From assembly GCF_001940235.1 (NCBI RefSeq), contig NZ_MJIE01000001.1, positions 744,001 through 808,000 on the forward strand: a DNA stretch of 64,000 bases. Direction: 5' to 3'. The translations under genes and the position numbers were made by a program. Positions 1-64,000 of this stretch are shown here, piece by piece (within the stretch, counting starts at the first letter, position 1; every line of letters begins with the position of its first letter). Below the pieces are notes generated by a model. It made no database searches. It was not told where the DNA came from and saw nothing but the letters and a program-made list of their open reading frames with translations. Origin of the DNA: Hornefia porci (GTDB lineage: Bacteria; Bacillota; Clostridia; Peptostreptococcales; Anaerovoracaceae).

Positions 1-633
1 GCGAAGCTGATCTGCGCCTCCAACAAAAATAAAGTTCTGACGGATTTCATCTCCACCGGCGTGTACGATACAAACCGGGACTTTTATCTGACGAATTCTC
101 CGTCCATGGACATTCTCATCTCCAGCAATCTGGAACGCCTGCTCTACCATCTGAGCGAGGGCAAAGGGCCGGAGATCCGCGATCTGATGGAGCAGCTGGA
201 GTCCGCGAAGCATTATGAGGTTTCGGCCGCCATCCGCAGCGGACTGAAGGACTTCTACGGCGGTTTTGCAGATGTGGAGGCGACGAACAAAACCATCGGC
301 GAGATGTATCGGAACAACGGGTACCTGATCGATACCCATACGGCGGTAGCCTACAAAGTCTATTCAGATTACCGCGAGACCACGGGTGACCGGACTCCGA
401 CGCTGATTGCATCTACCGCCAGCGCCTATAAATTCGCGGAAAGCGTCGCGAAGTCCATCGGTCTTCCCGAACAGCCCGACGGATTCCGCTACATTGAGGA
501 GGTTGCCTCCGGAACCGGCGTGCGGGTGCCCCGCGGACTGAAGGACCTCGACAAAAAAGAAGTTCGTCACAGCGGTGTCATCGAAATCAGCCAGATGGAA
601 GACACGGTAGCTGAAGCGCTCCGGACGCACTGA
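1..633 (+). CDS. thrC: Threonine synthase, C-terminal part
   Basis: The frame is open from base 1, so the gene starts before the window. About 210 residues remain. They match the C-terminal half of the long threonine synthase type, a PLP enzyme (fold type II) that converts O-phosphohomoserine to threonine in the cytoplasm. Recognisable stretches are TNSPSMDILISSNLERLLY near residue 31, the VxATNKTIGEMYRNNGYLIDTHTAVA stretch, and the STASAYKFAESV segment. The PLP lysine lies upstream of the window. The gene ends at a TGA about 240 bp before tRNA-Ser. It is GC-rich and chromosomal in character. The family call is firm. Confidence 0.9.
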   Translation, partial: AKLICASNKNKVLTDFISTGVYDTNRDFYLTNSPSMDILISSNLERLLYHLSEGKGPEIRDLMEQLESAKHYEVSAAIRSGLKDFYGGFADVEATNKTIGEMYRNNGYLIDTHTAVAYKVYSDYRETTGDRTPTLIASTASAYKFAESVAKSIGLPEQPDGFRYIEEVASGTGVRVPRGLKDLDKKEVRHSGVIEISQMEDTVAEALRTH

Positions 634-873
634 CCACGCTGACACGCGAGGCTCGCGGGCGAAACAAATGTGAATGCCCCGTAATGATACTGCTCCGGAT
701 ATGCGGGCCGCACCAGCACACGATGTTCGCGAGGTTTTCACGGAATCCCCGGGGGTTATAAAATTCTACGGGATTCGTAAGATTCAAGGGTTTCAAGAGT
801 TTTTGAGGTTTTGTAAGTTTTCCTCTTGCAAAACCTCTTATTTTATGGTAAATTAGTTCGTGGACACTGATGT

Positions 874-961
874 GGAGGATTGACCGAGTGGCTAAGGAGC
901 TCGCCTGGAAAGCGAGTAGGGTGTAACAGCCTCGTGGGTTCGAGTCCCATGTCCTCCGCCA
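874..961 (+). tRNA. tRNA-Ser (anticodon GGA)
   Basis: The 88-nt cloverleaf has a 7-bp acceptor stem (GGAGGAT with GTCCTCC), an anticodon stem CTCGC/GCGAG around GGA, a long variable arm typical of tRNA-Ser, a T-arm GTGGG-TTCGAGT-CCCAT and an encoded CCA. Its last 32 bases recur in degenerate form at 4327-4358, so it is probably the attachment site of the neighbouring island. Confidence 0.95.
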
Positions 962-963
962 AA

Positions 964-1015
964 TGAAGAGAGGTAACCTATACGAACAAATTAGTACGTT
1001 AGGACCTCTCTTTTA
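964..1015 (+). terminator. Intrinsic terminator after tRNA-Ser
   Basis: A long hairpin has arms AGAGAGGT and ACCTCTCT plus an inner CCTA/TAGG helix, and is followed by TTTTATTATT. It lies immediately behind the tRNA. It differs from the terminator that follows the tRNA-like remnant at 4363-4391, as expected if foreign DNA was inserted at the tRNA 3' end. Confidence 0.75.
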
Positions 1016-1022
1016 TTATTTT

Positions 1023-2336
1023 TGAGCGGTTTCAGAGAATATGTTTCAATATCATAATTTCGAAAATGCGAATCAAAATGGTAAAAACCTAAAATATGAA
1101 CCCTTAAGGCTGTTCTTTGCCAGACTTTTTTAGCATCAACTTCCTATAATAGTTCTCTTCGTATGTAGCCGGTGCTACATAACCTAACTCTTCGTGTAGT
1201 CGCTGTTCATTATAGAAATCAATATAATTCCTCACGGACTCTTTGAGTTCTCTTTCTGACCGATATCGCATCCGATATAGTTCTTCTTGCTTAAGTGTGG
1301 CAAAGAAGGATTCCATTACGGCATTATCGTATGGAGTGTACGGCTTGGAAAAAGATTGTGTGATACCAAGTGATAGTAAAAGTTTTTGTACAGCTTCAGA
1401 TCGGTAGTTCGCACCTCTGTCGCTATGGAATATCAAATCCCTTGTTGGACAGCGATCATTATATGCTTGTCGTATCGTTCGTTTAACCAGATATGATGTG
1501 TTACTTTTACCGATACTGTACGCAATGATTTTTCGACTGAATAAATCTATTATTGCACATATGTAATATGGATTATCTTTAACTCTGAAATATGTTATGT
1601 CACTCATCCAAGTTTTGTTTGGTTCATCGGCTTCGAAGAACTGACATACATAGTTTTTGAACTGCGCCATCTCCTTGTTATATACATATTTAGAATATGA
1701 TCTAACGGTAATAAGGCCTAACTCCCGCATTAAATCACGTATTAAATTCGGGCTGACACAAATGCCTTCCGATTTCAACTTGGCTGTAATCTTTCTTACA
1801 CCATAAGTCTGATTTGAGTCATTGAATATCTTTTCGATTTTAGGTTTTAATTCTTCACGTCTAAGAAAATACCAGGCTTTATCTCGTTTGTTTCTTTTTA
1901 TATGATTGTAGAATGTTCCCCTGGATATTTTTAAAGCTTCACACACAAGGTGAATGTTGTATTGAGGATATAATCGTTCTGCTTCTTCAAGTCGCACGCG
2001 GAGCGGAGCATTTGGAGTACAGTAAGATGCTTGCAGCACAGATATTACATCTTCCAGGTGATGGTTTTTCTTTATCAGATGACGGAAGTTCATAGGCGTG
2101 AATGTGTATGGATCATTAGATGACTGCCCTTCGTATTTTCGTAGCCATTGAGTAAAGGTGCTTTTGGGCACGCCTTCATCGATCAAAAAATCTTTTAATT
2201 GCTTTGTGCTGACTGCATATCTTGCTAAGATGGCTTCCTTTTGTTCTTGTGTATAGTGTTTTCGTTTCATAGCAATTCCTTTCGTTAGGGTATTATAAAA
2301 AGAATTATAATATCGAAAATATATATGAAATCGGCA
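1023..2336 (-). mobile_element. IS3-family insertion sequence, single transposase ORF
   Basis: The transposase ORF is framed by imperfect inverted ends. The left end reads TGAGCGGTTTCAGAGAATATG and the right end, read inward, TGCCGATTTCATATATAT. Both begin with TG, as IS3-family ends do, and continue with similar AT-rich sequence. I see no 3-bp target duplication, so the exact ends are uncertain. It sits between tRNA-Ser and the xre/immA-fic operon. Confidence 0.65.
1104..2270 (-). CDS. IS3-family transposase, orfAB in one frame
   Basis: This 388-residue DDE transposase carries an N-terminal helix-turn-helix (about 5-45, with KSTFTQWLRKYEG), an HTH_21-like segment (about 125-185) and a C-terminal rve integrase core. 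The catalytic carboxylates are visible as D in TWMSDITYF, D in LIFHSDRGANY and E in NAVMESFFATLK. Unlike most IS3 elements, both functions lie in one frame with no programmed frameshift. Start: ATG at 2270 after an AGGAATTGCT-like leader. It appears intact. Confidence 0.9.
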   Translation of the reverse strand: MKRKHYTQEQKEAILARYAVSTKQLKDFLIDEGVPKSTFTQWLRKYEGQSSNDPYTFTPMNFRHLIKKNHHLEDVISVLQASYCTPNAPLRVRLEEAERLYPQYNIHLVCEALKISRGTFYNHIKRNKRDKAWYFLRREELKPKIEKIFNDSNQTYGVRKITAKLKSEGICVSPNLIRDLMRELGLITVRSYSKYVYNKEMAQFKNYVCQFFEADEPNKTWMSDITYFRVKDNPYYICAIIDLFSRKIIAYSIGKSNTSYLVKRTIRQAYNDRCPTRDLIFHSDRGANYRSEAVQKLLLSLGITQSFSKPYTPYDNAVMESFFATLKQEELYRMRYRSERELKESVRNYIDFYNEQRLHEELGYVAPATYEENYYRKLMLKKSGKEQP

Positions 2337-2492
2337 ACCAACATGAAAAATATTTGCTATTTTTGATTATCGCATATAATAAAAAGTAAGCAAAAGTTCC
2401 GTGAAGCGGCAAAGTCGACGTTGTTCTAAATACATAAAGCCACTTACGGTAATGTGAGAGGGTTGCATGTTAGCCCATACTCGGTCATTTAG

Positions 2493-2545
2493 TGTTAGCA
2501 ATTCTAACATTGAGCGTTGATTTTTCCAACACAATAGATTATACT
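2493..2545 (+). promoter_or_regulatory. Promoter and probable autoregulatory operator of the xre/immA-fic pair
   Basis: A perfect inverted repeat, TGTTAG-caatt-CTAACA (2493-2509), lies just upstream of TTGATT (2517-2522), a 17-bp spacer and TATACT (2540-2545). The start codon follows 28 bp later with a strong AAGGAGG. A further TGTTAG half-site begins at 2468. This is the expected layout for autorepression by the Xre protein encoded next (inference). Confidence 0.65.
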
Positions 2546-2573
2546 AATAATAGAAGATAAGGAGGAGTTAAGT

Positions 2574-2891
2574 ATGAAGGAAATAAATGAAAGATTAAAA
2601 AACTATAGGAATCAACTCCATCTATCGCAAGAATATGTATCGAATTACTTAAATATTAACAGAGCATCATATTCTCAGATGGAAAATGGAAACAGAAAAA
2701 TTACCGCGGATGAGATTGCTAAGTTGAGTAACTTATTTGGTATTTCAGCAGATTCACTTTTAGGTGCTACAGAGTATAGTGAGCCAGCGATGATATTTGC
2801 ACGAAGCTTTGAAAAACTAAATGAAACTGACCAGGCGGAAATAATGAATTTAATTAGATTTAAGGAACAGATAAAATCACAGAGGTTATAA
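2574..2891 (+). CDS. Xre-family DNA-binding regulator (probable antitoxin)
   Basis: The 105-residue protein has a classic Cro/CI helix-turn-helix at about 5-62: RLKNYRNQLHLSQEYVSNYL, then INRASYSQMENGNRKI and LSNLFGISADSLLG. The C-terminal 40 residues (FARSFEKLNETDQAEIMNLIRF) resemble the tail of Xre proteins paired with ImmA/IrrE peptidases. The start has AAGGAGG eight bases upstream. Its TAA overlaps the next ATG by one base, so the pair is translationally coupled. The gene is much AT-richer than the flanks, which suggests transfer. Confidence 0.85.
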   Translation: MKEINERLKNYRNQLHLSQEYVSNYLNINRASYSQMENGNRKITADEIAKLSNLFGISADSLLGATEYSEPAMIFARSFEKLNETDQAEIMNLIRFKEQIKSQRL

Positions 2892-4264
2892 TGACGAATA
2901 TTTATTCAGATGCGTTAAGGTTTAGTGACCCGGAATTACTAGCAAGCGATTACCTAAATGCGTTCTATAATGCAACTCCGATATCATTTCCCATAAGCCC
3001 TTTCGAAATGTTAAATTACGAAAGGGTTACTTTTGTATTAAGAAATTTCAAAAAACTCGAAGGCGTATATATTCCTGCAAAAGGAGAAGATGATGTTCCG
3101 ATTGTTTCAATAAATGCACGTCGACCAATAACAAGGCAAAGGTTTACTGCAGCGCATGAATTATGCCATCATCTCAAAGATTCAGATAATCAAATCGCGT
3201 GCGCAATAGGAGCACGTGATGCATCAGAAAAATTTGCAGACGCTTTTGCCTCGGCACTTCTAATGCCCATGTTTGAACTCAGAAAAAAAGTAAATCAGTA
3301 TAGTGATGAAAACGGTAATGTTTCTTTAGAATCAGTTTTGCATATCGCAGATTATTTTGGTGTTAGCTTTGAATCATGCTTATATAGAATAGCCTATAAG
3401 ATTCATGCTATAGACGGCGACACTTCTCCTGACAGTTTAAAAAAACGCATTAAAAAATTCAAACCAGACAATGTCAGGAAAATGCTAGGTCTTACATATT
3501 TGGACTTATATTGTGATCTCGTCGACAACTATGCAGAACAACTGAGATTCACTCCTAACGATAATGCAAGATACTTGTTTGAACATGAATACATTTACAA
3601 TGATAGCCGAATGGAAGGAGCAGAAGTTACAATTGAAGAAGCATCTGAAATAGTAACAGATTTAAGATTAAATGCTCAAAACAGCACATACTGTAACGAA
3701 GAACACGAGGCATATATGTCAATTGCTGGTCATTATAAAATGTATCAGTCGATTTTTGAATCGCCGACAAAAGACACGTTAAGCATATATGATACATTTC
3801 TTCTAAACCGAGATTTGTTTTCATACTATCCATGTCCGGAATTTGGAGGTAATCCTCGTCAGCAAAATGTTCTCGTTCTAGGTGCAAAATTTGAAGCCGT
3901 TGATTTTAGAGACATTTATCCTGAATTGGCGAAGATTGATGTTGAGATCAAATCATTCTTTGAAAAAAGGCACGAACTCAAACCCAGTGAATACATAATG
4001 CATATTGCTCGAGTTCATCATCGAATTACGGTAATACATCCTTTCCCTGAAGGTAACGGCAGAACTTCTAGGGCATTTATGAATATGCAACTAGTTAGAT
4101 CTGAATTAAGTCCAATATATATAAAGGTTGAAGAGAAAGATGAGTACATTTCAGCTCTGGAGTTAGCCGATAAAGAGGGAAATTATACTAATCTGTATGA
4201 AATTATATTCAAAGTTATGATTCGAGTTCATGCAGAAATGTACAGTTCAAATGCAAGCACTTAA
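2891..4264 (+). CDS. ImmA/IrrE metallopeptidase fused to a Fic domain
   Basis: One 457-residue frame joins two activities. Residues about 45-180 are an ImmA/IrrE (COG2856) zinc peptidase with HELCHH inside RFTAAHELCHHLKDS and a downstream EKFADAFASALLMP. Residues about 235-445 are a Fic domain with the active-site loop HPFPEGNGRTSRAF, which fits HxFx(D/E)GNGRxxR. Just before the Fic core, NDSRMEGAEVTIEEA resembles the autoinhibitory (S/T)xxxE(G/N) helix of Fic AMP-transferases. Fic proteins transfer AMP or other nucleotide moieties to proteins; ImmA peptidases cut Xre-type repressors. The likely reading is a toxin or stress switch that relieves Xre repression (inference). Both active sites look complete. 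Confidence 0.85.
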   Translation: MTNIYSDALRFSDPELLASDYLNAFYNATPISFPISPFEMLNYERVTFVLRNFKKLEGVYIPAKGEDDVPIVSINARRPITRQRFTAAHELCHHLKDSDNQIACAIGARDASEKFADAFASALLMPMFELRKKVNQYSDENGNVSLESVLHIADYFGVSFESCLYRIAYKIHAIDGDTSPDSLKKRIKKFKPDNVRKMLGLTYLDLYCDLVDNYAEQLRFTPNDNARYLFEHEYIYNDSRMEGAEVTIEEASEIVTDLRLNAQNSTYCNEEHEAYMSIAGHYKMYQSIFESPTKDTLSIYDTFLLNRDLFSYYPCPEFGGNPRQQNVLVLGAKFEAVDFRDIYPELAKIDVEIKSFFEKRHELKPSEYIMHIARVHHRITVIHPFPEGNGRTSRAFMNMQLVRSELSPIYIKVEEKDEYISALELADKEGNYTNLYEIIFKVMIRVHAEMYSSNAST

Positions 4265-4326
4265 GAACAAATGGGATAAATGGGATTTCACCGGTTTTGA
4301 ATTCCCAAAACCCAGTGTTTATGCGG

Positions 4327-4358
4327 CCTCTGGGGTTCGAACACCGTGTCCTCCGCCA
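4327..4358 (+). repeat. Degenerate copy of the tRNA-Ser 3' end, probable att site
   Basis: These 32 bases match tRNA-Ser positions 930-961 at 26 of 32 positions. The last 12 (TGTCCTCCGCCA) are perfect, and the TTCGA of the T-loop is kept. The T-stem no longer pairs, so this is not a working tRNA. It marks the right edge of a 3.4-kb island inserted at the tRNA. No integrase gene is visible inside the island. Confidence 0.7.
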
Positions 4359-4432
4359 GATCGAGCAGCTTTTCGAAGCTGCTCTTTTTTTATGCAATTC
4401 CAAGGGATCCGTCGATTGCAACGGTTTGCGGG
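4353..4432 (+). repeat. 80-bp direct repeat, copy A (left edge of the large element)
   Basis: The stretch runs from CCGCCAGATCGAGCAG to TTTGCGGG and recurs with few changes at 29748-29826. It contains the hairpin/terminator at 4363-4391 and the shared words ATGCAATTCCAAGGGATCC and GATTGCAACGG. The two copies bound a 25-kb segment carrying parAB, cargo and AbiE, so they are candidate ends of an integrated element. Confidence 0.75.
4363..4391 (+). terminator. Intrinsic terminator behind the tRNA-Ser remnant
   Basis: GAGCAGCTT-TTCG-AAGCTGCTC is a perfect 9-bp stem with a UUCG tetraloop, followed by seven T. It sits five bases after the CCA of the tRNA remnant and is probably the original terminator of the tRNA-Ser locus. 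Confidence 0.85.
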
Positions 4433-4453
4433 TTTCAGAGCATCCGGTTTTGC

Positions 4454-4493
4454 ACCGCATATAACCGCATACAACGGTATATAACGGCATGTT
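4454..4493 (+). repeat. Four phased 10-bp repeats upstream of parB
   Basis: Four back-to-back units read ACCGCATATA, ACCGCATACA, ACGGTATATA and ACGGCATGTT. The 10-bp period puts them on one face of the helix. They lie 227 bp before the first parB start and could be an iteron, centromere-like site or operator. No identical array is seen elsewhere in the window. Confidence 0.5.
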
Positions 4494-4599
4494 TTTTGAG
4501 GATTTTGATGGGAGAAAATGTGCGAATTCGCATATTTTTGAGAGTCCGTGGAACTTGAAGCTGCGGAGTGGTCACACCTGTTGGGAGCGATTCTGCGAT

Positions 4600-4637
4600 T
4601 TCGCATAATTGAAGCGGACCCTTTCAGTCCTTAATAT
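4600..4637 (+). promoter_or_regulatory. Promoter of the first parB, with shared upstream box
   Basis: TTCGCATAATTG (4600-4611) runs into TTGAAG as the -35 (4609-4614), then a 17-bp spacer and TAATAT as the -10 (4632-4637). The same 12-base box with identical spacing precedes the next transcript (5736-5773), so the two promoters are probably co-regulated. Confidence 0.6.
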
Positions 4638-4719
4638 CTGAGTATAGAAAAGTTCTGAGACAGAACCGGCAGCTGCTGCAGATCATACATTCAAAAGATA
4701 TTGAAGGAGATGATACCGG

Positions 4720-5670
4720 ATGACCGATGAAATATATCAGAAAACCAATCCACTGTTTATAGATGAGCCGTTAACCTTACCGGATGACAAGAACGATGCC
4801 GTTCAGAAGAAAATTCATCTTATTCCAATCAGTGAGATAGATCCCTTCCCTAAGCATCCGTTCCATGTCAGGGAGGACGAGGATATGAAAGCTCTGGTGG
4901 ACAGCATCCGGATGAACGGTGTGCTCACTCCAGCCGCCGTCCGGAAAAAAGAAGACGGAAGATATGAACTGCTGTCCGGCCACCGGAGAAAGCGGGCCTG
5001 CGAAATTGCAGGACTCAGCACCCTACCCTGCAAAATCGTAGAACTGAATCAGGATGAAGCCGTCATCTTCATGGTGGACAGCAACCTGCAGAGAACAGAA
5101 ATCCTTCCCAGTGAGAAAGCCTTTTCATATAAGATGCGGCTTGATGCCATGAAACGACAGGGAAAACGAACCGATTTAACTTCTGCACCACTGGAGCAGA
5201 AGTTGGAGCAACAAACTTCTCGGAATATTTTAGCCAATCAAATCGGTGAAAGTTCCGAACAAGTTCGCCGGTACATCCGCCTGACCCATCTCATTCCGTC
5301 TCTCCTGCGGATGGTGGATGAGAAAAAGATCGCCCTGCGGCCTGCCGTGGAGCTGTCCTATCTTCCACGAGAATGGCAGGAAGTTGTTGTTGCGGCCGTC
5401 CATTATCAAAAACGAACGCCCAGCCACGCTCAGGCAAAGGAATTGAGGAAACTGGCCGAAAGCAGCAGCCTCACCAGAGAGCTGGTCTATCAACTGCTGG
5501 GTGAGAAAAAGCCGAATCAGAAAGACCGGGTCATTCTGAAAACAGAGACGATCAGAACATATCTGCCGGAGAACCTTCCGGTTTCACAGCGTGAAGATTA
5601 CATTATCAAAGCACTGGATCACTATGGCAAGTATCGGGCAAGGAGGGAACGGGCGAAGCATTCCCGTTAA
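4720..5670 (+). CDS. ParB/Spo0J-like partition protein, first copy
   Basis: This 316-residue ParB-family protein has the N-terminal ParB/sulfiredoxin-like CTP-binding domain at about 33-125 (HPFHVREDEDMKALVDSIRMNG, then LLSGHRRKRACEIAGL) and a KorB-like helix-turn-helix at about 170-260 (NILANQIGESSEQVRRYIRL, ALRPAVELSYLP). GHRR is the conserved box that contacts CTP. Start: ATG after GAAGGAGATGATACCGG. A second, clearly homologous parB begins at 7255, and parA lies between them. The linker codes for a 13-bp palindrome at 5177-5205. It probably serves plasmid-like maintenance of the element. Confidence 0.9.
   Translation: MTDEIYQKTNPLFIDEPLTLPDDKNDAVQKKIHLIPISEIDPFPKHPFHVREDEDMKALVDSIRMNGVLTPAAVRKKEDGRYELLSGHRRKRACEIAGLSTLPCKIVELNQDEAVIFMVDSNLQRTEILPSEKAFSYKMRLDAMKRQGKRTDLTSAPLEQKLEQQTSRNILANQIGESSEQVRRYIRLTHLIPSLLRMVDEKKIALRPAVELSYLPREWQEVVVAAVHYQKRTPSHAQAKELRKLAESSSLTRELVYQLLGEKKPNQKDRVILKTETIRTYLPENLPVSQREDYIIKALDHYGKYRARRERAKHSR
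5177..5205. repeat. Palindrome inside the first parB
   Basis: A 13-position stem closes on an ACT loop: TAACTTCTGC-A-CC / GG-A-GCAGAAGTTG, with one A-A mismatch and one T-G pair. The second parB has the same-sized stem and the same loop at the homologous place (7712-7740), with compensating changes in the stem. Confidence 0.7.
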
Positions 5671-5735
5671 GATATGAGAGGCATATTTACATGGGTCGGC
5701 TGCAGGAAAAAATAATTTTCCACTTGCTGCCTTCA

Positions 5736-5773
5736 TTCGCATAATTGCCGGTGAATCATTTCTCCCATATGAT
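5736..5773 (+). promoter_or_regulatory. Promoter of the small-ORF/parA/parB2 transcript
   Basis: TTCGCATAATTG (5736-5747) overlaps the -35 TTGCCG (5745-5750); a 17-bp spacer leads to TATGAT (5768-5773). The start codon at 5800 follows a GGGAGGT ribosome site. The box and the geometry match the promoter at 4600-4637. Confidence 0.6.
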
Positions 5774-5799
5774 AAAAGAAAAAAAGGGAGGTCACAAAG

Positions 5800-5943
5800 A
5801 TGTTCGGAAACAAATATAAGCTGAGCTACGATGAACGCAGAATCATCGTCCTATGTCTGATCGAAATGAAAAACAAGCTGATACAGGAGAACCGCTACAC
5901 CGATGCCATCGACGATCTCCTGGTAAAATTCCTTGACGATTAA
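5800..5943 (+). CDS. Small conserved-type protein of 47 residues
   Basis: Too short for ordinary ORF calling but well supported: ATG eight bases after GGGAGG, and a stop at 5941-5943. The protein (MFGNKYKLSYDERRIIVLCL at the start, ending FLDD) is charged and probably helical. I do not know its function. Its position as the first gene of the parA/parB transcript suggests a partition accessory or regulatory role (inference). The stretch after it, 5944-6034, contains a short C/G-rich inverted repeat around ACCCTGCACAATCCGGTGCGGGGTT that could attenuate transcription. Confidence 0.6.
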   Translation: MFGNKYKLSYDERRIIVLCLIEMKNKLIQENRYTDAIDDLLVKFLDD

Positions 5944-6034
5944 GCTATCCTTTCAGCCGGAAGCTGAATACATGACCCTGCACAATCCGGTGCGGGGTTA
6001 TTTTTCTATCCGGCTTTCGGAGAAAGGCTAAGAG

Positions 6035-6466
6035 ATGGCTACAACAAAGGAAACAATGAAAATTATTGCAATGGGACTGGGAGAAACCGGAGCCCGTGAA
6101 ACAGAAAGCTGCGCAGGCTGCCCTTTGGTGGATGCACTTGCCAGGAGAGCTGCAGAGCATTTTGCCGGTATGACAGAAGAGATGGATGAGGAAGTGGTCC
6201 TGGAGATCGTGCGCAAGCTGGAAACAGAGGCCTGTTCGGATGAACCGGGTGCTATGATCGCCCTTCTCGGCAGGATCTTTCGCCAGAATGGAATGGAATC
6301 CGCTGCAGCGGAAATGGAGGCACTGGATTACTGCATCAGTGAAGTTCCTGATGCCTGCGAAGTATTTGCCGACTCATTCTTTGATGACGGATATGTTGAC
6401 TGGTACTGCGTGGAAGGCTGGCTTCGTGACATGTTTCCCAGTAAGGATCAGAAGCTGCTGAGTTAG
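6035..6466 (+). CDS. Acidic hypothetical protein of the partition operon
   Basis: The protein has 143 residues and is strongly acidic. It carries one cysteine pair near the start (ESCAGCPLVDALA, a CxxC) and several more cysteines (TEACSDEP, YCISEVPDACEVF, WYCVEGW). No family is recognised. Start: ATG after GGAGAAAGGCTAAGAG. It ends 10 bp before parA, whose AGGAGGT begins at its stop codon, so the two are co-transcribed. The CxxC and spread cysteines might bind a metal (inference). Confidence 0.65.
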   Translation: MATTKETMKIIAMGLGETGARETESCAGCPLVDALARRAAEHFAGMTEEMDEEVVLEIVRKLETEACSDEPGAMIALLGRIFRQNGMESAAAEMEALDYCISEVPDACEVFADSFFDDGYVDWYCVEGWLRDMFPSKDQKLLS

Positions 6467-6476
6467 GAGGTCAGGA

Positions 6477-7301
6477 ATGGCAAAATACGAAACCATTGCG
6501 ATCTGCAATCAGAAAGGCGGCGTGGGAAAAACCACCACGGCGCTGAATCTGGGCGTGGGTCTTGCCAGAGCCGGAAAGAAGGTGCTGCTCATCGACTCGG
6601 ATCCACAGGGTGACCTCACCCAGTCTCTGGGATGGAACGGGGATGATCTGGAGAAATCCCTGGGCAGATTGATGTATCTGGTCACCAGAGACTGCAAACC
6701 CATCGTGGAGGATACGATCCTTCATCACGAGGAAGGCGTGGATCTGATCCCGTCCAATCTGGATCTCTCTTCTATGGAAGTCAGTCTGGTGAACGCCATG
6801 AGCAGAGAAAAGGTGCTGGATAACCTTCTTCAGCCGATAAAGAAAAACTACGAATATATTCTGATCGACTGCATGCCGTCATTAGGCATGATCACCATCA
6901 ATGCGCTGACCGCAGCGGACAAAGTGATCATCCCGGTGCAGGCCCAGTATCTTCCTGCCAAAGGAATGACGCAGCTGATGAAGAGTATCGACCGGGTCAA
7001 GACCCACACCAATCCGGACCTGAAAATCGGAGGCATCGTCATGACGCTGGTGGACAACCGGACCAACCTGGCAAGAGATGTGATCAGCAGCATCCGGACC
7101 CACTACGGGATGGCGGTCCGGATCTTCGATACCCAGACCCCGGTGGCGGTGAAAGCGGCAGAGGCAGCCAAGTCCGGACAGAGCATCTTTGACTATGACG
7201 GAAACGGAAAAGTGGCAAAAGCCTATGAAGCACTGACGAAGGAGGTGATCCGCGGTGGCGAAAGAGAAAAGAGAAGAGATACAGTTTCCATCACTCGATG
7301 A
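6477..7301 (+). CDS. parA: ParA/Soj partition ATPase
   Basis: The 274-residue deviant Walker-type ATPase has Walker A as KGGVGKTTT near residue 13, LLIDSDPQGD (Walker A') near 40, and YILIDCMPSLGMITINAL (Walker B) near 125. VIIPVQAQYLPAKGMTQL is typical of the Soj branch. It drives plasmid or chromosome segregation with ParB. Start: ATG seven bases after AGGAGGT. The last 47 bases overlap the start of the second parB, so the two are translationally coupled. Confidence 0.93.
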   Translation: MAKYETIAICNQKGGVGKTTTALNLGVGLARAGKKVLLIDSDPQGDLTQSLGWNGDDLEKSLGRLMYLVTRDCKPIVEDTILHHEEGVDLIPSNLDLSSMEVSLVNAMSREKVLDNLLQPIKKNYEYILIDCMPSLGMITINALTAADKVIIPVQAQYLPAKGMTQLMKSIDRVKTHTNPDLKIGGIVMTLVDNRTNLARDVISSIRTHYGMAVRIFDTQTPVAVKAAEAAKSGQSIFDYDGNGKVAKAYEALTKEVIRGGEREKRRDTVSITR

Positions 7302-8196
7302 ACTGTTTTCCTCTCAGGAAGAACGGGATGACGCTAAACTCAAGCGGATCTACGAAATACCGCTGACTGAGATCGATCCCTTCCCGGATCATCCCTACAA
7401 GGTCCGGGATGATGAGGGCATGATGAATCTGGTGGAGAGTGTCCGCGTTAACGGGATCATTACTCCCGCGACGGTACGAAAAAAAGAAGATGGGCGGTAT
7501 GAACTGCTGTCAGGACACAGGAGAAAAAGAGCCTGCGAGCTGGCCGGACTCCCCACTCTCCGTTGCGACGTCGTAGAAATGGACCGGGATGAAGCTACGG
7601 TCTTCATGGTGGAATCCAATTTTCAGAGAACGACAATCCTTCCCAGTGAAAAAGCATTCGCCTACAAGATGAGGCTGGAGGCGATGAATAGGCAGGGAAA
7701 ACGAACTGATTTAACTTCGTCCCCACTGGGGACGAAGTTAGAAAGATCAAATATAGAATTATCTAATCAAGTTGGAGATAGTAAGAGCCAAATTCACCGA
7801 TATATCCGCCTCACCGAACTGATTCCGGAAATTCTGGAACTGGTGGATGAAGGAAAGATTGCCCTACGTCCGGCAGTAGAACTGTCATATATCCCGAAAG
7901 AGATTCAGGAAGACATCTTAAACTGCATCGACATGGAGCAGTGCACTCCTACCCATTCTCAGGCGATCAGGATGAGAAAAATGGCTGGGGAAAGCAAACT
8001 GACTCCGGAATCCATCGAGGCAGTCATGCTGGAGGAGAAGCCTAACCAGAAGGAGCGCATCGTCTTCCGGGGAGACCGGATCGCAAAGCTTTTTCCAAGG
8101 GACCTGCCACTGTCCAAACGGGAGGATTTTGTTGCGGCAGCCATGGAGCACTACAACCGCTTTCTCCAGCGAAAAGCGAGGGATCAGGAACGGTAA
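7255..8196 (+). CDS. parB: ParB/Spo0J-like partition protein, second copy
   Basis: The 313-residue paralog of the protein at 4720 has the same order: the ParB domain with HPYKVRDDEGMMNLVESV and LLSGHRRKRACELAGL, and a helix-turn-helix with LSNQVGDSKSQIHRYIRLTEL and ALRPAVELSYIP. Start: GTG with GGAGG eight bases before, lying inside parA. It is probably the direct partner of ParA. The linker RTDLTSSPLGTKLE is encoded by a perfect 13-bp palindrome (7712-7740). The gene is followed by a terminator. Confidence 0.92.
   Translation: MAKEKREEIQFPSLDELFSSQEERDDAKLKRIYEIPLTEIDPFPDHPYKVRDDEGMMNLVESVRVNGIITPATVRKKEDGRYELLSGHRRKRACELAGLPTLRCDVVEMDRDEATVFMVESNFQRTTILPSEKAFAYKMRLEAMNRQGKRTDLTSSPLGTKLERSNIELSNQVGDSKSQIHRYIRLTELIPEILELVDEGKIALRPAVELSYIPKEIQEDILNCIDMEQCTPTHSQAIRMRKMAGESKLTPESIEAVMLEEKPNQKERIVFRGDRIAKLFPRDLPLSKREDFVAAAMEHYNRFLQRKARDQER
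7712..7740. repeat. Perfect palindrome inside the second parB
   Basis: TAACTTCGTCCCC and GGGGACGAAGTTA form a perfect 13-bp stem around ACT. It lies at the same codon position as the palindrome in the first parB. Three stem positions differ between the copies: two base pairs changed on both strands, and the A-A mismatch became C-G. Confidence 0.8.
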
Positions 8197-8305
8197 AATG
8201 CGGGAGTACGCATTCCCCGTTTTCCCTCCCTGTAACCCTCCCTTTATTTACTACCAGTTACTACCCGAAGAAGAAAAATACTTAAAAGAAGAGAGGCAAA
8301 CTGAG

Positions 8306-8334
8306 GCGTCTGTGTGAATGCACAGGCGTTTTTG
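8306..8334 (+). terminator. Intrinsic terminator after parA/parB2
   Basis: GCGTCTGTG-TGAATG-CACAGGCGT forms a 9-bp stem (with G-T pairs) followed by TTTTT. It lies about 110 bp past the parB2 stop. A second, GC-only hairpin (CGGCGCT-TC-AGCGCCG) lies at 8346-8361. Confidence 0.8.
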
Positions 8335-8447
8335 CTTGCCCTATCACGGCGCTTCAGCGCCGATGAAGGTCAGCCGCAAGAGATTCCCAAATCTGTGATT
8401 TGGTGAATTTTACTGCGATTGCCCTGAAACGGAAAGAAGAAACGGTT

Positions 8448-9509
8448 TTGAACAGGAAAACAGAACTTAAGCAGAAATTCAAGCAGCTGCTCACCATCGC
8501 CTTTGCATCCATGATGGTGCTGGGATCCGCCCTTCCTGCAGTGACGGAGACGGCCAGCGCATTCACCGGCAAGGTGGGAAGCAGCTATACGGTCATTGAC
8601 GGAGGCAGGATCACCTACGGCTCCGGTGACGGAGGCTACAGCAATTCCAGGAAATGCGATCTGGGCGACGGGCTGGGAAGCCGGTATACCTACTGCGTCC
8701 AGCCGGCCAAGGCATCGCCGCCTACAGGAAAGGTCACGGTAGACAAAGTGATCACCGATTCCGACGACAAGGGAAAATGGAATGCGCTCAGGAACATCGT
8801 ATTCTACTCCCCGTCCTATCCGGGATATGAAAAGAATACCGGCAATATCAAGGGCGCATATTACACCGGAAACTTCACCAAAGACTGGGCTATCGCTCAT
8901 CTTGCCATGGCTTATGTTTACGAAGGAAGGCCGTCCGATATGGCGACCTGGGGCGGAACGAAAGCTTCCGGCCTGGGGGATATCTGGACAAAGGCAAAGA
9001 AACTGGGAGACGGACTCTGGAATGCGGATTCGGAAAAAGATGAGGCCATCCCGGGAAATTTCAAGGTGTTCATCAGCACCATGAGCGGCGTGCAGGACAT
9101 GGTGGCAGGATATCTGGAGGATATCCGGGGCGGATTCCGCCTGCAGAAGATTGATAACGATCTGGATGAACCGTATGCACAGGGAGATGCCACGCTGGAA
9201 GGCGCGGAATTCACCGCATTTAACAAAAGCGGTCATACGGTTTTCCTCGGAGAGAAGAAAATCAACCAAGAAGAAGCGGCAGTTACGATCAGGACGGACA
9301 AGAAAGGCCTTGCAAAGTCTGCTGCAGATGCCCTGCCATACGGCTCCCTGAAAGAGACCAAAGCGCCTTCCGGATATCTTCTGAATGAGAAATGGTCCAG
9401 AGCCATCAGCATCCGAAAAGACGGAGAGATCATCGACATTACTTCGGATCCGGTGAAAGAAAACGTGGGTAATCAAAGTTTTTTAGGGTCTCTGTTCATT
9501 CGGGTCTAA
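8448..9509 (+). CDS. Cell-surface thioester/Cna-B adhesin, truncated by an ISL3 end
   Basis: Start is best placed at TTG 8448 (upstream in-frame TTG at 8400 is possible). The N-terminus is a signal peptide (QKFKQLLTIAFASMMVLGSA, cleaved near TASA). YTYCVQPAK near residue 80 looks like the reactive Cys of a Gram-positive thioester adhesin domain. Residues about 245-330 form a SpaA/Cna-B type domain with LEGAEFTAFN and YGSLKETKAPSGYLLNE. Native sequence ends at 9466, where an ISL3 end begins; the last 14 codons, including GNQSFLGSLFIRV, come from the IS. The LPxTG anchor is lost, so it would be secreted, not displayed. It was probably the first surface gene of a conjugative element whose transfer genes are gone (inference). 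Confidence 0.8.
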   Translation: MNRKTELKQKFKQLLTIAFASMMVLGSALPAVTETASAFTGKVGSSYTVIDGGRITYGSGDGGYSNSRKCDLGDGLGSRYTYCVQPAKASPPTGKVTVDKVITDSDDKGKWNALRNIVFYSPSYPGYEKNTGNIKGAYYTGNFTKDWAIAHLAMAYVYEGRPSDMATWGGTKASGLGDIWTKAKKLGDGLWNADSEKDEAIPGNFKVFISTMSGVQDMVAGYLEDIRGGFRLQKIDNDLDEPYAQGDATLEGAEFTAFNKSGHTVFLGEKKINQEEAAVTIRTDKKGLAKSAADALPYGSLKETKAPSGYLLNEKWSRAISIRKDGEIIDITSDPVKENVGNQSFLGSLFIRV

Positions 9510-9648
9510 CAGTGGGCTCCTTCCGTGGGGTCTGACAATGGGGGGCAGTGCGTAGGGGCAAAAGAACTCAAAATGCATAGAGGAGGCCGTGATTGCCTCC
9601 TCTATGCTTCTTCATTTATCATATAACTGCAACGATTTTAAAATGAGA
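9467..9648 (+). mobile_element. Orphan left end of an ISL3-family element
   Basis: From GGGTAATCAAAG through the non-coding leader, the 180 bp match the left end of the complete ISL3 element at 49984 almost base for base. They stop just before its transposase start. No right end follows, so it is a deletion remnant. It contains a hairpin, GCATAGAGGAGGC / GCCTCCTCTATGC. Confidence 0.85.
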
Positions 9649-9783
9649 GCGTTTTAGATTCAACTGCGAAAAGGATTTTAGGAGAGTATGAAACAATATT
9701 TGCGCAGTTTTGGAGTAGTATCATTTAAATGCAGTCGTTAAATCCACAAAAAGATGATAATATATCATCAGGGAGGTGGAGAC

Positions 9784-10074
9784 ATGAAATACGATAAGGA
9801 ATTCAAACTGCAGGCTCTTGAACTGGCCGATGAAATCGGCGTCAAGGCAGCTGCGGAGCAACTCGGCATCAAGTATTACACACTTGCCGACTGGCGTCGC
9901 CAGCGCAAAGCTCACGGCGAAGAATCTTTCGTTGGCAGTGGTAACAAAATGATACCGCTCAGCGAAAAGGATCGTCGCATTAAGGAACTCGAAGCGGAGC
10001 TTCGGGAAACCAGGCGAGCTAACGATATACTCAAGGAGGCCCTCGGTTTTTTCGCACAAAGCCGGAAGAAGTGA
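9784..10074 (+). CDS. IS3-family transposase OrfA
   Basis: This 96-residue helix-turn-helix protein starts at ATG 9784 behind GGAGGTGGAG: MKYDKEFKLQALELADEIGV, AAEQLGIKYYTLADWRRQ. A C-terminal leucine-zipper-like helix (EKDRRIKELEAELRETRRANDILKEALGFFAQ) is typical of OrfA. It overlaps orfB by four bases (GTGA), the usual place for programmed frameshifting in IS3 elements. It appears intact. Confidence 0.85.
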   Translation: MKYDKEFKLQALELADEIGVKAAAEQLGIKYYTLADWRRQRKAHGEESFVGSGNKMIPLSEKDRRIKELEAELRETRRANDILKEALGFFAQSRKK

Positions 10075-10967
10075 GAGCCCGGAAACGCTTTGAGTTCATT
10101 CGTGAATACAGCAGCAGATGGCCTGTAAGCGTTATGTGCGATGTCCTGAACGTGAGCGAGACCGGTTATTACAGATTCAAAAGGAATCTCGGTAAGCCCG
10201 GCAAGGACGCTGTTCTTTCGGCAGTTATGCAGGAAATACTCGATGAGAATATATACAACGATAACTATGGTGTGGATCGAATGCAGATAGCACTTGGAAA
10301 TCGCGGTTACAAGGCTGGTAAGCGCAGGACAGCCAGAATCATGAAGGAAAATGGTTGGCTCCATGAACGTAAGCGCCGTCCGAAAGGCTTAACCAGGGCA
10401 ACTACTGAAATACAGGAGAAGGAAAACCTGATCAAACAGGATTTCAGGTCAGATCAGCCGTATCAGAAGTTGCTTACCGATATATCTCAGATAGCATGCC
10501 GTGACGGCAAACTATACATATCTCCAATAATGGATTGCTTCAACGGAGAAATACTTTCTCTGGTAATGCGAAGCAATATGTGCAAGGAACTGTGCATTGA
10601 TACATTCAATGCAGCAGCCAAAAGGTTTCCTTTGAACGGAGCCATACTCCATTCAGATCGCGGAAGCCGGTATACAAGTGAAGCATTCCGTGAAGAACTC
10701 AATAATGCCGGTGTTCTGCAGAGCCTCAGCGGCGTGAACCATTGCTTTGATAACGCCCGGATGGAAAGCTTCTTCGCTACTCTCAAGAAGGAGCTCCTCT
10801 ACAGGATTCCAACATACAAGATGAAGATGGAAGAAGTTAAAACAATCATCTTCAGGTATGTCTTTATCTACTACAACCAGATAAGGATATACACTTCAAA
10901 TCCGGATGGTCTCCCGCCGGCAGCTTACAGGAGACGTCTGAAACAATCGTTAGCAGAAGCTGCATAA
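10071..10967 (+). CDS. IS3-family transposase OrfB
   Basis: The 298-residue DDE recombinase starts with an HTH_21 segment (RYYRFKRNL-type region, VMQEILDENIYNDNYGVDRM). The rve core follows, with D in KLLTDISQIAC, D in AILHSDRGSRYTSEAF and E in NARMESFFATLKKELLY. The C-terminus is INTEGRASE-type YYNQIRIYTSNPDGLPPAAY. The GTG start overlaps the OrfA stop. It is probably made as an OrfAB frameshift fusion. No breaks seen. Confidence 0.88.
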   Translation: MRARKRFEFIREYSSRWPVSVMCDVLNVSETGYYRFKRNLGKPGKDAVLSAVMQEILDENIYNDNYGVDRMQIALGNRGYKAGKRRTARIMKENGWLHERKRRPKGLTRATTEIQEKENLIKQDFRSDQPYQKLLTDISQIACRDGKLYISPIMDCFNGEILSLVMRSNMCKELCIDTFNAAAKRFPLNGAILHSDRGSRYTSEAFREELNNAGVLQSLSGVNHCFDNARMESFFATLKKELLYRIPTYKMKMEEVKTIIFRYVFIYYNQIRIYTSNPDGLPPAAYRRRLKQSLAEAA

Positions 10968-11058
10968 TTTTGTGGGTTTAAAGACTGCACAAATATTGAC
11001 ATTTCCAGTTTTGATAAAATACCCATACACAATTCTCCTTATATCCACCAGATATAAA

Positions 11059-11092
11059 AGAGGAACCCGGCAATATCACCGGAGATCCCTCT
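11059..11092 (-). terminator. Terminator of the DUF917 operon
   Basis: Read leftward, AGAGG-gatct-CCGG with CCGG-gttc-CTCT forms a long hairpin followed by TTTTATATC. It lies 19 bp past the stop of the DUF917 gene. Confidence 0.65.
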
Positions 11093-11110
11093 GAAATCAA
11101 TGCACACTCA

Positions 11111-12241
11111 CTACTTTACAGTTTCCTCAATCGGAACGTAATCGAAATCAAACTTAAAGTATCTTGGCCCAAGAATAGCGACTCCTTTTTCCGAGCGGAA
11201 TACCGGGTTTGCCTTTAAGCCTATTACACAAACCTCATCTCCTACTTTCAGAATCGGATTTGCATAAGGTCCCCCGGTTTTTGCATCCACCACAGTAATG
11301 ATGTCGGGGCTAGAGACATAAGGTTTCTCATTCTTCCACATTACATGATTCTCGTTCTTAAAGAAAATCTTAAAGGTATTACCTGCGTCAACACCAGTTC
11401 CCTCAATGGTATGATATCCATAATAGTAGCCATCATCCCATGTCTCCTTGTTACTAACGGTACCGGTGGCTAGCAAATAACCATCCAACTCCTTAAGAAC
11501 AGATTTGACAGGGTCTTGCCCTCCCTCTCTTGCTTCTCGAATCATCTTTCCAATATTGTAGCAAGTGCTCAAGGTTCCCTTATTGATACATTCCCTCATT
11601 TCCTTGCCGCTCATGATAAATCCCGCCTGTCCCACCAAGCCGTAGGCGCTCTCAGCAATTTTCTTTCCCAAACGTTCTACAATTCGGTAGTTCTTCGCTT
11701 TCTCAATATAGGAAATGTCATTGTATGCATCTACGGAAGCAACTGGCCAAAGAGTCTTTCCATGAAGGTAAGGTGTTGTTTGCTGAATTTCAGGAATAGC
11801 GCGGCCTGTATAATCACCGTCTACGCATACTGCTCCGCTAACAATGCCTGCTGTAACACCGCCGGGAGTATTGGCCCCACCAAGTTCAATTGGAACAACG
11901 GCATCAATCTTTGTTCCACAGAATTTTCCAAGGTATTCAATGGCTTTAGCAAGCATTTCTTTCTCAGAATAATTAGGATTCACGTAACCGAAATCTGTCA
12001 TCTCCGCTTCAATCTCCGGGGTATGGGGTGCAATAGAGCCCATCAAGAAGGGGCAAGCGGTAGTTGCTTCATCAGGGATATCATCTGCATCTATCCATCC
12101 TACCTTAGTTCCTTTTTCAATCTCGCTCATCAGTGAGTCCAGCCCATTAGCCGGCAAACCGCCTCCTCCTGTTCCCATGAAAGTGCATCCACGAACGAAG
12201 TCCTCTGCCATCTGACGATTTTCCAAATACATTGTAGCCAT
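11111..12241 (-). CDS. DUF917 / S-methyl-thiohydantoin desulfurase family protein
   Basis: The 376-residue protein belongs to the DUF917 family (S-Me-THD). The N-terminal glycine-rich start is typical: ADFVRGCTFMGTGGGGLPANG, with residues about 1-165 as the first domain and TPYLHGKTLWPVASVDAYN at its end. The family acts on thiohydantoin or hydantoin-like rings or is uncharacterised; the substrate here is unknown. ATG follows AAAGGAGAACTTATT. It is co-transcribed with the CodB-like permease 56 bp upstream. A PucR regulator follows that, which fits uptake and breakdown of a nucleobase- or hydantoin-like compound (inference). Confidence 0.8.
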   Translation of the reverse strand: MATMYLENRQMAEDFVRGCTFMGTGGGGLPANGLDSLMSEIEKGTKVGWIDADDIPDEATTACPFLMGSIAPHTPEIEAEMTDFGYVNPNYSEKEMLAKAIEYLGKFCGTKIDAVVPIELGGANTPGGVTAGIVSGAVCVDGDYTGRAIPEIQQTTPYLHGKTLWPVASVDAYNDISYIEKAKNYRIVERLGKKIAESAYGLVGQAGFIMSGKEMRECINKGTLSTCYNIGKMIREAREGGQDPVKSVLKELDGYLLATGTVSNKETWDDGYYYGYHTIEGTGVDAGNTFKIFFKNENHVMWKNEKPYVSSPDIITVVDAKTGGPYANPILKVGDEVCVIGLKANPVFRSEKGVAILGPRYFKFDFDYVPIEETVK

Positions 12242-12297
12242 AATAAGTTCTCCTTTCCTAGTAATATCTCATTTTGAGATTCTTTTCGCTACCTTTC

Positions 12298-13632
12298 CTA
12301 CTCAACTTTCTTCAGTTCACCTCGTTCACTTTCCTCAAAAAGCCCTCCAAAATACATTTTTCCGGAATCATTCTTAAGGCAAGCGGACAACACAATGTGA
12401 ACAACTGCTGCCACAACCATGCTGTTGATTGCTGCAATACCCCAGGTAACTGTAAATCCTACAGTGCACCCAGCGATCCAACTAATCAATGCTGGAGTAG
12501 AACAAAAATAATGTTTTACGCCGACACCAAAGTGATAATCCTTCTTCTTTACAAAGAAGTAATCAACAATTAAGATTCCTGCAACTGGTGGAATAGCAGT
12601 TCCCAGAAGGCCCAGCCAAGAAGTAAAGTAATTTACGATACCCATCGCTCCTGCAAAGGTTGCGATAATGCCGAATACAATTACGACATATTTTTTCTTC
12701 CACTTAGGCATTGCAACAACTGCCGCCAGAGAAGAGTAGTACAAATTGTTATCGTTGGTGGTCCACTGAGCAAGAATTAGAATCAACAATGACCATGTTC
12801 CAAGAATACCCAACAATCCGGTCGCTACGTCACTAGTTCCTACACTTGTGCACATAAAGTAGCCCGCAACAATGACAAAGGTGTTTGCAATCATGAATCC
12901 GAAGACAGCCCCTATAACACTATGGCTGCCCTTCTTTCCATAACGTGTAAGATCCGGCTGCAATACTGCACCCATTGCGTAAGCACCAATAACAGAAACA
13001 ATTCCTACAGCTAAGGACATGGTTCCGTTTGTTTCCAATGTTATTTGGTTAAACGCATCCATTCCACCGACCTTTACAGCTGCAATGCCACATCCGACAA
13101 TACACATCAATAAAATCAATGGGGATGCAATATTGCTGAGCATTTCCAGGCCTTTATAGCCAATGAATGCTGTGGTCATCATCAAGAAACCACCCCAGAC
13201 TCCAGCAACTACAGGATCCGTAATTACTCCGGCATTGGGGAACATAACATGTATAGTCTGTCCAAAAAATCCACACTGATAGCCAAACCATCCAAGTTCT
13301 ACCACGGCAGTAAGAATTGCAAGAATGTAATTCCCTACAACCCCAAAAGACTGACGCATAAGCATGGCAACACCCACGCCTGTCTTCGTACCGATGTAAC
13401 TCAATAATCCGCCTAAGACTGACAGTATTGCGTTTCCAATCAAACAAGCAATCACAACCTGTGTCAATGTGAGTGCTCCTACGAAACTTGCTCCCACGTA
13501 CATGGAACTAAGACAAATGATGCTTCCCACAAGAACCATCGCTAGTAAGAACGAAGACCGTCTTTTATCCATCGGCACTGGTATGGTCGCATAATCATTA
13601 ACATACACTTCTCCATTTTCTGTGCTACTCAT
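12298..13632 (-). CDS. CodB-like NCS1 nucleobase permease
   Basis: This 444-residue membrane protein has about 12 hydrophobic helices and the NCS1 signature region near the start (VLVGSIICLSSMYVGASFVG, GALTLTQVVIACLIGNAILS). VELGWFGYQCGFFGQ and LTRYGKKGSHSVIGAVFGF are typical of cytosine permease relatives. Such proteins import cytosine, allantoin, hydantoins or related rings with H+ or Na+. ATG follows GAGGCGGAATT. It is the first gene of the two-gene operon with the DUF917 enzyme. The exact substrate cannot be read from sequence. Confidence 0.85.
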   Translation of the reverse strand: MSSTENGEVYVNDYATIPVPMDKRRSSFLLAMVLVGSIICLSSMYVGASFVGALTLTQVVIACLIGNAILSVLGGLLSYIGTKTGVGVAMLMRQSFGVVGNYILAILTAVVELGWFGYQCGFFGQTIHVMFPNAGVITDPVVAGVWGGFLMMTTAFIGYKGLEMLSNIASPLILLMCIVGCGIAAVKVGGMDAFNQITLETNGTMSLAVGIVSVIGAYAMGAVLQPDLTRYGKKGSHSVIGAVFGFMIANTFVIVAGYFMCTSVGTSDVATGLLGILGTWSLLILILAQWTTNDNNLYYSSLAAVVAMPKWKKKYVVIVFGIIATFAGAMGIVNYFTSWLGLLGTAIPPVAGILIVDYFFVKKKDYHFGVGVKHYFCSTPALISWIAGCTVGFTVTWGIAAINSMVVAAVVHIVLSACLKNDSGKMYFGGLFEESERGELKKVE

Positions 13633-13749
13633 AATTCCGCCTCCTCACATATAATCGATTTAGGGCTAATAAAAGATTATGTCCAATAATGCCTACTGTT
13701 TATTCACCCTTAAGCCGTTGTAAGAATTATAACAATTATCAAAAAAACA

Positions 13750-13803
13750 GGCAATGTTCCAAAAACAAAAAAAGCAAGCCTCTTTCGTTTTCAGAACATT
13801 GCC
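13750..13803 (-). terminator. Terminator of the PucR regulator gene
   Basis: Arms GGCAATGTTC (13750-13759) and GAACATTGCC (13794-13803) form a perfect 10-bp stem, extended by an AAAAC/GTTTT helix. On the leftward transcript it is followed by TGTTTTTTT. The rest of the gap 13633-13749 must hold the promoter of the permease operon, but I see no convincing -35/-10. Confidence 0.7.
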
Positions 13804-13817
13804 ACCTTCTTAGGGCT

Positions 13818-15374
13818 TCATCCTTCCATCATTCGATAAACGCACACAGCATGATATACTACATGCACAGCTGCAGTTTGGTTAAAATCAGTTCCCAGCA
13901 GGCTTTCTGCCTTTCGAATGCGGTACTGCGCTGTATTGGGATGAATATAAGTTAATTCTGCAACGTCTTTAAAGCTACGATTTGCATCTATTAAAAATGT
14001 AGACAGTGTCTCAATTAACAGTCCATCTCGCTGTTTATCATAATCAATTAGTGGTTTTAGAATTCTTCTTGTTTGCTCACGCGCTTCTTCCTTATCACAG
14101 TCTCGTTTGCATGCTACTGCCTCCATCAATTCAAAACGACCAAGCAAACTACGAGAACGGAATAAGTCACAGATAAAGGCCCACTCTTCTACAGTATCGC
14201 AAATCATTTGGAAGAGTTCGTGCTCATCACTTACGTTAGATGCATACACCAACTTTCCATCTTCTAGCGGCAAATCAAGATGAAAAAGTGGATCAATTGA
14301 GTTACTATTAACGTCAGCGTATTGATTATAAATAATGATTGAAAGGTTCTCTTTCTTTCCTTCTACGTAAGGTACACCTTCTCTTTGTAGCGTTTCTTTG
14401 ACATTTTGAATTAGTGCGCACGAGGATTTACTCGTATCATACATAATAAAATGCCACGACATGCTCTCCTCTTGCCGATAAAACATCAACTCCCTGCGCG
14501 CTCGCTTCCACTCCTTCTGCACAATTGAATTGATTAAACTGTCTCCTTTTGTAAAGATTAAATTCAATCGCCAGAGGTTAATGCAAAAGCTCATACAAGA
14601 AAACATAAACTCAACCGGTACTTTTCTTTCACCTTTGGATGTTATTAAAACTAACGACAGTTCCAAATAACCAGAATAGTAACGTTGACCATAATACTGT
14701 GTCTCACCTGCCAATAATTCAAAACGCAACATGTTAAGCGGAAGGGTTCGCATTTCTTTATTTTCAAACTCGAATTCTTCCTTTTCCGACAACGTGCTGC
14801 ATAATATTCTCTGCGAAGTCACATCTACCGCAACAATCTCCGCATGTCGATTTTTTACAATTTGACTCAGCGCCTCTTTTACGCTACCTCCATTTTGCTG
14901 AAGTTGTATCATTGAATTAATAGCGGCATGAAGCATCTCATCGCCCTCACCCCGCACCAACGCCTGGATATCGTTCAACACATCTGCATAGGCGACGCTA
15001 ACTCGCTCATCATAGTCTATAACAATTAGCGGGAATTCTAGTTCGTTGCACAGCTCAACTACCTTCCTATCGAATTCCTTCACGACAAATCCATAGTAAA
15101 ATACTATCAATCCAGAAGCCTTAAGTCTATTCATTGTCCGTATCGCAGTGCATTGGTCTTCCACATTATTTCTTATGTTATATAATGCGGTAATAAGAAT
15201 TTCATTTTTTTTAAGAGACCCTTCCAGCAGCTCTTCTCCTCCGCCGCTCCCCATTTCTGTCAATTCTAAAATTGTGGCACCACTGACATGACAAGAAGAG
15301 CCTTGTTGTCCTGCAATCAGACGCCCTGTTTGCAAGCTTTGAAGTCGAAGAATATCTTGTACTGTTGTTTGCAT
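13818..15374 (-). CDS. PucR-family transcriptional regulator
   Basis: The protein has 518 residues. The N-terminal PucR sensory domain spans about 1-125 (TVQDILRLQSLQTGRLIAGQ, ALYNIRNNVEDQ, LEFPLIVIDYDERVSVAYADVL). A central degenerate GGDEF-like part follows. The C-terminal HTH_30 spans about 455-515 (FKDVAELTYIHPNTAQYRIRKAESLLG). PucR proteins activate purine, allantoin or hydantoin catabolism. It lies just upstream of the CodB/DUF917 operon in the same direction and is the likely regulator of it. It shares the low GC of the cargo. Confidence 0.88.
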   Translation of the reverse strand: MQTTVQDILRLQSLQTGRLIAGQQGSSCHVSGATILELTEMGSGGGEELLEGSLKKNEILITALYNIRNNVEDQCTAIRTMNRLKASGLIVFYYGFVVKEFDRKVVELCNELEFPLIVIDYDERVSVAYADVLNDIQALVRGEGDEMLHAAINSMIQLQQNGGSVKEALSQIVKNRHAEIVAVDVTSQRILCSTLSEKEEFEFENKEMRTLPLNMLRFELLAGETQYYGQRYYSGYLELSLVLITSKGERKVPVEFMFSCMSFCINLWRLNLIFTKGDSLINSIVQKEWKRARRELMFYRQEESMSWHFIMYDTSKSSCALIQNVKETLQREGVPYVEGKKENLSIIIYNQYADVNSNSIDPLFHLDLPLEDGKLVYASNVSDEHELFQMICDTVEEWAFICDLFRSRSLLGRFELMEAVACKRDCDKEEAREQTRRILKPLIDYDKQRDGLLIETLSTFLIDANRSFKDVAELTYIHPNTAQYRIRKAESLLGTDFNQTAAVHVVYHAVCVYRMMEG

Positions 15375-15644
15375 CTATGTCTTGTATGATCAATATAGAA
15401 GCGAATTGACCATTTTTCCTTTCGTTTTCTAATCGTGATGCCATAATACATTCAGATACTGTGGATAAGTTATTTTTCCCTGTAGTGCGACTACTGGATA
15501 GGAGTGTATTACCGCTACATTATCTGAATCGTTTATAGCTGGATTTGCCGGAGCATGCCCTGAGCACTCATTTCCATCAAGTCTACGAAGGCGATCGTTA
15601 AAGTGGGCATCACAGTATCTCACTTAAGGAAGGGAGATGTTCCT

Positions 15645-16810
15645 ATGAATTACGTTGGCATTGACATTGCCAAACTCAACCACTTCACCACTTCGCATCA
15701 GTCGTTCCGGACGATGGCAAGGTACTCGTTAAGCCGTTTGAATTCACAAACGACAATGATGGCTTCTATCCGCTGCTTTCAAAGCTCAATGTCTTTGATA
15801 CTGACAGCCTCATCATTGATCTTGAATCTACGGCACACTACGTCAACAACCTGTTGTTCTTCCTCGTTTCAAGAGGCTTCAAGGTTTGCCTGATCAATCC
15901 GATCCAGTCGGCCGCCATGCGGAGAAACAACATCCGCAAGCCCAAGACTGACCGTATTGATACATTCATTATCGCTAGGGTCCTGATGAACGAGCCACAT
16001 CGATTTGTTGAGTTGCAGGATGTTACCTACCTGCAATTGAAAAACCTGGGTCGAAACCGGATGAATCTGATCAAGCAGAGCTCCCGCCGCAAGATCCAGC
16101 TGACCACCTATGTGGATCAGGTGTTCCCGGAATTCCAGTACTTCTTCAAACCCAGCATTCATCAGAAAACCTGCTATGCCATCCTGAAAGAGGCACCATC
16201 GCATCAGCAGATCGCTTCCATGCATCTGACTCATCTAAAGAACCTTCTTGTTTCTGCCTCCCACGGTCACTTCAAGAAGGAAATGGCCTTAGAGTTAAGA
16301 GTTCTCGCACAGAAGTCGTCGGCATCAGCGACCATGCCCTGTCCATCCAGATCGTTCAGGCGATCGAGCAGATCGAACTGCTGGACAGGCAGATCAATGA
16401 TGTGGACGCCGAGATGAAGGATATCGTTGATACCCTCCGTGATCATGACGATTCCTGGTATCGGATACATCAACGGCGGAATCATTCTCGGAGAGATCGG
16501 CGACATCCATCGCTTCTCATGTCCGGGCAAACTGCTTGCCTACGCAGGTCTGGATCCTGTGGTCTATCAGTCTGGTAAATTCAGAGCTGCCAAGACCAGA
16601 ATGTCCACGAGAGGATCCCGTACGCTACGATTTGCTCTCATGAACGCTGCTCATAACGTCGTGAAGTACAACAAGACCTTTCATGACCTCTATGGGAAGA
16701 AACGTGCTGAGGGCCGCAATCACTACAATGCCTTGGGGCATTATGCCGACAAGCTTGTCCGTATCATCTTCAAGATTATGACTGACGAAGTTGCCTTTGA
16801 TCTGGAGTAA
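15645..16810 (+). pseudogene. IS110-family transposase, frameshifted
   Basis: The ATG at 15645 has GGAAGGGAGATG upstream. It encodes [14 protein letters not shown], the start of an IS110 DEDD transposase. The frame is then lost: the middle part ([34 protein letters not shown]) runs in another frame (from about 15854), and the C-terminal transposase_20 part (TIPGIGYINGGIILGEIGDIHRF, GLDPVVYQSGKF) in yet another (16427-16810). At least two frameshifts, so it is inactive. The DNA from 15375 to 15644 looks like IS110 non-coding end and holds nothing else I can support. Confidence 0.85.
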
Positions 16811-16920
16811 TACCGCTTCTAAATCATTGAGCACGTTGCTGTCAGATGGATCAGACCATCATTCCCGTGAGTGAAGAAATCTCTGTAAATCAGGATTTTC
16901 TATGATAATCTGAGAATAGA

Positions 16921-16946
16921 GCGGCCGACCCCTAGTGATCGGCCGC
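16921..16946. terminator. Strong hairpin after the IS110 remnant
   Basis: GCGGCCGA and TCGGCCGC form a perfect 8-bp stem around a 10-base loop, followed by TGTTTACT with a weak T tract. It may terminate the IS110 transcript. The rest of 16811-17134 shows no gene. Confidence 0.5.
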
Positions 16947-17134
16947 TGTTTACTAAATAACATAAATTGCCACGCATGTCAATAAAACGGCAAAATGTCA
17001 GCCTAGGGCAATTCAGTTTTCTGCCTCAATCCAGCAGTCTGTCGGGAAACATGATGGCTAACTCGCCACGTATTAATTTGAAGACCTTTTTCGGCTCTTT
17101 TATTTATTAGTTCTTGGATGTTATGACTCGGAGT

Positions 17135-18844
17135 CTACAAAATTTCTATTGACTCTTGTGCGGTCTCAGCCTGTAAATCTTCAAGTTTAGTGCTCTTTCC
17201 GAGGACTCTAACCACGATATACAATACAACGATACCGATAGGAATCAGAATGATAGGCGAAACGCCCAAGGAAGCCGGGATAAAGCCAATTACGCCCGCA
17301 ACAACAGCGGCCGTTACTGCATACGGAATCTGTGTCCTTATGTGATCCATCAAGTCTGCTGCAGATCCCATAGAAGACATAATCGTTGTATCCGAAATCG
17401 GAGAACAATGATCTCCAAAGATGGCTCCGCTGGTTACAGATGCAATTGCAAGAACTGCATATTCATTGAAGGTTCCTCCTGTAACTCCCATAGCCAGAGG
17501 GAATGCAATCGGAATCATAATTGCAGTAGTTCCATACGAAGTACCCGTAGAGAAAGATACCAAGCAAGATACTGCGAAAATAATTACTGGAAGAACTACA
17601 CCCGGAACATTGCCACCAACCAGTTCGGCAATGTAATCACCAGTTCCAAGTTCTCCCATCAGGTTTCCGGAAGTCCACGCGAACAGCAGGATGGTTACAG
17701 TCAAAAGAAGTTCTTTGCAACCGTCTAGCCATACATCGATAACTTCTCTCAGTGTCATGATTTTCTGTGCAACCGCCATGACAATACAAACAATCGATGA
17801 CAGGATTACCGCATAGAAGATACTGGAAGCGGAATCACAATTTCCAAAGGAATTCTGAATGCCTTTGATATTCATTGGCTCCTTGTAACCTTTTCCGGTA
17901 TACCACATTGCCAGAAGAGTCACCACGATAAATGTAACAATCGGAACAATTGCGTTGCACATTCTGAGTGGCACGCCTTCCTTTACATTCATTGCATCCA
18001 GTTCTTTGCTCATCATGGGTTTAGAATTATCCTCATAAAGTTTTCCGCTAAGGCGTGCACGCTTCTCTGCATTATACATCGGTCCGTAGTCTTTTTCTGT
18101 CAGGATCAGAATAATGACCAATGCGATAGCAAAGATATTGTAGAATCTGTAAGGAATGGTTTGCAGGAAAATTCCATACGCATTTGCTACAGTCATTCCA
18201 GCTGCTGTAAATGCAATTCCAATCATACCGATTTCATAAGCAACCCACGAAGAAATGAACGCCATATCCGTAACTGGCCCCGCGGTGGAATCAATGATAT
18301 AGGACAGCTTCTCTCGAGATACATTCAACTCATCTGTAACAGGTCTCATCGTAGGTCCTACAATCAAGGAATTTGCCATGTCTTCAAAGAAGATGATAAT
18401 TCCCATAATCCATGTTGCAATCATAGCATACTTTGCGGTCTTTGCTTTCTTAGCCATAGCCAATGCCATTGCCTGTGTTCCACCCATCCGGGCCATTACA
18501 GCAATCAGGCCTCCTACTGCTAAGATAAACAGAATAAGTGTAATATCCCAAGTATCTGTAACTGTTGCAATGATGTAGGTATCACAGGTCCGAAGGAATC
18601 CATAAAAGATGTTACCTCCGTTTAAGATAACAGCACCAACAAAGACTGCTGTTCCCAATGATAAAATTACCTGTCTTGTAATGAAAGACATCGCAATTGC
18701 GATAATCGGAACCACAAGGGACAAAACCCCGTAATTCTTTGTTTCGTCACCGTCATCCGCCAAAACAATATTGGTAAAAAGCAACATAGCAAAAACGAAT
18801 ATAATGGCTATTGCCCATCGTCTACCCGACACTTTCGTTAACAT
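17135..18844 (-). CDS. NhaC-family Na+/H+ antiporter (or amino-acid/cation exchanger)
   Basis: This 569-residue, about 12-helix membrane protein of the NhaC/Na+-H+ antiporter superfamily starts with a hydrophobic helix and an acidic loop (DDGDETKNYG). Family blocks are FFEDMANSLIVGPTMRPVTDEL, DSTAGPVTDMAFISSWVAYE, VSFSTGTSYGTTAIMIPIAFPLA and SGAIFGDHCSPISDTTIMSSMGS. Some relatives exchange organic acids or amino acids instead of H+. It is the third gene of a sigma-54 operon after an ADI-like hydrolase and an M28 peptidase, 23 bp downstream of the latter, so it may move a substrate or product of that pathway (inference). ATG follows AAGGAGAAGACA. Confidence 0.85.
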   Translation of the reverse strand: MLTKVSGRRWAIAIIFVFAMLLFTNIVLADDGDETKNYGVLSLVVPIIAIAMSFITRQVILSLGTAVFVGAVILNGGNIFYGFLRTCDTYIIATVTDTWDITLILFILAVGGLIAVMARMGGTQAMALAMAKKAKTAKYAMIATWIMGIIIFFEDMANSLIVGPTMRPVTDELNVSREKLSYIIDSTAGPVTDMAFISSWVAYEIGMIGIAFTAAGMTVANAYGIFLQTIPYRFYNIFAIALVIILILTEKDYGPMYNAEKRARLSGKLYEDNSKPMMSKELDAMNVKEGVPLRMCNAIVPIVTFIVVTLLAMWYTGKGYKEPMNIKGIQNSFGNCDSASSIFYAVILSSIVCIVMAVAQKIMTLREVIDVWLDGCKELLLTVTILLFAWTSGNLMGELGTGDYIAELVGGNVPGVVLPVIIFAVSCLVSFSTGTSYGTTAIMIPIAFPLAMGVTGGTFNEYAVLAIASVTSGAIFGDHCSPISDTTIMSSMGSAADLMDHIRTQIPYAVTAAVVAGVIGFIPASLGVSPIILIPIGIVVLYIVVRVLGKSTKLEDLQAETAQESIEIL

Positions 18845-18867
18845 TTGTCTTCTCCTTTCGGTAATTG

Positions 18868-20589
18868 CTACTGTGTAGCCAAATCGAAATAGTTAATCGA
18901 AATTTGCAGTTCATCATAAACCATGTTACGAACTCTAAGTACTTGCGTCTCCCATTCGTAATATTCATCAGATCCTGCCTCTGCTTTGTTATACTTGCAT
19001 AATGCTTTATCCAAAGCTGGGATTGCCTTCTCAGTCTGAAGAGATCCACAACCGTCCTGTCCGTATTTTCCAGACCAGCAACGGAACATCGTAGTCTGGC
19101 GCTCACACATCAAGGCGAGTTTATTAAACAGTTTTGGATTTGTTGTTCTAAGCGTTTCAACTTTTGCCATCTTGTCTGCATATTCTTCTACAACAGAATC
19201 GATTGTGGTTAATACATCCTCTGCACGTCCTGCCTTGCCTGTAACGGAAGCCCATTGACTCTTCACATCGTCACCAAGAGCTTTTAAGTCGTAAGAAACA
19301 CTCTCACTATTGGCGAACTGATCTAACACATACAAGAAATACTCTGCATGTTTCTGTAACAAATCCCGGTCAATTTTATCAATAGTATCATTCGGAGTAT
19401 GCAGCCAAGGACTATAAAATGCATAATTGAGTTCCTTCAATTTCTCCTCTGTGTATTCTGTTGCAAAAGAGTTATAAGGAACTCCTACACCGAAAAATGA
19501 GGAGTCTCCACCGCCCTTATATGCCTGATGCCAAACGCCTTCCTCTCCAAAGATTTTCTGGATTGCGTCCATTAATACTTCTTTTAATTCCGGCTGTCCC
19601 TCTACGCCAGGTACTGTAGTCCCCTGAATAGCAAGATTATCGATATTAATATAGCCAATGCAATTTTTTGTCATGTCCTTCCAGTAATTGTCGGTGTACC
19701 AAGTGGAACCACCACCTTCAGCAATCTCGTGTCCATCCCAGAAAACAAATTCTATATCCCTTAATAGTTCGTCCTTGTATTTATTGCAAATTCGCGCAAT
19801 CTCCAAATTAAGCGCATCGCCAGAAGCATTACAAATTGCCGACTTTCCCCATGCGTCTACATGGCTACCTAACAAAACATATTCGCCATTACTCTTGCCG
19901 CCATGAACTCTTCCGACAGGCTGGCTTGCAGTAATCCATTCTCGCGTGGCCTGTGCCGTAATACGAACAGAAACGGTTCCTTCTTTACAAAGGCTTTCCA
20001 GTTCCTCTCCCTCTTTTCTGGAGATACTGATAACTGTCAGCCGAACAATTTCATCCTCATTTTCTGGAGTAGGATTTCCCCACTGGGTCTTTACGGCACC
20101 CATCTGAATCAAATCACTATCCGAAGTTCCCCAGTTCATGATAATTAATGCTTTCGCACCCATTTCCCAAGCGATTCTCGCTTTCTCCGGACGAGCAGGA
20201 CTCCAATTCATATCGGTTAAAATAATCTTCCCCTGTGGGTCAACGCCTTTATAGTCTTCATAGCCACCAGAGCCAAGATAAATTACTTCGCCCTCTATTC
20301 CTCTATTAGGCGTAGAATCAATATGACACACTGGACGAGCCGGAATGTCCTTTTCGCAAGGAGATGTAACTTTCAAAGTCGCCTCTCCCGGGTAACTCAT
20401 ATACATCGGAAAATGATCGATTCGCCCATTACCGATATTCTCATTTAAACGTTTGCACAAATACTCGGTGGCTTTTGTCATTTCTTCCGAGCCAGAAAGT
20501 CTTTCACCGACCTCGTCAATCAGAAATGCCATGTCCTTGTAAATATTGTCCAGAGAAATTTCTGATTTAAGTTTTTCATAAATGTTCAT
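18868..20589 (-). CDS. M28-family metallopeptidase with a PA domain
   Basis: The 573-residue protein has a PA-like insert (about 90-190, PNRGIEGEVIYLGSGGYEDY, GKIILTDMNW) and an M28 zinc aminopeptidase core. Metal-binding candidates are H and D in GSHVDAWGKSAICNASGD, E-E-like residues in WDGHEIAEGGGSTWY, D in NIDNLA and the terminal H in SPWLHTPNDTIDK. No signal peptide, so it is cytoplasmic. It sits three bases behind the ADI-like gene and is surely co-translated with it. It probably removes an amino-terminal residue from a peptide or amide-linked substrate (inference). Confidence 0.85.
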   Translation of the reverse strand: MNIYEKLKSEISLDNIYKDMAFLIDEVGERLSGSEEMTKATEYLCKRLNENIGNGRIDHFPMYMSYPGEATLKVTSPCEKDIPARPVCHIDSTPNRGIEGEVIYLGSGGYEDYKGVDPQGKIILTDMNWSPARPEKARIAWEMGAKALIIMNWGTSDSDLIQMGAVKTQWGNPTPENEDEIVRLTVISISRKEGEELESLCKEGTVSVRITAQATREWITASQPVGRVHGGKSNGEYVLLGSHVDAWGKSAICNASGDALNLEIARICNKYKDELLRDIEFVFWDGHEIAEGGGSTWYTDNYWKDMTKNCIGYINIDNLAIQGTTVPGVEGQPELKEVLMDAIQKIFGEEGVWHQAYKGGGDSSFFGVGVPYNSFATEYTEEKLKELNYAFYSPWLHTPNDTIDKIDRDLLQKHAEYFLYVLDQFANSESVSYDLKALGDDVKSQWASVTGKAGRAEDVLTTIDSVVEEYADKMAKVETLRTTNPKLFNKLALMCERQTTMFRCWSGKYGQDGCGSLQTEKAIPALDKALCKYNKAEAGSDEYYEWETQVLRVRNMVYDELQISINYFDLATQ

Positions 20590-20592
20590 GTT

Positions 20593-21540
20593 CTACCCCC
20601 TCTTCAGGAATGCGGTGCAACAATGCATTGCTCCATAACCTTTCATGACCTCTGAATAATCTACCGGAATAACGTTGATTCCATTCTTCTCTAGCAGTTC
20701 TTGAGACCTCGGATTTCCTTCCGGCATTACAATCGTTCCAGGTTCAATCGCAACGAAGTTAATCGCAAACGTTTCTTTTGCCTCAATTCTGGACGGGCAT
20801 TCCAGAAGTTTGATTCCCTTCTTCTTTAACGCATCGCATACGTCGTACGGCACCTGAGATGCATGAATCATTGCCACATCATGACTCGCCATATTGAGAA
20901 GACCATCGATATGCGCATGGCCATAAGGAATCTGCATATGAAGAATGTCCGTTACACCCATTCTTTTCAGCTCATATTCAACCATCTCATATCCGTTTCT
21001 ATTAGTTCTCACGCCAGAGGCAAGGACAATTGTATGACGGTCAATCCATAGACCCATCGCACCCTCAAAGGTTGCGTCTCCACAGATAGTCCGAATGATA
21101 GGAACGCCTAAGTCTGCAAGAGCCTTTGCCATATACCGTTCTTCTCCTCTACGTGCCTCCATTGCTGGCCGGGTAACAATAGCACCCTCTGGAGTCATCA
21201 GAAGCAAATCTCTGCAGAATAGCGCATTGGGTTTATCCACTCTCTGTTCTTCCACATAATGAACACGAACACCGTGGTCCCTATAGATCTGAGCTAAATT
21301 ATCATGCTGAGCTCGAAATTTTTCCGGATCAATAGCGGATTTAAATCTCGCAGCTTGCCAATCAAAATTATCGATTTCCTTTCCTGGACGACGCATGATT
21401 ACATCGCGAAGGGTATCTACTTCAGAGCATACGCCCCAATCCCCCCAGAGTTCTTTCATGTCATCAATGATTGTAGTTTCTTTCGCAAACCACCTTTCAC
21501 CGGGGAGAGCATCAATGTCTCTAACCTTAGATAATTCCAT
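20593..21540 (-). CDS. Arginine deiminase/amidinotransferase-superfamily hydrolase 1
   Basis: The best start is ATG 21540 with AAGGAGG seven bases before (an upstream in-frame TTG lies at 21546). The protein of about 315 residues belongs to the guanidino-group modifying superfamily (ADI, DDAH, agmatine deiminase, amidinotransferases). Visible active-site parts are NALFCRDLLLMTPEG, E in DATFEGAMGLWIDRH, H in GHAHIDGLLN and the nucleophile Cys in GAMHCCTAFLKRG. The exact substrate is unknown. It is first in an operon with M28 and NhaC, behind a sigma-54 promoter at 21610-21626. A close paralog lies at 23240-24184. Confidence 0.82.
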   Translation of the reverse strand: MELSKVRDIDALPGERWFAKETTIIDDMKELWGDWGVCSEVDTLRDVIMRRPGKEIDNFDWQAARFKSAIDPEKFRAQHDNLAQIYRDHGVRVHYVEEQRVDKPNALFCRDLLLMTPEGAIVTRPAMEARRGEERYMAKALADLGVPIIRTICGDATFEGAMGLWIDRHTIVLASGVRTNRNGYEMVEYELKRMGVTDILHMQIPYGHAHIDGLLNMASHDVAMIHASQVPYDVCDALKKKGIKLLECPSRIEAKETFAINFVAIEPGTIVMPEGNPRSQELLEKNGINVIPVDYSEVMKGYGAMHCCTAFLKRG

Positions 21541-21609
21541 AAACAAGCCTCCTTGTCTTAATGGTTTTACTGCTCACGTACAATTTCTAATTGTTACAAA
21601 ATATATACC

Positions 21610-21626
21610 GCAAGAACAGTGCCAAG
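21610..21626 (-). promoter_or_regulatory. Sigma-54 (-24/-12) promoter of the hydrolase/M28/NhaC operon
   Basis: Read leftward: CTTGGCACTGTTCTTGC. This fits TGGCAC-N5-TTGC with the conserved GG and GC at the right spacing. It lies 70 bp upstream of the ADI-like start and beside the gene for a sigma-54 activator. Confidence 0.85.
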
Positions 21627-21669
21627 TGTTTTGGGTTGAATACAAGCTATTTAGTAAAAAAAATAGTAC

Positions 21670-21691
21670 TTGGTAAAATTCTTTTTACTAA
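21670..21691. promoter_or_regulatory. Candidate activator-binding palindrome
   Basis: TTGGTAAAA - ttct - TTTTACTAA is a near-perfect inverted repeat about 45-65 bp upstream of the -24 element; a further TTTAGTAAA lies near 21650. It could be the upstream site for the sigma-54 activator encoded at 21739-23124. The distance is short for such sites. Confidence 0.4.
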
Positions 21692-21738
21692 AAGTAAAGA
21701 ATATTTTATCAAATACTATCATTAGAATCCAGAGCAGA

Positions 21739-23124
21739 TTATTTCCCCAAGTTATATTTTCCCATCTTGTAATGCAACGACTGTTTAGTAATCCCTAATT
21801 GATTAGCCGCATCGACTAACGTTCTACTATTCTCTATTGCATCTTCAATCAGCGCTTTCTCATACGCATTTAAGGCTTCACTTAGGGTTTGTCCCTTTTG
21901 AAGAAGGGGTGTTGTTTCCCGATACGAATTTTCACGAGTAGACTTTGGCACAATGGGATTAATCAAATATTCGGGCAAATCTTTCTTCTGTATGAACTTG
22001 CTTGCCGATACATTAAACGCACCCTCTATAATATTCCTAAGTTCCCGGACATTTCCGGGCCACTCATATCCTTGAAAAATACGCTCTACCTCTTCATCGA
22101 CACCCTTAATGTCTTTGCCTTGAACTTCATTGAAGTTTTCAATGAAGTAGTCAATAAGCAATACCAAATCATTCAGCCGCTCTCGTAATGGTGGAATATT
22201 AATCTGAACGACGCTTAATCGATAAAAAAGATCCTCCCTCATCTGACCAGTCTCTATGCAAGTAAGCGGCTGTACGTTTGCCGCAGAAACTATCTTGACA
22301 TCTATTTTGATTGGGTCAAACCCTCCGAGGCGGCAAACTTGTTTTTCCTCAATTGCCTTCAGGATTTTCGCTTGCACGCCTATTTCCATCGAGTTTATTT
22401 CATCTAGAAATAGTGTTCCTCCATTTGCGATTTCAAACAGTCCAGCTTTATTTTCCGCACCAGTATAACTTCCTTTGGTAGTTCCAAAAAGAATGCTTTC
22501 TAGCAAATTCCCAGGTATTGCTGCACAGTTCTGAGACACAAATCTCTTGTTTTTTCGCTTACTGGAAGTATGGATAGATTGCGCTACTAATTCCTTTCCC
22601 GTCCCTGTTTCGCCATAGATTAAAACCGAAGAATCAGTATTTGCAACCATCGGAATTCGTTCTTTAATGATCTCCATACTTTTGGAAGCCGTAATTATAT
22701 CGTCCAAGGTATAAAGATGACTTGTCTTTATTTCTTTCCTCTCTTTCAGCGTAATATTCTGTCGCCGATACGGTGAATCTAAATAGCGAGAAACATCAAC
22801 AGCCCCAATAATTTCGTTGTTTTGCTTAATGGGCATAGTCGTATTGATAGCACGAATGCTTTGACCATTATAAGTCATTAACGTCTGATATTCATTTAGA
22901 ATCGGCTCACCAGTTCTGAGGACTCGCATCACGCTACTAGTTTCGTTGGTAAGTCCTGGGTATACTTCAGTCACATGCTTATGGAGAATATTCTTCTCTT
23001 TAAGTTTGTTTACATCAGGTCTGAAAGACTCGAAATACTCAATGTATCCGTCTTTGTCTACAACCATGATGCCATCTATGTAATTATAAACATTGAGCAA
23101 TTGCTCTACATATCTTCTTAGCAT
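21739..23124 (-). CDS. Sigma-54-dependent activator (PAS-AAA-Fis)
   Basis: The 461-residue protein has a PAS-like sensor at about 5-115 (YIDGIMVVDKDGYIEYFESF, INTTMPIKQNNEIIGAVDVSR), an AAA+ core at about 145-380 and a Fis-type helix-turn-helix at about 420-460 (ANQLGITKQSLHYKMGKYNLG). Core motifs are Walker A GETGTGKE, the sigma-54-contact loop KGSYTGAENKAG, Walker [11 protein letters not shown] and [12 protein letters not shown]. It most likely activates the flanking sigma-54 promoters (21610 and 24270) when a small molecule binds the PAS domain (inference). Confidence 0.92.
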   Translation of the reverse strand: MLRRYVEQLLNVYNYIDGIMVVDKDGYIEYFESFRPDVNKLKEKNILHKHVTEVYPGLTNETSSVMRVLRTGEPILNEYQTLMTYNGQSIRAINTTMPIKQNNEIIGAVDVSRYLDSPYRRQNITLKERKEIKTSHLYTLDDIITASKSMEIIKERIPMVANTDSSVLIYGETGTGKELVAQSIHTSSKRKNKRFVSQNCAAIPGNLLESILFGTTKGSYTGAENKAGLFEIANGGTLFLDEINSMEIGVQAKILKAIEEKQVCRLGGFDPIKIDVKIVSAANVQPLTCIETGQMREDLFYRLSVVQINIPPLRERLNDLVLLIDYFIENFNEVQGKDIKGVDEEVERIFQGYEWPGNVRELRNIIEGAFNVSASKFIQKKDLPEYLINPIVPKSTRENSYRETTPLLQKGQTLSEALNAYEKALIEDAIENSRTLVDAANQLGITKQSLHYKMGKYNLGK

Positions 23125-23195
23125 AAGGGCCTCGCTTGTCCTATTGTCTTAATACCAAATATTTTATTACAAACCCCCAGCGTTTGCAATAAACT

Positions 23196-23228
23196 GAAAG
23201 CCCTCACCAAATAAGGATGAAGGCTTTC
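23196..23228 (-). terminator. Terminator of the second ADI-like gene
   Basis: GAAAGCC and GGCTTTC pair around an 18-base loop, 12 bp past the stop of the gene at 23240. The T tract after it is weak (AGTTTATTG on the leftward strand). Confidence 0.5.
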
Positions 23229-23239
23229 GAGGTTAGTTA

Positions 23240-24184
23240 CTATCCTCTCTTAAGATATGCAGTGATGCAATGTAGTGCACCCTTTCCCTTACGAATTTCG
23301 GAAATGTCAACGGTTTCAACCTTTACACCATTTTGCTCAAGTAACTCCTGTGTTCTAGGATTTCCATCTGGCAAAACGATATGTCCTGGTTCTAATGCAA
23401 CAAAATTGCATCCAAAAGTTTCTCGAACTTCAGTCCGTGATGGGGCCTCCAGAATCTTGTACCCCTTTTTCTTTAGCATATCGATAATGTCATACGGAAC
23501 TTGACCTGCATGGATTAAAACCATATCATTACTGATAGGATTCATCAATCCATCAATATGGATATTGCTGTAGGGTTGTTGCATATGATAAACTTCAACG
23601 CCCATACGTTCTAATTGATATTTGACTTGGTCATATCCGCTTTTGTTGCATCTTGATCCCGTTGAAACAACACACGTATGGCGGTCGACCCACATACCAC
23701 ATGCGCCTTCAAAGATTCCATCTCCAGCGATTGATGTCAGAATAGGAACACCAATTTTCGCTAAGGCTTGCGCTACGTATCGTTCCTCACCTCGTCTTGC
23801 AGCCATTCCGGGTCGCGCAAGAATTGCTCCTTCCGGCGTCATAAAAACTAAATCCCTACAAAAGACAGCATTCGGCCGATCTTCTCTCTGTTCATCAACA
23901 TAAAAGACCTTTGCACCAAAGTCACTGTAAATCTTGGCAACGTCATCATGCTGTTTGCGAATCAGTTCAACATCCACAGGCTCATCTGAAAAACGAACTT
24001 CTTCTGCATTGAAATTTTCAATTTCTTTTCCCGGACGGCGCATCAGTACGGCCTTCAAAGTATCTACTTCTGAGCACACGCCGTAATCTCCCCAGTATTC
24101 CTTTATATCCTCTGTAAAAGTAGTTTCTTTTGGGAACCATCTTTCACCAGGTATTGCATCAATGTCAAATTTATTTTCCAGCAT
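23240..24184 (-). CDS. Arginine deiminase/amidinotransferase-superfamily hydrolase 2
   Basis: The 314-residue protein is a close paralog of the one at 20593-21540 over its whole length. It has the same blocks: IDAIPGERWFPKETT, GVCSEVDTL, VLMRRPGKEI, NAVFCRDLVFMTPEGA, FEGACGMWVDRHTCVVSTG, NIHIDGLMNPISNDM and the Cys in KGALHCITAYLKRG. ATG follows AGGAGGTTATACCGT. It has its own sigma-54 promoter at 24270-24285 and its own terminator. The two paralogs probably act on related guanidino or ureido compounds (inference). Confidence 0.82.
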   Translation of the reverse strand: MLENKFDIDAIPGERWFPKETTFTEDIKEYWGDYGVCSEVDTLKAVLMRRPGKEIENFNAEEVRFSDEPVDVELIRKQHDDVAKIYSDFGAKVFYVDEQREDRPNAVFCRDLVFMTPEGAILARPGMAARRGEERYVAQALAKIGVPILTSIAGDGIFEGACGMWVDRHTCVVSTGSRCNKSGYDQVKYQLERMGVEVYHMQQPYSNIHIDGLMNPISNDMVLIHAGQVPYDIIDMLKKKGYKILEAPSRTEVRETFGCNFVALEPGHIVLPDGNPRTQELLEQNGVKVETVDISEIRKGKGALHCITAYLKRG

Positions 24185-24269
24185 ACGGTATAACCTCCTC
24201 CTACAAAATAATATCTCTGTTTTGTTTGTTCATGCACGTGAGCCGCATATATTCCTAAATCTGTTAATT

Positions 24270-24285
24270 GCAAGTCTCATGCCAA
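24270..24285 (-). promoter_or_regulatory. Sigma-54 promoter of the second ADI-like gene
   Basis: Read leftward: TTGGCATGAGACTTGC, fitting TGGCAy-N5-TTGC with correct GG/GC spacing, 85 bp before the start codon. The IS110 element begins only 56 bp further upstream, so any enhancer site may have been cut away. Confidence 0.75.
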
Positions 24286-24341
24286 AGAATCTTTGCACAT
24301 TTTCTCTCCCTACAAATAAAAAAGATTTTTCTCCCCTGTTA

Positions 24342-25939
24342 TGAAGTGACCTTTGTCAAGAGGTAAATTTTGCATCCAACAAACTTTTTCTTGACGATCA
24401 CATTTGTGTAATCTGTCAGCATCTGGAAGGAACCTTGATTTAACAGTTCCCGGCATATGGCCACTCTGTTATTCGTGGATTGGTTACCGACAGGCTAATG
24501 GTTCCGCCGTGAGCTCTGCGATCTAAAAGCGTGGATCACCGAAGTGCCAACATAGGAGATGGCGCAGATAGTTCGAACCTTACAGTGATCACAGCTTTCA
24601 GGTGCTGACAGGTATTCAATTGTTATTGTACTGGCAGCAAGCTGCAGTCTACTGCTGATTGCTGCTCAGGTGCGACTCATATCTGGGACGGATGGCTGTC
24701 AAGGGCCGCGCAGCGGTTCTGCTGATGTTACCGGTCATCATACCCCAGATAAAGCACGCAAGTTCCCTTGCCACATCAGCAACCGCTACATTTTTCTTCT
24801 TCACATGGCGGATCATTCTGTAATACTTGCTGCGTAGACGGGTATTCGCCTTATCGGCATAGGCAATGACCTCGGCTGACTGGCCGTTTTGTCTGGAGCA
24901 AAGTTCTTTGGACTTATGTCCTATGGCCCCTTTGCAGATACCATTTGCTACTTCAATCAGCAGGCAGCGCAGGTGTGCATTTCCTGCTTTGGAAATGCCA
25001 AGCCGGTTCACGCTTTTGGAACTGGAGTGTTCTCCGGGTGCCAGCCCAGAAATGCCGCATAAGTGTTCCCTTTGGCGAAACGGGTAAAGTCCCCGGTCTC
25101 CACGATCAAAGACAGCGCCGTGTGTGTACGAATGCCCAGGAAACATACCAGTTTTTTGGCATTTTCCTGATAGCGTGCCTCGGCAGAGATTTCTTCGATC
25201 CGCTTATCGTAACGCTCGATCTTTGCCTCCTGTTCTTCGTAGGAAGTCATGTATTCGTTCAACGTTTCCCGATACATCGGATCGAGTTCAAGTTTGTTAA
25301 GCCAGGTGACATGCTTGATGGTCCATTTCGTCCCGGCATACTGGTGACCGTGCCGGAGAACAAATGCATTGACCTGCTGTTTCATTTTTTTCAGTGCCAG
25401 CTTATGGTCGTCTCTCATCCGGACGTATTCTTTGACGGCATCATCTTCGCCGGTAGGGATATAAACCGGATGATACCCGCCATAACACAAGCATTGAGCG
25501 ATCAGATGAGCGTCACGCTTATCTGTTTTGATCCGTTGCCCCTGCGGGGTGAGCATGGTGGTCGGCGCAAGAATAACACATTTAATCCCGGCTCCTGTGA
25601 GCCGGTGATAAATGGTATATCCGAGGCAGCCTGCCTCGTAACCGCATTCAATAGAATAATCGTTCTTGAGACCAAGTTTTAATTTCAAAGATTCAATAAA
25701 AAGAATGACCTCTTTGTAGTCCGGAGCGACCTGTATTTCTCCGAAGACCCGGTCTTCTGCTCCGATTGTGGGTTCCATCGCGCATAAAGTGTAGTTTGTA
25801 CTATGGACATCCATTCCGATTTTGATTATTCTATACATAGGTGACCTCCTTTTGTATGCGGTAATCCCTGTTACCATTGATCTTGACAATCATCAGTATA
25901 CAGGTAAATCCACGTTGCTACAAATGTGAGGTCACTTCA
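24342..25939 (-). mobile_element. IS110/IS1111-type insertion sequence, inactive
   Basis: Inverted 11-mers TGAAGTGACCT (24342-24352) and AGGTCACTTCA (25929-25939) frame the transposase. Short inverted sub-ends are typical of the IS1111 subgroup; their distance from the true ends is uncertain. The non-coding part 24353-24648 belongs to the IS. The element separates the second ADI-like gene from the sigma-54 activator fragment at 26153. Confidence 0.7.
24649..25838 (-). pseudogene. IS110-family transposase, frameshifted
   Basis: The start is ATG 25838 after AGGAGGTCACCT (MYRIIKIGMDVHSTNYTL). The DEDD part is whole: GMDVHS, ECGYEAGCLG, PQGQRIKTDKRDAHLIAQCL. The transposase_20 part begins (CFLGIRTHTALSLIVETGDF), but the frame breaks near 25050. 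The remainder (GEHSSSKSVNRLGISKAGNA, LACFIWGMMTGNI) continues in another frame to 24649. One frameshift explains it. Confidence 0.85.
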
Positions 25940-26013
25940 TATTATCTAAAACTTTTTTTCGAAAAACGGTTCTTAAACTGCCTCCGAATGTCCGCTTATT
26001 AGTAGATGGGCAC

Positions 26014-26181
26014 ATGAGACACCTCGGAAAGAGAGGAACGTCTACGGGAGATGAAAAGGGAACCCACTCCGATGAAGAACTCATCGATGAACTTATCACC
26101 ATCAGCGTTATCGCAAAACGTTTTGCTGAGAAACTCAGATGCCAAGTAGCCTGCAAAGGGAAGTTATACCGGGTCTATTGA
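26014..26181 (+). pseudogene. Small hybrid ORF ending in the sigma-54 activator fragment
   Basis: The 55-residue frame starts MRHLGKRGTSTGDEKGTHSD and continues with ELIDELITISVIAKRFAEKL, which looks like a genuine small helical protein of mobile elements. Its end runs over the junction (about 26150) into sequence from a sigma-54 activator read in the wrong frame, so the native C-terminus is lost. Function unknown. It may once have preceded the sigma-like gene at 26788, now 600 bp away. Confidence 0.4.
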
Positions 26182-26791
26182 TAAACCCGGGTTATTTGAG
26201 GTTGCGGAAGGTGGAACATTGTTTTTAGATGAAGTAAACTCAATACCTCTTAATTTGCAGGGTAAACTTTTACGCGCCTTGGAAAACCATGCTATTCGTC
26301 GCGTTGGTGAAACATTTGAGCGTGAAACTGATGTGCGAATAATTGCTTCTACTAATGAGATGCTTTACAAAATGCTAGAAAGAGGCGAATTTCGTCGCGA
26401 TCTTCTGTATAGACTGAAGGTTGCGAGTTTCACCATTCCTCCTCTCAGAGATCGAGCCGATGATATTCCGTTGCTATGCAATCACTACATTACACAGTTC
26501 AATAACAGACTGAACTTAAGCATTACCGGTATCGACGATGAAACAATGCTCTTTTTTAGCAAATATCCATGGGCAGGTAATGTTCGTGAATTGCGAAATG
26601 TCATTGAGTATGCATGCAGCATCAAACGCATCGGGATGATTACCCAGCGTGATATCCCTGATTATATGCATCTTGATTCTAATTACAAAGATTCTTCTAT
26701 GTGTATTGTTGAAGCATCCTCGTTATCTGTGGGTACATCGTCAATATCTGAAAACGAATCATATGTGCAGAAGGTGATCCCTTTGCAATGA
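26153..26791 (+). pseudogene. Fragment of a second sigma-54 activator
   Basis: The frame opens in the middle of an AAA+ domain: [19 protein letters not shown], then [60 protein letters not shown]. The sensor domain, Walker A and the C-terminal Fis helix-turn-helix are missing, so it cannot act as a promoter-specific activator. It is similar to, but not a copy of, the protein at 21739. It was probably cut by the rearrangement that also brought the IS110 element. Confidence 0.85.
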
Positions 26792-27009
26792 TCGAAGAAG
26801 AAAAGTACAGGGATTACAAAGCGGACCATGAAAGAAGAATCGCAAAAGCGTTTTCCGAACTCAGCGTAAGCCAGCGGGACCTGTTGAAGGCTCTCTATGA
26901 GGATGGAATGTCAAAACAGGAATATGCAGATGCAATCGGCGTGTCTCCATCAGCCATTTCACACCGGCTTGAAACCATCAGAAAAAAATTAAAAAAAGTT
27001 TTGAGATGA
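26788..27009 (+). CDS. Small sigma-70 region-4-like DNA-binding protein
   Basis: The 73-residue protein ([20 protein letters not shown] at the start) has a helix-turn-helix of sigma-70 region-4 type: [20 protein letters not shown] then [23 protein letters not shown]. Region 2 is absent, so it is a regulator or truncated sigma-like protein of mobile elements. It overlaps the end of the sigma-54 fragment by four bases. A 227-bp near-copy lies at 28881-29107. Confidence 0.7.
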
Positions 27010-27038
27010 GCCTAAGATTTTTCGCTTTTTTGTCTATA
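26812..27038 (+). repeat. 227-bp direct repeat, copy 1 (sigma-like gene)
   Basis: From GATTACAAAGCGGACC to TTTTTTGTCTATA; copy 2 at 28881-29107 has the same length and about 90% identity. The pair brackets the AbiE module. Copies of this kind can recombine and delete the 2 kb between them. Confidence 0.85.
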
Positions 27039-27059
27039 ACATACCGTGTTTTGATAAAA

Positions 27060-27086
27060 GATCCCGTACCATTGCGGTACGGGATC
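27060..27086. terminator. Perfect hairpin between the sigma-like gene and AbiE
   Basis: GATCCCGTACC - attgc - GGTACGGGATC is a perfect 11-bp stem. The T tract after it is weak (GGTTTAGTC rightward, CTTTTATC leftward), so termination is most plausible for the leftward abiE transcript. 27087-27309 has no supported gene. Confidence 0.5.
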
Positions 27087-27309
27087 GGTTTAGTCTTGGT
27101 TGTTCGTATTGCTTTCGTCTTCCCTGCTTCTTCAGCTACCCGGCAACGCCTGGGACCACAGGTGCAGGTTTTCCATAAAAGATATACCAAAAAAAAACGA
27201 AAACTCAGGCATAGACAAGGGTAAGCGGGCAAGCCCGATGACCCGATGATCCCGATTGACAAAATCGTGCTCTACGCCGTCAAATGGTCCATTGATAAGC
27301 GACCCTCAA

Positions 27310-28162
27310 TTACTGCATGATTGCGTCCATAATGGTTTCTATGGTATTGCAGGTATCTTCAAAGGAAATGTCCTTGGCATATTCATATTCCCGGGTGTAT
27401 TTGTTCCATAGCTTGCGGAGTTGATTGCTCCCGCGGATTTCTTTCATAATCTCCGGGTACTGCTCCATAATCCTACCACTGCCCCGTTTCTGTGTTGTCC
27501 GTTCCAGCGCATGGCGCAACGTAGTTTTGTCACATTCCGCACCCCGCAGCGCATATAAAATATGTACATCGTAATAATCTCTTGGGCGGGTATTGGCAAT
27601 GTTGCGGGATAGCACCGTTTCAATTTTCTCTGCAAGCACCGTTTCAAGGTTGTAGGCAAGAATACTGATACTGCGGTTATCGAACAGCAGGGAGAATGTG
27701 TATTCTACTTCACGGGGGGTTATCATATCGCCCGTGGTAACATCCACCGTAAGCGGTACACTGATCGGCGGGTAATTAGCTTTCAGCGCAATGCGAATGC
27801 CAGGATAGTCGTCACCCTCGCGGATATCGGAAACTCCGGCGATCTCAAACTGTACGTCGTCCTCGATCTCAATGGCACAAATCTCCTGAAAGATAGAGTG
27901 GATTGCTTCATGCGTCAATGTAAATCCCTTAATTGTAGTGTCAAGATCCATTGTTGTCCGCGTGTCCAGCCCGACAATAGCAGAAATCAGAAAACTGCCT
28001 TTGAGAATAAAATTCTTCTTATACTTTGACAGAGAAATTAGAAATTCGTTCCAGCAGCCGCTCCAGCATATAGTTCTGCATGACGAGCTGTGCGGAAATA
28101 TGTTTCTCTGCTGCTTTCTTTTTGATAAAGGCTTTCAGTTGCATTGGATTATTTGTAATCAT
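27310..28162 (-). pseudogene. abiEii: AbiEii-type nucleotidyltransferase toxin, frameshifted
   Basis: The native start is ATG 28162, overlapping the antitoxin stop (ATGA). The first 46 codons (MITNNPMQLKAFIKKKAAEK onward) end at a premature TAA near 28022. The true continuation lies one frame away (SKYKKNFILKGSFLISAIVG, then DTRTTMDLDTTIKGF) and stops at 27310. Motif I of the family, GSx(10)DxD, is intact but downstream of the break. The 853-bp length is not a multiple of three, which confirms a single indel. AbiEii toxins block growth by nucleotide transfer to tRNA ends. The downstream 213 codons could be made from ATG 27951 but would lack the GS of motif I. Probably inactive. Confidence 0.85.
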
Positions 28163-28752
28163 AACAATACCTCCATGTAATGCAGCACTTTTGGCTTTAC
28201 CCGAAGCTGCTCAGCGTACTGCATCAGTTTGTGAATGTCTTTTGTTTTCGACGCTGCATAGCGTTTCATTGCTTCTCCAACAATCTGAATATCGCTTCCA
28301 CTGCCGCGAAGAATATCGCAAAGTGTCCGTTCCAAATCATAGACACGGATCGGATTACCGGATGGTGACTGAATTTCAATAATGCCAAATTCGTAGTTCT
28401 TCGGCACAACACGCTTGACGGTTATATTTTCCTGCTTAAGGGACGGCGTGTTATAGCCCTTGGGAAAGGTCATCGTATATTTGGCAGGAGTACGATCAGA
28501 ATACCCCAGCAGATACAGGGCGGTATCGTGGGAATAGATCCCACGCTCATATTTTCGCTGCAGCAGATAGAAGTCATCCTCCCATGCGCTGCTTTTTACA
28601 TACAGCCCGCGTCCGTAACGGTAAAGCTCTCCGCAGTCCACGAGTTTTTGCAGCACGCTGCGGTGCAAGCCCGCTTTTGTGACCTGGGCTGTGGTAATCG
28701 TTCCGTCCGTTGACGCTTGCAGCAGTTCATTGATTGTTTCATTGATTTCCAT
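28159..28752 (-). CDS. abiEi: AbiEi-type antitoxin/transcriptional repressor
   Basis: The best start is ATG 28752 behind GGTGAGGTGAGCAAC (197 residues). The N-terminal winged helix spans about 1-60 (INELLQASTDGTITTAQVTK, VLQKLVDCGELYRYGRGLYV). The C-terminal AbiEi_4-type antitoxin part has YSHDTALYLLGYSDRTPAKY, YDLERTLCDILRGSGSDIQI and the final TKDIHKLMQYAEQLRVKPKV. AbiEi represses its own operon and neutralises AbiEii. The gene looks intact while its toxin is broken. Two operator-like repeats lie upstream. Confidence 0.88.
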   Translation of the reverse strand: MEINETINELLQASTDGTITTAQVTKAGLHRSVLQKLVDCGELYRYGRGLYVKSSAWEDDFYLLQRKYERGIYSHDTALYLLGYSDRTPAKYTMTFPKGYNTPSLKQENITVKRVVPKNYEFGIIEIQSPSGNPIRVYDLERTLCDILRGSGSDIQIVGEAMKRYAASKTKDIHKLMQYAEQLRVKPKVLHYMEVLL

Positions 28753-28777
28753 GTTGCTCACCTCACCTTGACATACA

Positions 28778-28866
28778 CACATTAAATTATATGTAAATAA
28801 TGTGCAGCCGTCAACAGTATGACGACAATCACACATTAAATAAATTAAAAAGAATGTGTGATTGTC
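28778..28866. promoter_or_regulatory. Two AbiEi operator repeats with identical 15-bp spacers
   Basis: Site 1: CACATT (28778-28783), 15 bp, AATGTG (28799-28804). Site 2: GACAATCACACATT (28824-28837), 15 bp, AATGTGTGATTGTC (28853-28866), a perfect 14-bp inverted repeat. Paired inverted repeats upstream of abiEi are the known form of autoregulation in this family. Confidence 0.75.
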
Positions 28867-29108
28867 AAAAGGCTTTTAGAGATTACAAAGCGGACCATGA
28901 ACGACGAATCGCAAAAGCATTTTCCGAACTCAGCGAAAGTCAGCGTGAGCTGTTGAAAGCTCTCTATGAGGATGGAATGTCGAAGCAGGAATATGCAGAT
29001 GCAATCGGCGTGTCTCCTTCAGCAATATCACACCGGCTTGAAACCATCAGAAAAAAATTAAAAAAAGTTTTGAGATTAGTCTCAAGTTTTTTGCTTTTTT
29101 GTCTATAG
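28854..29108 (+). CDS. Second copy of the sigma-70 region-4-like gene
   Basis: The same helix-turn-helix protein as at 26788, but with a replaced N-terminus ([20 protein letters not shown]) that reads out of the AbiEi operator. Its C-terminus is longer (KVLRLVSSFLLFCL), because the stop seen in copy 1 (TGA after KVLR) has changed. It may be a degenerate copy, or it may be controlled by the AbiEi operator. No clear ribosome site at the ATG. Confidence 0.5.
   Translation: MCDCQKAFRDYKADHERRIAKAFSELSESQRELLKALYEDGMSKQEYADAIGVSPSAISHRLETIRKKLKKVLRLVSSFLLFCL
28881..29107 (+). repeat. 227-bp direct repeat, copy 2
   Basis: The partner of 26812-27038, ending in TTTTTTGTCTATA. The AbiE module lies exactly between the two copies. 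Confidence 0.85.
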
Positions 29109-29747
29109 GGTGAGAGGCAAAATCGGGAAAGGCATCTGCAAAGAAATCATGACAGCCGGTGACCTCTCAAGATAACAAACTACACTTTGAAAACGGAATA
29201 CACATTCATCAGGTACTTTCTCTCTGGTATATCGGGTAACACCGAAAGCATGTGAAGTGATGCGCCGGGACCCTTCGGGATAGCGATAATGTCTCACTTC
29301 AAAAGGCGGCATAGCGGCCGTCAGTGTGCGATGACAGCCGGGGAAGACAATGATACTTCCGTCCAGTCACAGCCCTGCAGGAATGCGGGATCACGCAATT
29401 AGGGCGGCTCCGGGAGAACCCCGGAGGAGCCGGCAGCTCATGAGAAGGAAGCAGCCACCCTTCGCCTGATTGTTTCCTGGGATCCGGGGCGTCGTGGACA
29501 AAATGGATCATGTAAAAACCCGGAATGCAGAATGATGATGCATTTCAAATGTGAAAATCTGAATTCTGCATTTCCGGTCAGTACATGCGCGGTCCATCAC
29601 ACCGGGAGAATCAGAGAATGTCGAATCCAAATCAGATGAAGGAATTCCCCTGATCTACCCTACTCTACTCTACCCTACCCCAATGAGCCTGGTAGATGAA
29701 TGTGTATCCTTTTTCTACTACAATATATTTGTGGTTAATAATCCTTA
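29109..29747. other. Non-coding right end of the large element, possible origin of transfer
   Basis: No supported gene in 640 bp. It holds an inverted repeat with arms GAAGTGA / TCTCACTTC (about 29257-29300) around CGGGACCCTTCGGGAT; a long inverted repeat CGGAATGCAGAA / TTCTGCATTTCCG (about 29523-29576); and a CTACC/CTACT-rich tract (about 29655-29680). Structured gaps of this kind can be oriT or end sequences of conjugative elements, but no relaxase is nearby. Confidence 0.3.
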
Positions 29748-29826
29748 CCGCCAGATTGAGCAGCTTTTCGAAACTGCTCTTTTTTATGCAATTCCAAGGG
29801 ATCCGGCGATTGCAACGGGTTGCGGG
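29748..29826 (+). repeat. 79-bp direct repeat, copy B (right edge of the large element)
   Basis: Matches 4353-4432 from CCGCCAGAT to TGCGGG with a handful of changes. The terminator stem now has one mismatch (GAGCAGCTT / AAACTGCTC). No tRNA remnant precedes it beyond CCGCCA. Downstream lie fragments of parB and abiEi, so this copy is the left end of a second, decayed element. Confidence 0.75.
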
Positions 29827-30023
29827 CTTTGAAGGCTGCGGGGGTGGTCATGCCGGAAGGAATTCTCATCCCTTTTCCGAAAGCCTTTTTGTGCCGCGAC
29901 GAGTTTGTAGGTTTTGTGGGTTAATAATTAACCTACAAAACCTGTTTTGTCGTCAATTTCCAAAAACATTGTCGGGAGCCCCCAGGTACGGCAACTCGAG
30001 CTGCGCCGCAGTGGCTGCCTCGG

Positions 30024-30269
30024 TTGTGCAATCAGCTCTGCAACAGGCTGACACAGCGACGCGTGCTTTTTTCACAAGCGGAGAAACAGATATCGCAAGC
30101 TCCAAGATTAGCATCGAAACAGGAGATAGCCCAAACTCAAGTTCGTCAATACATCCGACTGGCCCGCCTTGCCCGCCTTATTCCACCAATCCTACGGATG
30201 ATGGATGATCGAAAGATCGCCCTGCGGCCTGCATCAGTTTGTGAAGGTCTTTTGTTTGACGCTGCATAG
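30024..30269 (+). pseudogene. parB fragment of a decayed second element
   Basis: The middle of this frame, EIAQTQVRQYIRLARLARLI followed by PPILRMMDDRKIALRPA, is clearly the helix-turn-helix part of the ParB proteins encoded at 4720 and 7255. No ParB domain precedes it and the frame runs into abiEi DNA right after ALRPA. It is a deletion scar, not a gene. Confidence 0.8.
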
Positions 30270-30351
30270 CGTTTCATTGCTTCTCCAACAATCTGAATAT
30301 CGCTGCCGCTGACGCTTGCAGCAGTTCATTGATTGTTTCATTGATTCCCAT
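30231..30351 (-). pseudogene. abiEi fragment with internal deletion
   Basis: Bases 30231-30310 match the 3' part of abiEi (28221-28307). Bases 30311-30351 match its first codons (28711-28752, MEINETINELLQAS region), so about 400 bp are missing from the middle. The upstream TTGACAATCACACAT keeps half of the operator. It joins the parB fragment directly. Confidence 0.8.
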
Positions 30352-30485
30352 GTTGCTCACCTCACTTTGACAATCACACATCAAATTATTCAATCGGTGT
30401 TTTCATTCCACAGATTCTGATGCAATCTGCCCGCTAATATGGCATAATATATGAAAATACATATTAGAGAGCGAGGTTAAGTACT

Positions 30486-31025
30486 TTGAAAACAGTTATC
30501 GTAAACGGAAGTCCACGAAAAGGAAACACATTAACGGCAATCAATGCATATGTCGAAGGAACCGGAAAAGACAACGACATCGAAATCATCCATGCAGACA
30601 GGCTGAATATCAGCGGCTGCAAAGGATGTGGGGTATGTCACTGCACAAATGGCTGTATTGCAGAGGATGATACGAATGCAACGGTCGACAAAATTGTTGC
30701 AGCAGACATGATAATCTTTGCCACGCCGGTTTACTGGTGGGGCATGACAGCGCAGCTCAAGCTGGTGATTGATAAGTGCTACTGCAAAGGCGCACTCCTC
30801 AGGGCCAAAAAAATCGGTGTGCTGGTCGTAGGCGGCGCTCCTACGGACAATATTGAGTATTCGTTAATCAAACAACAGTTTAAGTGCATTGCTGAATATC
30901 TGAACTGGGATATTCGGTTCTACAAAACCTATTATGCGACAGAAAAAGATGATCTTGCTAAGAATTCTGCTGCCATCGAAGAATTAAAAAAGCTCAGTGC
31001 AACGCGGGGGCTGTCGCACAGTTGA
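30486..31025 (+). CDS. Flavodoxin-like NAD(P)H/FMN reductase
   Basis: The 179-residue protein of the NADPH-dependent FMN reductase / iron-sulfur flavoprotein family starts with the FMN phosphate loop VNGSPRKGNT. It has a cysteine-rich stretch (GCKGCGVCHCTNGCIAEDD) and the flavin-binding ATPVYWWGMTAQLK. The cysteines could carry an Fe-S cluster. The start used is TTG 30486. A TAATATGGCATAATATATG promoter-like stretch lies 30-50 bp upstream. It is the first gene beyond the mobile elements, so probably chromosomal. Confidence 0.82.
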   Translation: MKTVIVNGSPRKGNTLTAINAYVEGTGKDNDIEIIHADRLNISGCKGCGVCHCTNGCIAEDDTNATVDKIVAADMIIFATPVYWWGMTAQLKLVIDKCYCKGALLRAKKIGVLVVGGAPTDNIEYSLIKQQFKCIAEYLNWDIRFYKTYYATEKDDLAKNSAAIEELKKLSATRGLSHS

Positions 31026-31078
31026 TTGATAACAATCAGCTGGAGCGGCAGCCTCTATCATGTATACCGGTATACCGT

Positions 31079-31531
31079 CTATGCGTTTCCTTTGAACACA
31101 TCGTCGTAGAGCCGCTGAATTTCCTTCGGCAGGCCGTCCGGCAGCATGTTCTGTATACCCTCTTCATCACCGTCGCGCATGGCGGTTTCATAGTACCAGC
31201 ATTTGTACTCCAGAAGATTCAGCGTCTTCTGAAGGCGCGCCATCTCCTCCTCCACAGCCTTCCTTCTGGCTTCAAACAGCTGTTTCCTCTGCGGATAGGT
31301 GGACGGTCCCTCGCCGCACCACTGCATGAACCGTTTGATGTCCCGAATCTCAAGTCCGGAGTTTTTCAGGCACTCGATCACGCGAAGCGCTTCAACCTCC
31401 CGCTCGCTGAATATCCGCCTTCCGGACTGACGGCGCAGCTCAGGGAAAAGTCCTTCCCTGTCATAATATCTCAGTGTGGACACCGGCAGCTGAAACATTT
31501 CCGAAATCTGACCGATGGTGTACGTTTCCAT
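31079..31531 (-). CDS. MerR-family regulator
   Basis: Start at ATG 31531 behind AAAGGA. The 150-residue protein has the MerR winged helix at about 1-70 (YTIGQISEMFQLPVSTLRYY, DREGLFPELRR, RRIFSEREVEALRVIECLK) and a dimerisation coiled coil (about 80-120). MQWCGEGPSTYPQRKQLFEA is typical of the MerR subgroup beside aldo/keto reductases. It lies divergent to such a gene and very likely controls it through the stretched promoter at 31561-31591. No clear metal-binding cysteine pair, so it is probably a small-molecule or electrophile sensor (inference). Confidence 0.88.
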   Translation of the reverse strand: METYTIGQISEMFQLPVSTLRYYDREGLFPELRRQSGRRIFSEREVEALRVIECLKNSGLEIRDIKRFMQWCGEGPSTYPQRKQLFEARRKAVEEEMARLQKTLNLLEYKCWYYETAMRDGDEEGIQNMLPDGLPKEIQRLYDDVFKGNA

Positions 31532-31560
31532 AAAAATTCCTTTCATTCGAAAAAAATATC

Positions 31561-31591
31561 TTGACCTGAAGTCAGGTTCATGTAATATCAT
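31561..31591 (+). promoter_or_regulatory. MerR-type promoter with a 19-bp spacer
   Basis: TTGACC (31561-31566), a 19-bp spacer and TATCAT (31586-31591). The inverted repeat ACCTGA-AG-TCAGGT (31564-31577) sits in the spacer. A spacer of 19 bp with a central palindrome is the hallmark of promoters that MerR proteins untwist. It points toward the aldo/keto reductase. Confidence 0.85.
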
Positions 31592-31657
31592 ATAGATTGT
31601 ACATCAAAACCGACGAAAAAACAATGCGGACAAGCAGAGAAACATTAGGAGGATATT

Positions 31658-32797
31658 ATGCAATACAGAGACTTTAAGGATATGAAGCTGTCCATGCTGG
31701 GATTCGGCGCGATGCGCCTGCCTGTCATTGACGGCGACGATGCGAGGATCGACGCGGAAAAGACCATGCGCATGGTGGATTACGCCATGAAGCACGGCGT
31801 CAATTATTATGACACCGCATGGGGATATCACGGAGGACACTCCGAAGAGGTCATGGGACAGGCGCTGCGCAGATTCCCCAGAGACAAATACTTCCTCGCC
31901 ACCAAATTTCCCGGATACGATCTGGCCAATATGCCGAAGGTTCAGGAGATATTCGAAAAACAGCTTGAGAAGACGGGACACGATTACTTCGATTTCTATC
32001 TGTTCCACAATGTCTGTGAAATGAACATCGAGCAGTACCTCGATCCCCGGTACGGCATTATGGATTACCTGCGTAAGCAGAGAGACTGCGGGCGCATCCG
32101 GCACCTCGGCTTCTCCTGCCACGGCGAGCTGCCTGTACTGAAACGGTTCCTTGAAGCCTACGGCGACGAGATGGAATTCTGCCAGCTGCAGCTGAACTAT
32201 CTGGACTGGGAATTCCAGCACGGCCGGGAAAAAGTCGAGCTTCTGAAGAAATATGACATTCCGGTATGGGTCATGGAGCCCCTCCGTGGAGGCAAGCTGG
32301 CGTACCTGAACGAGGATCAGGAGAGCAGGCTGAAAGCGCTGCGCCCGCAGGAGGAAATCCCGGCCTGGGCGTTTCGATTCCTGCAGGGGCTGCCGGAGGT
32401 CAGAGTAGTTCTCTCCGGGATGACAGACGAGATCCAGCTGAAGGCCAACATCGAAACCTTTGAGCAGGATCTGCCTCTGAACGGTGAGGAGCTGCAGGCT
32501 CTGATGCAGATCGCAGGGCAGCTGGCGGATGAACAGACTGTGCCGTGTACCGCCTGCCACTACTGCGTCGACCACTGTCCGGCAGGTCTGGATATTCCGC
32601 GCCTGATTTCTCTGTATAACGAGCATACGCTTACAACAAAGTCAGGTCAGGCCGGTTTCATCGCTCCGATGGCGCTGGCCGCGTTCCCGAAAGAGAAACA
32701 GCCCGCCGCATGTCTGCACTGCAGAAGCTGTGAAAAGGTCTGTCCGCAGCAGATTAAAATCTCCGAGGTGATGAGTGATTTTGCAAATATACTCTGA
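31658..32797 (+). CDS. Aldo/keto reductase with C-terminal 4Fe-4S ferredoxin domain
   Basis: The 379-residue protein has an AKR barrel at about 1-280 (MLGFGAMRLPVIDG, the Asp/Tyr of NYYDTAWGYHGGHSEEVMG, the Lys of YFLATKFPG, the His of DFYLFHNV). A ferredoxin-like tail carries two Cys groups, CTACHYCVDHCPAG and CLHCRSCEKVCPQQIKI. The family reduces aldehydes or ketones with NADPH, possibly linked to ferredoxin. ATG follows AGGAGGATATT. It is under the MerR promoter. Confidence 0.9.
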   Translation: MQYRDFKDMKLSMLGFGAMRLPVIDGDDARIDAEKTMRMVDYAMKHGVNYYDTAWGYHGGHSEEVMGQALRRFPRDKYFLATKFPGYDLANMPKVQEIFEKQLEKTGHDYFDFYLFHNVCEMNIEQYLDPRYGIMDYLRKQRDCGRIRHLGFSCHGELPVLKRFLEAYGDEMEFCQLQLNYLDWEFQHGREKVELLKKYDIPVWVMEPLRGGKLAYLNEDQESRLKALRPQEEIPAWAFRFLQGLPEVRVVLSGMTDEIQLKANIETFEQDLPLNGEELQALMQIAGQLADEQTVPCTACHYCVDHCPAGLDIPRLISLYNEHTLTTKSGQAGFIAPMALAAFPKEKQPAACLHCRSCEKVCPQQIKISEVMSDFANIL

Positions 32798-32834
32798 TGC
32801 TCGTGTTCAGGGATTCGGTCGTTTCCGAATCCCT

Positions 32835-33398
32835 TTATCTTTCCAGAACTGCGTTTTTCAGACACGAATATGTCATTTTCTTTTCTTTATATGTGGTGAA
32901 GGTTCCTTTTACGGTAATCTTCGACTGATCCTCCGGATAACTGAGCCCTTTTTTCAGCTTGAATTCAATCCCCTGGCTGCAGCACGCAGTGGCGTCCTTG
33001 ATGACACAGGCATAATAAGTTTTTCCTGTCGTATCATCCTTTGTGATATAACATACCCCTTTTATCTTTATCGTCCTTCCTTTATAGCTGTCCGGGTCGA
33101 TCATGATGTTGTAGACCTCTGAATAAATCGCCGTGCTGCTCATCTTAGTCAGATCCAGAAGCTCTTTTTTCCGGCTCTTCTTGTCTTTCCCGGCGTTCCT
33201 GTCCGCATCGAATGAGTCTGAAGCTTCTGTTTCCGTACTGTTGTCATCAGAGGACGCACTTTCACTCTGCGTCGTCTTCGGGGCGGAATCTGATTTCTGC
33301 GTCTCGTTATCCTTTGTTCCGCAGCCTGTCAGGATCAGGGCACAAAGAAACAGCAGCAGGATCACCCGGAATGTCTGAATTTTACTTTGTTTCATCAC
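32835..33398 (-). CDS. Lipoprotein linked to the metal ABC transporter
   Basis: The 187-residue protein has a lipoprotein signal (FRVILLLFLCALILTGCGTK, lipobox LTGC) followed by a low-complexity Ser/Asp/Glu linker. The C-terminal OB-fold-like part (about 90-187) has SYKGRTIKIKGVCYI, YYACVIKDATACCSQGIEFK and KITVKGTFTTYKEKKMTYSC; its paired cysteines could bind metal. It overlaps the permease gene start by four bases and ends the operon of the zinc-type transporter. Probably an extracellular metal-handling accessory (inference). Confidence 0.75.
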   Translation of the reverse strand: MMKQSKIQTFRVILLLFLCALILTGCGTKDNETQKSDSAPKTTQSESASSDDNSTETEASDSFDADRNAGKDKKSRKKELLDLTKMSSTAIYSEVYNIMIDPDSYKGRTIKIKGVCYITKDDTTGKTYYACVIKDATACCSQGIEFKLKKGLSYPEDQSKITVKGTFTTYKEKKMTYSCLKNAVLER

Positions 33399-34255
33399 AC
33401 TCCTCCTCTCAGCCTCGCGGCAATCACGCTCAGGCCGAACGCAAGCGCGTCCGCGACAACAATGGTGGAGCCCACCGGAGTCCCCGCGAGAACTGACACG
33501 AGGATCCCGATCAGCGCACAGCTTACAGAGATTGCGGCGGAAGCAGCCGTAACTGCCCGAAAGCTCTCAAACAGACGCATTGCCGCCATGGTCGGAAAGA
33601 TGATCAGCGCCGAAACCAGCAGCGCACCGACGAGGTTCATCGCAAGCACGATGATGACCGCGATGATAACCGCCAGAAGCAGGTTGTAAAATTCTGCGCT
33701 GATTCCGCATACCCTGGCAAAATTTTCATCAAAGGTCAGCGCAAACAGCCGGTTGTACAGCAGCAGAAACAGCAGCAGCGTCGCCGCGGAAAGAACCGCG
33801 CACAGCGCCACCTCCCCGGTCGTCAGCGTCAGAATAGACGTCGAGCCGAACAGAGTGCTGCAGACGTCCCCAGATACATTTGCCGAGGCCCCCGCCACAT
33901 TCACCGTAAGATAACCGAAAGCCAGAGCGCCCACCGACAGCATGGCGACCGCGGCGTCACCCTTCACTCTCCTGTTCTGACCCGATTTCAGAAGAATCAC
34001 CGCACTGAGTATAGTGACCGGCAGAATCAGAAGCATGCGGTCAGAAAGCTTTAGAACGACCGCCACGCTCATCGCGCCGAACGCCACGTGGGACAGTCCG
34101 TCCCCGATATAGGAAAAATGACGGAGAACCAGCGTCACTCCGAGCAGCGACGACACCAGCGCGATCAGAAGTCCGACGACGATCGCGTACCGCACAAACG
34201 GGTAGTCCAGATAAAACGCCAGTTTCTCCGTCAGCGTCACGATTGCGGTCATCAC
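33395..34255 (-). CDS. Metal ABC transporter permease (ZnuB-like)
   Basis: The 286-residue membrane protein of the ABC-3 family has about eight helices. Family blocks are SLLGVTLVLRHFSYIGDGLSHVAFG, GALAFGYLTVNVAGASANVSGD and FDENFARVCGI; VGALLVSALIIFPTMAAMRL is the region that touches the ATPase. It imports Zn2+ or Mn2+. Its ATG overlaps the ATPase stop, and its end overlaps the lipoprotein start, so the four genes form one tight operon. Confidence 0.9.
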   Translation of the reverse strand: MMTAIVTLTEKLAFYLDYPFVRYAIVVGLLIALVSSLLGVTLVLRHFSYIGDGLSHVAFGAMSVAVVLKLSDRMLLILPVTILSAVILLKSGQNRRVKGDAAVAMLSVGALAFGYLTVNVAGASANVSGDVCSTLFGSTSILTLTTGEVALCAVLSAATLLLFLLLYNRLFALTFDENFARVCGISAEFYNLLLAVIIAVIIVLAMNLVGALLVSALIIFPTMAAMRLFESFRAVTAASAAISVSCALIGILVSVLAGTPVGSTIVVADALAFGLSVIAARLRGGV

Positions 34256-34959
34256 AGCCCCACCTCCCTCCGGTTCAGGAACCTTTTCCCTGTTTCACTG
34301 CGCAGATAGTCCTCCTTCCTGCCGAAAAAGCAGGTGCTCCCGATATGGAGAATGTGATCTGCGTAGCGCACCGCCGAGAGGATGTCGTGAGAGATCATGA
34401 CGATCGTCATTCCTCTTCTGTTGAGTTCCCCGATTATCGCATACATTTCCCTTGTCGCCTCGGGATCCAGACCTGTCACCGGCTCGTCCATGAACAGGAT
34501 TTTTCCGGAGGCGCACAGCGCCCTTGCCAGCAGAACCTTCTGCTGCTGCCCGCCGGAAAGGCTGCGAAAGCTTCGGCCCGCAAGTTCTCCGATACACAGC
34601 CGGCGCATGATCGCCCGGGCCTCTGCCTTTTCACTTCTCCGGTAGAACGGTCTCCGGCCCGTTTGCCCCTGAAAACCGGACAGTACGATCTCTCCGGCAG
34701 TCGCGGGGAAATCCCGCTGTATGTGAAGCTGCTGAGGAAGATACCCGATTTCGTTCTTCCGGATCTCCGGGCTGTAGACCGGATGTCCGCTCACCGGCTT
34801 CTGCAGGCCGAGAAGAGTACGCATCAGCGTACTCTTTCCCGCACCGTTTTCTCCTACAATACAGAGGTAATCTCCCGCGTTCACACTGAAACTGAGGCCG
34901 GACGCGATGGCTCGTTCTCCGTAACCGATGGATAAATTACTGCAGCGGATCTGTTCCAT
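34252..34959 (-). CDS. Metal ABC transporter ATP-binding protein (ZnuC-like)
   Basis: The 235-residue ABC ATPase has Walker A GENGAGKST near residue 36, the Q-loop LPQQLHIQRD, the signature SLSGGQQQKVLLARAL, Walker B ILFMDEPVTGLD and the H-loop MISHD. It is typical of the ZnuC/MntB branch. It starts two bases after the binding-protein gene ends and overlaps the permease. It powers uptake of Zn2+ or Mn2+. Confidence 0.93.
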   Translation of the reverse strand: MEQIRCSNLSIGYGERAIASGLSFSVNAGDYLCIVGENGAGKSTLMRTLLGLQKPVSGHPVYSPEIRKNEIGYLPQQLHIQRDFPATAGEIVLSGFQGQTGRRPFYRRSEKAEARAIMRRLCIGELAGRSFRSLSGGQQQKVLLARALCASGKILFMDEPVTGLDPEATREMYAIIGELNRRGMTIVMISHDILSAVRYADHILHIGSTCFFGRKEDYLRSETGKRFLNRREVGL

Positions 34960-34961
34960 GA

Positions 34962-35969
34962 CTATTCCTCCCGCTGCAGCGCTTTCTTCAGCACGCCGAG
35001 GTTCGCCGTCATGACGCCGAGGTAGGTCTTTCCCTTTTCCACTTCCTCAGAAGTCGTTGACTGCATGGAATCCAGCGTCACAATGTGCTGATTCTTTTTC
35101 CCGGTATTTTTTATAATCGTTCTGGCGATTTTCCGGTCGGATCCCTCTATGGTCGCGATATTCTTCAGTTTAAGCTTATCCACCTTCTTCGCCAGGAACG
35201 AAATTGTCCTGAAGCTGGCTTCCGTCTCGGCGGAACAGCCCGCAAACGCGGCGTAATAATCCAGACCGTAGTCGTCCACCATGTAGCGGAACGGGAAACG
35301 GTCGCCGACCACCAGCGTTTTGCCTGCCGAACGTCGAACCGCTTTTTTGTATTTTTCGTCCAGTGCGGACAGCTGACGAAGATATTCAGCTTCGTTTTTC
35401 CCGTATGCGTTCGCGTTCTCCGGATCCAGCGCTTCGATTTCCTTCGCGATCGCTTTTGTCAGCACCTTCGCGTTTTTCAGCGAAAGCCACACGTGTTCAT
35501 CGTACTCCGGCTCGTCGCTGTCGCCTTCCTCTTCTTCCTTTTCCGGCATCATTCCTTTTTTTGATTCCTCTTCTTTCACAGAATCGCCCAGGACATCCAG
35601 AAGATTGATCACTTTCATTTTCCTGTTTGTGGAGTTCTTCAGCGCCTTGCTGACCCATTCGTCCGATTCACCGCCGACATAGATGAACAGGTCGCAGGAT
35701 TTTACCTTTGCGATGTCCTCCGTCGTCGGCTGATAGCTGTGCAGATCGACTCCGTTGTCCAGAAGCATTGTCACCTCTGCCTGATCCGCTTTGCTGCCGA
35801 GGATCTGTGTGACCCAGTCATATTCCGGGAATATGGTTGTAACGATTTTTATTTTTTTGCTGTCCGCGGAAGTTTTCGACTCTGAATTGCCGCTGTCTTT
35901 CGCGCAGCCTGAGAGAGCAGCCGCCACAAAGACCACTGCCGCCAGAAGAATTACTGCTGTTTTTTTCAT
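34962..35969 (-). CDS. Metal-binding lipoprotein of the ABC transporter (ZnuA-like)
   Basis: The 335-residue solute-binding protein of cluster A-I starts with a lipoprotein signal (LLAAVVFVAAALSGCAKD). Metal-ligand candidates are His in NGVDLHSYQPTTEDI and in EPEYDEHVWLSLKNA. A short acidic loop, PEKEEEEGDSDEPEYDEH, stands where zinc-specific homologs carry a His/Asp-rich loop. Zinc is favoured, but manganese cannot be excluded. First of four overlapping or abutting genes. Confidence 0.9.
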   Translation of the reverse strand: MKKTAVILLAAVVFVAAALSGCAKDSGNSESKTSADSKKIKIVTTIFPEYDWVTQILGSKADQAEVTMLLDNGVDLHSYQPTTEDIAKVKSCDLFIYVGGESDEWVSKALKNSTNRKMKVINLLDVLGDSVKEEESKKGMMPEKEEEEGDSDEPEYDEHVWLSLKNAKVLTKAIAKEIEALDPENANAYGKNEAEYLRQLSALDEKYKKAVRRSAGKTLVVGDRFPFRYMVDDYGLDYYAAFAGCSAETEASFRTISFLAKKVDKLKLKNIATIEGSDRKIARTIIKNTGKKNQHIVTLDSMQSTTSEEVEKGKTYLGVMTANLGVLKKALQREE

Positions 35970-36044
35970 AACAAAACTGACCCTTTCTTTTTTCGTCGTA
36001 TTGATAGCATTGACTCCCGGCTCACGCCGTCAGAAAGGGGCTTT

Positions 36045-36350
36045 TCAGTTGTTCATCCGGACTTTGCGGACAATCAGAGTATCCGCTGCCGCAAAATATG
36101 AAAAAATGAGAGAAAGGACGGTAAAGAACACTGCCGCGGCTCCCGCCGCGGGCGACGGAGTGTCACCGCCATACAGTGTCTGGACGATATTCTCACACTG
36201 GTGCAGACAGACACAGATCGGGCAGTCGTCGCCCGAACAGTGGTGATCGGACTCCTCCGCGATATAGAAGGTGGCCAGAACGACCGTTGCCAGCAGAAGA
36301 ACGCTGAGAAAAACAGCAGTGAACCTTTCTCTGGTATGAAAACCTGTCAT
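36045..36350 (-). CDS. Small membrane protein with a Cys/His cluster
   Basis: The start is better at ATG 36350 (MTGFHTRERF, 101 residues) than at the longer in-frame start 36476, because the region between holds an operator-like repeat and overlaps cbiL. Two transmembrane helices flank HHCSGDDCPICVCLHQCENI, a dense cysteine/histidine loop probably exposed and metal-binding. It lies 75 bp upstream of the zinc-type ABC operon in the same direction. A role in metal sensing or handover is plausible but unproven. Confidence 0.6.
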   Translation of the reverse strand: MTGFHTRERFTAVFLSVLLLATVVLATFYIAEESDHHCSGDDCPICVCLHQCENIVQTLYGGDTPSPAAGAAAVFFTVLSLIFSYFAAADTLIVRKVRMNN

Positions 36351-36431
36351 CCTCAGCACGGCTGCTCCCCTCCCTTCTTCTCTGCCCCCGATTTTATGCG
36401 GGAATATCTGATTCATGAATTCCTTCTGAAA

Positions 36432-36450
36432 TTGAAAACTACGTTCAATT
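36432..36450. promoter_or_regulatory. Inverted repeat upstream of the metal-transport genes
   Basis: ATTGAA - aactacg - TTCAAT is a perfect 6-bp inverted repeat in an AT-rich island within GC-rich DNA, just before the gene at 36350 and the transporter operon. Position suggests an operator for a Fur/Zur- or MarR/AdcR-type metal regulator. It does not match the classical Fur-family box. Confidence 0.4.
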
Positions 36451-36456
36451 TTAAAT

Positions 36457-37251
36457 TCATTTTCTCCGGCTGTCAAGTGGATTGAGGATGCTTTCAGATT
36501 CAGAGCGCCGCTTTTCCGCGCCTTCAGAGAGGTCGTCAGACGGCTGATTTGAACCTTTCTCTTCCTTCGCGAGAATCATCGAAAAATATCCGGCGGTGTC
36601 CGGAATCGAATCCGCTCCGCGGTAGATTTTCTGATCCGGCATCCCGCAGTTTTCGACCATGTAAACCTCTCTCCCGCTGCCGGCGAGGGCTGATTTTACC
36701 GCATCCATGCGTGTTCCGGATTTCATCAGTGCGCAGGTTCCCGGCAGGCGGAGCGTCTCCTCCAGTTCCGACTCATCCATCTGACCGGCGGGAATAATAT
36801 GCAGCGCCTCATCCCATTCCGTCAGCGGCACGCCGGCTTCTGCCGCCGCCGCACAGAAAGACGGTACGCCGCTGATATATCCGGTCGGATATCCCAGCCC
36901 GGCGATCCGTTCCTCCAGATAAGCAAACGTGGAATATATCGCCGGATCCCCCAGTGTCAGAAACGCCACATCTCTCCCCTGCTTCAGAAAGGACTCCAGA
37001 AGCAGCGCTCCCTGCCGGAAAGACTTTGTCAGTTCCGCTCTGTCGCGGGTCATCGGCATATCCACCGCCAGCAATTCCTTTGTCGCCAGAGACGGCTCCG
37101 CCTGTACCGCAATCCTGTACGCCGTACTCTGCCGCGCATCCTTCCCCGGACAGGCAATTACCGCAGACTCGCGGATAATCCTCACCGCCGCCAGCGTCAT
37201 CAGCTCCGGATTACCCGGTCCTACCCCTACTCCATATAACGTCCCCTTCAT
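36457..37251 (-). CDS. cbiL: Precorrin-2/cobalt-factor-II C20-methyltransferase
   Basis: The 264-residue SAM-dependent tetrapyrrole methylase has the N-terminal loop LYGVGVGPGNPELMTLAAVR, then FLTLGDPAIYSTFAYL, GVPSFCAAAAEAGVPL and LMKSGTRMDAVKSAL, which are CbiL/CobI signatures. It methylates C20 in anaerobic cobalamin synthesis. No other cob/cbi gene is in the window, and it lies behind an NhaC gene (33-bp gap), so it may be an isolated biosynthetic gene. The C-terminal 30 residues after KEEKG are low-complexity. Confidence 0.9.
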   Translation of the reverse strand: MKGTLYGVGVGPGNPELMTLAAVRIIRESAVIACPGKDARQSTAYRIAVQAEPSLATKELLAVDMPMTRDRAELTKSFRQGALLLESFLKQGRDVAFLTLGDPAIYSTFAYLEERIAGLGYPTGYISGVPSFCAAAAEAGVPLTEWDEALHIIPAGQMDESELEETLRLPGTCALMKSGTRMDAVKSALAGSGREVYMVENCGMPDQKIYRGADSIPDTAGYFSMILAKEEKGSNQPSDDLSEGAEKRRSESESILNPLDSRRK

Positions 37252-37284
37252 ACATCTCCTCCAGTCTGTTCTTTCATCAGTTCA

Positions 37285-38628
37285 TCATCCCATCTGCGTC
37301 AGAGTTTCCGGCTTCTGCCGCCCCGGAAACGTCCTCTTTTTTGTGAAAAGATAAAACAAAGGCATCAGATACATGAACGCCGCATACGGCAGACACCGGA
37401 AGTCCACGCCGAAAAAGGCCAGCGGCACGGAGCATCCGATACTCCAGGGAACAAAGCACGCAATCAGAATGACGGAATTCTCCATATCGACGGCGAGCTC
37501 CTCCCGGCTTCCCCCACCGTCCAGATAGGGCTTCTTCAGAAGGTCATTGCACATCAGCGTAGAAATCGTCTGATTGCAGAAGACCACCGCAGACGCCAGG
37601 GAAAGAAGCAGCATCACAGGAAACCGCCCGATGCGGGTACACGCCCGTTCCAGACGGAGCTGCAGAGAATCAAGCATTCCCGTCCCGTTGAAAATCCCCG
37701 AATAGGTACAGGAAATCAGCAGGATCCCGATAATTTCCAGCATAGACACCAGACCGCCTCCGTTGAGAATCCTGCCCAAACCGTTTCCCTCCGCCTGATA
37801 ACCGATTACACAGATCTGCAGAACCTTCATCAGAGGAACGCCCTGCACCTGCCAGGCCACCAGAATTCCTGCGGCGATGCTGAGTCCCATGGAAATCATG
37901 ACGCTGACGTGAAGCAGCGGTAGAAGCAGCATGATGACGGCCGGCACGAACGCCCACAGGGAGAGATTGAACGCCGATTCGAATTCCGAAACCAGAGCGC
38001 TGTCAACATGACTGATCGGATTCCGCACAGACAGAACCGCATAGACGACAAAACACAGTGCCAGCGGAACGACAGCAGTACGCATCATGACACGGACATT
38101 GTCGAAAATCTTTGTTCCCGTGATCCCCGCCACCATGTTCGCGCTGGACGAAACCGGAGATCCCCGATCCCCGAAATAGACGCCGCTCATCAGTACGCCG
38201 GCGGTGATCAGCGGATCCACGCCTCCGCTTCTGGCAAGCGTCATGAAGATGACCCCCACCGTCCCGGCAACCCCGAAGGATGTTCCCAGCGCATAGCTGA
38301 GCAGACAGGACAGGAGAAACGTAATAATCAGAAACGCCGACGGCGTAATGATCTTAATCCCGTAATACACAAAAATCGTAATCGTGCCGCTCACCCTCCA
38401 GGCTGCTGTGATGAAACCGATCACACACATCACCTCAATGACGATGAGCGATTCCCGGGCTCCGCGGATTCCCATCCCGCAGAGCTTCCGCAGCGTATAT
38501 CCCCGGTACAGCCCCACCGCCGCGAACGCCGCCAGCCCCGCAAGCAGCGCGAGGATCATAGAGGCTCCGCTGATCAGGGCGGCGACCATACATCCTACAA
38601 AAATACAAAACGCAATCAGAAGATCCAT
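37285..38628 (-). CDS. NhaC-family Na+/H+ antiporter
   Basis: The 447-residue protein has about 11-12 membrane helices. Family blocks are CLLSYALGTSFGVAGTVGVI, MSGVYFGDRGSPVSSSANMV and VIVCNQTISTLMCN-like AVVFCNQTISTLMCNDLL. The GDRGSPVS stretch corresponds to the GDHCSPIS stretch of the NhaC protein at 17135. It exports Na+ or exchanges organic ions. ATG follows AGGAGTGAGAA. cbiL follows 33 bp later. Second of three NhaC-type genes in the window. Confidence 0.85.
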   Translation of the reverse strand: MDLLIAFCIFVGCMVAALISGASMILALLAGLAAFAAVGLYRGYTLRKLCGMGIRGARESLIVIEVMCVIGFITAAWRVSGTITIFVYYGIKIITPSAFLIITFLLSCLLSYALGTSFGVAGTVGVIFMTLARSGGVDPLITAGVLMSGVYFGDRGSPVSSSANMVAGITGTKIFDNVRVMMRTAVVPLALCFVVYAVLSVRNPISHVDSALVSEFESAFNLSLWAFVPAVIMLLLPLLHVSVMISMGLSIAAGILVAWQVQGVPLMKVLQICVIGYQAEGNGLGRILNGGGLVSMLEIIGILLISCTYSGIFNGTGMLDSLQLRLERACTRIGRFPVMLLLSLASAVVFCNQTISTLMCNDLLKKPYLDGGGSREELAVDMENSVILIACFVPWSIGCSVPLAFFGVDFRCLPYAAFMYLMPLFYLFTKKRTFPGRQKPETLTQMG

Positions 38629-38801
38629 TTCTCACTCCTACTCCAAAACAGTTACTGAAACAAGTTTATCACAGCCCTTTTTATTTGTAAATCCGCCGCT
38701 CCCGCGAGTTTGTGCCCCCGCCGTTCCCGCGCGGCTTTCCGTCTGCTCCTGTTTTCTGTCCTGCTCTTTGTTTTCCCTTCACAAATATCCGCGGACTGTG
38801 A

Positions 38802-38960
38802 TATAATATAGTGTCTGCTCATTAAGTCCCCGTCGGACTTAATGGGTGCCGACGGCTGTTTGTCAGCAGCGCCGCGGCGCACCATCCAATGGAAGAATGC
38901 CCGGCATTGGCAAAATGTTCGCGGCCGTCTGATTTATTGAGATCTTATGGAGGCGTATAA
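38802..38960 (+). promoter_or_regulatory. Promoter and structured 5' leader of an NhaC gene
   Basis: TTCACA (38778) and TATAAT (38802-38807) make a promoter with an 18-bp spacer. The 150-nt leader holds a perfect 10-bp hairpin CATTAAGTCC/GGACTTAATG (38820-38844). Its loop, CCGTCGG, can instead pair with CCGACGG (38849-38855). Further pairs are AATGCC/GGCATT and GACGGC/GCCGTC near the end. Mutually exclusive stems hint at RNA-based control. I cannot match it to a known riboswitch. Confidence 0.4.
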
Positions 38961-40310
38961 ATGGAAAAGAAAACACCGAATGTCAGAGCTCTGGCCCCGA
39001 TTTTAGTCTTTCTCGTTCTCTATCTGGGAAGCGGGATCTATTATGAGTATATCAGGCCCAGGAGCGGTCAGATGGGCTTCTATGTCATGTCTGTCGTCGT
39101 CGCGTTCATGGTGGCTCTGGTTGTGGCCTTTCTTCAGAACCCGAAGCTGTCGTTCGATGAGAAGATTCACGTCTGCGCCAGGGGCATCGGTGATGACAAT
39201 ATCACGATCATGCTGTTTATCTTCCTGATGGCCGGCGCGTTCAGCGGAATTGCCCAGGCCTCCGGCGGAGCGACCAGCACCGCCTATATGCTCCTGAACA
39301 TCATCCCGCCGAACTTCGCTATTCCCTGTCTGTTTCTGATTGCCTGTCTGATTTCCATGGCCATGGGAACCAGTGTCGGAACGATTACCGTGCTCGTCCC
39401 GATTGTCTTTGTCGTAGCCAACAGCGCGGACCTCAGCCTCCCGTTCTGCGTCGGAACAGTCGTCGGCGGCGCCATGTTCGGCGACAACCTGTCCTTCATC
39501 TCCGACACCACCATCGCCGCGACCAAGACACAGGGCGTGGAAATGAAAGATAAATTCCGGGTCAATTTCCACATCGCGCTCCCCGCGGCCATCATCACCT
39601 TTGTCATCTTGATCGTCGCAGCGATGATGGGAGGCTCCGCTGATCTCCAGCACTATCAGTACAATGTCTGGCAGGCCATCCCGTATTTCGTTGTTCTGCT
39701 GGCCTCCCTCTGCGGAATCAACGTCTTTATCGTTCTGGGCTGCGGCACAATCCTATGCGGCGTCGTGGGTCTCGCTACCGGCTCACTCACCATCGCCACG
39801 GCGTTCAGCGCCATGGGAGAAGGAACAAAGAATATGTTCGAGACCATGATCGTCACGATCCTGGTCGCCTCCATGGGCTCGCTGATGCGGGAATACGGCG
39901 GTTTCGAATGGATTCTTCAGACGATCCGGAACCACTCCAGAACACGTAGAGGCGGCATGCTCGGCATAGGACTGCTGACCGCTCTGATGGATATCGCAAC
40001 GGCGAATAATACAGTAGCCATAGTGATGGCCGGACCGATCGCGAAGGACATCAGCGCCGAGTTCGGCATCGATCCGCGCAAGACTGCGTCCCTGATCGAC
40101 ATCTTCTCCTGCATATGCCAGGGGATCATTCCCTATGGCGCGCAGCTGCTGATCGCGGCCAGTATCGCCAAAATCACCAGCGTGTCCATCATTCCGTTCC
40201 TCTTCTATCAGTTCCTGCTTCTGGTCTGCGTCATCATCTCCATCATCGTCGACAGACCCGTCCGGGAACAGAAAGGCACGAAGGATCTTGAGAACAGAAA
40301 AATCAGCTGA
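38961..40310 (+). CDS. NhaC-family Na+/H+ antiporter
   Basis: The 449-residue membrane protein has about 12 helices. Signature blocks are LISMAMGTSVGTITVLVPIV, VVGGAMFGDNLSFISDTTIAATKTQG and MDIATANNTVAIVMAGPIAKDI. ATG follows TATGGAGGCGTATAA. It is monocistronic, with a structured leader upstream. Organisms that run on a sodium motive force often carry several such proteins. The exchanged ion or metabolite is not certain. Confidence 0.88.
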   Translation: MEKKTPNVRALAPILVFLVLYLGSGIYYEYIRPRSGQMGFYVMSVVVAFMVALVVAFLQNPKLSFDEKIHVCARGIGDDNITIMLFIFLMAGAFSGIAQASGGATSTAYMLLNIIPPNFAIPCLFLIACLISMAMGTSVGTITVLVPIVFVVANSADLSLPFCVGTVVGGAMFGDNLSFISDTTIAATKTQGVEMKDKFRVNFHIALPAAIITFVILIVAAMMGGSADLQHYQYNVWQAIPYFVVLLASLCGINVFIVLGCGTILCGVVGLATGSLTIATAFSAMGEGTKNMFETMIVTILVASMGSLMREYGGFEWILQTIRNHSRTRRGGMLGIGLLTALMDIATANNTVAIVMAGPIAKDISAEFGIDPRKTASLIDIFSCICQGIIPYGAQLLIAASIAKITSVSIIPFLFYQFLLLVCVIISIIVDRPVREQKGTKDLENRKIS

Positions 40311-40495
40311 GCGTTCCGCTCCCGCGCCGGTTATATGCTGCCGGCGCTTTTTTAATGCGCGTCCGGCCATCGGATGCGCCTGAAATATCAATACGCAGAA
40401 CGCATATCCGTTGGCCTGCCGCAGGGATTTTCAGACGCTTTATCCGGAAACACGACGCGAACATGCGAACAGAGCCGAACAAAAATCCGGTACGA

Positions 40496-40538
40496 AGCGC
40501 GAACAAATGTTTACTTTTTGTTCGCGCTGTGTTATACT
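40496..40538 (+). promoter_or_regulatory. lexA promoter with an SOS box inside a larger palindrome
   Basis: CGAACAAATGTTTA (40499-40512) fits the Gram-positive LexA box CGAACnnnnGTTyG at the key bases. It overlaps the -35 (TTACTT, 40511-40516); the -10 is TATACT (40533-40538). The box lies within a 10-bp inverted repeat AGCGCGAACA / TGTTCGCGCT (40496-40528). A further CGAACATGCGAAC lies at about 40457-40470. Confidence 0.8.
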
Positions 40539-40568
40539 TTGTGTATAAATGATTTACAGGGGGACGCT

Positions 40569-41255
40569 ATGGCAGATTTGAAGGAAAAAGAACAGAAGAT
40601 ACTGGATTTCATGAGAAAGGAAATCCGAACCAAGGGATATCCGCCGACTGTTCGCGAGATATGCGCGGCTGTCGGAATCAAGTCCACCTCTACGGCTCAT
40701 AAAGCCATCGGCGCTCTGGTGGAGAAGGGCTACCTTCGCAAGGATCCGGCCAAGCCGCGGGCGCTGGTTCTGGTGCCGCAGGAGGAAGACGAGCCGGAAG
40801 CCGATACACCGGACGTTCCTGAAAACGCCGCCGCTCCGCCGCAGGCTCCCGATCCGGCGCCGGAACGCGAGGACGTCATCGACATCCCCGTTATCGGACG
40901 CGTCGCCGCCGGTACGCCGATCACCGCGGAGGAAAATATGGACGGGACCTTCCCGGTTCCCGCGCAGTTCGTGCAGGGAACCTGTTTCATGCTCCGCGTT
41001 CGCGGTGAATCCATGATCAATGTGGGCATCATGGACGGGGATCTGATCCTCGTCGAGCAGCAGAACACCGCGGAAAACGGTGATATTGTGGTTGCCATGA
41101 TTGACGGATTTGAAAGCGAAGCGACCGTGAAGACCTATTACAGAGAAGATGACCACATCCGCCTTCAGCCGGAAAACGACACCATGAGCCCGATTATCGT
41201 CCGGGATGTGAGCATTCAGGGGAAGGTTCGCGGCGTCTTCCGCTACCTGAACTGA
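40569..41255 (+). CDS. lexA: LexA repressor
   Basis: Start at ATG 40569 after AGGGGGACGCT (228 residues). The winged helix spans about 1-70 (QKILDFMRKEIRTKGYPPTV, REICAAVGIKSTSTAHKAIG). A long Pro/Ala/Glu linker follows (about 75-110), longer than in Bacillus LexA. The S24 peptidase has the Ala-Gly cleavage site in GRVAAGTPI, Ser in VRGESMINVGIMDGD and Lys in ESEATVKTYY. It represses SOS genes and cuts itself with RecA-ssDNA. Its own promoter carries a LexA box. Confidence 0.95.
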   Translation: MADLKEKEQKILDFMRKEIRTKGYPPTVREICAAVGIKSTSTAHKAIGALVEKGYLRKDPAKPRALVLVPQEEDEPEADTPDVPENAAAPPQAPDPAPEREDVIDIPVIGRVAAGTPITAEENMDGTFPVPAQFVQGTCFMLRVRGESMINVGIMDGDLILVEQQNTAENGDIVVAMIDGFESEATVKTYYREDDHIRLQPENDTMSPIIVRDVSIQGKVRGVFRYLN

Positions 41256-41358
41256 GCCGTAACTGAGCCGTGCACAATCCGCCGGAAGCCTGACCTGCCG
41301 GCGTCAGCTCAGTCAGCTTAGCCGGCTCCGGTTCCGGCTTAACCGGCCGGTGTTGCTC

Positions 41359-41448
41359 TATGCCCTTGAAGCAAGGCCGAGAGAGATCCCTTCGGTCCGT
41401 TCCGTAAAGGCAGCCGGCCGATAGTCTACTATGCCCTCGAAGCGAGGC
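41359..41448 (+). repeat. Two 19-bp hairpin repeats with a compensated base pair
   Basis: TATGCCCTTGAAGCAAGGC (41359-41377) and TATGCCCTCGAAGCGAGGC (41430-41448) are identical except for T to C and A to G, which keep the stem (CCTT..AAGG versus CCTC..GAGG) around GAAGC. They lie in the 205-bp gap between lexA and the VWA gene, a gap otherwise rich in GC repeats (GGCTCCGGTTCCGGC) and without genes. Confidence 0.6.
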
Positions 41449-41460
41449 AGGCCGACTCGC

Positions 41461-42651
41461 TTATCGTGAAAGAAGCTTCTGTATCGCGGCGTCCAGCCCG
41501 TCGAGCGTCAACTCGTACATCGGAAATACGTCCCGTACCAGTGCGATGGTGCGGGATCCCCACGCATATCCCCAGCGTTCTTTTTTTATGGGATTCAGCC
41601 AGACGATATTTTTATAATGTCTCTCCAGTTTTTTTAACCAATCGATGCCGGGTTCTTTGTTGTAGACATACCAGTCCAGATTTCCTCCCCGGGATAATAA
41701 CTCATAGCTGGACATCGCCGCATCACCCACCAGAATCACCTTATAGTCCGAATCCAGATTTCTGAGCACCCACTCGGTCTCGATCCAGCGGCCGCTCGCG
41801 CAGGAGGGATCCGTATAAAGGTAATCATAGACACAGTTATGGAAATAATAGATTTTCAGATCTTTCAGGTGTGTTGAATCGTGCAGCGCCTGAAACAGTC
41901 TGCTGCAGAGTTCGCTGTGCTGATACATGGAGCCGCCCGCATCCATCAGCAGAAGCAGCTTGACGGTGTTCTTCCGGGGCTTTTCATAAACAAGTCTCAG
42001 AAGTCCTGCATTCTCACAGGTGGCGTCAATGGTCTCATCGATGTCCAGTTCTGTTTTCGCCGTGTCTACCCGGGTGGAAAACTGCCGCAGCTTCCGGAAA
42101 GCCATCTGAAACTGACGGGTATCCAGCTCATTATCCTGCCGGAAATCACGGAAATTGCGTTCCTCCGCAATCTGCACCGCCGACCGGTGCCGTCCCGCTC
42201 CGCCGACCCGGATTCCCGCAGGATTGTAGCCGCCGTGGCCGAAGGGCGATGTCCCTCCGGTTCCGACCCAGTAATTTCCGCCGTCGTGCTTTTCCTTCTG
42301 TTCCTCCAGACGTTCCCGGAACATCTTCTGCAGCGTATCGAAATCAAATTCCTTCGCCCATTCCGGCATATCCTCGAGTTCCCGCTCCAGCTCACCCTGA
42401 TTCAGCCAGTCCCACAGTTCCTCCGGAAGCTCATCCACCGGCCGGATCGACTGGAAAAAAGCAGCAAACGCCATATCAAATTTGTCGTAGTCGCTCTCCC
42501 GTTTCACGAGGACATTCCGGCACAGATAATAAAATTCCCGCAGCGAGTTTCCGGCCAGCCCCCGATCCAGAGCATCCATCAGACAGAGCCATTCGTCCAG
42601 CGAAACCTCCAAGCCGTATTCCCTCAGTGTATAGAAAAAATGGATGAACAT
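41461..42651 (-). CDS. VWA-domain protein (CoxE-like partner of MoxR)
   Basis: In this 396-residue protein, residues about 195-396 form a von Willebrand A domain with a MIDAS-type LLLMDAGGSMYQH and later LVGDAAMSSYEL. The N-terminal half is helical (FFYTLREYGLEVSLDEWLC). Together with the MoxR ATPase encoded five bases upstream it forms the widespread MoxR-VWA pair, which helps insert metals into or remodel protein complexes. The client is unknown; no oxidoreductase sits next to it. ATG overlaps no neighbour. Confidence 0.88.
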   Translation of the reverse strand: MFIHFFYTLREYGLEVSLDEWLCLMDALDRGLAGNSLREFYYLCRNVLVKRESDYDKFDMAFAAFFQSIRPVDELPEELWDWLNQGELERELEDMPEWAKEFDFDTLQKMFRERLEEQKEKHDGGNYWVGTGGTSPFGHGGYNPAGIRVGGAGRHRSAVQIAEERNFRDFRQDNELDTRQFQMAFRKLRQFSTRVDTAKTELDIDETIDATCENAGLLRLVYEKPRKNTVKLLLLMDAGGSMYQHSELCSRLFQALHDSTHLKDLKIYYFHNCVYDYLYTDPSCASGRWIETEWVLRNLDSDYKVILVGDAAMSSYELLSRGGNLDWYVYNKEPGIDWLKKLERHYKNIVWLNPIKKERWGYAWGSRTIALVRDVFPMYELTLDGLDAAIQKLLSR

Positions 42652-42655
42652 CAGC

Positions 42656-43465
42656 TTATCTCCTGTACGCCCTGAGGAGCTCGATATCCTGATTTTTCTT
42701 CAGCAGCACGCCCACATAGGGAATTTCCTCCCGGATCCTCTTGACATCGACGCCGCCGATCTGCAGCGCCTGGATCCAGTCCAGCAGCTCCGAGGTGCTC
42801 GGTTTCTTCATAATATCATTCATATGGCAGATGTCATAAAACGCCTTCATCGCTTCATCCACCAGTCTCCTGTCGATGTCTCCGTAATGCACCCGGATAA
42901 TCTCCCGCATCTTCTCCTCATCCGGGAAATCGATGTAATGGAAAATACACCGGCGCAGAAAAGCGTCCGGCAGCTCCTTCTCCGCATTTGACGTGATGAT
43001 CACCACCGGACGATGTTTTGTTCTCACCGTCGTCTTTGTCTCTGTAATATAGAATTCCATACGGTCCAGCTCCCACAGCAGGTCGTTGGGGAACTCCAGA
43101 TCCGCCTTATCGATCTCATCGATAAGCAGAACCGCCTGTTCCTCGGAGGTGAACGCCTCACCCAGCCTGCCGAGACGTATGTACCGGGAAATGTCCGAGA
43201 CGTCCCCTTCGCCGAACTGGCTGTCATACAGGCGCTGCACCGTGTCATAGACGTACAGGCCCTCCTGCGCCCGCGTCGTGGATTTGATGCCCCAGATGTA
43301 CAGCGGCATCTCCAGCGCGTCGGCGATAGACTGGGCAAGCATGGTCTTTCCCGTTCCGGGCTCTCCCTTGATTAACAAAGGCTTTTCCAGTGCGATCGCC
43401 ACGTTCACGGCGTTCATCAGTTCTCCGGACGCCACATAGTCATTACTTCCTCTGAATTTTTTCAT
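42656..43465 (-). CDS. MoxR-family AAA+ ATPase
   Basis: The 269-residue ATPase has Walker A GEPGTGKTMLAQS near residue 38, Walker B AVLLIDEIDKADLEFPNDLL, sensor-1 VVIITSNAEKELPDAFLRRC and arginine finger residues in that same stretch. It probably acts as a hexameric chaperone with the VWA protein encoded right after it. ATG follows AGGAAAATA. The upstream gap to LysO (43466-43656) holds no gene I can support. Confidence 0.9.
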   Translation of the reverse strand: MKKFRGSNDYVASGELMNAVNVAIALEKPLLIKGEPGTGKTMLAQSIADALEMPLYIWGIKSTTRAQEGLYVYDTVQRLYDSQFGEGDVSDISRYIRLGRLGEAFTSEEQAVLLIDEIDKADLEFPNDLLWELDRMEFYITETKTTVRTKHRPVVIITSNAEKELPDAFLRRCIFHYIDFPDEEKMREIIRVHYGDIDRRLVDEAMKAFYDICHMNDIMKKPSTSELLDWIQALQIGGVDVKRIREEIPYVGVLLKKNQDIELLRAYRR

Positions 43466-43656
43466 TATTTTCCTCTTTATGCTCTTATGCTTCTTTGTAT
43501 TCTCCGCCCTATTTCCCCGACGTTCTGCCGACGCAGTCCCGTCTCCGTCTTCATGCCGGCATTTCCCGCCGACGTTTTCATCCTCGCATCAGCCCATCTC
43601 CCGCCGCCGGTGCGAAGTGCACCGCGGTCACCGCCGTCGAATGCGACAGCGCTCTC

Positions 43657-44697
43657 CTATCCGATTGCCAGCGGCACCAGCACGGTTGTGAACAGTTCCT
43701 CAAACAGACCGATAGCAAAGGCATAGGCGATAATTTCATCCCTCGTCGCGCGCTGCAGAATCGGCAGCGCCACGTCCATAACACAGATTCCCGGAATCGA
43801 TGCGGTCTCAATATATCCGATACGTTTCGCCAGAACCGGAATCAGCACGATACCGCCCAGCTCCCGCAGCACGTTGTGCATAAAGGAGATGGCAGACGCC
43901 ACCTGATGTCCGGCGTGCCCGATACAGATGGGCGCATAGGTGTACCATCCGTAGCCGTATCCGATGGCCATGGATTCCCGCACGGTAATCTGCGGGAAGA
44001 TCAGGCCGATCAGAATTGCCGAGACTGTAGTCCCCACCAGAATCGCAACGGGAATCACCAGAACCCTTGCTCCGATTTTGCTCAGGGCGCGGATCACTTC
44101 ACCGCTGAGCCCCATGCCGTAACCGATCGCGAGAATCATGATGCACAGGCCGACCACCAGCGCTCTGGAGCTCAGGTCGTCGAAGACAAGCATCTGCTCA
44201 TGATCCAGCACGGTTCTGATTCCAAAGAAACCGATCGCAAGGCCGAGTGCAAGCATCAGGAGAATCAGACGGGTCATGCTGTTGTCATTTCCGGTTTTCC
44301 GGTCGGCGGTTTCCTCTACATCGTCGATATGCTTCAGCATCACCGACTCCTCCGGCGTATCACCGTCTCCGGTCAGACTTCCCTGCCCGCCGGGTGTCTT
44401 TTCATGGAGGAACCCCCATTTGTCCAGGCGCATAAGCCTGCGCGCCGCCGATACCGCGAAGCAGGTGCCGATCCACAGCAGCACGGTAAAGACAAGAGAG
44501 ATCAGCCCGATCGGTCCGATATTGTCGATCACTTGCTGATTCGATCCCATCCGAAGTCCCATAATCAGTACCAGAAGGGAAATAAACACCATCATAATGA
44601 CCTCGGAGGCCTTCTCCCCGATCCGGCGATCCCGCATCCGGTATCCTCCGAGATATCCAATTACAAGCATGCTCAGATACAGAGCGACATAAAACAT
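43657..44697 (-). CDS. LysO-type (DUF340) lysine/ornithine exporter 1
   Basis: Start at ATG 44697 behind AAAGGAGAGG (346 residues); the longer in-frame start at 44754 has no ribosome site. The LysO family has two halves of about four helices: MLVIGYLGGYRMRDR-VLIMGLRMGSNQQV, then GYGYGWYTYAPICIGHAGHQ-SFMHNVLRELGGIVLIPVLA. The charged cytoplasmic loop (about 95-145) varies. LysO exports L-lysine or toxic analogs. A paralog is encoded 134 bp upstream. Proximity to ornithine racemase suggests ornithine as a substrate here (inference). Confidence 0.85.
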   Translation of the reverse strand: MFYVALYLSMLVIGYLGGYRMRDRRIGEKASEVIMMVFISLLVLIMGLRMGSNQQVIDNIGPIGLISLVFTVLLWIGTCFAVSAARRLMRLDKWGFLHEKTPGGQGSLTGDGDTPEESVMLKHIDDVEETADRKTGNDNSMTRLILLMLALGLAIGFFGIRTVLDHEQMLVFDDLSSRALVVGLCIMILAIGYGMGLSGEVIRALSKIGARVLVIPVAILVGTTVSAILIGLIFPQITVRESMAIGYGYGWYTYAPICIGHAGHQVASAISFMHNVLRELGGIVLIPVLAKRIGYIETASIPGICVMDVALPILQRATRDEIIAYAFAIGLFEELFTTVLVPLAIG

Positions 44698-44702
44698 AAA
44701 AA

Positions 44703-44775
44703 CCTCTCCTTTGTCAGCGCCCATTGATTGCGACGGCGGCCGGCAGGCAGCCACTGCATAATGCCCGCTCCTCGC
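44703..44775 (-). promoter_or_regulatory. Structured leader in front of LysO 1
   Basis: On the leftward RNA, GTCAGCG and CGCTGAC close a loop of about 50 bases that ends right before the AAAGGAGAGG ribosome site; GCATTATGC and GC-rich pairs lie inside. Just upstream TGCCC-ca-GGGCA (about 44808-44820) adds a hairpin. It may be an attenuator. It does not match the lysine riboswitch that I know. Confidence 0.35.
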
Positions 44776-44830
44776 TGACCGTTTCCGATATAAATCTGTG
44801 AGCAGTCACTTAATGCCCTGGGGCACTTCT

Positions 44831-45817
44831 TCACGCGATGAACAAAGTAACCAGCACCGGAACGGCAAAGGACAGCACAACGCCGTTCACAAAGGAATAA
44901 ATCGCCGTCGTTCCGCTGGTCGCCCGTTCGATGATCGGGAGACAGACATCCATTGAGGATGAACCCGGGAGCCCGCAGCTCTCCACAAAGCCCACATATC
45001 TTGCTACAAGCGGAATCGAAAGAATCCCCAGCAGTTCACGCATTACATTGTGCATAAAACAGATTGCTCCCGCCAGGACATATCCCCGGTCCATAATGAT
45101 TCCGGGCGCCAGCGTATACCAGCCGAAGCCGGCGCCGACCGCCAGCGACTCCCTGAGGCTGATCGGCAGAAAAAGCGCACAGACTGCGGATCCCGCCAGT
45201 GTTCCGACGATAACCGCGGCTGGAATAGCCAGAATCCGGACTCCCACTTTTCGGAAGTGGGCGACAACCTTTCCTTCAGTCCCGATATCGATTCCGACGA
45301 AAATCAGCAGCGTGCAGAGACCGAGCTTGATGATCAGACTGATCGTCTCATTGAAGCTGTCGAAATTTTCCAGACGAAGCGCAAACCCGAAATATCCCGC
45401 AGCGATTCCGGCAGCCACAAAACCCAGTATCACCAGCGTCATCGGGTCGACGCCGCGTCTTCCGGACGCTCCGCTCACATTCTCCTCGATGGCCTTCTCC
45501 ACCGGATCCTCTGTCTGATCCGTCTTCATCAGTCCATAGCGATTGATTCCGAGCAGTTTTCTCACAAAAAAAATGCACACAACGCTGAACACCATCACGA
45601 CAATGGTGAACGCGAAGGCGTACAGCCCGATGGTATCCAGCTGACCTACGATTTCTCTGTTGGCGCCGATTCGCAGTCCCATCGCGAAAACCAGCACCGC
45701 AATCGCCGCAGTCTGCACCTTCGCGGTCCAGGGCAGATTTCTTCCCTTTTTCCGGTACCGGTCGCCGATGAAATATCCGACGACAGTGATTCCCAGATAA
45801 AGTGCCATATCTCCCAT
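44831..45817 (-). CDS. LysO-type (DUF340) exporter 2
   Basis: The 328-residue paralog of the neighbour has the same halves: VVGYFIGDRYRKKGRNLPWT, VFAMGLRIGANREIVGQLDT, then VGAGFGWYTLAPGIIMDRGY, CFMHNVMRELLGILSIPLVA and GSSSMDVCLPIIERATS. ATG follows AAAGGAGAAGGAATCACTT. A tandem pair of LysO proteins could work as a heteromer or differ in substrate. It lies directly downstream of the B12-activation-like gene and ornithine racemase, probably in one transcript. Confidence 0.85.
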   Translation of the reverse strand: MGDMALYLGITVVGYFIGDRYRKKGRNLPWTAKVQTAAIAVLVFAMGLRIGANREIVGQLDTIGLYAFAFTIVVMVFSVVCIFFVRKLLGINRYGLMKTDQTEDPVEKAIEENVSGASGRRGVDPMTLVILGFVAAGIAAGYFGFALRLENFDSFNETISLIIKLGLCTLLIFVGIDIGTEGKVVAHFRKVGVRILAIPAAVIVGTLAGSAVCALFLPISLRESLAVGAGFGWYTLAPGIIMDRGYVLAGAICFMHNVMRELLGILSIPLVARYVGFVESCGLPGSSSMDVCLPIIERATSGTTAIYSFVNGVVLSFAVPVLVTLFIA

Positions 45818-45850
45818 AAGTGATTCCTTCTCCTTTTTTATTATATCGAA

Positions 45851-46696
45851 TCAGTCTTTGTTCCGCAAGAGACAAAACCCGCATCCGCGAGGGTCTCCTA
45901 AGCAGCTCCTGCACGCCTGACCTGGAACCGGGGCGTCCTCCGGGAGCACAAAATATATGCCTGCCGCGGCGGCCGCCGGCCGCATCGAACCCGTCCCGGA
46001 AATCTCAACGCCCGCGGCACCGGGATCCGCCAGTTCTCCGCAAACGAAAATTTCCTCCATCGCCATTCCGTAATACCCCGGCCCCATCTGCGGGGAAAGG
46101 GTATGTCCGGGAGGAAGTTCTTCAGAGAAGTCCTTCTTCAGCCGGGAAACAGCCGCCGCCAGATAGCTTTCCTCCCAGAGCGTTTCGTAGAAGGTCTCCA
46201 TGCTCCCGGCGCCGGTGCTCCCATCAACCTTACTGCCGACAATGCCTTCATCGTCCATGTCTGCTCCGGTGCTCCCGCTGTCCATGTCGGCGCAGGATTT
46301 CTCCCCGTCAATGCTGACACCGGCAGATTCTAATCCCGAAACGCTCAGAAACCAGACATAAGCTCCCGTCACCGAAGTTTTCGCGTACTGTTCCAGCACG
46401 GGCGCCGTCAGGCGCACATACTCCGGGAATTCCGAAGATTTCGCGGCGTGCGCGTGTTTCAGCAGAACGGAGTTCGGGGACTCCCACTTTGTGTCACAGA
46501 ATGAAACGACCGCACGGATATCGATCTCCTGTATCCGCGCGTCCCGGCACCGCCGCCCGCCGGAAAGAAAAACCTCCCGGCCTATCCCCGTCAGGCCGCG
46601 GCCGCCCGCCCTGATGAAATACTGCTCCGCAGGAACACGAAGATCCTTCTCCGGAATTCTGACAGGCGTATCTCTATACATAGACGATCTGCACAT
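45851..46696 (-). CDS. Protein resembling the B12-dependent methionine synthase activation domain
   Basis: The best match is the activation-domain family: a C-terminal TLSPQMGPGYYGMAMEEIFV, AGVEISGTGSMRPAAAAAGI and a final cysteine group CRSCLGDPRGCGFC. In MetH this fold binds SAM to reactivate cobalamin. A central stretch (about 115-175) is low complexity with repeats of GSTGA and DMD. It overlaps the end of ornithine racemase by 23 bp if started at 46696; ATG 46681 is the alternative. Link to ornithine metabolism is by neighbourhood only; ornithine aminomutase is B12-dependent, which makes reactivation an attractive idea (inference). Confidence 0.55.
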   Translation of the reverse strand: MCRSSMYRDTPVRIPEKDLRVPAEQYFIRAGGRGLTGIGREVFLSGGRRCRDARIQEIDIRAVVSFCDTKWESPNSVLLKHAHAAKSSEFPEYVRLTAPVLEQYAKTSVTGAYVWFLSVSGLESAGVSIDGEKSCADMDSGSTGADMDDEGIVGSKVDGSTGAGSMETFYETLWEESYLAAAVSRLKKDFSEELPPGHTLSPQMGPGYYGMAMEEIFVCGELADPGAAGVEISGTGSMRPAAAAAGIYFVLPEDAPVPGQACRSCLGDPRGCGFCLLRNKD

Positions 46697-47765
46697 TCCT
46701 GCAGTTTGTCACGTAGACCAGGGATGCATAGTTGATATCGAAATCCACAATATCTCCGGGCTTCAGATCCCGTCCGCACTCCTCCACATCCAGAATCGTG
46801 TGGTCGCTGGAGGCTCCGATCACCTGAACTCCCTTCTCCCTCGGGAAGATGTCCTCGATGCTCCCGTAATCGACCTTACCGATTCCCAGAAGCGCTCTCT
46901 TCCGGATTCCGCGGTCCACGTAATCCGGGGTATGCCCGAAAGCGTCCACCGAGATCTGTCCCACCGGATGCGTCGGTTTCTCTTTCACTTCAATAATCTC
47001 TGCCTTCAGCGTGTACACATCCTGATGCATAAAACTCATATCATAGCCATAGAACAGCTCCAGGTCTCTGGCCAGGAGGATTCCCTCCCCGCACCGGAGC
47101 ATATTGATCCGCTCGGGAATATCCCCGTCCAGAACGCGCATCAGACTGCTTGTCGCTCCGCCGGAAATGTACCGGAGCTTTCTGCCGATTCTCGCTTCAA
47201 TGCGCTCTGCGACATCCACCAGTTCGTCCAGTTTTTCCTTTGTTGCCAGAATCGAGCCGTAGCAGCCCAGATTGGTGCCCACGCCTGCCAGCTCCAGATG
47301 TTCCATCCCGGTTTCCACCTGTTCCGCCACATCTGTCATCTCATTCTTGTCCCAGTAGCCTTCCCGCAGATCGCCCAGATCCGCCATGAGAATGACCTCG
47401 TGCTTCCGGTTCTGCCTTCCGGCCTCTTCATTCAGCGCCTTCAAAACGGAAAGCTCGCTGTTCAGACTGATATCCGTCAGCCGGATAACCTCCGGAACCT
47501 CGCTGGGCATCGGCACCCGCAGCAGCAGAAACGGCAGTTCTATGCCCGCATTCCGCGCGTCCTCCAGCTGCTCCAGACGCGAAGAGGCAATCATGGTGCA
47601 TCCGCCCTCCGCAAAAGCTCTGGCGCATTCCGGAAGTCCCGTCGTGCCCTTGATGACACCGGCAATCTCGATTCCCTTGTCCGCGCATCGCTTCACCATC
47701 TGCTCCGCATTTTCCTTTAAATATTCCAGATTGATCTCAACTCTCGGATATAGCTGTTTTACCAT
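46674..47765 (-). CDS. orr: Ornithine racemase
   Basis: The 363-residue PLP fold-III protein of the YhfX/Orr branch of alanine racemases starts YPRVEINLEYLKENAEQMV. The PLP lysine is in GIEIAGVIKGTTGLPECARAF. Later blocks are MADLGDLREGYWDKNEM, GVGTNLGCYGSI, SGGATSSLMRVLDG and RCGEGILLARDLELFY. It converts L- to D-ornithine, the first step of the oxidative ornithine fermentation of Clostridia. The downstream ornithine aminomutase genes are not in the window. ATG follows GAAAGGAAGTACTATAT. Confidence 0.9.
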   Translation of the reverse strand: MVKQLYPRVEINLEYLKENAEQMVKRCADKGIEIAGVIKGTTGLPECARAFAEGGCTMIASSRLEQLEDARNAGIELPFLLLRVPMPSEVPEVIRLTDISLNSELSVLKALNEEAGRQNRKHEVILMADLGDLREGYWDKNEMTDVAEQVETGMEHLELAGVGTNLGCYGSILATKEKLDELVDVAERIEARIGRKLRYISGGATSSLMRVLDGDIPERINMLRCGEGILLARDLELFYGYDMSFMHQDVYTLKAEIIEVKEKPTHPVGQISVDAFGHTPDYVDRGIRKRALLGIGKVDYGSIEDIFPREKGVQVIGASSDHTILDVEECGRDLKPGDIVDFDINYASLVYVTNCRNVQIVYV

Positions 47766-48094
47766 ATATAGTACTTCCTTTCATCGTATATCATGGCAGG
47801 TAGACAAACTCCACTGTCACTAATAAATATTCTATTACATCCCGGCAGGAAATTCAATCGCTTTGGACGGTTATACAAAAATAGGCTGCAGCGATTATAC
47901 GGGAATCGGCTGCAGCATCAGAAGGGAGTATGGAATTTTTTCTGTAATTTGGGGCCTTTCATGAGATGAAATATATCTGAATGGGAAAAACTTCCCTTCA
48001 GCACCTGTCTACTGTTTATCAGAAATCGGCTGGCATGTCAAGGACACCCGGCAATTCCGGGCGTTTCTGGTTTCGGCATATCAGCTGATTTTTT

Positions 48095-49351
48095 CTATTC
48101 TGGGATCCTGTCCGGGTACATGATCGCCAGTTCTCCCAGGATCTGACCCCAGTTCCGGATCGGCATCGTCCATTTTCTGGTGGCTTCGAACGTGGCCAGA
48201 TACAGAGCCTTCAGAAGTGCCTGAGCGCTTGGAAATACGGACCTCTGACGGTTCAGCCTGCGCAGCGTGGCATTCAGCGACTCGATCGCATTAGTCGTGT
48301 AAAATGCCTTCCGAACGTCCGCGGAAAACTTGAAGATCGGAGAAACAGCATCCCAGTTCTCATACCAGCGTTTCATGGCATACGGGTACTGCGGCGACCA
48401 TTTTCCGTTCACTCTTTCGAGCTGCTCCAGAGCGACTTCTTCATTTACCGCCGTATAGACTGTTTTCAGATCTTTGGCGAATTCTTTCATGTCTTTGTTT
48501 GCCACATATTTCAGCGTGTTTCGCACCATATGGACGATGCAGCGCTGCTGCTCCGTCTCCGGGTAAGCAGTTGTGATCGCCTCTTTGATCCCGGAGAGTC
48601 CGTCCGAGCCGAGGATAAGAATGTCCTGGACACCACGGTTTTTCAATGAATTCAATACAGTGAGCCAGTATTTGCTACTCTCGTTCTCTCCGATGACCAG
48701 AGAAAGGACTTCCTTCTTTCTTTCGGTGTTGATTCCCAGAACCACATATGCGGCCACCTTGTGAACGATACTGTCCTCCCGTACGGAGAAATGGATGGCA
48801 TCGATGAATATGATCGGATATACCGCGGAAAGCGGCCGGTTCTGCCATTCTTCGATCTGTGGGAGGATCTTGTCTGTAACATCGGAAATAAAGCCCTCCG
48901 ACGCCTCGAACCTATAGATATCCTGCATCGTTTCCGAGATCTGCTTCGTTGTCATCCCTTTCGCGTACATGGAGATAATTTTCTGATCGATGTCAGAAAT
49001 GTCTTTCTGCCGCTTCTTCATGATTTTCGGCTCGAAGGAAGAATTCCGGTCCTGCGGCACATCGATATCCATACTGCCATAGCTGGAATTTACACGTTTG
49101 TTTTTGTAGCCGTTCCTGTAATTACGGCCCTCACGGTCATCGCTCGTCCGCTCTGACTTTTCATACCCGAGATGGTCATCCATCTCTGCTTCCATCATTT
49201 CTTTGATGGTTCCACCGAGAAGATCTTTCAACGCGTCCTGGATATCCTGAGCATTCTGGATATCATATTCCTGCAGCAGTCCCTGAATGATCGCTCGTTT
49301 CCCGTCCGTCATTTCCACGTGATGTACGGATTTTCTTTCTCTTTTTGCCAT
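48095..49351 (-). CDS. IS256-family (mutator-type) transposase
   Basis: In this 418-residue transposase the N-terminal part has KEMMEAEMDDHLGYEKSER and the DVPQDRNSSFEP motif typical of the family. The DDE core has D in PIIFIDAIHFSVR, D in ILGSDGLSGIKEA with the following CIVHMVRNTLKY, and E in TNAIESLNATLRR. It appears complete. ATG has GGAGGGCC about 10 bases upstream. Confidence 0.93.
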   Translation of the reverse strand: MAKRERKSVHHVEMTDGKRAIIQGLLQEYDIQNAQDIQDALKDLLGGTIKEMMEAEMDDHLGYEKSERTSDDREGRNYRNGYKNKRVNSSYGSMDIDVPQDRNSSFEPKIMKKRQKDISDIDQKIISMYAKGMTTKQISETMQDIYRFEASEGFISDVTDKILPQIEEWQNRPLSAVYPIIFIDAIHFSVREDSIVHKVAAYVVLGINTERKKEVLSLVIGENESSKYWLTVLNSLKNRGVQDILILGSDGLSGIKEAITTAYPETEQQRCIVHMVRNTLKYVANKDMKEFAKDLKTVYTAVNEEVALEQLERVNGKWSPQYPYAMKRWYENWDAVSPIFKFSADVRKAFYTTNAIESLNATLRRLNRQRSVFPSAQALLKALYLATFEATRKWTMPIRNWGQILGELAIMYPDRIPE

Positions 49352-49567
49352 AAACTAAGGCCCTCCATGATTTTGATGGGTAATCAAAGTTTTTTAGGGT
49401 CTCTGTTCATTCGGGTCTAACAGTGGGCTCCTTCCGTGGGGTCTGACAATGGGGGCAGTGCGTAGGGGCAAAAGAACTCAAAATGATTAGAGGAGGCCGT
49501 GATTGCCTCCTCTATGCTTCTTCATTTATCATATAACTGCAACGATTTTAAAATGAAAGGAGCATAC

Positions 49568-49983
49568 ATGAATGATATCATAAGATTTCTTGAATTAGAA
49601 GACCCTGCAATAACAATCGAGGACATCTCCACAGAGGGACGTGTCAAAACGGTTACGTTGTCGACACCACCGGAGATCAGATTCTGTCCCCGGTGCAGCT
49701 TTCGAATGCATTCCAGAGGGATCAGGATCCGAAGGGTCAATCATCCGATATTGCAGGACACGTATCAGTTAGTCCTTTTACTGAAGCAGCGGCGCTGGCG
49801 CTGTACGAACGGGCAATGTCGATATGAAGAAAATGAATCTTTTAATTTCATAAGTAAACACCGTCGGAACACAAACGCAGCCGACTTTCTCATCGTCAAT
49901 GAATTCCGGGATCTGACTAAGTCTGCCGCAGATATCGCAAGGAAGTTCAACACTTCTGACACATACGCCATCAACGTATTTGA
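49568..49983 (+). pseudogene. ISL3 transposase of the outer copy, N-terminal part
   Basis: Starts MNDIIRFLELEDPAITIEDI with the zinc-finger CPRCSFRMHSRG, and CTNGQC later. Cut after SDTYAINVF by the inner element at 49984. The remainder of the gene continues at 52248. A fusion into the IS end adds GNQSFLGSLFIRV, as in the adhesin at 9467. Confidence 0.9.
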
Positions 49984-50173
49984 GGGTAATCAAAGTTTTT
50001 TAGGGTCTCTGTTCATTCGGGTCTAACAGTGGGCTCCTTCCGTGGGGTCTGACAATGGGGGCAGTGCGTAGGGGCAAAAGAACTCAAAATGATTAGAGGA
50101 GGCCGTGATTGCCTCCTCTATGCTTCTTCATTTATCATATAACTGCAACGATTTTAAAATGAAAGGAGCATAC

Positions 50174-51826
50174 ATGAATGATATCATAAGATTTCTTGAA
50201 TTAGAAGACCCTGCAATAACAATCGAGGACATCTCCACAGAGGGACGTGTCAAAACGGTTACGTTGTCGACACCACCGGAGATCAGATTCTGTCCCCGGT
50301 GCAGCTTTCGAATGCATTCCAGAGGGATCAGGATCCGAAGGGTCAATCATCCGATATTGCAGGACACGTATCAGTTAGTCCTTTTACTGAAGCAGCGGCG
50401 CTGGCGCTGTACGAACGGGCAATGTCGATATGAAGAAAATGAATCTTTTAATTTCATAAGTAAACACCGTCGGAACACAAACGCAGCCGACTTTCTCATC
50501 GTCAATGAATTCCGGGATCTGACTAAGTCTGCCGCAGATATCGCAAGGAAGTTCAACACTTCTGACACATACGCCATCAACGTATTTGACCGGTATGTCA
50601 ACATGAAGAGGATTGCCCTGACGGATGCGATCAGCATCGACGAAGTTCATCTCGACATCGATCAGATATGTCAATATGCGCTGGTCGTTCAGGATTTTCA
50701 TACAGGAGAAGTGATTGATCTGCTCGAAAGCCGCAGGCAGAATGTGACTGAACCATACTTCGCATCCATTCCAAAGGAAGAACGTTTTGCCGTTCAATAT
50801 CTCATCACGGACATGAACAATGAATATCTTCGCTATGTTGAGAGATACTTTCCGAACGCAGTATCTGTCGTAGATTCTTTCCATGTGATCCAGTGGATCG
50901 TCAAAGAACTTGCGGATTTCATACGCGATCTGCAGAATACGATCAGAGAGCGTGACGAAATACGGCAGAAAAAACTGTCGGAAAAGGCCGGACACCAGGT
51001 AAGGCTTCCAATGTCCGATGAACTGTATCTGCTGAAGCACTACCGTTTCCTTTTACTTTCCAATGCAGATTCCATCACATATCACGAGGAACCACACATG
51101 GACCGGCACTTCAGATGCCTGATGAGAACCTCCGATTACAAGGAACGCTTTTTTCTCATTGATCCCGCGTTGAAAGAACTCCATGATCTGAAAGAGCGTT
51201 ATGTGCGATTCAACACAGTAAATGCCGGCAAGCCTCAAAAGGCGGCAATCGAATTGAATCAACTGATCAATGACTACGCCCATTGCGATCACGACATCTT
51301 TATCCGTTTTTCCAGACTCCTGAAACGACACAGGGAACCTATCATCAACTCATTCGTTCTGATGGAACGGCTTGATAAAAACGGGGGCGCTATCATTTCG
51401 AGATTGTCCAACGGTCCTATCGAATCCACGAACAGAAAGGCCAAAGATCTGAAACGGATGGGGCGGGGTTTCCGTAATTTCAACCATTTTCGGAATCGGT
51501 TCCTCTTTGCTTCAAGAAACGATCCCCAATTAAACGGACGCGAGCCTGTCGGACAAGACCGGCCTCGTTCTTTAAGATACCGGAACACAGTTCCTAAGAG
51601 TAAACAGCGCGTCCTGAACGCTGAGCTCGAGTCGATTCTCGAAATGTACGACTGCTCAAAGGACGAGCTTCTTTCCCTTCGGCACTGGGTGGCTGAAGGC
51701 AACAGTCCTTTTAACAACCCGGATAGGATCCTCAATGAAGCGGGGCTTCCATGTGACTTCATTGCTGCCAGCAGAATACTGGACGAAGCCTTTCTTGACA
51801 TCAATAAGGGAGGTGATTTGAGATGA
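50174..51826 (+). CDS. ISL3-family transposase, intact
   Basis: Start at ATG 50174 behind AAAGGAGCATAC (550 residues). The N-terminal zinc ribbon spans about 40-85 (CPRCSFRMHSRG, CTNGQCRYEE), followed by a helix-turn-helix (KSAADIARKFNTSDTYAINV). The DDE_Tnp_ISL3 core has D in ISIDEVHLDIDQ, D in NAVSVVDSFHVIQWIVK and E in SNGPIESTNRKAKDLKR. It overlaps the small ORF behind it by four bases. Confidence 0.93.
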   Translation: MNDIIRFLELEDPAITIEDISTEGRVKTVTLSTPPEIRFCPRCSFRMHSRGIRIRRVNHPILQDTYQLVLLLKQRRWRCTNGQCRYEENESFNFISKHRRNTNAADFLIVNEFRDLTKSAADIARKFNTSDTYAINVFDRYVNMKRIALTDAISIDEVHLDIDQICQYALVVQDFHTGEVIDLLESRRQNVTEPYFASIPKEERFAVQYLITDMNNEYLRYVERYFPNAVSVVDSFHVIQWIVKELADFIRDLQNTIRERDEIRQKKLSEKAGHQVRLPMSDELYLLKHYRFLLLSNADSITYHEEPHMDRHFRCLMRTSDYKERFFLIDPALKELHDLKERYVRFNTVNAGKPQKAAIELNQLINDYAHCDHDIFIRFSRLLKRHREPIINSFVLMERLDKNGGAIISRLSNGPIESTNRKAKDLKRMGRGFRNFNHFRNRFLFASRNDPQLNGREPVGQDRPRSLRYRNTVPKSKQRVLNAELESILEMYDCSKDELLSLRHWVAEGNSPFNNPDRILNEAGLPCDFIAASRILDEAFLDINKGGDLR

Positions 51827-52014
51827 CCACCTATCAAGAACTGCATCAACATATCCTCGATCTTGAAACGGATCTCGATTTTCAAACAACGGAATTAAAC
51901 TGCCTGTACGGATTCCTGTCCTGGATGAATCTATGGGATGAATTCATCTATTTCAGAAACCATGCTCATTCTGAACAAAATGAAGACGAACCCTTCCCAC
52001 GTCTGGTACTTTAA
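51823..52014 (+). CDS. Small accessory ORF of the ISL3 element
   Basis: The 63-residue acidic protein (MTTYQELHQHILDLETDLDF, ending PFPRLVL) starts inside the transposase stop (ATGA) behind GGGAGGTGATTTG. It recurs unchanged in the outer copy. Function unknown; coupling suggests a role in transposition or its control (inference). The 230 bp after it are non-coding IS end with a hairpin (AAGCGGAG/CTCCGCTT). Confidence 0.7.
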   Translation: MTTYQELHQHILDLETDLDFQTTELNCLYGFLSWMNLWDEFIYFRNHAHSEQNEDEPFPRLVL

Positions 52015-52247
52015 CCTAAACTCTCATTAAGAAAACTGACATCAGAATCGTTGCAATTCAAAGCGGAGATCACTTATCGATCCTCCGCTTGATTTTCCGT
52101 TCAGTTCTTGTTTGTTCAGACCCCATAGTTCGCCCCTAATGAACGACCCCACAGACTGTCCCTAACGACAGACCATAACGAATGACATCTGACCCTAATG
52201 CTTTCCCCCAAAAAACTTTGACAAACCCTAAAAAACTTTGATTACCC

Positions 52248-53492
52248 GTATTTGACCGGTATGTCAACATGAAGAGGATTGCCCTGACGGATGCGATCAG
52301 CATCGACGAAGTTCATCTCGACATCGATCAGATATGTCAATATGCGCTGGTCGTTCAGGATTTTCATACAGGAGAAGTGATTGATCTGCTCGAAAGCCGC
52401 AGGCAGAATGTGACTGAACCATACTTCGCATCCATTCCAAAGGAAGAACGTTTTGCCGTTCAATATCTCATCACGGACATGAACAATGAATATCTTCGCT
52501 ATGTTGAGAGATACTTTCCGAACGCAGTATCTGTCGTAGATTCTTTCCATGTGATCCAGTGGATCGTCAAAGAACTTGCGGATTTCATACGCGATCTGCA
52601 GAATACGATCAGAGAGCGTGACGAAATACGGCAGAAAAAACTGTCGGAAAAGGCCGGACACCAGGTAAGGCTTCCAATGTCCGATGAACTGTATCTGCTG
52701 AAGCACTACCGTTTCCTTTTACTTTCCAATGCAGATTCCATCACATATCACGAGGAACCACACATGGACCGGCACTTCAGATGCCTGATGAGAACCTCCG
52801 ATTACAAGGAACGCTTTTTTCTCATTGATCCCGCGTTGAAAGAACTCCATGATCTGAAAGAGCGTTATGTGCGATTCAACACAGTAAATGCCGGCAAGCC
52901 TCAAAAGGCGGCAATCGAATTGAATCAACTGATCAATGACTACGCCCATTGCGATCACGACATCTTTATCCGTTTTTCCAGACTCCTGAAACGACACAGG
53001 GAACCTATCATCAACTCATTCGTTCTGATGGAACGGCTTGATAAAAACGGGGGCGCTATCATTTCGAGATTGTCCAACGGTCCTATCGAATCCACGAACA
53101 GAAAGGCCAAAGATCTGAAACGGATGGGGCGGGGTTTCCGTAATTTCAACCATTTTCGGAATCGGTTCCTCTTTGCTTCAAGAAACGATCCCCAATTAAA
53201 CGGACGCGAGCCTGTCGGACAAGACCGGCCTCGTTCTTTAAGATACCGGAACACAGTTCCTAAGAGTAAACAGCGCGTCCTGAACGCTGAGCTCGAGTCG
53301 ATTCTCGAAATGTACGACTGCTCAAAGGACGAGCTTCTTTCCCTTCGGCACTGGGTGGCTGAAGGCAACAGTCCTTTTAACAACCCGGATAGGATCCTCA
53401 ATGAAGCGGGGCTTCCATGTGACTTCATTGCTGCCAGCAGAATACTGGACGAAGCCTTTCTTGACATCAATAAGGGAGGTGATTTGAGATGA
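52248..53492 (+). pseudogene. ISL3 transposase of the outer copy, C-terminal part
   Basis: Picks up at the target duplication (GTATTTGA, VFDRYVNMKRIALTDAIS) and runs to the normal stop. The whole DDE core is present but the zinc ribbon is on the other side of the inner element. A start at ATG 52269 could make a 407-residue fragment; activity is unlikely. Confidence 0.9.
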
Positions 53493-53680
53493 CCACCTAT
53501 CAAGAACTGCATCAACATATCCTCGATCTTGAAACGGATCTCGATTTTCAAACAACGGAATTAAACTGCCTGTACGGATTCCTGTCCTGGATGAATCTAT
53601 GGGATGAATTCATCTATTTCAGAAACCATGCTCATTCTGAACAAAATGAAGACGAACCCTTCCCACGTCTGGTACTTTAA
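53489..53680 (+). CDS. Small accessory ORF of the outer ISL3 copy
   Basis: Identical to the 63-residue ORF at 51823. It keeps its ribosome site and coupling to the transposase C-terminal fragment. Confidence 0.65.
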   Translation: MTTYQELHQHILDLETDLDFQTTELNCLYGFLSWMNLWDEFIYFRNHAHSEQNEDEPFPRLVL

Positions 53681-54072
53681 CCTAAACTCTCATTAAGAAA
53701 ACTGACATCAGAATCGTTGCAATTCAAAGCGGAGATCACTTATCGATCCTCCGCTTGATTTTCCGTTCAGTTCTTGTTTGTTCAGACCCCATAGTTCGCC
53801 CCTAATGAACGACCCCACAGACTGTCCCTAACGACAGACCATAACGAATGACATCTGACCCTAATGCTTTCCCCCAAAAAACTTTGACAAACCCTAAAAA
53901 ACTTTGATTACCCATTTTGATTGTATCATGAAAGGCCTCAGAAATGAACTTTTACAGAGATTGTTTCATACTCTCAAAAGGTGTGCTCTCCGGGACAATA
54001 CCGGTGCACACAAAGCATAAAGATATGACCGTTTAATATTCATCCCCGTACTCCACTGGTCTTATTATGTAT

Positions 54073-54246
54073 TCAATCTTGCGTTTTGTGTGATTCATTC
54101 TTTTTATCGTTAATTTCACCAAGCAGTCTATTCGTCTCCTTTTGATATTCAAAATGCTTTTTTACTACCTTAACTAAAATTACTATTATCGCAACAACAA
54201 CTAAAACAGGAATAAGTGCTAACAACAGAGAAATAATAATATTCAT
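54073..54246 (-). CDS. Small single-helix membrane protein
   Basis: The likely start is ATG 54246 behind AGGTGGGTGATC (57 residues); a GTG at 54255 is possible. One long hydrophobic helix (MNIIISLLLALIPVLVVVAI) and a charged tail KHFEYQKETNRLLGEINDKK. Unknown function. Very AT-rich, like the broken gene upstream of it, with which it may form an operon. Confidence 0.55.
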   Translation of the reverse strand: MNIIISLLLALIPVLVVVAIIVILVKVVKKHFEYQKETNRLLGEINDKKNESHKTQD

Positions 54247-54275
54247 GAAGATCACCCACCTTTCAAATATTTTGC

Positions 54276-55174
54276 TTATATTTTAGACCATGTGTGCTCT
54301 ACTTTTATTCTATGATTATCCGAATCCTTCTTTATGTATTTGATTTTTGTGCGTTCATAAATTGTGTAATAATAGTATACATTATTTCCTTCATATCCGA
54401 CAGTCTGTTTTAGGTTCCATCTAGTTTTGATATGAGCATCCTCTCCTTCTGATTTAGCCCATTTATCTTCTATGCTATCCTTATTCCCCGTAACTTCAAC
54501 GGTAACTCCAACAAATGTTGACACCCAACTATCCCCTTATCTCTCCTGAATTCCACTACTGCTGACATAATAATGGTTTTCCGTACAAAACACACCGTAG
54601 CCTGCACCCACGTATCTTTTGTATTTAGCTGTAAAATATCTGGCTTTTTTGCTTCCGTCTTTATTATAATATTTCCACTTCCGCTCTCCATTTGTAGCTG
54701 CATAAACACTCGGGCAGACCGTTTCCTTTATTATTGAAACTTGTTTCTGAATTGGTGTTTGTTCTTCTTGGTCTGTGATTGTTAATTCTGCTTTAGACAG
54801 ACCATCAACATCAATATAATATATTTCTGTACTCTTGTCACAGACAGAATCATACATAACCTTATCAGGTTCACTGTTATTTACTTCCGTACTTACAGTT
54901 TCATCAACAAATTCGATATATTCTTTCATTACCTCAGGTTCAACCTCGGATAATATTTCTTTAGCTTCCGCCTTGCTTACATCATCATTTTCATTAGCAG
55001 TCTCAATTTCTTGTTTCAATTCTTCCATAGATGTAATTTCGTACTCATTATTAAACTGATTATTATATTTTTCTTCCGTATAATCTTGTTCTTCAAAAGC
55101 AAACGATGATGTTGGAACAAAGATAACTATCATTGTTATGGCTACTATTGACGCTAAATCTTAGTTTTCATCAT
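54276..55174 (-). pseudogene. Secreted protein gene broken twice
   Basis: ATG 55174 (MMKTKI) has GGAAGGAGATA just before it, but a missing base in a T run (about 55157-55160) breaks the signal peptide; the rest, ASIVAITMIVIFVPTSSFAF, lies in the next frame. That frame runs to a TAA at 54537-54539, and after the stop continues in the same frame as GDSWVSTFVGVTVEVTGNKD down to WSKI at 54276. Restored, it would be a secreted protein of about 295 residues with an acidic coiled-coil N-terminus and a beta-rich C-terminus. Family not recognised. Confidence 0.7.
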
Positions 55175-55229
55175 TATCTCCTTCCTAATTGCTGGCTACG
55201 ACCCCATAGCTTTGTGTTTTATATGTAAC

Positions 55230-56921
55230 ACTGAAACATTAGTTTTCACGTAATAGGTCGACTCCGAGTGTGTTCAGCACACGATGAGTCTTCTTCTGGA
55301 TAGCTGAAACGCGGTACCCTTCGGCATCGCCGGCATCGACTTTGTAGATGTTCTTTACCAGCTTCAGGACATCCTCGGCTGAATAGCGTTCGTCAAGCCC
55401 GGTGCTTCTGAGTGCATTGAGCAAGCCATAATAATACAACAGGCTTATATGGTTCAGGAACGCCCAGCCACGGAAGTAATCATCTGTGCGTGCATGAGAT
55501 GCAGAACAGATGACGCTGTTCTTCAGGTAATCGAAGCACTGCTCAATATCCCAGCGCTGCTTGTACGCAAGATATATCTCCTGCGGCTCCACGTCGAGAT
55601 TGCTGCAGAATGAGAAGTATCCCATACGGATCTGCTTGAGGACATCTTTTGGCTTACGGTCTTCTTCGCCGTAGTCATTCTCAGCCTTGACCACATAGCG
55701 TTCGACAAGCTCTGCCTTGCGTATGTCGTCACGGAACGTGTATATGAAGTTGCCCTTGTTACCGCTGGATTTCTTTCGGTACCAGACAGGCCTGTGGTTG
55801 TAGGAAAACACATCATCGAATTTGTTGTCGTCTTTGTCTTCATAGAAGGAATTTTCAACATTCACGGTGTTGTCCTGCAGAGGCAGGATATATTTCATCC
55901 CAGCCTCCATCAGCACAGAAAGGTTCCTCTTTGAGTAGAAACCCTTATCTGCAATGATGATGCAGTCCCTGCACCCGGACGCCTTTACCGTATCGATGAA
56001 TGCCGTCTTGTCAACTATCGATCCCTGAAGAATGCGGTAGAAGACCGGCATGTGAGTATCCTTCTCAAAGACATACAGCATGCGAGCCTGAGTGTTCCGG
56101 CTGTGATCAGGATTGTATCCTTTGACCGCCAGCGAGTCCTGCGACCTTGAGAAGATCGAAGTGCCGTCAAACAGCAGAGTCGTGCTCGGCATGACACGGG
56201 ACCTCATGAATGCATCGATGGTATCCTGCATGGTGCCAAGCTTAGAAACGAATCTGCGCACGGATGTCTCAGATGCTGCGATGTCCCCGCAAATGTCACT
56301 CATATATGAGTCAAGGAAAACCGGCTGGATCATCTTTGCAGACGAGACCCTGTCCACGAGTCTGATCAGTGAGATCGTTCTTATCTCCCGGAACATGTTC
56401 GGGAAGAATGTCTTGATCTGATCACTGAGATCAGGAGAGAGCTGCTGCATCAACTCATATGCGCCATAGTTCTTTACTACTGGTGCCACATCAGGGGCGA
56501 TGTGCATCTTTGCCATCAGCCTCAGTCCGTTGGCATTAGGGATGAACCCGTCAGCCTCGGTGATCTTGCCAATACTTTTGCCAGTTACCTTCTTCGGACG
56601 GTTCTTTTCGGGATCCCATTTGGATGAGATCTGGTAGACATAATATTTGTCGTCACCGAATCGGCGGATCTCCACCGCTCCGAATTGTGCAGGCTTTTTC
56701 TCCTTGATCGATTGCGGAATGCTCATTTTGGTACCTCGCATATATACGTTAATTACGTAATAAGCGTACCAGATATGTAGTGCTAAATCAAGGGTTTCGA
56801 ATACAAAATATTGCGCAAAGCCAGTATTTCAGGCACTATAGGGCTATGCATTGATCTGGAAGCCTTATTATGTACGTAATTTAGCAGGATTCATATATAC
56901 GTTAAATTTGAGGTTTCAGTG
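55230..56921 (-). mobile_element. IS1634/IS4-type insertion sequence with target duplication
   Basis: Ends CACTGAAACATTAGTTTTCA (from 55230) and, from the right, CACTGAAACCTCAAATTTAA (from 56921), with ACGTA following in both. A 6-bp duplication ATGTAA lies at 55224-55229 and 56922-56927. Length 1692 bp. Confidence 0.88.
55239..56726 (-). CDS. IS1634-family (IS4 superfamily) transposase
   Basis: The transposase has about 495 residues, started at ATG 56726 with GAGG seven bases before; ATG 56741 is the alternative. DDE core: D in TTLLFDGTSIFSR, D in DCIIIADKGFYSKRN and E in LAYKQRWDIEQCFDYLK, the YREK-like box of IS4 relatives. The frame is intact, and the fresh target duplication suggests recent activity. 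Confidence 0.92.
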   Translation of the reverse strand: MSIPQSIKEKKPAQFGAVEIRRFGDDKYYVYQISSKWDPEKNRPKKVTGKSIGKITEADGFIPNANGLRLMAKMHIAPDVAPVVKNYGAYELMQQLSPDLSDQIKTFFPNMFREIRTISLIRLVDRVSSAKMIQPVFLDSYMSDICGDIAASETSVRRFVSKLGTMQDTIDAFMRSRVMPSTTLLFDGTSIFSRSQDSLAVKGYNPDHSRNTQARMLYVFEKDTHMPVFYRILQGSIVDKTAFIDTVKASGCRDCIIIADKGFYSKRNLSVLMEAGMKYILPLQDNTVNVENSFYEDKDDNKFDDVFSYNHRPVWYRKKSSGNKGNFIYTFRDDIRKAELVERYVVKAENDYGEEDRKPKDVLKQIRMGYFSFCSNLDVEPQEIYLAYKQRWDIEQCFDYLKNSVICSASHARTDDYFRGWAFLNHISLLYYYGLLNALRSTGLDERYSAEDVLKLVKNIYKVDAGDAEGYRVSAIQKKTHRVLNTLGVDLLREN

Positions 56922-56927
56922 ATGTAA

Positions 56928-57323
56928 TTTGATTGTAACGCAATACCCCCCGTTAGTCAATCCTAACCATTATGTCCCAGGACTCCGACATTTTGCCCCC
57001 TACTCTGACACTTTGCCTCATTTCAATTGCCAGATATTTCTTCAAAAACAGTGAAAATCCACTCCGGATTTACCATCCAGAGTGGGCCCTGAAACGCTGA
57101 AACCCTTTGGTATCAAGGGCTTCAACTAAAAACGACACATTGTATCAATGCGTCGTCTTAATATGGTGGAGATAAGGGGGACGCGCTTCGTCATCTATAA
57201 CCGTTGAATTTACTGAAATACGTTAAAAAGCATGGTAAAAGTGTGGCATAGTTTTTTATGTATGCTGTGTCACCTGTTCACTCCGCCTTTAGCCAATGTT
57301 TTTTGGCATGTCTTAAACTTTAT
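56928..57323. other. Gene-free stretch with an insertion-sequence-like scar
   Basis: I see no gene. ACTCCGACATTTTGCCCCC and CTCTGACACTTTGCCTC (about 56984-57018) are near-repeats like the multiple end repeats of IS21-type elements. ATCCACTCCGGATTTACCATCCAGAGTGG is a short imperfect hairpin. The rest shows nothing. Confidence 0.35.
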
Positions 57324-57374
57324 TTTATATAAAGTCAATTTCCTATTGACATTTATATAAAGTCGTGGTATTAT
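57324..57374 (+). promoter_or_regulatory. Promoter with operator, copy 1
   Basis: TTGACA (57346-57351), a 17-bp spacer and TATTAT (57369-57374): a near-consensus promoter. TTTATATAAAGTCAAT upstream is the inverted complement of ATTGACATTTATATAAA over the -35, with one bulge. Almost the same block recurs at 57685-57735. Confidence 0.8.
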
Positions 57375-57413
57375 ATAGGTACAGTAAAGAACGGAACCGA
57401 AAGGAGATAAAAA

Positions 57414-57623
57414 ATGAAACTGTGGAAAGTAAGAGTGAACAATTTGGGGTGGAACAGCGCAAGAACATTTTTCGCCGCAAGCCGCAAGGCCTGTGAGGAG
57501 ATTGCAAACAAATTCCCCGCAAGTGATGATGTGGAATATGCCGGCAACTTCTCAGAGGCTAACGCGAAAGAGTTGTTGAACGAGACAAAGGCAGAATTTG
57601 ATGCCATGTCTTGCGGTTGGTAG
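57414..57623 (+). CDS. Small hypothetical protein of mobile-element type
   Basis: The 69-residue protein (MKLWKVRVNNLGWNSARTFF, ending MSCGW) has ATG nine bases after AAAGGAGAT. It is neutral with an Ala/Asn-rich helix. Function unknown. It is the first gene behind promoter copy 1, next to prophage lysis genes. Confidence 0.65.
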   Translation: MKLWKVRVNNLGWNSARTFFAASRKACEEIANKFPASDDVEYAGNFSEANAKELLNETKAEFDAMSCGW

Positions 57624-57684
57624 TGAGCGATTCGATTTTATACCCCGCCCCGGAGGTTACGAGGGCACATTTCGCAAATTTATT

Positions 57685-57735
57685 TTTATATAAAGTCAAT
57701 TTTCTATTGACATTTATATAAATGTATGATAATAT
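57685..57735 (+). promoter_or_regulatory. Promoter with operator, copy 2
   Basis: TTGACA (57707-57712), 17 bp, TAATAT (57730-57735), preceded by the same TTTATATAAAGTCAAT arm as copy 1. Drives the three-gene run 57776-58709. Confidence 0.8.
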
Positions 57736-57775
57736 ATAGATACAGTAAAGAACACGAGCCGATAGGAGGTAAATT

Positions 57776-58063
57776 ATGAAGGCTGAAAGAACAACAAGAA
57801 TGTATAAGAAACTCGGACACTCGGAGGACCACACAAATGTTAACAAGCAGGTGAAAGCTGTTATCATAAATTTTGGTGATGATAGGGGTGACATCATCGT
57901 AAATAACGACAACTTCGGAACTCGCCGCAAATATGCTGATTTCACCGAGGGGAAAAAAGCGGCCGGACTGCATCCGTCACAGATCGTTTTCGCTGGTATT
58001 GATTCCGCAAAAGCGATGCACGATAGATACATCGGGGCGGACAATGAAGAGCATTATTTTTAG
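57776..58063 (+). CDS. Small hypothetical protein
   Basis: The 95-residue protein (MKAERTTRMYKKLGHSEDHT, later VIINFGDDRGDIIVNN and YIGADNEEHYF) has ATG six bases after AGGAGGTAAATT. Probably a cytoplasmic protein of the element; no family recognised. It leads a run of three tightly spaced genes. Confidence 0.65.
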   Translation: MKAERTTRMYKKLGHSEDHTNVNKQVKAVIINFGDDRGDIIVNNDNFGTRRKYADFTEGKKAAGLHPSQIVFAGIDSAKAMHDRYIGADNEEHYF

Positions 58064-58077
58064 AAAGAGGAGGAATC

Positions 58078-58287
58078 TTGAAAATAATAAGACATAAAAA
58101 CGTGAAGCTCAGCGTTGATGAGATCACGGAGATCGTAAACGGCAAGCCTGTTCCCACGGGCTTGTCCATGGATATCGGGGAGGATCACATTGTGATCCAG
58201 CCGGAATGTGAAATTAATTTATTCGGGGAATATGGCCCCGATACTGACTACGAACTTATTTATTACCGTGAGGAGGATGAAAGATGA
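58078..58287 (+). CDS. Small acidic hypothetical protein
   Basis: The 69-residue protein starts at TTG behind AGAGGAGGAATC (MKIIRHKNVKLSVDEITEIV). DEDHIVIQPECEINLFGEYGP-type acidic sequence follows. The stop overlaps the next ATG by four bases. Function unknown. Strong negative charge would fit a DNA-mimic or regulator of mobile elements, which is speculation. Confidence 0.6.
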   Translation: MKIIRHKNVKLSVDEITEIVNGKPVPTGLSMDIGEDHIVIQPECEINLFGEYGPDTDYELIYYREEDER

Positions 58288-58709
58288 AAAAAATAATTGA
58301 TAACCGGCGATATGACACTGACACAGCCAAAGAGATCGGCTGTGACGGATACAGCAACAGAAGCGATTTCGGTTTCTGGCAGGAGACGCTTTACCAGAAG
58401 AGGACAGGGGAATTTTTCCTCCACGGTGAGGGCGGCCCGTCATCAAAGTATGCCAAGACCGTCGGTCAGAACGAATGGACCGGCGGCGAAAAAATTATTC
58501 CACTTAGCTTTGAAAATGCCCGTGATTGGGCGGAAAAGCATCTGGAAGCCGATGAATATGAGGCCGTGTTCGGCCCCGTCGAAGAAGATGACTCTAAGAG
58601 ACTGATCTCTCTGAGTCTCTCTAATATGGCAGTCGAGACTCTGAAGCGTCTCGCTGCAGAGTCAGGTAAATCTCAGTCCGAAATTGTGACTGAGATGATC
58701 CTCAAGTGA
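58284..58709 (+). CDS. Conserved-type hypothetical with C-terminal ribbon-helix-helix
   Basis: In this 141-residue protein, residues 1-95 (IIDNRRYDTDTAKEIGCDGY, ETLYQKRTGEFFLHGEGGPS, WTGGEKIIPLSFENARDWAE) match a domain common in Firmicutes mobile elements. The last 35 residues (LISLSLSNMAVETLKRLAAE, SGKSQSEIVTEMIL) look like a ribbon-helix-helix DNA-binding end. It may be the repressor of the doubled promoter (inference). Followed by a terminator. Confidence 0.7.
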   Translation: MKKIIDNRRYDTDTAKEIGCDGYSNRSDFGFWQETLYQKRTGEFFLHGEGGPSSKYAKTVGQNEWTGGEKIIPLSFENARDWAEKHLEADEYEAVFGPVEEDDSKRLISLSLSNMAVETLKRLAAESGKSQSEIVTEMILK

Positions 58710-58716
58710 TATCAAA

Positions 58717-58748
58717 AAAATCCCGGAAGGTTGGCCCTCCGGGATTTT
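58717..58748. terminator. Bidirectional terminator between converging genes
   Basis: AAAATCCCGGA and TCCGGGATTTT form an 11-bp stem around a 10-base loop with A and T tracts on both sides. It stands exactly between the rightward genes and the leftward prophage genes. Confidence 0.9.
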
Positions 58749-58749
58749 C

Positions 58750-59280
58750 CTATGCGTTATTTTTTTTGATCAAGATCACGCCTCTATAAACTTTATTTCC
58801 ACACTTTCTTTTGATCTCCTGTGTGGCCGTCACCGCGCTGATCTTCCCGGAGCTGATCCGCCTTATGCGTGCTCCGTCCCATACGAGGCACACCGTGTGG
58901 ATCGGATCGCCTTCCTCAAAGATCACAAGCCATCCTTTCCGCAGCCAGTCCCCCAGCTGCTCCGCGGTCGTTGTCCGACGGAATTTCACGATTTCCGGCC
59001 CGATCACTTTTTTCAGCGCTCTGGCAATCTCCACGATCGGAAATTTGCTTTTGCACTTCAAGTTTTTCTTCGCGTACTTTAAGCACTTCCCCATCGTCCA
59101 TTTTTCCCCGCACCAGCGGAGCGCGATATACATGCCGACCAGCGAGCATCCGTGATCGCGGATAAAGGCTGTCTTAAATCGCTGCTGTTTCGGAATTGGA
59201 ATCCGCCGGCCGTTTCCGCAGATGATTTCACATGGATATTTGTAGTTATCCGTCTTTCTTATCTTTCCAATACTTGTCAT
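58750..59280 (-). CDS. C39-like cysteine peptidase-fold protein of the prophage
   Basis: In this 176-residue protein, DHGCSLVGMYIALRW carries a Cys in the position of C39-like peptidases, and DPIHTVCLVWDGARI the matching His. Between them VIGPEIVKFRRTTTAEQLGD and WLRKGWLVIFEEGD fit the same fold. It starts four bases inside the specificity-subunit stop. Probably a phage-borne (moron) gene; role unknown. Confidence 0.55.
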   Translation of the reverse strand: MTSIGKIRKTDNYKYPCEIICGNGRRIPIPKQQRFKTAFIRDHGCSLVGMYIALRWCGEKWTMGKCLKYAKKNLKCKSKFPIVEIARALKKVIGPEIVKFRRTTTAEQLGDWLRKGWLVIFEEGDPIHTVCLVWDGARIRRISSGKISAVTATQEIKRKCGNKVYRGVILIKKNNA

Positions 59281-59723
59281 TTTCTTTGCTCCACAAAAAG
59301 ATTTTTCATGTAAAAGGATTTAATTGCTTTCAGCTTCTCAATCTCTCTTTCCTCCGCCTCGATCGCTTCTTGTACTTTTCTCTGCATTTCGACGATTTTG
59401 CGCTGCTCTTCGACGCTTTCGTGATACTCGATTTCAAAATTGTTTAACGTGTCTATCTGTAAATTTATCGTGGTCAGATACTTGTGCACGAATTTTGGCA
59501 GCCCTCTTTCTATGACCAAAAATAAGTATTCCGGAAGAATTTCTTTTTTTGATGTGATCACTGCGTATCGTGTACTTACTTCTCCCTCAGAAGAATGAAA
59601 GCTGGCCGCTCCTTTGGTTCCCGACAATTCGATCAGCGTCTCCCTTCCGGGGTAGCGCTTCCCTTTCTTGGCTCTCTCTATCGTTGCCACCTGCAGCAGT
59701 GTTGCTTCTTTTATTCTTTTCAT
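59277..59723 (-). CDS. Half-size type I specificity subunit (HsdS-like)
   Basis: The 148-residue protein has one target-recognition-like domain (about 1-100: GKRYPGRETLIELSGTKGAA, EYLFLVIERGLPKFVHKYL) and one conserved helical arm (about 105-148: EEQRKIVEMQRKVQEAIEAE). Full HsdS has two of each (about 400 residues). A half subunit could dimerise. It starts 137 bp inside the methyltransferase frame behind AAGGAG. With no HsdR in the window, it likely guides methylation only. Confidence 0.72.
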   Translation of the reverse strand: MKRIKEATLLQVATIERAKKGKRYPGRETLIELSGTKGAASFHSSEGEVSTRYAVITSKKEILPEYLFLVIERGLPKFVHKYLTTINLQIDTLNNFEIEYHESVEEQRKIVEMQRKVQEAIEAEEREIEKLKAIKSFYMKNLFVEQRK

Positions 59724-60938
59724 TTATGTACTCCTTGTACAACGCATTTGCCTTATCGACAATCTCCTGTGCCTCCGGCGTCGTTCCAACTAACTGCGCG
59801 GCCATCGCGATCAATTCCCTCTCGGTTTTGTCGATCTCCATGTTGATCGCCTTCAGCTCTGCCAGCGTCTCCAGGAGATCGGGCACGGGCTCCGGCTCAA
59901 ATGTGTCCACGTAGCGCGGAATGTTCAGATTGTATCCATTTCCCCGGATTTCCTCCAGTGTCGTCACATGCGACAGTTTGTCGATATCTCTCCGGATGCT
60001 GACCGCACTGCATACGCGGTTGATCTGCTCCAGCGTCATGATGTTCACCCTGCCTTCTTTGACGTATTCTTTCGATGCGTCAACCATCAGGATGTCATCG
60101 CGCTTCCTGCCTTTCTTCAGGATCATCAGCAACACTGGAATGCCCGTGTTCATGAACAAATTGTCCGGAAGTCCGATGATCGCATCAATTAAGTTTGCGT
60201 CAATCAGATTTTTTCGTATCGCTTCTTCCTTCTTTCCTCTGAAAAGTACTCCGTGTGGAAGAATTTCCACCAGCGTTCCGCCATCGTCAAGTCTCGACAG
60301 CGCATCTTGCACGAAAAGAAAGTCGCTGAATCCAGACGGCGTGAGCCCATAAGAAAACCGCGGATCATCCGCTACCTTGTCTACGTCTTGAAATTTCAGT
60401 GAGTATGGCGGGTTGCTCACGATCCGCTTCCACTTACGCGGTGCGCCCTTCGGCTTCAGCACCGGCCGGGTAAATTCTCCGCATGACTGCATCTCGTAAA
60501 CTTTTTCATCCCCCCCCCGGTCAGCACATCCCGAAGCGCCACTTCGCCGCGATATCCTCGGATCCCAAAATTTAAAAGCAGCACCGGAAGCGCCCTCGTG
60601 CTGACCTCTTCGGCTCTGTGGAATCCCCCTGTGCTGCATGCAATTGAAAGCGCGCCTGTTCCGGCGCAGACATCCAACACGTCTTTGCCGTCTCCGGACA
60701 GCCGGCGCACCAACTCACATACACAATCGGGAGTGTAATCCTGCTTCAGTTTCCCGCGATCGCCATGCTCCGCCTGGAAGTAGTCCCGCATAACATCTTT
60801 TGAAAGATCAAGGTCCCGTGTTAAAAGTTCTTCGTAAAAGTCGATCACGTTTTCTCCGGTCAGAATTTCCATCAACTTCTCCGGCATTTCATACGACTCT
60901 TTTATCCCGATAAGATCATTAAAATCCTCATTGGTCAT
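59587..60938 (-). pseudogene. Type I-like N6-adenine DNA methyltransferase, out of frame at a G9 tract (phase variable?)
   Basis: ATG 60938 opens MTNEDFNDLIGIKESYEMPE. Motif I is DVLDVCAGTGALSIA. The frame meets a run of nine G (60510-60518) and ends soon after, at 60456. In the next frame the gene continues with DEKVYEMQSCGEF, the catalytic NPPYS motif in VSNPPYSLKFQDV and SYGLTPSGFSDFLFVQDA, to 59587. With 7 or 10 G the two parts form one frame of about 450 codons. The HsdM family methylates adenine with HsdS as guide. It sits in the phage lysis region, directly behind the amidase, so it is phage cargo. Confidence 0.85.
60510..60518 (-). repeat. Homopolymer of nine G in the methyltransferase gene
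   Basis: C9 on the given strand, G9 on the coding strand, preceded by CC (coding strand) and followed by ATGAAAAAG. Mononucleotide tracts of this length slip in replication, and the reading frame breaks exactly here. Confidence 0.9.
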
Positions 60939-61498
60939 TTTTTCTTCCCTGTAAACTCCACTCCGATATAGGCGCAGATCGCTTTGGCCAGCGCTTTTCC
61001 GTATGCTTCGTGCTGCGTCAGCTTCTTCAGATCGGCCTTGATCGCTCCGGTCTCAAAGATCACTGCCGGCATGTCCGTCGCGGTGAGCTCGTACAGATCG
61101 GGCCGTCGGCCGGCACCCTTATACTTCATTTTCATCGCCTTCGCCACGGCTTTTCCGACTTTTTTCGCAAAGGCTTTTCCTGCTCCGGAGATGTACAGCG
61201 GATACACGCCCGGACCGGCCAGCCGATAGTCGCAGTGTACGGACATATACAGTTTTGCCCTCTGGCGATTCGCCCACTTGACGCAGCTGATCATGTTTCT
61301 GTTGTTATTTTTGTCCGCATCGGTGAGGACGCGGACTCCGGAGCCCCGCAGGTAAGCCACGGCCGATTTAGTGATTTTGAGCATCTGGCCTGCTTCTGTG
61401 TACTTTCCATAGGTGCAACCAGGATCCCATGATCCGTCGATGCTTTTTCCGTGTCCGCACATCAGCGCCAGCACATCTTTCTTTTTATTCCACGCCAT
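60935..61498 (-). CDS. N-acetylmuramoyl-L-alanine amidase (phage endolysin)
   Basis: Start at ATG 61498 (MAWNKKKDVLALMCGHGKSI, 187 residues). Amidase_3 fold with zinc ligands H in MCGHGKSID, E in TYGKYTEAGQML, H in LYMSVHCDYRLAG and the catalytic E in PAVIFETGAIKAD. It cuts the amide between MurNAc and the stem peptide to free phage. No cell-wall-binding domain is attached. It overlaps the methyltransferase start by four bases, and two holin genes lie just upstream. Confidence 0.9.
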   Translation of the reverse strand: MAWNKKKDVLALMCGHGKSIDGSWDPGCTYGKYTEAGQMLKITKSAVAYLRGSGVRVLTDADKNNNRNMISCVKWANRQRAKLYMSVHCDYRLAGPGVYPLYISGAGKAFAKKVGKAVAKAMKMKYKGAGRRPDLYELTATDMPAVIFETGAIKADLKKLTQHEAYGKALAKAICAYIGVEFTGKKK

Positions 61499-61499
61499 T

Positions 61500-61775
61500 T
61501 CACTTCGCCTCCTCTTCTGTCTCTTCTTCCGGGACATCCTCATCTTCGCCTTCTGCTTCTTCTGTGGTCAGCTCGCTGGGGCCCGTCGCTTCCGGAAGTC
61601 CCGCCACAGAGGTCAGCAGTGAAAGAAGTCCTGCCAGCACCGCTGCGGAGACCACCATCTTCCAATCCACGGAGGACAGCACCGCCGCACTTCCGATCGT
61701 GGCGATTGCCGTCTGCGCCATCGTCTTCACGGCCCTTACTCCGGCCGCCTTCATCCAAATTCTGTTAATCATCAT
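61500..61775 (-). CDS. r1t-type phage holin
   Basis: The 91-residue protein resembles lactococcal phage r1t holin: RIWMKAAGVRAVKTMAQTAI, ATIGSAAVLSSVDWKMVVSA, AVLAGLLSLLTSVAGLPE. Two membrane helices are followed by a very acidic tail (EEAEGEDEDVPEEETEEEAK). ATG 61775 or 61772 lies behind AAAGGAGGCAGG. It forms pores for endolysin release. It overlaps the upstream holin gene by four bases. Confidence 0.88.
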   Translation of the reverse strand: MMINRIWMKAAGVRAVKTMAQTAIATIGSAAVLSSVDWKMVVSAAVLAGLLSLLTSVAGLPEATGPSELTTEEAEGEDEDVPEEETEEEAK

Positions 61776-62200
61776 CCTGCCTCCTTTTTTGATTCCTGGT
61801 TTGTGAGCATCTCAATTCCGCGCTGGATCACTTTCGGGATCGGGATCCCCATAAGTCCCGCGTTTTCGATGATGCTTAGCGTTTCATTGGTTATAAATGC
61901 GATCACTGTCGCGTCCCGTATAAAGTGCGTGTGTGCTTCAAAGTCCAGCCGACAGGCCACGATCACGATCATCATGATCACGCCTTTTCGGCACAAGCCT
62001 TTAAAACCCGCCCTCGACTCCAGCTTCCCGGTCCGCGATTTTTTTGACTTATGAAAAACACCGGCCACGATCAGACCGGTGATATAATCGATTGCCATGA
62101 AAATCACGAGAGTAGTCATGGAGTCACTCCAGCCGCCGAAAAATTCAGCGACTATCCCGCCTGCAATTCCGCAGCAGACGGCAAATGTTTTATCTCCCAT
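61772..62200 (-). CDS. Phage holin, phage_holin_4 family
   Basis: The 142-residue protein has a membrane N-terminal half: CGIAGGIVAEFFGGWSDSMT, TLVIFMAIDYITGLIVAGVF. The family motif KSRTGKLESRAGFKGLCRKG is followed by helices and the amphipathic tail NETLSIIENAGLMGIPIPKV. ATG follows AGGAAGAC. Together with the r1t-type holin it makes a two-holin lysis set. Confidence 0.88.
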   Translation of the reverse strand: MGDKTFAVCCGIAGGIVAEFFGGWSDSMTTLVIFMAIDYITGLIVAGVFHKSKKSRTGKLESRAGFKGLCRKGVIMMIVIVACRLDFEAHTHFIRDATVIAFITNETLSIIENAGLMGIPIPKVIQRGIEMLTNQESKKEAG

Positions 62201-62209
62201 GTCTTCCTC

Positions 62210-63844
62210 CTATGCGATTCGCTGCCATACATATACAGCCAGATATGGAGGCATGTTGTTGTGGTACCCCGTTCCTCCTGCTCCTTCAGTAGTCCCTTTG
62301 TGTGTATGTTCTCCACCAGAGCCTGTATTCGTTACTGTTTTTATGCCATAATTCGAATCAATATATCCAAATTTACGACCGCTGCCAGATAAATTGCCAG
62401 CCGTATCACCAGTCCAATCTCCGCCGGAATTGCCCAGAACATGGCCCAGGCTGTGTGTATGGGCTCCTTCTTTATCCGTGGTAAATGTGTGCTTATGATC
62501 GGGAAGTTCTTCAGTGGTGAGTTGATGCTTCGCTTCACCGTCCATGCTCCCAGCAGAGTACGTTTTGCCAGCTGCAAGCAAAAACCTATCTTGTATTCTC
62601 TCCCATTTTCCACCGAAGAGCGTTTCAGGCGATACGTTATTCGTAGACATGTAGATTGAGCCAATCGGATAGACCTTCTCCAAGATGTTAACACCTCCGC
62701 TGTAGACGCCCCCTTCTGCGTATATTTCGCCTTTCCTTGTTACTCGGAAAGCGTTTTTATAATTTCCGCCGAGAGAACCGTTCCCAACTTCAAAAAGATC
62801 TTCTTCTAAGTTCTCGTTAAACGCTCCAATGACGTGCTGATAGTCGTATTGTGCTTTAGTTCCCCAGCCTTCAGCATGCGAGCACATTCCAGTGGCTTTA
62901 GTCCACCAACCTTCAGCATGGGACTCACTCCCGCTTGCAACGCATTCAATTCCATTCACAAAAGACATTCCGCCTTCTTTTGATTGTTCTCCTCTCGTTC
63001 CAAAAGTCATCGATTTTAAAAAGCGGCTATTTGCTGTAAAAGTAATGACGATGGTGGCACCGTCTGCCGGCGGAGAGTCAAAGACGACATGAGAGCTATC
63101 AACGGTTACAGAATCGGTTGGATATGCATCCCCATCAATTATTATGCCTTCAATTTCGACGATATACCAGTTTGTGGAGAATTCAACAGTTTTGCCATCT
63201 CCATAATGCGTACTCTCCAGTACTGCAACCCCTGCTTTGTCTCGCAAGTCTTTCACTTCAAAAAATGGGGTCTTCTCCTTGTCTATCAGTGAAAGTGATC
63301 GATAGTCCATCTCCTGATGTGCCTCGTCCGTCGCCCCGATGGTAGCGATAGAGTCCCCATCTTCGTCGACCCCAAAAAAAGCCATTTCCTTGCCATCCGA
63401 ATTCTCGACACTTAGCCCGTGAGCGTTAACCGTCGTTTGATAGCCGTCAGTCATGCCTTTTACGTGTGCGCCGCCATCGTCATGCCAAAAGTGGTTTTGT
63501 TGTTTGCCCACCACGTCCGCCGCGGCCTTGGCTGTGGATGCGGCACTGTCCGCCGTGGCCTTGGCTGTGTTGGCGGCAGTGTCGTCAGTCGGCGGTGCGG
63601 AGTCATTGCCCGTAATCCACGCTTTTCCGCCCGATATCCTCACGCGTACCGTGTCGCCTGCCGCGCAGTCGATGGATTTTGACACGGGTGTCTCGTCTAC
63701 CCCGCCCGGGATGTGTACCCATGCGGTCGATCCGTCTACGCGCACTACTGTGGCGGTAGTGTCGTATGGCTTCGTGCCGCTGTCTGCTGATGCAGCGACC
63801 GCGGTTTTTACGTCTTTAAGAATTTCTTTAAGTTCTTTATCCAA
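62210..63844 (-). CDS. Phage tail-fibre/baseplate protein
   Basis: The 544-residue protein starts at TTG 63844 behind AGAGGAGG. An OB-like head (about 20-90, TTATVVRVDGSTAWVHIPGG), a linker with Ala/Asp repeats (ATADSAASTAKAAADV) and a YadA-like repeat segment (about 300-345, GIECVASGSESHAEGWWTKA, GMCSHAEGWGTKAQYDYQH) come first. The tip (about 395-544) is collar-like: KVYPIGSIYMSTNNVSPETL, FGGKWERIQDRFLLAAG, LPDHKHTF and YHNNMPPYLAVYVWQRI. Such tips bind host surface sugars. Confidence 0.85.
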   Translation of the reverse strand: MDKELKEILKDVKTAVAASADSGTKPYDTTATVVRVDGSTAWVHIPGGVDETPVSKSIDCAAGDTVRVRISGGKAWITGNDSAPPTDDTAANTAKATADSAASTAKAAADVVGKQQNHFWHDDGGAHVKGMTDGYQTTVNAHGLSVENSDGKEMAFFGVDEDGDSIATIGATDEAHQEMDYRSLSLIDKEKTPFFEVKDLRDKAGVAVLESTHYGDGKTVEFSTNWYIVEIEGIIIDGDAYPTDSVTVDSSHVVFDSPPADGATIVITFTANSRFLKSMTFGTRGEQSKEGGMSFVNGIECVASGSESHAEGWWTKATGMCSHAEGWGTKAQYDYQHVIGAFNENLEEDLFEVGNGSLGGNYKNAFRVTRKGEIYAEGGVYSGGVNILEKVYPIGSIYMSTNNVSPETLFGGKWERIQDRFLLAAGKTYSAGSMDGEAKHQLTTEELPDHKHTFTTDKEGAHTHSLGHVLGNSGGDWTGDTAGNLSGSGRKFGYIDSNYGIKTVTNTGSGGEHTHKGTTEGAGGTGYHNNMPPYLAVYVWQRIA

Positions 63845-64000
63845 TTTTTACGGCCTCCTCTGCTGTTTTCCCTGCATGTCCAAGTGTTATACTTTGCGAT
63901 GTTATTCTATATCGACCTTTTATGTTCTGTTTCGGGTAGTTGATTTTCACGATGTCTCCGACCCCGACGTCCGGGACAAAGCGGCGATTGTATGAGATTT
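63837..64000 (-). CDS. C-terminal end of a phage tail protein
   Basis: About 53 codons up to a TAA overlapping the fibre start: ISYNRRFVPDVGVGDIVKIN, then YPKQNIKGRYRITSQSITLG. The sequence resembles the C-terminus of tail-associated baseplate proteins. The gene continues beyond the window, where the rest of the prophage must lie. Confidence 0.6.
   Translation of the reverse strand, partial: ISYNRRFVPDVGVGDIVKINYPKQNIKGRYRITSQSITLGHAGKTAEEAVKIG

What the first reader, a model, noticed from the sequence alone, without database searches (positions are those of the whole stretch)
59587..60938. Phage-borne DNA methyltransferase that looks switched by a G9 tract
The HsdM frame breaks exactly at nine G; 7 or 10 G would restore a frame of about 450 codons holding motif I (DVCAGTGAL) and NPPYS. 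In the present state the protein stops before the catalytic motif. Its partner is a half-size HsdS, and no HsdR is visible. The genes sit behind the endolysin, so a prophage may give its host or its own DNA an ON/OFF methylation pattern. A sequencing error in the homopolymer is the main alternative.
Basis: partly seen in the sequence, partly recalled or inferred. Interest (0 to 1): 0.85.

Follow-up and report, generated by a model that had tools for sequence, protein, structure and literature searches.

The report
Prophage DNA methylase broken at G9
A virus dormant in a bacterial genome carries a two-part DNA-marking enzyme whose main gene changes reading frame at a run of nine G's; such runs can act as on/off switches, but a switch, a plain breakage and a sequencing slip cannot yet be told apart.

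Summary
On the minus strand, an N6-adenine methyltransferase gene (60938..59587) changes frame inside nine G (60510-60518). Motif I lies before the run and NPPY after it, so the first frame ends at codon 160. It is the only G>=9 run in the 2.81-Mb genome.

The gene and a 148-aa single-domain specificity protein form a recurring phage gene pair without HsdR, here in a ~32-kb prophage in a tRNA-Ala gene. I compared 31 loci with this pair. 28 have an open M frame; the three broken ones carry three different lesions (this G9, a 2-nt and a 19-nt deletion). None of the other 30 has a G/C run of six or more. The nearest relative (85% DNA identity) is intact and lacks the run. The tract is therefore private to this prophage among the loci seen, not a conserved switch.

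Best reading: an R-less, M.AhdI-like M+S adenine methyltransferase that a slippage-prone run has put OFF, and may switch. Plain loss, a consensus error in the homopolymer, a split enzyme and slippage in expression stay open: no second strain and no reads could be examined. Tract-switched methyltransferases are known in bacteria; none carried by a phage was listed in my searches.

The parts
60456..60938 (-). First frame of the methyltransferase gene (M), 160 aa, with motif I
   Evidence: PHROG 'DNA methyltransferase' E 5e-30; no Pfam match
60648..60674 (-). Motif I, DVCAGTGAL
   Evidence: sequence; motif name recalled
60510..60518 (-). Run of nine G, place of the frame break
59587..60639 (-). 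Second frame of M; after the run it holds NPPYS and the N6_Mtase core
   Evidence: Pfam N6_Mtase E 3.8e-50
60403..60414 (-). Catalytic motif NPPY
   Evidence: sequence
59277..59723 (-). S: 148-aa single-domain specificity protein
   Evidence: Methylase_S E 4.3e-07; model pLDDT 88.4; best folds are type I S subunits
59587..59723 (-). 137-nt overlap of M and S; only the S frame is constrained
   Evidence: dN/dS 0.14 in the S frame, 1.05 in the M frame, against L005
60935..61543 (-). N-acetylmuramoyl-L-alanine amidase (endolysin) just upstream of M
   Evidence: Amidase_3 E 3.5e-21
61772..62200 (-). Holin
   Evidence: Phage_holin_4_1 E 1.3e-35
57161..57181 (.). Left copy of a 21-bp direct repeat, probable attL; the right copy is outside the window at 89131-89151 in window numbering, in the end of a tRNA-Ala gene and next to an integrase

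Best explanation
A temperate phage carries an R-less, two-subunit N6-adenine methyltransferase: a short M (449 aa in the nearest intact relative) and a single-domain S. S probably pairs with itself through its long C-terminal helix, so that M2S2 would read a two-part palindromic site and mark phage and host DNA. In this prophage a private run of nine G inside M, about 32 codons before NPPY and at a place predicted to be a turn between two strands, has shifted the frame, so the copy as assembled should make no active M. Runs of this length change length by polymerase slippage, so the gene most likely flips on and off at slippage rate and is now OFF. Shown: frame break and its place, gene pair, prophage, no R in it, uniqueness of the run in this genome. 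Inferred: subunit number, type of target, activity, reversible switching.
For: Break at the run. Only G>=9 run of the genome, 0.06-0.08 expected from the tail. No further stop in the second frame from the run to the gene end. Against L005 dN/dS is 0.14 before and 0.19 after the run, so both halves were long under selection. The pair is intact in 28 of 31 loci. Precedents: hsdM switching by repeats in H. influenzae and repeats in 2% of hsdM genes (PMC7394358, passages); gonococcal NgoAV hsdS with 6 to 9 G in 92 strains and a half-size S (PMC9577141, passages).
Against: 0 of 30 other loci have the run. No variation in tract length has been seen: one genome, no reads. A shuffle of the window does not find the run unusual and G9 occurs in 66 of 119 family genomes. 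M is also lost elsewhere by ordinary deletions, which fits plain loss.
Confidence: 0.4

Rival explanations
1. Plain recent loss of function: slippage at a chance G run broke M once, and the lysogen carries a dead gene with no selected switching.
For: Run private to this prophage. Two other M genes in the family are broken by non-repeat deletions, 2 nt in phage PY3 and 19 nt in L055, so loss of M is tolerated.
Against: The lesion is in the longest G run of the genome rather than anywhere else in the gene, and such a run can revert easily (general knowledge).
Confidence: 0.25
2. Consensus error: the assembled length of the homopolymer is wrong and the frame is open in the cell.
For: One assembly only; the IMG/VR copy is identical and probably the same isolate. 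Long homopolymers are the usual place of such errors (general knowledge). Both halves look constrained.
Against: No sign of poor quality in the stretches looked at: the prophage beyond the window has long open frames for portal, tape measure and integrase, and 4 of the 10 other G runs of >=7 lie inside open frames of 211-1001 aa. Neither tests this tract. The sequencing method is unknown to me.
Confidence: 0.22
3. Slippage in expression: RNA polymerase or the ribosome slips on the run, so that some full-length M is made from the nine-G gene.
For: The second frame is reached by one step back at a run of one base, where slippage is possible (general knowledge).
Against: No RNA structure beyond shuffles after the run: z -0.04, 1.21 and 0.46 for three stretches. 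Relatives make M from one plain frame.
Confidence: 0.07
4. Split enzyme: the motif I half and the NPPY half are made as two proteins that work together.
For: In two distant phage relatives M is annotated as two genes divided in the same interval, between motif I and NPPY: Lactococcus phage D4044 (169 and 335 aa) and Staphylococcus phage SpP (218 and 260 aa).
Against: The nearest relative and 28 of 31 loci with the pair have one frame. In the window the division is a G run, and I saw by eye no good ribosome-binding site before the first in-frame ATG after it. Whether the two distant cases are working splits or frame breaks was not tested.
Confidence: 0.06

Closest known systems
Phase-variable type I hsdM with simple sequence repeats (H. 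influenzae; PMC7394358, passages)
   Same: Repeat inside the M coding frame; a change of length puts the gene ON or OFF
   Different: Here phage-borne, without R, mononucleotide run, one state seen; no switching shown
NgoAV of Neisseria gonorrhoeae (PMC9577141, passages)
   Same: Poly-G tract (6-9 G), half-size S that works in an M+S enzyme
   Different: There the tract is in hsdS and changes specificity, with R present, on the chromosome; here it is in M
M.AhdI (PMC2878638, abstract and passages)
   Same: M plus an S of about half size with one recognition domain; M2S2, palindromic split site
   Different: S is 25 kDa and M 60 kDa there; here S is 148 aa and M about 450 aa; stoichiometry and site untested
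Phage M+S pairs such as ORF36/ORF35 of Streptococcus phage phiZJ20091101-4 (KX077895)
   Same: Same two genes side by side, no R annotated nearby
   Different: Open M frame, no run; sits near replication genes instead of the endolysin
PamA, prophage adenine methyltransferase of S. aureus (PMC12435837, abstract)
   Same: Methyltransferase of a prophage that acts on host gene expression
   Different: No repeat switch mentioned in the abstract; homology to M not tested
Esub1 (PDB 8vsq, 8vsr, the latter with Prx)
   Same: Stand-alone chain of 184-196 residues with a fold like the S model, TM 0.64-0.70 by query length, E 0.005-0.011
   Different: No match to the S profile up to E 10; that it is a phage methylase subunit and Prx is paratox is recalled only, no paper found

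Membership tests
Repeat-switched (phase-variable) methyltransferase | Simple repeat inside the coding frame whose length sets the frame | tested here: met
   Nine G at the frame break
Repeat-switched (phase-variable) methyltransferase | More than one tract length, with open and closed states, among strains or cells | not testable with these tools
   One genome per species, no reads; the second copy is probably the same isolate
Repeat-switched (phase-variable) methyltransferase | Tract kept in relatives of the gene | tested here: not met
   0 of 30 other loci with the pair
Type I restriction-modification system | HsdR subunit with M and S | tested here: not met
   No HSDR_N match inside the prophage; three elsewhere in the genome
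Type I HsdM equivalog (TIGR00497) | Curated score cut-off 242.75 bits | tested here: not met
   131.9 bits for the second frame, 135.2 for the intact relative
N6-adenine DNA methyltransferase (Pfam N6_Mtase) | Family score, motif I and NPPY | tested here: met
   E 3.8e-50; both motifs present, in different frames
M.AhdI-like M2S2 methyltransferase | Single-domain S next to M | tested here: met
M.AhdI-like M2S2 methyltransferase | M2S2 complex that methylates a symmetric split site | not testable with these tools
   Needs protein or methylome
Prophage-borne methyltransferase without its own endonuclease | Lies between att repeats with phage genes and without R | tested here: met
   not every prophage gene was identified

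The most novel reading that the evidence does not exclude
A temperate phage has evolved its own contingency switch: slippage at G9 flips a phage-borne adenine methyltransferase, so that some lysogens, and the particles they release, carry the mark and others do not. The population would hedge between marked phage DNA and an unaltered host methylome.
Probability: 0.28. Interest if true: 0.65.

Novelty: new member of a known kind. Interest (0 to 1): 0.42.

Why it matters
If the run really switches, a prophage would impose an ON/OFF methylation pattern on a lysogen population. That would join two known themes: tract-switched methyltransferases, and prophage methylases that alter host expression (PamA, PMC12435837, abstract seen). 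My searches for a phage-borne, tract-switched methyltransferase (listings only) listed none that I recognised as such, but most papers are outside that library. Apart from switching, the comparison describes a recurring phage pair, a short M plus a 142-161-aa single-domain S, whose target could be read from the methylome of an intact relative.

Tried and rejected
Conserved switch: rejected among the loci seen, 0 of 30 others have the run.

Streptococcus phage PY3 as a second switched case: its M is annotated in two pieces, but the lesion is a 2-nt deletion outside any repeat against PY9. L055 has a 19-nt deletion against L057. Neither supports switching.

G019:C37 as a second break at the same place, because only the N-terminal part matched: the contig has no G or C run of six and no matching C-terminal half. 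Dropped.

Programmed frameshift with a stimulating structure: not supported.

Near-DNA search of phage records with the pair: no match. Host family: 122 of 349 genomes have N6-methylase matches. Many of the better ones listed are frames of about 500-600 or 850-930 aa; I did not examine them one by one.

Phage records: one search matched 45 records and one search matched 7. I opened 16 places. In the 13 opened last, four (L151, L153, L156, L163) carry the short M and a 143-146-aa gene and were added to the count. Five (L152, L154, L155, L157, L158) have M frames of 529-579 aa; L159 and L162 have M in two frames; L160 and L161 are partial or unclear. These nine were left out of the count. L157 has a run of six G after M.

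Odds: between the first and this filing I lowered the switch from 0.42 to 0.40, loss from 0.27 to 0.25, error from 0.24 to 0.22 and the novel case from 0.30 to 0.28, because brought up the split-enzyme rival.

Full report
OBSERVATION. On the minus strand an N6-adenine methyltransferase gene (M) starts at 60938. Its first frame runs 160 codons and holds motif I; its second frame, to 59587, holds NPPYS. Nine G at 60510-60518 lie between them. The nearest relative found, L005 (from a 7,347-base IMG/VR contig, 85% DNA identity over M and S), has one open M frame of 449 aa. Aligned to it, the two halves of the window gene stay in register up to both sides of the run; L005 has other bases there and no G run. 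The break is therefore at the run. Motif names are recalled.

CHANCE. Dinucleotide shuffling of the window does not find the run remarkable (37 of 100 shuffles reach the count of G8 matches). The genome's own tail does: 154 runs of >=6, 11 of >=7, 2 of >=8, 1 of >=9, with 0.06-0.08 expected for >=9. Of the ten other runs of >=7, at least four lie inside open frames of 211-1001 aa; the run of eight lies in no frame above 90 aa. Against rarity, 66 of 119 genomes drawn from the same family hold at least one G9.

THE GENE PAIR. Directly after M comes a 148-aa protein with a Methylase_S match. One search analysed 31 loci from scans of viral and genome contigs and three phage records. I set aside L039 and L040 (second copies of L005 and of the window's own contig) and L060 and L061 (22-26% identity, no S), leaving 27. 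From 13 further phage records (analysed) four more carry the same pair, making 31 loci, not made non-redundant and including the window's own copy (L004). 28 of 31 have an open M frame of 409-449 aa. The three broken ones are the window (G9), phage PY3 (L036, 2-nt deletion) and L055 (19-nt deletion). None of the other 30 has a G or C run of six or more between the M match and 600 bases after it. 28 of 31 show S by sequence directly downstream; in L036, L037 and L156 a 146-aa reading frame sits there (L037 aligned at 24% identity).

STRUCTURE. The S model (12-row alignment, pLDDT 88.4) is one domain with a long C-terminal helix; Foldseek's best matches are type I S subunits (3 matches with E <= 0.001). 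The M model of the intact relative L005 (pLDDT 76.8) resembles type I M subunits, best 3lkd, and puts the site of the run at a turn between strands 131-137 and 142-152. The NCBIfam HsdM equivalog cut-off is not reached, so I call the gene an N6 methylase of HsdM type.

THE PROPHAGE. A 21-bp direct repeat at 57161 and at 89131 (window numbering) flanks the element. The right copy lies in the end of a tRNA-Ala gene next to an integrase; 200 shuffles of one stretch give at most 16 bp. Of ten proteins beyond the window scanned against PHROGs, six match integrase, ParB-like, replication initiation, portal, major tail and tape measure families, one has only weak matches and three have none. Holin, amidase, M, S and a 176-aa gene lie in one row, and L005 keeps amidase, M, S and the 176-aa gene in that order. 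No HSDR_N match lies inside; the genome has three elsewhere.

SELECTION. Against L005, dN/dS is 0.14 for M before the run, 0.19 after it outside the overlap with S, 0.09-0.14 for S, 0.06 for the amidase. In the 137-nt overlap only the S frame is constrained (0.14, against 1.05 for M). This shows long-term selection on both halves of M and cannot show what happened since the run arose. dS is higher in M and S (0.45-0.63; 0.13 in the overlap read in the M frame) than in the two neighbours (0.30-0.32).

MECHANISM. From the parts: M supplies catalysis and S recognition, S probably pairs with itself, and the complex marks adenines at a symmetric split site as M.AhdI does. As assembled the first frame lacks NPPY, so no marking is expected. 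The lesion is a slippage-prone run, so reversion should be more frequent than for an ordinary mutation; this is inference from tracts such as NgoAV (6-9 G in 92 strains). M and S are translationally coupled in EcoKI (PMC3510504, abstract); if that holds here, the OFF state would also lower S. Switching cannot be settled with one genome, no reads and no sister strain. I give 0.40 to a switch, 0.25 to plain loss, 0.22 to a consensus error, 0.07 to slippage in expression and 0.06 to a split enzyme. The last rests on two distant phages, D4044 and SpP, whose M is in two frames divided between motif I and NPPY.

KNOWN AND NEW. Repeat-switched hsdM is known (PMC7394358, passages), poly-G switching with a half-size S is known (PMC9577141, passages), poly-G switching of other methyltransferases is described in Mycoplasma agalactiae (PMC9465063, passages), and prophage methylases that act on host expression are known (PMC12435837, abstract). 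I recognised no phage-borne, tract-switched methyltransferase in the listings. I rate the case a new member of a known kind and leave the bolder reading, a phage-owned contingency switch, open.

Noticed in passing
window 59587-59723: M and S overlap by 137 nt here and in L005; only the S frame is constrained there, so the tail of M looks like read-through into S.
   Followed up: partly
window 59277-60938 against L005: dS of M and S (0.45-0.63) is about twice that of the amidase and 176-aa neighbours (0.30-0.32), which hints at faster divergence or exchange of the pair.
   Followed up: no
L162 2010-3526 and L159 1792-3181: Lactococcus phage D4044 and Staphylococcus phage SpP have M in two reading frames divided between motif I and NPPY; in SpP the S region is also in two frames, with a run of eight A before the second. 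Split enzymes or frame breaks were not told apart.
   Followed up: partly
L036; L055: Two further phage M genes are broken by ordinary deletions of 2 and 19 nt, so loss of M recurs in this family.
   Followed up: yes
window 58750-59280: The 176-aa gene after S has no match in Pfam or PHROGs at E 0.001; by eye it has Cys and His stretches like a cysteine peptidase (recalled, untested).
   Followed up: no
window 49499-53680: Two copies of one transposase gene side by side; the second lacks its start, and a 175-aa piece of the start precedes the first.
   Followed up: no
L008, L009, L011, L012 and others: Several host relatives of M lie in single open frames of 854-931 aa, perhaps M fused to another domain.
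   Followed up: no
S model of window 59277-59723: The S fold resembles Esub1 (PDB 8vsq, 8vsr), which was crystallised with Prx; a phage regulator of such enzymes is conceivable.
   Followed up: partly
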